Positions 1 to 15,112 of a DNA stretch of 15,112 nt are shown here, piece after piece (the first letter of the stretch is position 1; the number at the start of each line of letters is the position of its first letter). Below the pieces are notes generated by a model, which saw only the letters and a list, made by a program, of their open reading frames with translations, made no database searches and was not told the origin of the DNA. The position numbers were made by a program, and so were the translations under genes. Origin of the DNA: Paracoccaceae bacterium (lineage in GTDB: Bacteria > Pseudomonadota > Alphaproteobacteria > Rhodobacterales > Rhodobacteraceae); assembly GCA_002683355.1 (NCBI GenBank), contig NYTF01000055.1, positions 1 to 15,112 of the forward strand. Reading direction: 5' to 3'.

Positions 1-146
1 GACCCTAGGTCATCAGAAATCTCCGTAATACGATCCATCATCAACATCGGTGGTTCTGGTAATTGTGGGTTTCCAGGACCAAACAACTCACCACGAGCGC
101 ATTTTAAGAGGTCTTCCTTGTCAAATTGGTTTGGAAATTTTACCAT
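1..146 (-). CDS. fabA: 3-hydroxydecanoyl-ACP dehydratase/isomerase FabA, N-terminal part
   Basis: Minus-strand reading from an ATG at 146-144 runs off the left window edge and gives 48 residues. The stretch [20 protein letters not shown] followed by DRITEIS is the conserved N-terminus of FabA, the bifunctional dehydratase/isomerase that introduces the cis double bond in type II unsaturated fatty acid synthesis. The His/Asp catalytic residues lie further in and are outside the window. A strong ribosome binding site (GGAGGA, complement of 155-160) sits 8 nt before the ATG and fixes the start. The gene is divergent from irr; fabA next to irr is a familiar arrangement in Rhodobacterales (recalled knowledge, not checked). 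Truncated only by the window edge. Confidence 0.93.
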
Positions 147-299
147 TTCCGAAGTCCTCCTACGTGGATTTTTAAAAATTATTTACCTCCTAGCACTGTG
201 ACTTGGTGTGAAGCAAGAGTGCGTTAAGCGTAAAATTATTTGAATTTTTAATCTTTTGACTGCATATTGTATGGAAGTAGCCAAAAGTTGAGTCGATAA
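147..299. promoter_or_regulatory. Divergent fabA/irr intergenic promoter region
   Basis: These 153 bases must hold the promoters of both fabA (leftward) and irr (rightward). A weak sigma70-like pair for irr is TTGAAT (240-245) and CATATT (263-268) with 17 nt between, each matching 4 of 6 consensus positions. A 12-bp self-complementary AT tract (five T then five A flanked by A and T) lies at 168-179, just upstream of the fabA ribosome binding site. I looked for an iron-control element of the kind bound by Irr (TTTAGAA-N3-TTCTAAA-like) and did not find a convincing one. Confidence 0.35.
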
Positions 300-716
300 A
301 TGCATAACTCTAGTGAAATTAATACTATAAATTGGTTAAAAAAGTCCAATTTAAGACCTACAAAGCAACGCTTGGCGGTGGCTGAGGCACTGATCGGCGA
401 TGGAAATGATAGGCATGTAACGGCTGAAAGTCTTTTTTCTTCAGTAAACAAAGATGGAGAAGCAATTTCATTAGCGACTGTCTATAATACACTCAATACG
501 TTTCGTGATGCTGGATTATTAACTGAAGTTGTGGTGGACCCTCATAAGTCATATTTCTGTACGAGAGTTGATGATCATCCTCACTTTTATTGGGAGGATA
601 AAGGCTTATTAACCGACGCTCCTAATGATAAATTACAAATGACGGGGATACCAGAAGCTCCAGAGGGAGCTGAGATCTCTAAGGTTGATGTAGTTATAAG
701 GTTGAGAGCAAAGTAA
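300..716 (+). CDS. irr: Fur-family iron response regulator Irr
   Basis: A 138-residue protein of the Fur superfamily. The N-terminal winged helix runs over residues ~10-85, with the typical LRPTKQRLAVAEALI segment (18-32), HVTAESLF (39-46) and the recognition-helix region SLATVYNTLNTF (57-68). The C-terminal dimerisation part has DDHPHFYWED (91-100) and TDAPNDKL, and ends in ISKVDVVIRLRAK. This pattern fits alphaproteobacterial Irr rather than Fur. In the family, Irr controls iron and heme genes in response to heme/iron status. The His-rich metal/heme site is HPH (93-95) instead of HHH, and the only cysteine is Cys87, so no N-terminal heme regulatory motif is present. An in-frame TAA directly before the ATG makes 300 the first possible ATG start. 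No good Shine-Dalgarno is visible, so weak initiation or a leaderless message is possible. Confidence 0.9.
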   Translation: MHNSSEINTINWLKKSNLRPTKQRLAVAEALIGDGNDRHVTAESLFSSVNKDGEAISLATVYNTLNTFRDAGLLTEVVVDPHKSYFCTRVDDHPHFYWEDKGLLTDAPNDKLQMTGIPEAPEGAEISKVDVVIRLRAK

Positions 717-738
717 CTGGAGATTTAACTCTATGCTA

Positions 739-1908
739 TCAGAGCAATGTTTCAGACAACTTGAAATCTTTAGGAATAAGTAAATTATCTTTAGATATTT
801 CCTGAATATCTCTATGACCACATAGAGCCATTGTCATATCTAATTCTTTATGAATGATTTCTAATGCTTTACTCACACCAACTTCTCCAGCAGCGCCTAA
901 ACCATAGATGTAGGACCTTCCAATGTAAGTTCCCTTCGCACCTAAAGCTATTGCTTTCAAAACATCTTGTCCCGATCTTATTCCCCCATCCATATGTACT
1001 TCTAAATCTGAACTTACAGCTTCTAAAATATCTGGTAGAATACGAATACTGCTACTTGCGCCATCGAGTTGTCTACCCCCGTGATTTGATACTATTATTG
1101 CATCTACCCCACATTGTTCCGCTCTCTTGGCATCGTCTACATCTAAAATACCTTTCAAAATCAACTTGCCTCCCCACATTTTTTTTATTTTCTCTACAGC
1201 TGTCCAATCAAGTGTGAGATCAAATTGATTTGCTGTCCATTCCATCAACGAATTTACATTTGTGACACCTTTCACATGGCCAACAATATTACCAAATGAT
1301 TTTCTTCTTGTACGAAGCATTTGCGAACACCAAATGGGTTTCGTGGCAGTATTAATTAAATTTTTTAAACTAATCCTTAATGGTACTGAAAGACCATTCT
1401 TGATATCTAGATGCCTTTGCCCAAGCAACTGCAAGTCTAGAGTTAGCACCAAAGCAGAGCAATTTGCATTTCGAGCTCTCTCTATTATAGCTGCAAGAAA
1501 GTCTTCATCCTTCATTACGTATAACTGAAACCAAAATGGTGACGTGGTATTATCGGCTACATCCTCAATAGAGCAGATTGACATTGTTGAAAGCGTGTAT
1601 GGAATTCCAAATCTTTCTGCGGCTTTGGCGGCTTTTATTTCACCATCTGCTGATTGCATGCCAGTCAAACCTACTGGCGCCAACGCAACTGGCATGGCAA
1701 CCTCTTGCCCTATCATCGTTGATTTTGTGGACCTATTTGACATGTCCACTGCAACTTTTTGACGTAATTTTAAAAGACTAAAGTCTGAGGAATTTTCTTT
1801 CAGGGTTTGCTGTGTCCAAGATCCACTTTCTGTATAATCATAAAACATTTTTGGAACTTTAGCTCTATATTGAGTGCGAAGATCCTCTATAGTTGTAATT
1901 TTTCGCAT
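739..1908 (-). CDS. lldD: FMN-dependent alpha-hydroxy-acid dehydrogenase/oxidase, L-lactate dehydrogenase (LldD)-like
   Basis: A 389-residue single-domain TIM-barrel flavoprotein of the glycolate oxidase / L-lactate dehydrogenase (cytochrome) family, which oxidises L-2-hydroxy acids to 2-oxo acids. Family residues visible are the substrate tyrosine in FYDYTESGSW (22-31), APVGLTGM (77-84), QLYV with Tyr130, TLD (156-158), LKGI with Lys252, the catalytic base His276 and Arg279 in SNHGGRQLDG, and the FMN-phosphate loop DGGIRSGQDV (307-316) plus YIGR (328-331). Segment 156-171 (TLDLQLLGQRHLDIKN) departs from the classical TVDTPxLGxR form, so L-lactate is not certain as substrate; other 2-hydroxy acids are possible. 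It is convergent with irr (22 nt gap) and 90 nt downstream of trpA on the same strand. That gap contains a dyad suggesting its own control. Confidence 0.82.
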   Translation of the reverse strand: MRKITTIEDLRTQYRAKVPKMFYDYTESGSWTQQTLKENSSDFSLLKLRQKVAVDMSNRSTKSTMIGQEVAMPVALAPVGLTGMQSADGEIKAAKAAERFGIPYTLSTMSICSIEDVADNTTSPFWFQLYVMKDEDFLAAIIERARNANCSALVLTLDLQLLGQRHLDIKNGLSVPLRISLKNLINTATKPIWCSQMLRTRRKSFGNIVGHVKGVTNVNSLMEWTANQFDLTLDWTAVEKIKKMWGGKLILKGILDVDDAKRAEQCGVDAIIVSNHGGRQLDGASSSIRILPDILEAVSSDLEVHMDGGIRSGQDVLKAIALGAKGTYIGRSYIYGLGAAGEVGVSKALEIIHKELDMTMALCGHRDIQEISKDNLLIPKDFKLSETLL

Positions 1909-1940
1909 AAGTCACTTCTTCTTTATATTTATATTTTTCA

Positions 1941-1964
1941 GAGATTCAAAGATGTTTGAAACTC
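1941..1964. promoter_or_regulatory. Interrupted inverted repeat upstream of the lldD-like gene
   Basis: The sequence reads GAG-A-TTCAAA-GATG-TTTGAA-A-CTC. The 6-bp arms TTCAAA/TTTGAA are perfect, and the outer GAG/CTC arms also pair across one A.A mismatch. It lies about 33-56 nt upstream of the lldD-like ATG and 35 nt after the trpA stop. On the minus strand it is followed by an A-rich, not T-rich, stretch, so it does not look like an intrinsic terminator for trpA. An operator for the hydroxy-acid dehydrogenase is the more natural reading; this is inference. Confidence 0.35.
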
Positions 1965-1998
1965 AAACTCTAGACTAATTTCCAAGTTAATTAAAAAG

Positions 1999-2790
1999 TT
2001 ATGCTTTATGCGCTCCATCTGTCAATGATTTTACAAACTCCAGAATTTCTTTAACAGATTTCTGTTTTTCAACCATATCAACAATTGCAGAACCGACAAC
2101 AACTCCATCAGCAACACTGGCAATTTCAAAGGCAGCTTCTGGTGTTGTCACACCAAAGCCGACAACTATTGGTAAGTTTGTGGACTTCTTGATGGTTTGC
2201 ACCTCTGGTCCCACATTTCCAGATTTTGCTGAAGCAGCGCCTGTGATTCCTGTTATGGATACATAGTAAACAAATCCTGAGGTGTTTGATAACACTTTTG
2301 GTAATCGTTTGGAATTTGTTGTTGGGGTTGCTAAACGAATAAAATTGATATCAAACTTTGCTGCTGGAATACATAATTCTTCGTCTTCTTCTGGTGGCAA
2401 GTCCACAACAATTAATCCGTCTACACCAGCATTCTTTGCGTCTTTCAAGAAATCATCAACTCCATAACTATAAATAGGGTTATAATAACCCATCAATACG
2501 ATTGGTGTATCATCATTAAGAATTCGAAACGATTTTACCATTTCTAGCGTTTTTCTAACGGTCATCCCGTGGGCTAGAGCTCTTTGACCTGCCAGTTGAA
2601 TTGTTGGTCCATCAGCCATTGGGTCTGTAAATGGCAATCCAAGTTCTATTATGTCAACACCAGCTCCAGGTAGACCTTTAAGAATTTCCAATGATTTTTC
2701 GTAACTACTATCACCAGCCATAATGTAAGAAATAAAAGCCTTCTTTTTTTCAGATTTTAATACTTCGAATGTATTGTAAATACGGCTCAT
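1999..2790 (-). CDS. trpA: Tryptophan synthase alpha subunit
   Basis: A 263-residue TIM-barrel protein, close to the usual ~265-270. It splits indole-3-glycerol phosphate to indole and glyceraldehyde-3-phosphate and passes indole through a tunnel to TrpB. The catalytic acids fall at the E. coli-like positions Glu49 and Asp60 in [16 protein letters not shown]. Other hallmarks are QLAGQRAL (65-72), [18 protein letters not shown], the phosphate-binding [10 protein letters not shown] and [10 protein letters not shown]. The ATG at 2790 is preceded by AAGGAAAAATTA, a good ribosome binding site. trpB and trpF, usual alphaproteobacterial partners, are not beside it: upstream is divergent ychF and downstream the lldD-like gene. 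No sign of decay, so it is probably a functional stand-alone trpA. Confidence 0.96.
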
Positions 2791-2887
2791 TAATTTTTCC
2801 TTTGCACTGCTACTCTCTGTTTAAGAAATATTTAATAAAATGCAATGTATAGATCGTTATTAATTTTGTATGTATGTTAACTTGCTA

Positions 2888-2917
2888 TTGACCGTCACCA
2901 GTTCACTGAACTACATG
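2888..2917 (+). promoter_or_regulatory. Possible ychF promoter with internal palindrome
   Basis: A good -35 hexamer TTGACC (2888-2893) is followed after 18 nt by a poor -10 TACATG (2912-2917). Between them lies a perfect palindrome AGTTCA-C-TGAACT (2900-2912), placed where a regulator could block polymerase. The region 2791-2947 is the divergent spacer between trpA and ychF and must contain a promoter for each. The hexamers are weak evidence alone. Confidence 0.3.
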
Positions 2918-2947
2918 GCCTAAGGAATTATTACTGGAAACGTGCAA

Positions 2948-4045
2948 ATGGGTTTTAAAACAGGGATAGTGGGTTTACCGAATGTGGGGAAGTCTACATT
3001 ATTTAACGCCTTAACGAGAACCGCGGCCGCTCAAGCAGCAAACTTTCCATTCTGCACAATTGAACCCAATATTGGAGAAGTTTCAGTTCCTGATGAAAGA
3101 TTGGATAAGTTAGCTGATTTGGCAAAATCTGCTAAAAGACTTCCAGCAAGAATGACTTTTGTAGATATTGCAGGATTAGTAAAAGGAGCCTCTAAAGGTG
3201 AAGGTTTGGGTAACCAATTTTTAGCTAATATTAGAGAGACGGATGCGGTTGCTCATGTTCTGAGGTGCTTTGACGATAGTGATGTAACCCATGTTGAAGG
3301 AAAAGTGGATCCAGTTGCTGATGCTGAAACAATTGAAACTGAATTGATGTTAGCTGATATCGAAAGCATTGAAAAAAGATTGCAAAATCTAAGTCGAAAA
3401 ATAAGAGGCGGTGAAAAGGAAGCTGTCGAGCAGGATAGATTGCTTAGGTTAGCTTTAGGGGTATTGGAAAATGGTCAACCCGCAAGAACTTTGAATATTG
3501 TGGAAGAGGACTTTCGCACTTGGGATATGCTTCAGCTTTTAACTGCTAAACCTATTTTGTATGTTTGTAATGTCGATGAGGAAAAAGCTGCTAGCGGAAA
3601 TACTTATTCTGAAGCAGTAGAGAAGATGGCTAAAACTCATGGAGCTGCCTCAGTTGTGATTTCTGCAGCGATTGAAGAGGAAATCAGTCAATTAGAGAGT
3701 GAAGAAGCTAACATGTTTCTTGAAGAAATGGGATTAAATCAACCAGGTCTAAATAAATTAATTGAGGCTGGCTATGATCTGTTAGAATTGCAAACATATT
3801 TTACTTGTGGGCCAAAGGAAACACGAGCTTGGACAATACAAAAGGGGGTATCAGCTCCACAGGCGGCAGGAGTAATACATGGTGACTTTGAAAAAGGCTT
3901 TATTCGCGCTGAAACGATTGCGTTTGAAGATTATATCGCGTTGGGAGGTGAAAGTGCCGCGCGAGATGCAGGAAAATTAAGAGCAGAAGGAAAGAGTTAT
4001 ATTGTTCAGGATGGAGATGTTATGCATTTTCTTCATAGTAATTAG
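2948..4045 (+). CDS. ychF: Redox/ribosome-associated ATPase YchF (Obg-like ATPase)
   Basis: A 365-residue TRAFAC-class P-loop NTPase of the universally conserved YchF/OLA1 family, a cytosolic ATPase associated with ribosomes and stress responses. The P-loop GLPNVGKS is at 9-16 and the G3 motif DIAG at 73-76. The G4 position reads NVDE (208-211) rather than NKxD, as expected for the family's ATP preference. A central coiled-coil helical insert spans about 125-175, and a C-terminal TGS domain (LQTYFTCGPKETRAW through YIVQDGDVMHF) covers about 280-363. A GTG start six bases upstream (2942) is possible, but the ATG at 2948 gives the family N-terminus MGFKTGIVGLP and has GGAAA seven bases before it. 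The stop overlaps the convergent ligI stop by 4 bp. Confidence 0.96.
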   Translation: MGFKTGIVGLPNVGKSTLFNALTRTAAAQAANFPFCTIEPNIGEVSVPDERLDKLADLAKSAKRLPARMTFVDIAGLVKGASKGEGLGNQFLANIRETDAVAHVLRCFDDSDVTHVEGKVDPVADAETIETELMLADIESIEKRLQNLSRKIRGGEKEAVEQDRLLRLALGVLENGQPARTLNIVEEDFRTWDMLQLLTAKPILYVCNVDEEKAASGNTYSEAVEKMAKTHGAASVVISAAIEEEISQLESEEANMFLEEMGLNQPGLNKLIEAGYDLLELQTYFTCGPKETRAWTIQKGVSAPQAAGVIHGDFEKGFIRAETIAFEDYIALGGESAARDAGKLRAEGKSYIVQDGDVMHFLHSN

Positions 4046-4917
4046 TGGTCCCAATAAAGTCGCGTTGGATTTTCAACCAATAATTTTACTTTTAGTTCCT
4101 CTGTTGGTGCTATTTCATCCAAAATATTAACGAGCTGCCCATCATCAGGCATATGTGACTTCATATTTGGATGAGGCCAATCTGTACCCCATAAAACTCG
4201 GTCTGAATAGTTTTCTACTAGTAACCTCATAAAAGGTAAAATATCAGAATAATTTTGTTCTGGTCCTTCCCTTGATAATCGTTCTGGACAACTTGTTTTG
4301 CACCAAAACTTATTATTTTCCATTAACTTCTGAAACAAATTGAATTCCATGCTGTCTAGACCTTTTGATACATCTGGGCGAGCCATGTGATCAAACACAA
4401 TATCAGTTGGTAAAGATTTGAGGAAAGGTATTAATTCTTCTAAGTCTTGTGCCTCGAGATATACAACGATGTGCCACCCTAAGTCAGCAATTGTTTTTGC
4501 TATTTTTTGAAATATTTCTCTTGGTGTGTTGTCGACCAATCTTTTTACAAAGTTAAATCGAACGGCTCGAACCCCCGCTTCATCCAGACGATTTAATTCG
4601 GCTTTAGTAACCTGTGGCGAAACAACAGCGACACCTCTCGCTAGATCATTTGACGATAATAGTGTGTCTTCCAACGCGTCATTATTAGTTCCGTGGCATG
4701 ATGCTTGGACAATTACATTTTTTTCAAAACCTAAAAAGTCACGAAGTTTAAAAAGTTTCTCTTTTGACGCATCGCATGGTGTATATTTGCGTTCTGGAGC
4801 GAAGGGAAATTTATTTGCTGGACCAAAAACATGGCAGTGAGCATCAACTGCGCCTTTAGGTAAGTTTATTGTTGGTTTTGATGGGTTTGGGTGGAAGGGT
4901 AGCCAATCGGGGTCCAT
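4042..4917 (-). CDS. ligI: 2-pyrone-4,6-dicarboxylate (PDC) hydrolase, LigI type
   Basis: A 291-residue amidohydrolase-superfamily TIM barrel, matching the ~293 residues of Sphingobium LigI. It opens the PDC lactone to 4-oxalomesaconate. Diagnostic segments are VDAHCHVFGP (24-33) with the HxH pair His27/His29, VRAVRFNFVKR (117-126), VVYLEAQD (151-158), VFDHMARPD (174-182), and GTDWPHPNMK (244-253) with the catalytic Asp246 followed by MPDDGQLV. In characterised LigI the reaction is metal-independent despite the superfamily fold. It is the last gene of the operon. Its TAA overlaps the convergent ychF TAG. The ATG at 4917 is preceded by AAGGAAAA, a clear ribosome binding site, 13 nt after galD. 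Other amidohydrolase-2 lactonases are an alternative, but the pathway context makes LigI very likely. Confidence 0.93.
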   Translation of the reverse strand: MDPDWLPFHPNPSKPTINLPKGAVDAHCHVFGPANKFPFAPERKYTPCDASKEKLFKLRDFLGFEKNVIVQASCHGTNNDALEDTLLSSNDLARGVAVVSPQVTKAELNRLDEAGVRAVRFNFVKRLVDNTPREIFQKIAKTIADLGWHIVVYLEAQDLEELIPFLKSLPTDIVFDHMARPDVSKGLDSMEFNLFQKLMENNKFWCKTSCPERLSREGPEQNYSDILPFMRLLVENYSDRVLWGTDWPHPNMKSHMPDDGQLVNILDEIAPTEELKVKLLVENPTRLYWDH

Positions 4918-4930
4918 AATAATTTTCCTT

Positions 4931-5998
4931 TTAATTCAGATCGCTAAAAACAAGTCCATCTAAGAGTTTCCGGGCTGTTCTCAGAATAGCAGTAGAGCTT
5001 ATTTCTTTATCTTTGAAACTGACAACTATTTGAGTTTGACCAGAAGGATGTTCAACTGAACAAATTTTTGTGTCTCCATTTGGTATTGAAGAGATTTTAG
5101 CTGTAATGGTTTGGTCTAATAGACAAGCTGTTGCAATGCTAACTGCACCAAATACCCCAATAGATGAATGACATCGGTGTGGTATAAAAGTTCTAGTATT
5201 TATTATGCCGCCAGCTTTTGAAGTGCTAACTATAGTCATTTTTGGCACAGTTTTTTTACTTACATCCCCTAAGTTCATTAGCTGACCACAGGATTTGCGT
5301 AATTCTTCTAAAATTTTCCGTAGTTCTAAGTTTTTCTCGAGAACTTCTGTGTCTTCATACCCAGTTATTTTTAGATCTGAGGCTTTAATAATTACACATG
5401 GCATTCCATTGTCGATCATAGTCACATTTAAACCATTCACCGTATCTATTTGATTACCTGTTGGTAATAAGCGGCCACACATAGATCCAGCTATATCTAA
5501 GAATTCTAGAGGGATTGCGGAACTTGGTCTTGGGACGCCATCTATCTGAGTATTACCATCATACACTACTTTAGAGCTTGTTGTTTGAACCGTGGCAATA
5601 GCGATTTGACCTGTATTTTCCATAAATATTTTAACTTTTGTTTCACTTTTACCTTCTTGAGGTTTCACTAAGCCGCGTTCTATTGAAAATGGTCCTACTC
5701 CGGCTAAAATATTACCACAGTTTTGCATGTCTGAGACCAATGCTTCATCGACAGAAACTTGAAGAAATAGATACTCTACATCTACATTTTGTTTTTTTGA
5801 TTTTGAGACGATTGCGACTTTTGATGTTAAAGGGCTTCCCCCTCCAACGCCATTTATTTGTAATTTGTCAGGTGATCCAAAAACAGATAGGAGGAACTTA
5901 TCTCTTTCTTTCTTATCGGAAGGTATATCATCTTTCAAAAAATAGAGACCTTTTGATGTTCCTCCCCGCATCCACATGGCAGAAACACCATTAGACAT
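4931..5998 (-). CDS. galD: 4-oxalomesaconate tautomerase/isomerase (PrpF family, GalD/LigU-like)
   Basis: A 355-residue protein of the PrpF/DUF453 family with two diaminopimelate-epimerase-like halves. It opens with [14 protein letters not shown] (8-21). It then has [14 protein letters not shown] with Lys60 and [13 protein letters not shown] with Cys94, which by 6-residue offset correspond to the Lys66/Cys100 pair proposed in Lig[12 protein letters not shown] and the second-half motif [20 protein letters not shown] also fit. GalD of Pseudomonas putida tautomerises 4-oxalomesaconate, whereas LigU of Sphingobium performs a 1,3-allylic isomerisation to 2-keto-4-carboxy-3-hexenedioate. The two are homologous and cannot be told apart here. 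The start ATG lies inside the ligK 3' end (8 bp overlap), pointing to translational coupling. Pairing with a GalB hydratase favours the galD name. Confidence 0.9.
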
Positions 5999-6665
5999 AT
6001 TTTAAACCATGTTTTTTTAACTTTTCACGCATTTTATATATATCAAGACCTAATTCACCGCTCGCCAATCTCTTACGTTTTTCTATTTCTAGCGCTTCAC
6101 GTTCCTTGGAGAGCTTCAGAACGTTTTCCGCTTCAGCACGTTTGACAATACAAACGCCATCATCATCGGCTATAATCACATCACCAGCGTCTACTTTTGC
6201 ACCTGCACATTCTATTGGAATATTTACTGATCCGATCACTTCCTTAACAGTGCCTTGCGCATTATGGGCTTTACACCAGACGGGAAAATCCATTTTTCTT
6301 AGGTCAGCAATATCTCTACATCCCGCATCAATTATTAGTCCTTTGCATCCACGTGCTATGGCGGATGTGGCTAATAGATCGCCAAAATATCCAGCATCTG
6401 AGGGAGCAGTGGTTGCTAAAATTAGGATATCACCTGGGTTTATTTGCTCAATTGCTACATGAAGCATCCAATTATCTCCAGGTGGTGCAAGAATAGTTAA
6501 GGCAGAACCAGCTATTCGTTTGCCAGAAATAATAGGAGAAATATAGCTTGAAAGTAATCCTCTCTGACCCTGCGCTTCGTGTATAGTTGCAACCCCGCAA
6601 TCGGCCAAACCATCAATTATATTTTGATCGACTCGATCAACATGTTGTTGAACAATTCCACTCAT
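5991..6665 (-). CDS. ligK: 4-carboxy-4-hydroxy-2-oxoadipate (CHA) aldolase, LigK/GalC type (RraA fold)
   Basis: A 224-residue member of the RraA-like class II pyruvate aldolases. It cleaves CHA to pyruvate and oxaloacetate using a divalent metal, and the family also decarboxylates oxaloacetate. The active-site signature is visible as [11 protein letters not shown] with Gly95-Asp96, then Arg117-Asp118 in [10 protein letters not shown] (113-122) about 20 residues later. [14 protein letters not shown], the DADDG-like [11 protein letters not shown] and the C-terminal tail [16 protein letters not shown] (201-216) are typical of LigK/HMG aldolases rather than the RNase E inhibitor RraA, which lacks this tail. 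The ATG overlaps the galB stop as TAATG, and the 3' end overlaps galD by 8 bp. This is the final enzyme of the pathway and delivers central metabolites. Confidence 0.92.
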
Positions 6666-7399
6666 TATAATTCATCCTTACAAACTGGATAGACAGTTTC
6701 GAAGGCTTCAGCATACTCTGCGGGCCGACCACCTGCCATTCCTCCAGAGTTTCTTCTGAAATGATTACCTCTATTTTCAGCAACATTTGTGTAATAATTC
6801 CATAGATGGTGTTGTCCTTCCATACACTCTATTGCTTTGCGCTTATTATCCCAAACATCAGTGATATCTAAAAATACGTCAGGTTTCCATCCCATTTGCT
6901 CTGTTTGATGTGGTTCAAACAAATATAGTTGAGGAGCTCCTAACACCTTTTCGCCAGGATTGTGTCCCCATGCTTGAGCAATCATGCGAGTTTCCATTGC
7001 AACTTTTGTCATTAACATATGGTCTGTATTATATTGATCATACTTTGAATGACTCATCATAAAATTTGGTTGAGTTTTACGTATTAAATCGACTATTTTA
7101 TACTTTGCTTCCTTGTCGATCTCCAATGGATAATCTCCAAGATCCATGAAAATAATATTATGAGCATTTAAAGCTTTAGCCGCGTTTTCTGCTTCTTTTC
7201 TTCGATTGGCTTTTACTTTTTCAAGTGTCATGCCATCTTGTTTCCAGAGCTTTGCACTTTCGCCTTTTTCCCCGAAAGACATACAGGCTATTGTCACTTC
7301 GTAACCTAATTTTTGATGTAATGCTATTGCACCACCGCAGCGCCAAACAAAATCAGCAGCGTGAGCGGATAGAATCAATGCAGTTTTTTTATTGTTCAT
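6665..7399 (-). CDS. galB: 4-oxalomesaconate hydratase, GalB type (PIG-L/LmbE family)
   Basis: A 244-residue protein of the zinc-dependent PIG-L (LmbE) family. The family is mostly N-acetyl-sugar deacetylases, but GalB of Pseudomonas putida is a PIG-L-fold hydratase that forms 4-carboxy-4-hydroxy-2-oxoadipate. The GalB-like signature is [20 protein letters not shown] (10-29), where AHAAD replaces the deacetylase AHPDD and His13/Asp16 are retained. Further support comes from [29 protein letters not shown] (84-92), YNTDH with His127 as likely third zinc ligand, and FEPHQTEQ...[23 protein letters not shown] (161-193). Sphingobium uses the unrelated amidohydrolase LigJ for this step; none is present here. 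Start ATG 7399 lies 32 nt after the sulfatase, the largest gap in the operon. The last four residues, KDEL, are coincidental. Confidence 0.9.
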
Positions 7400-7431
7400 A
7401 ATATCACTCTCAATTTTCTTAAGTATAACTA

Positions 7432-9072
7432 TTATTCCTCAATAAAGTTTTGTTTAATTTTACCTCGATAAAGCGCGGTTAACTCGTCAGGCACTTCGCT
7501 GCCATCAAAAAGAAATGGCAATATACCTTTCCCCATGGATCTAGTTCGCATATTTTTAATATCATCTTCTGACTTTGTTACTCTTTGGGCTAGTCTTCTA
7601 CCCCATTGGGCTAAAAAACCATACAGACGATTAATCTCATCCGCATATTCTTCAGTCTTGGCTAAATCATGAAATTCATCAGGATCAGTTTTTAAATCAA
7701 ATAACATAGGCCGGAGACCACCTTCAGCGTGCATCATTTTCCACCTACCATCAAAAACCATGAATAGGCGGCAATCACGTGGCTCTAATCCCAATTTCAG
7801 TGCCAAAGGCGTGGCTGAATAATCGAATTCGCTCACTACATAATTTCGCCATTTGGGTGTTTCCCCATTAATCCATGGTATCAGTGATCGACCTTCAATT
7901 ATGTGATCTGGGACTTTACCTCCAGCAGCGTCCACAAAAGTCGCAGCTAGATCTAAGCTCTCGACCAATTGATCGCATGTGGAGTTGCGAGTTTTATTTG
8001 CTTTTTCCCTGGGATCATAAATAATCATGGGGATTTTAACAGATTGTTCATGAAATAAATCTTTCTCACCTAACCAATGATCACCTAGGTAATCACCATG
8101 ATCGGAGGTGAGTACGATCATAGTGCTTTCTAATTTACTTTCTTTTTCTAAGTGTTCTAGAAGTCTACCTAACTGGTCATCACATTGCTTGATTAAGCCC
8201 ATGTATGCTGGTATTACTTTTTGCCGTACTTCTTCTTTTTGGAACGCTTCAGCGATCTTATTATTCTGATAACCTCCAAAAATTGGATGAGGGTTTTCCC
8301 TTTCTATTTCATGTCTTTTTGCAGGTGGAACATGATTTGCACCATACATATTGTGATAAGGTGCAGGAACAATATAAGGCCAGTGGGGTTTTATAAAGCT
8401 TACATGGGCACACCACGGGCCTTTTTGTTTATTGATAAAATCTATTGTTTGAGTCGTTAACCACGCTGTTTCGCTATCTTCTTCCTTTATGTTCGCTGCT
8501 TTATCCGCATTTTTAAAAAACCATCCTGAAGCAATATTATCACCATCAATACTAGCATTTGCAAAGTCTGCCCACGGATTCTCGCTCTCGTATCCTTTAG
8601 ATTTAAGATATTCGTTATAAGGAGATCGTTTTTCGTCATAAAATCCGTCAGGACCTTGACCCCAAAGACCATCATCGCGAACCCAAGAATCAAATCCACA
8701 TTCAGCTTGTCTGGCGCCAATTTCGCTATCAGCACTCAAGCCAAGTCTAGACATGCCTTCGGCATCTGCTTTCATGTGAGTTTTACCTAATAACCAGCAA
8801 TTCATTCCAGCTTTCCGTAAATGATCACCCATAGTTAATTCACCCACTCTTAGGGGAAAATTGTTCCATTGAGCACCATGGCTTGATGCATACCGCCCTG
8901 TGTAAAAACACATTCTGCTTGCACCGCAAATAGGTGATTGGACATACGCATTTGTAAAACGAACCCCCATTGAGGCCACACGATCAAAATTTGGAGTTTC
9001 TAAAGAAGGATGGCCGGAGCAGCTTAAGTAGTCAAATCTAAGCTGATCATACATTATGAATAATATATTCAA
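7432..9072 (-). CDS. Sulfatase-family hydrolase (arylsulfatase / phosphonate monoester hydrolase-like)
   Basis: A 546-residue alkaline-phosphatase-superfamily sulfatase. The N-terminal strand NILFIMYDQL carries metal ligand Asp9. The formylglycine site is SPICGASRM, with Cys49 as the residue to be modified and core CGASR instead of the commoner CxPSR; TGRYASSHG follows. The second metal site is LTSDHGDYLGDH (321-332) with Asp324/His325, then GEKDLFHEQSVKIPMI (335-350) with conserved Lys and His. The part AHVSFIKPHWPYIVPAPYHNMY (222-243) and the length resemble the phosphonate monoester hydrolase/arylsulfatase subgroup. No signal peptide is seen, so it should be cytoplasmic. The start is TTG at 9072, overlapping the ligC TGA as TTGA, with GAGAGG 8 nt upstream. 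The later ATG at 9054 would delete the conserved first strand. Substrate is unknown; the operon context suggests a sulfated or phosphorylated aromatic. Confidence 0.88.
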   Translation of the reverse strand: MNILFIMYDQLRFDYLSCSGHPSLETPNFDRVASMGVRFTNAYVQSPICGASRMCFYTGRYASSHGAQWNNFPLRVGELTMGDHLRKAGMNCWLLGKTHMKADAEGMSRLGLSADSEIGARQAECGFDSWVRDDGLWGQGPDGFYDEKRSPYNEYLKSKGYESENPWADFANASIDGDNIASGWFFKNADKAANIKEEDSETAWLTTQTIDFINKQKGPWCAHVSFIKPHWPYIVPAPYHNMYGANHVPPAKRHEIERENPHPIFGGYQNNKIAEAFQKEEVRQKVIPAYMGLIKQCDDQLGRLLEHLEKESKLESTMIVLTSDHGDYLGDHWLGEKDLFHEQSVKIPMIIYDPREKANKTRNSTCDQLVESLDLAATFVDAAGGKVPDHIIEGRSLIPWINGETPKWRNYVVSEFDYSATPLALKLGLEPRDCRLFMVFDGRWKMMHAEGGLRPMLFDLKTDPDEFHDLAKTEEYADEINRLYGFLAQWGRRLAQRVTKSEDDIKNMRTRSMGKGILPFLFDGSEVPDELTALYRGKIKQNFIEE

Positions 9073-10013
9073 CTAATTGACCTCTCAATTTTATCAAGTG
9101 TCTCCATTGCTGAAATTACATCAGTTACACAAGCATTTGGTGTCCGACCTTCTTTTATTGCTGAAATAAATTCACGATCGATGAGTTCGATGCCGTTACT
9201 GGAAACTGCAACATTGGTCAGATCAATCTGGTTATTATTCCCATCAAAAAGATCATCATATCTGGCGATGTAAGTGCCCTTGTCGCAGATATATCGAAAA
9301 AATGTTCCAAATGGCCCATCATTGTTAAAGCTCAGAGACAGTGTACAAATGGCTCCATCCGTCGCCTTCAAACCGATTGTCATATCCATTGCGATTCCCA
9401 ACTCTGAATGGATAGGTCCTTGTAAGCCAAATGCTTGAGTAGCCTTGCCGCCTGTTTGGTACTGAAAAAGGTCAACCGTATGGCAAGCATGATGCCACAG
9501 CAAGTGGTCTGTCCAACTTCTTGGTTGGCCTTTCGCGTTCGTATTGGTTCGGCGAAAAAAATAGGTTTGAGCATCCATTTGTTGAAGCTTTAACTCGCCT
9601 AAGTTAATTTTATTTTTGATCCATTGATGAGACGGGTTAAAGCGCCGAACCTGCCCGGCCATACAAGTGAGGCCAGTCTCACGATGTTTTTTAACAACGC
9701 GCATACTATCTTCAAGACTATCAGCCATTGGGATTTCAATTAAAACGTGTTTTCCTGCATCCATACAAGCAATTGCTTGATTTGCATGCAATTGGGTTGG
9801 CGTTGACAAAATAACGGCATCGACATCATCCCGAGCAATGCAGTTCTCAAGACTGGTACTAAAATGATTTATTCTACGCTCAGCTGCTAATGCTTTTATT
9901 TTGGTCTCTGTTGGACCCATTATGGACGTAACTTCGACATCCTCAATATTTTTTAAGGCGTCTAAATGTTTTAAACCAAATGCGCCATATGCACCAGCTA
10001 CACAAATTTTCAT
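9069..10013 (-). CDS. ligC: 4-carboxy-2-hydroxymuconate-6-semialdehyde dehydrogenase LigC (Gfo/Idh/MocA family)
   Basis: A 314-residue NAD(P)-dependent oxidoreductase, the size of LigC (~315). It oxidises the cyclic hemiacetal of the protocatechuate ring-cleavage product to 2-pyrone-4,6-dicarboxylate. The Rossmann loop is VAGAYGAFGLKHLDAL (5-20). The usual EKP motif of the family reads EIP (93-95) in LIEIPMADSLEDS, as I recall for LigC-like proteins. The substrate-side segment WTDHLLWHHACHTVDLF (167-183) contains the conserved histidines. FNNDGPFGTFFRYICDKGTY and the C-terminal DREFISAIKEGR also fit the family. The ATG at 10013 has GAGG about 7 nt upstream, inside the end of ligB, and lies 9 nt after its stop. 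Generic Gfo/Idh/MocA dehydrogenase is the fallback, but adjacency to ligAB makes LigC strong. Confidence 0.92.
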   Translation of the reverse strand: MKICVAGAYGAFGLKHLDALKNIEDVEVTSIMGPTETKIKALAAERRINHFSTSLENCIARDDVDAVILSTPTQLHANQAIACMDAGKHVLIEIPMADSLEDSMRVVKKHRETGLTCMAGQVRRFNPSHQWIKNKINLGELKLQQMDAQTYFFRRTNTNAKGQPRSWTDHLLWHHACHTVDLFQYQTGGKATQAFGLQGPIHSELGIAMDMTIGLKATDGAICTLSLSFNNDGPFGTFFRYICDKGTYIARYDDLFDGNNNQIDLTNVAVSSNGIELIDREFISAIKEGRTPNACVTDVISAMETLDKIERSIS

Positions 10014-10022
10014 AAGTTATCC

Positions 10023-11266
<1,244 letters not shown>

Positions 11267-11423
11267 TTAACTACCCTATTAATGCCGCAATTTTAATTTG
11301 GCTTTTGATTTAATAAGCCAAAATATAACCTTATCAGGATTATTACACTACTGGAATCTCAAAGCAATTAATTTTGAAACTTTACGATTAATGACTTAAG
11401 GTGATCCATTTTGTAGATAAAAA
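11267..11423 (-). promoter_or_regulatory. Leader/promoter region of the lig operon
   Basis: A 157-nt spacer between the tldD stop and the ligA start on the same strand. On the minus strand a possible -10 hexamer TATATT (complement of 11322-11327) lies about 56 nt before ligA. No convincing -35 is seen at 16-18 nt, which suits an activator-dependent or weak promoter. No hairpin followed by a T-run that would end the tldD transcript is visible, so read-through from tldD is possible. The promoter assignment is inference. Confidence 0.35.
11297..11322. promoter_or_regulatory. Perfect 8-10-8 inverted repeat upstream of ligA, candidate operator
   Basis: Arms TTTGGCTT (11297-11304) and AAGCCAAA (11315-11322) are exact reverse complements around a 10-nt AT-rich centre. 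The right arm touches the possible -10 TATATT, so the repeat would cover the predicted transcription start, the position expected for a repressor site. Alternatively it could form an RNA hairpin with an 8-bp stem. Because no T-run follows in the transcribed direction, intrinsic termination of tldD is less likely. Dedicated regulators of such pathways are known (for example LysR or IclR types), but none is encoded in the window. Confidence 0.45.
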
Positions 11424-12860
11424 TCAAGCGCTTCCACCAATAGTTAATCCGCCGATCAATAGACTGGGTTGTCCGACGCCAACTGGCACCCATTGACCTT
11501 GCTTTCCACAGTTCCCCATTCCTGGGTCCATTGCCATATCGTTTCCAAGTCCACGGATTTGTTTAAGCGCTGTTGCTCCATCTCCAATTAATGTTGCTCC
11601 TTTTATTGGTGCTCCAATTGCTCCATTTTTAACCAAATATGCTTCTGTACAGCTAAAAACAAATTTGCCGTTGGTAATATCAACTTGACCACCGCCAAAC
11701 CCAGTTGCCCAAATTCCATTTTTTAAATCGGCCAGAAGTGATTTTGGCTCATCTGTTCCCCCAAGCATAAAAGTATTTGTCATGCGTGGCATAGGCGCAT
11801 GAGCATAACTTTCACGACGCCCATTACCTGTCGATTTGACATTCATTAACCTGGAATTTTGGCGATCTTGCATATACGATACCAATTTTCCATCTTCGAT
11901 CAGAATATTCCTTGCTGATGGAGTTCCTTCATCGTCAAAGGTAATAGAGCCTCTTCTATTTTTTAAAGTTCCATCATCTAGAACTGTCACTCCTTTAGCT
12001 GCTATTTGTTTCCCCATCAAATTAGAAAATGCTGAGGTGCCTTTTCGATTAAAATCTCCCTCCAAGCCATGCCCAATTGCCTCATGCAATAAAATCCCAG
12101 GCCAACCTGGGCCAAGAACAATATCCATTATGCCCGCTGGAGCTGGAACAGCATCTAAATTCACAAGCCCAACACGCAATGCTTCTTTGGCTACCTTTTC
12201 CCAATGCGATCTTTCAAGCAGTGGCTTGACACTAGACCTTCCGCCGCCGCCCGCAGTTCCTGTTTCCCTTCGACCGTCTTTTTCTACAATTATGGAGATG
12301 TTTAACCTAGTCATTGGCCGTACATCTTTGACAGAGAAGCCTTCAGGTCTTAAAATTTCTATCTCTTGGTGAGAAGCCGCTATTGAAATGCTAACTTGAA
12401 ATACTCGACTATCCAAAGATCGTGCATATTCATTTATTTCTTTTAAAATATTTACTTTTGAACCAAAAGTTGCCTCTGAAACTGGATCGATCTGTTCATA
12501 TTGATTAAGATTTGTTTTTCGTGGCGCGATTGCTAGCTTGCCCCCTCCAATGTCAGACACGATTTTTGCGCTGTTAGCCGCTCTAAGCAGGGCTCTCTCA
12601 GAAATTTCAGTAGAATGTGCATATCCTGTGCTCTCGCCTAAAACAGTTCTAATTCCAAACCCTTCAGCAGCATTAAAGCTTGCAGTTTTTAGGTTATTAT
12701 TATCAAAAATTAAAGCTTCGGTGATATTTCGTTCAAAATAAATTTCACCGTCGTCTGCACCTTTTGTGAGACCATTTAAGATCTGAAGAGCCTTGTCCTG
12801 ATCAAGGTATTCTTTAAAAGGTTCAAAAGGTGCGACATTTTTGTTTGAAAGGCTTGTCAT
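11424..12860 (-). CDS. tldD: Metalloprotease TldD (modulator of DNA gyrase family U62)
   Basis: A 478-residue TldD, close to the 481 of E. coli. TldD and its partner PmbA/TldE form a heterodimeric zinc protease that degrades unfolded peptides. The metal motif is HEAIGH (259-264: His259, Glu260, His264) in ILLHEAIGHGLEGDF. The likely third zinc ligand is Cys451 in GNCGKQGQ, the same distance from the C-terminus as in E. coli. The N-terminal half with GADDGEIYFER and GFGIRTVLGESTGYAHSTEI is typical. A longer reading from TTG 12917 adds 19 unconserved residues. ATG 12860 gives MTSLSNKNVAPFEPF, matches family length and is preferred, although its GGAG is rather distant (about 11 nt). pmbA is not in the window. 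Divergent from coxB. Confidence 0.95.
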   Translation of the reverse strand: MTSLSNKNVAPFEPFKEYLDQDKALQILNGLTKGADDGEIYFERNITEALIFDNNNLKTASFNAAEGFGIRTVLGESTGYAHSTEISERALLRAANSAKIVSDIGGGKLAIAPRKTNLNQYEQIDPVSEATFGSKVNILKEINEYARSLDSRVFQVSISIAASHQEIEILRPEGFSVKDVRPMTRLNISIIVEKDGRRETGTAGGGGRSSVKPLLERSHWEKVAKEALRVGLVNLDAVPAPAGIMDIVLGPGWPGILLHEAIGHGLEGDFNRKGTSAFSNLMGKQIAAKGVTVLDDGTLKNRRGSITFDDEGTPSARNILIEDGKLVSYMQDRQNSRLMNVKSTGNGRRESYAHAPMPRMTNTFMLGGTDEPKSLLADLKNGIWATGFGGGQVDITNGKFVFSCTEAYLVKNGAIGAPIKGATLIGDGATALKQIRGLGNDMAMDPGMGNCGKQGQWVPVGVGQPSLLIGGLTIGGSA

Positions 12861-12929
12861 ATTGAAATATGCTCCATTTATCAAAGTAAGATGATTGCAA
12901 GCGTCGCAATGCCGCAAAAGGAATTCTTG

Positions 12930-12944
12930 TTATTGGAGCAATAA
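12930..12944. repeat. Short perfect palindrome in the tldD/coxB divergent region
   Basis: TTATTG-GAG-CAATAA is a 6-3-6 perfect inverted repeat in the 166-nt divergent spacer (12861-13026), about 82 nt upstream of the coxB ATG. It may be a regulator site for the cytochrome oxidase genes or for tldD, or chance in AT-rich DNA. No clear sigma70 promoter was identified in this spacer. Confidence 0.25.
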
Positions 12945-13026
12945 TATGGTTTCTCGCCAACATCAAATAGTTCTTTTAATAGGATCTCTAAGGTTTTGAT
13001 ATGGTAGTAATACTGGAGTTTTTAAA

Positions 13027-13884
13027 ATGAAAAAAAGTATGTACATGGTTTTTCTTGCAAATATTGTGTTGGCCACAATGAGTGTGTTTTCTATCGCTAA
13101 CGCAGAAGGCTTAAAATCGATAGGAAAACCAATACCAGAAGGAATGGGCTTTCAACCAGCGGTGACAGAGCTGGCGCGTGATCTTCAGTGGTTAGATAAT
13201 ATGGTAAATATTATAATAACAATTATCAGCCTTTTTGTGACTGTCCTACTACTGTGGGTAGCATATCGATACAACAAAAAGAAAAATCCAAATCCAGCAA
13301 CTTTTACTCATAACTCAACAATAGAGATTCTGTGGACTGTTATTCCAATAGTTATTCTCTTGTTCATTGGTGCTTTTTCAGTTCCTATATTGTTTAAACA
13401 GCAAGAAATGCCAGTGGCTGACGTGACAATCAAAGCAACAGGGAACCAATGGTACTGGACCCATGAATACCCTGAGCATGAATTTGGATTTGATGGTTTT
13501 TTACTTGAGAGAGACGAACTTGCTGAATATGGCTACGCTTCTGATGAATATCTACTTGCAACAGACACTCAAGTCGTAATTCCAACAGGCAAAAACATTG
13601 TGGTCCGGGTTACTGGAGCGGATGTGATCCACGCTTGGACAATACCTGCTTTTGGGGTGAAGCAAGATGCTGTTCCAGGCAGAATTGCAGAGCTATGGTT
13701 CAATGTTGATGAGGGACAAGAAGGAATTTACTTTGGTCAGTGTTCAGAATTGTGCGGAAAAGACCACGCCTACATGCCTATTACTGTCAGAGCGGTTACC
13801 ATGGCAGAATATGAGAAATGGCTTGACGAGGCTATAATAGAGTATGCAGGTAAACCACGTAATTTGGATATAGCTTCAAATTAG
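13027..13884 (+). CDS. coxB: Cytochrome c oxidase (aa3-type) subunit II
   Basis: A 285-residue subunit II of a heme-copper cytochrome c oxidase (also named ctaC). It has an N-terminal signal peptide (about 1-26, ending SIANA), two membrane segments (about 58-80 and 100-124) and a periplasmic CuA cupredoxin domain. CuA ligands are visible: His202 (VIHAW), Cys239, Glu241, Cys243, His247 and Met250 in [12 protein letters not shown]. The aromatic electron-entry motif QWYW is at 141-144. Glu100 in [13 protein letters not shown] corresponds to the K-channel entrance glutamate of the family. ATG 13027 has CTGGAG about 8-9 nt upstream. It is followed after 40 nt by ctaB, so it is the first of an assembly/structural operon; subunit I is not in the window. 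Confidence 0.97.
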
Positions 13885-13924
13885 CATATAAGATCAAGTT
13901 GTTTAGTTTGATAAAGGACAAAAT

Positions 13925-14878
13925 ATGACAGATGCGTCGATAACATCTTCTAGCTATAGCACTTACAATCAACCAGAGTTTGATGATTACTTTGAGTTGC
14001 TAAAGCCAAGAGTTATGTCATTGGTAATATTTACAGCATCAGTTGGGTTATTTGTGGCGCCAAATGGAGTTCATCCAATTTTGGCATTTGCATCAATCCT
14101 ATTCATCGCGATTGGAGCGGGAGCCTCTGGTGCATTAAATATGTGGTGGGATGCAGACATAGATTCTGTAATGAAACGTACGTCTGAAAGACCAATACCT
14201 GGGGGTAGAGTGTCCCCATCTGAGGCACGGAACTTAGGGCTCTGGTTGTCTGTATTCTCCGTTGGCATGTTGGCTATAACAGCTAATTTTTTGTCAGCGG
14301 CTTTATTGGCTTTTACTATTTTTTTCTATGCGGTTGTTTATACGATGTGGTTGAAAAGATGGACCCCCCAAAATATCGTGATTGGTGGGGCAGCTGGTGC
14401 ATTTCCTCCAATGATCGGGTGGGTTGCAGCGACAGGTGGGGTATCAGTTGAAAGTGTGTTAATGTTCGCTCTCATATTTATGTGGACACCACCACATTTC
14501 TGGGCGCTTGCGCTGTTCATGAATGATGATTACTCAAAAGCAGGTGTTCCAATGTTGACCGTTACTCATGGTAAAAAGTCAACTAGATTACATATTTTGA
14601 TCTATTCAGTGTTGTTAGCTCCCTTAGCCATGAGTTTAGCATTTACTGAAATAGGAGGACCTATATACTTTTTAACTGCTTTAGGTCTAAATGGTTGGTT
14701 TTTGCTAGGGGCATATCGGTTGTTTAATAGTAGCGAAATAAATGCGGCACTTCAAAAATATAGTCGAGAGAAAACTTTCTTTTTCTTCTCTATTTTCTAT
14801 CTTTTTGCTCATTTCATGGCTTTACTAATTGAAGCCTTCGTCGATTTTAAAGTTATCAATTGGCCGGTGTTTTTTTAG
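13925..14878 (+). CDS. ctaB: Protoheme IX farnesyltransferase (heme O synthase)
   Basis: A 317-residue polytopic UbiA-family prenyltransferase that farnesylates heme b to heme O, the precursor of heme A for the aa3 oxidase. The signature NMWWDADIDSVMKRTSERP (72-90) holds the NxxxDxxxD prenyl-diphosphate/Mg motif with Asn72, Asp76, Asp80 and the RT pair. KRWTPQNIVIGGAAGAFPPMIGW (144-166) and the second acidic site WTPPHFWALALFMNDDYSKAGVPM (187-210) complete the family pattern. About eight to nine hydrophobic segments are visible. ATG 13925 has AAAGGA about 6 nt before it. It lies 2 nt before the next small gene and so is part of the cox operon. Confidence 0.97.
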   Translation: MTDASITSSSYSTYNQPEFDDYFELLKPRVMSLVIFTASVGLFVAPNGVHPILAFASILFIAIGAGASGALNMWWDADIDSVMKRTSERPIPGGRVSPSEARNLGLWLSVFSVGMLAITANFLSAALLAFTIFFYAVVYTMWLKRWTPQNIVIGGAAGAFPPMIGWVAATGGVSVESVLMFALIFMWTPPHFWALALFMNDDYSKAGVPMLTVTHGKKSTRLHILIYSVLLAPLAMSLAFTEIGGPIYFLTALGLNGWFLLGAYRLFNSSEINAALQKYSREKTFFFFSIFYLFAHFMALLIEAFVDFKVINWPVFF

Positions 14879-14880
14879 TT

Positions 14881-15069
14881 ATGGCTTTGAGTAGATTACA
14901 CCCACAGCACAAAAAAAGATTAAGGTCCAATATTATAATTGGAGGCTTACTTCTAGGATTTGTTGCACTTGTTTTTGGTATAACCGTGGTGAAAATGAGC
15001 AATGGCGCGATGCTTGAAGCTTTTGACCATAGTTACAGAATTAGTGTAACTCCAGCCAAAGATGAGTAA
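14881..15069 (+). CDS. Small single-pass membrane protein of the cox operon (CoxF-like)
   Basis: A 62-residue protein with a basic N-terminus (LHPQHKKRLRSN), one membrane helix (about 17-37, NIIIGGLLLGFVALVFGITVV) and a short C-terminal tail (KMSNGAMLEAFDHSY). Small proteins of this shape sit between ctaB and ctaG in many Rhodobacterales and are sometimes named CoxF. Their role is not established, though position suggests oxidase assembly. A TTG at 14860 could extend it by seven residues into ctaB. The ATG at 14881, 2 nt after the ctaB stop, is preferred, although no strong Shine-Dalgarno is seen, consistent with translational coupling. The 3' end overlaps ctaG by 8 bp. Confidence 0.75.
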   Translation: MALSRLHPQHKKRLRSNIIIGGLLLGFVALVFGITVVKMSNGAMLEAFDHSYRISVTPAKDE

Positions 15070-15112
15070 AAATTCAAATAGAAAAACCGTGATAGGAGCG
15101 ATTTCTCTTGTA
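15062..15112 (+). CDS. ctaG: Cytochrome c oxidase assembly protein CtaG/Cox11, N-terminal fragment
   Basis: Seventeen codons from ATG 15062 to the window end read MSKNSNRKTVIGAISLV, a short basic head leading into a hydrophobic segment. This resembles the N-terminus of CtaG (Cox11), the membrane-anchored copper chaperone that delivers Cu to CuB of subunit I. The gene order coxB-ctaB-small protein-ctaG is the usual one in Rhodobacterales. Its start overlaps the preceding stop by 8 bp. The assignment rests mainly on context because only 17 residues are visible. Confidence 0.7.
   Translation, partial: MSKNSNRKTVIGAISLV

Follow-up and report, generated by a model that had tools for sequence, protein, structure and literature searches.

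A candidate SpAS-group arylsulfatase encoded within a protocatechuate 4,5-cleavage operon of a Paracoccaceae bacterium

In this study, we analysed a sulfatase gene located inside a protocatechuate 4,5-cleavage (lig) operon on a 15,112-nucleotide stretch of DNA from a Paracoccaceae bacterium, referred to here as the window (GenBank assembly GCA_002683355.1, contig NYTF01000055.1). In the reading that we favour, and hold with moderate confidence, the product is a cytoplasmic arylsulfatase of the SpAS1/SpAS2 group that would desulfate an imported phenolic compound for protocatechuate 4,5-cleavage, the gene having arrived in a cassette inserted between ligC and galB from which three genes were subsequently deleted. 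A sulfated phenolic would be imported into the cytoplasm, where its aryl sulfate would be removed by the sulfatase, with Cys49 acting as formylglycine and a metal held at Asp9, Asp324 and His325, and the freed phenol acid would enter protocatechuate 4,5-cleavage through LigAB. The order of the genes, the families to which they belong, their occurrence in relatives, the junction and the conserved residues, as described below, are read directly from the sequences.

The sulfatase and its operon

The features of the window are as follows.

4042..4917, minus strand: LigI-type 2-pyrone-4,6-dicarboxylate hydrolase, an amidohydrolase (Pfam Amidohydro_2 and position)
4931..5998, minus strand: 4-oxalomesaconate tautomerase, GalD/LigU (NF033377, 496.5 bits; cut-off 440)
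5991..6665, minus strand: LigK aldolase (TIGR02798, 353 bits; cut-off 304.5)
6665..7399, minus strand: GalB-type 4-oxalomesaconate hydratase, PIG-L fold (Pfam and position)
7431..7436, minus strand: AATAAT, 6-bp repeat found at both ends of the extra 5.35 kb of relative L002, presumed deletion scar (comparison with L002)
7432..9072, minus strand: S1 (formylglycine-type) sulfatase, SpAS2/SpAS1-like, 546 aa, TTG start (ORF, Pfam and comparison with structural relatives)
8098..8103, minus strand: D324-H325, presumed metal ligands, invariant in 81/81 (alignment)
8776..8784, minus strand: K97-T98-H99, arylsulfatase-like pair, invariant in 81/81 (alignment, SpAS/PMH comparison)
8914..8928, minus strand: nucleophile motif C49-G-A-S-R53, Cys the presumed formylglycine precursor (family alignment)
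9069..9072, minus strand: TTGA overlap of the sulfatase TTG (9072-9070) with the ligC stop TGA (9071-9069) (sequence)
9069..10013, minus strand: LigC, 4-carboxy-2-hydroxymuconate-6-semialdehyde dehydrogenase (PF01408, PF19858 and position)
10023..10889, minus strand: LigB, protocatechuate 4,5-dioxygenase beta subunit (NF009903, 479.8 bits; cut-off 317)
10874..11266, minus strand: LigA, protocatechuate 4,5-dioxygenase alpha subunit (TIGR02792, 160.8 bits; cut-off 108.6)

LigA, LigB, LigK and the tautomerase all score above curated cut-offs, which identifies a protocatechuate 4,5-cleavage operon with the gene order ligA-ligB-ligC-sulfatase-galB-ligK-galD-ligI. LigC, GalB and LigI reached no curated equivalog and were assigned by Pfam family and position; LigI matched the NCBIfam model for 4-sulfomuconolactone hydrolase with 214.2 bits, below its cut-off of 500. 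The preliminary description of this DNA had placed the sulfatase between ligC and galB with its start codon overlapping the ligC stop, and the sequence confirms this. The same TTGA junction is present in the genus-mate L002 and the sulfatase gene is maintained under purifying selection (dN/dS 0.044 against L002 and 0.033 against a second genus-mate, L003), so that the junction is unlikely to be due to chance. Towards galB, the sulfatase stop codon is followed by a gap of 32 bp (7400-7431), and tight coupling is thus restricted to the ligC side. A gene for a Fur-like regulator was noticed by eye at positions 300-716 of the window.

The protein matches the Pfam domains Sulfatase (156.4 bits, cut-off 25) and SGSH_C (58.7 bits, cut-off 29.3) and carries the active-site residues of arylsulfatases, namely K97-T-H99, H230, D324-H325 and K337; we take K97 and H99 to be the substrate-binding pair and D324 and H325 to be metal ligands, as in other sulfatases. 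In the predicted structure, residues 326-345 have pLDDT values below 50, and active-site geometry derived from the model was set aside for this reason. The Cys and Arg of the C-x-x-x-R motif are kept in 81 of 81 aligned sulfatases, and the canonical Pro of C-x-P-x-R is present in none of them (third position Ala in 63, Gly in 9, Ser in 9), which raises the question of how the formylglycine-generating enzyme (FGE) accepts the motif in this subfamily. Such a maturase is encoded in the genome of the window (PF03781, 222.5 bits). The FGE gene adjoins another sulfatase gene of that genome (L001, contig C29), the product of which is about 30% identical to the sulfatase of the window.

All 81 aligned sulfatases also have the motif [IV]M[YH]DQLR at residues 6-12, in which residue 9 is the presumed metal-binding Asp. 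The polypeptide therefore begins at the catalytic strand and has no space for a signal peptide, which supports a cytoplasmic location for the window protein and upholds what had been proposed from the window alone.

Within the family, the closest relatives of known structure are the dimeric sulfatases SpAS2 (4UPL; 57% identity over 481 aligned residues, 741.6 bits) and SpAS1 (4UPI; 51% over 471, 599.1 bits) from Silicibacter pomeroyi, which share its fold and its K-T-H and D-H motifs. SpAS2 has the Cys motif CGSSR, with Ser at the third place where the window protein has CGASR, and the missing Pro is consequently no bar to membership. By sequence, we assign the window protein to the SpAS group as a new member; unlike SpAS1 and SpAS2, it is encoded in a ring-cleavage operon. 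A native substrate for SpAS1 or SpAS2 was not found in the literature searched.

It had been suggested earlier that the protein resembles phosphonate monoester hydrolases (PMHs), and hydrolysis of a phosphonate or of a phosphate monoester or diester is an alternative that we regard as highly improbable. The enzymes belong to the same superfamily, the catalytic promiscuity of which is known, and the nearest NCBIfam model is that of PehA, a phosphoric/sulfuric ester hydrolase (NF045661). However, the score of 275.9 bits against this model falls far short of the cut-off of 900, and the PMHs of known structure (2VQR, 2W8S, 4UPH and 4UPK) reach only 173.9-189.3 bits, far below SpAS2 and SpAS1, which are nearer in both sequence and fold. 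In addition, the window protein reads GKTHM where 4UPH reads GYTDT, and hence has K97 and H99 in place of the Tyr and Thr of the PMH active site; a second sulfatase occurs among the neighbouring genes, and phosphonate genes were not noticed there. The resemblance to PMHs was thus not borne out. Identity as a choline sulfatase was likewise rejected (TIGR03417, 199.8 bits against a cut-off of 433.45).

A cassette in the genus-mates and the direction of change

In both L002 and L003, about 5.35 kb lie between the sulfatase gene and galB and encode three further proteins, an alkylsulfatase, a short-chain dehydrogenase (SDR) and a reductive dehalogenase. The alkylsulfatase, whose ATG overlaps the sulfatase stop codon, has a metallo-β-lactamase (MBL) fold and in L002 comprises 420 aa (PF00753, 70.8 bits; dimerisation domain PF14863, 111 bits; HSHRDH motif). 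Its relatives are alkylsulfatases of the SdsA1/YjcS type, and with solved relatives of 633-668 aa it represents a short form. The SDR comes nearest to a model for coniferyl-alcohol dehydrogenase, with 227.9 bits just under the cut-off of 242, which a homologue in the more distant relative L016 exceeds (244.6 bits). The dehalogenase of L002 (1072 aa; TIGR02486, 190.8 bits, cut-off 160.35) is a fusion with a C-terminal part of the phthalate-dioxygenase-reductase type, and in this it is like JtRdhA, described as self-sufficient with its reductase part in the portion of the source available (PMC10463259). It retains S422, Y426, K488 and R552 of NpRdhA, residues to which phenol binding and proton donation are attributed in the part of the source consulted (PMC7565698); this suggests an enzyme of the debrominase type.

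The genome of the window, which is 76.5% complete and in which the lig locus itself is contiguous, contained no dehalogenase above 32% identity and no MBL protein above 26%. A foreign composition of the cassette was considered and rejected, as the GC and GC3 contents of the sulfatase, MBL, SDR and dehalogenase genes of L002 resemble those of its lig genes and do not point to a recent import. A PobA-like gene (513-537 bits, just below the cut-off of 538.7) occurs in each of the three genomes of the genus, and through it 4-hydroxybenzoates could enter the pathway too.

Comparison of these loci suggests how the present arrangement came about. Another genome of the family (L224) has the order ligA-B-C-galB-ligK-galD-ligI without the sulfatase, with an overlap of 8 nt between ligC and galB. 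In the sulfatase tree, the proteins of the genus group with their nearest relatives from outside it in a set of nine rows (SH-aLRT 95), which includes L016 and L026. The order in L016 is sulfatase-MBL-TRAP permease-TAXI-SDR-dehalogenase and that in L026 is sulfatase-SDR-dehalogenase-pobA. The dehalogenases are related in the same way in their own tree, with L002 joining L016 (93) and then L026 (90). In the window, the sequence passes from the end of the sulfatase gene, as in L002, straight into the leader that precedes galB in L002, and the start of the MBL gene is missing; the 6-bp repeat that flanks the extra segment lies at this junction. We think that a desulfation/debromination cassette was probably inserted between ligC and galB, followed by a 5.35-kb deletion at this repeat in the line of the window. 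The cassette, consisting of arylsulfatase, MBL alkylsulfatase, coniferyl-alcohol-dehydrogenase-like SDR and NADPH-type debrominase, would have entered in the ancestor of the genus, and the window lineage would have lost its last three genes and kept the sulfatase. Since both genus-mates have three further genes at this place, the simple ligC-sulfatase-galB order of the window is probably a derived state.

A gain in two steps, with the sulfatase entering alone as in the window and the alkylsulfatase, SDR and dehalogenase being added later in the L002/L003 branch, would require no deletion. It could also draw on the pattern of DNA identity between the window (4931-9072) and L002, which is about 78% in ligC, reaches about 94% in galB and drops well below this value in ligI; this peak at the sulfatase-galB junction points to a local recombination tract and hence to recombination having acted there. 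However, the genes to be added are the usual partners of the sulfatase in their usual order, as in L016 and L026, the sulfatase and dehalogenase trees agree, and the window junction has the structure described above, all of which makes the two-step gain very unlikely.

Neighbourhoods of related sulfatases and dehalogenases

Homologues of the sulfatase were collected from one genome per species; the scoring took in 7,998 candidates among the matches listed, and the best 80 of 520 related loci were taken, with genes called by codon scoring and tblastn. Many of these loci have short flanks (only 3.4 kb in L175). The lig genes occur near the sulfatase in two of the best 80 loci, L002 and L003, both from the genus of the window. 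The family was represented by 394 genomes; among the matches listed for them, 30 genomes have LigB and 150 the sulfatase, and the two are within 10 kb of each other only in the window genome and in that of L002 (2/394). None of eight lig loci fetched from other genera contains the sulfatase. In five of these eight (L225, L226, L227, L229 and L230), ligI adjoins a further LigAB-like pair that is only distantly related (36-46% identity). The placement between ligC and galB is thus seen in the genus-mates and nowhere outside the genus among the best 80 loci and the 394 genomes, and a family-wide link between sulfatase and lig was rejected.

Using marker gene names from NCBIfam, we found genes for protocatechuate 3,4-cleavage (pca) in 4, hpa in 5, pobA in 8 and lig in 2 of the 80 loci as fetched, and a dehalogenase in 5, an MBL alkylsulfatase in 17 and a TRAP transporter in 22. 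Any aromatic marker was present in 18 loci and none in 62. The preliminary description had itself named a majority of close homologues outside aromatic-degradation clusters as evidence against its proposal, and a narrow link to lig is by this criterion largely refuted. With flanks trimmed to 9 kb, lig, pca, hpa or pobA genes are found in 16/80 loci and in 0/61 control sulfatase loci from the same genomes (14/78 against 0/61 without the two genus-mates), a comparison in which the markers were picked after inspection of the loci and the loci and genomes are related rather than independent. The alkylsulfatase (17/80 against 0/61) and the TRAP transporter (22/80 against 5/61) behave similarly. The controls were chosen by hand among the matches listed, at most two per genome, and 5 of 66 were dropped because they had a relative (≥50%) within. 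The broader proposal of a function tied to phenolic-acid catabolism is partly supported, by the contrast with the controls but not by the majority of loci.

On the sulfatase tree, the pca (4 changes) and pobA (6 changes) labels are scattered and need no fewer changes than shuffled labels; the hpa labels are clustered in Sulfitobacter, with 2 changes. In five Sulfitobacter loci (L008, L009, L010, L011 and L014), the sulfatase gene lies beside homoprotocatechuate (hpa) meta-cleavage genes, and in at least four of these a gene resembling group II PLP decarboxylases was seen among the hpa genes. For 42 loci that have neither aromatic markers nor MBL or TRAP genes, the 122 nearest neighbours share no theme and no family dominates. 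A TRAP transporter suspected from gene lengths beside the L182 sulfatase proved by Pfam to be UbiA and OmpA.

These distributions bear on the main alternative, in which the protein is an arylsulfatase of broad range that serves to scavenge sulfur or to detoxify, and its position in the lig operon is an accident of insertion and deletion. The many homologous loci away from aromatic markers, with their mixed neighbours, and the confinement of the lig location to one genus are what it would lead one to expect. It accounts less well for the repeated link to four kinds of catechol-acid genes, seen at no control locus, for the fact that L002 shares the TTGA coupling to ligC, and for the genome-level co-occurrence of the sulfatase with LigB and with the dehalogenase, and we consider it rather unlikely, if clearly more credible than a phosphonate hydrolase.

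Co-occurrence with the dehalogenase was counted in the 394 genomes at E ≤ 1e-80 for the fused dehalogenase and E ≤ 1e-200 for the sulfatase. The former is present in 151 and the latter in 150, and both in 96, against 57.5 expected if kinship is ignored. In 91 of the 96, both places were listed, and the genes are within 10 kb in seven (about 0.5 expected): G002 (the genome of L002), G227 (HIMB11), G115, G424, G302, G188 and G108 (9.7 kb). They are directly adjacent on the same strand in G115 and G424. A Poisson estimate for at least six such genomes outside the genus, where 0.48 are expected, treats the genomes as independent and 4 Mb in size. The alkylsulfatase occurs in one of the 40 dehalogenase loci fetched; the 34 without a nearby sulfatase have pobA in two and lig or pca in none, and debrominase genes thus need not accompany ring cleavage.

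Substrate class, precedent and meaning

From these comparisons we infer the direction of insertion followed by deletion, the sulfatase activity and the substrate class, which would be sulfated hydroxybenzoates or hydroxybenzyl compounds and, in the genus-mates, brominated forms such as lanosol sulfates. Lanosol-4,7-disulfate is doubly brominated, has a benzyl alcohol carbon and bears one aryl and one benzylic sulfate, according to the part of the source consulted (PMC9322897), and the combination of arylsulfatase, alkylsulfatase, benzyl-alcohol-type dehydrogenase and debrominase would match it. The formylglycine arylsulfatase would take off the aryl sulfate and the MBL alkylsulfatase the benzylic sulfate, the SDR would oxidize the benzyl alcohol and the self-sufficient debrominase remove bromine, and the resulting protocatechuate would be consumed by LigABC-GalB-LigK-GalD-LigI. 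Tentatively, and with less confidence than we place in the desulfation of a phenolic as such, we suggest that this genus of marine Rhodobacteraceae and scattered other Alpha- and Gammaproteobacteria may have a complete intracellular route for sulfated bromophenols of seaweeds, of which the window would be a version cut down for non-brominated sulfates.

A precedent is the bromoxynil cluster on a plasmid of Comamonas sp. 7D-2, with the debrominase BhbA and a route which, in the portion of the source available, ends in 4-carboxy-2-hydroxymuconate-6-semialdehyde (PMC10463259). This compound is the product of LigAB, so that a catabolic reductive dehalogenase is joined there to the same ring-cleavage route, as it is to lig in L002 and L003. 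The systems differ in that the portion of the source on Comamonas mentions no sulfatase and sets the cluster in a plasmid and herbicide context, and in that the window itself is without a dehalogenase. Taken singly, the components all fall into known families. Our literature search, conducted mostly at the level of bibliographic records, found no report joining sulfatases, bromophenols and roseobacters, none joining arylsulfatase, reductive dehalogenase and gene cluster, and neither the combination of genes in the cassette nor its insertion in a lig operon.

If the cassette works as its parts suggest, it is through its genes that the bromine, sulfate and carbon of seaweed bromophenol sulfates would be returned to the sea. 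If true, this would also provide a likely class of physiological substrates for sulfatases of the SpAS type.
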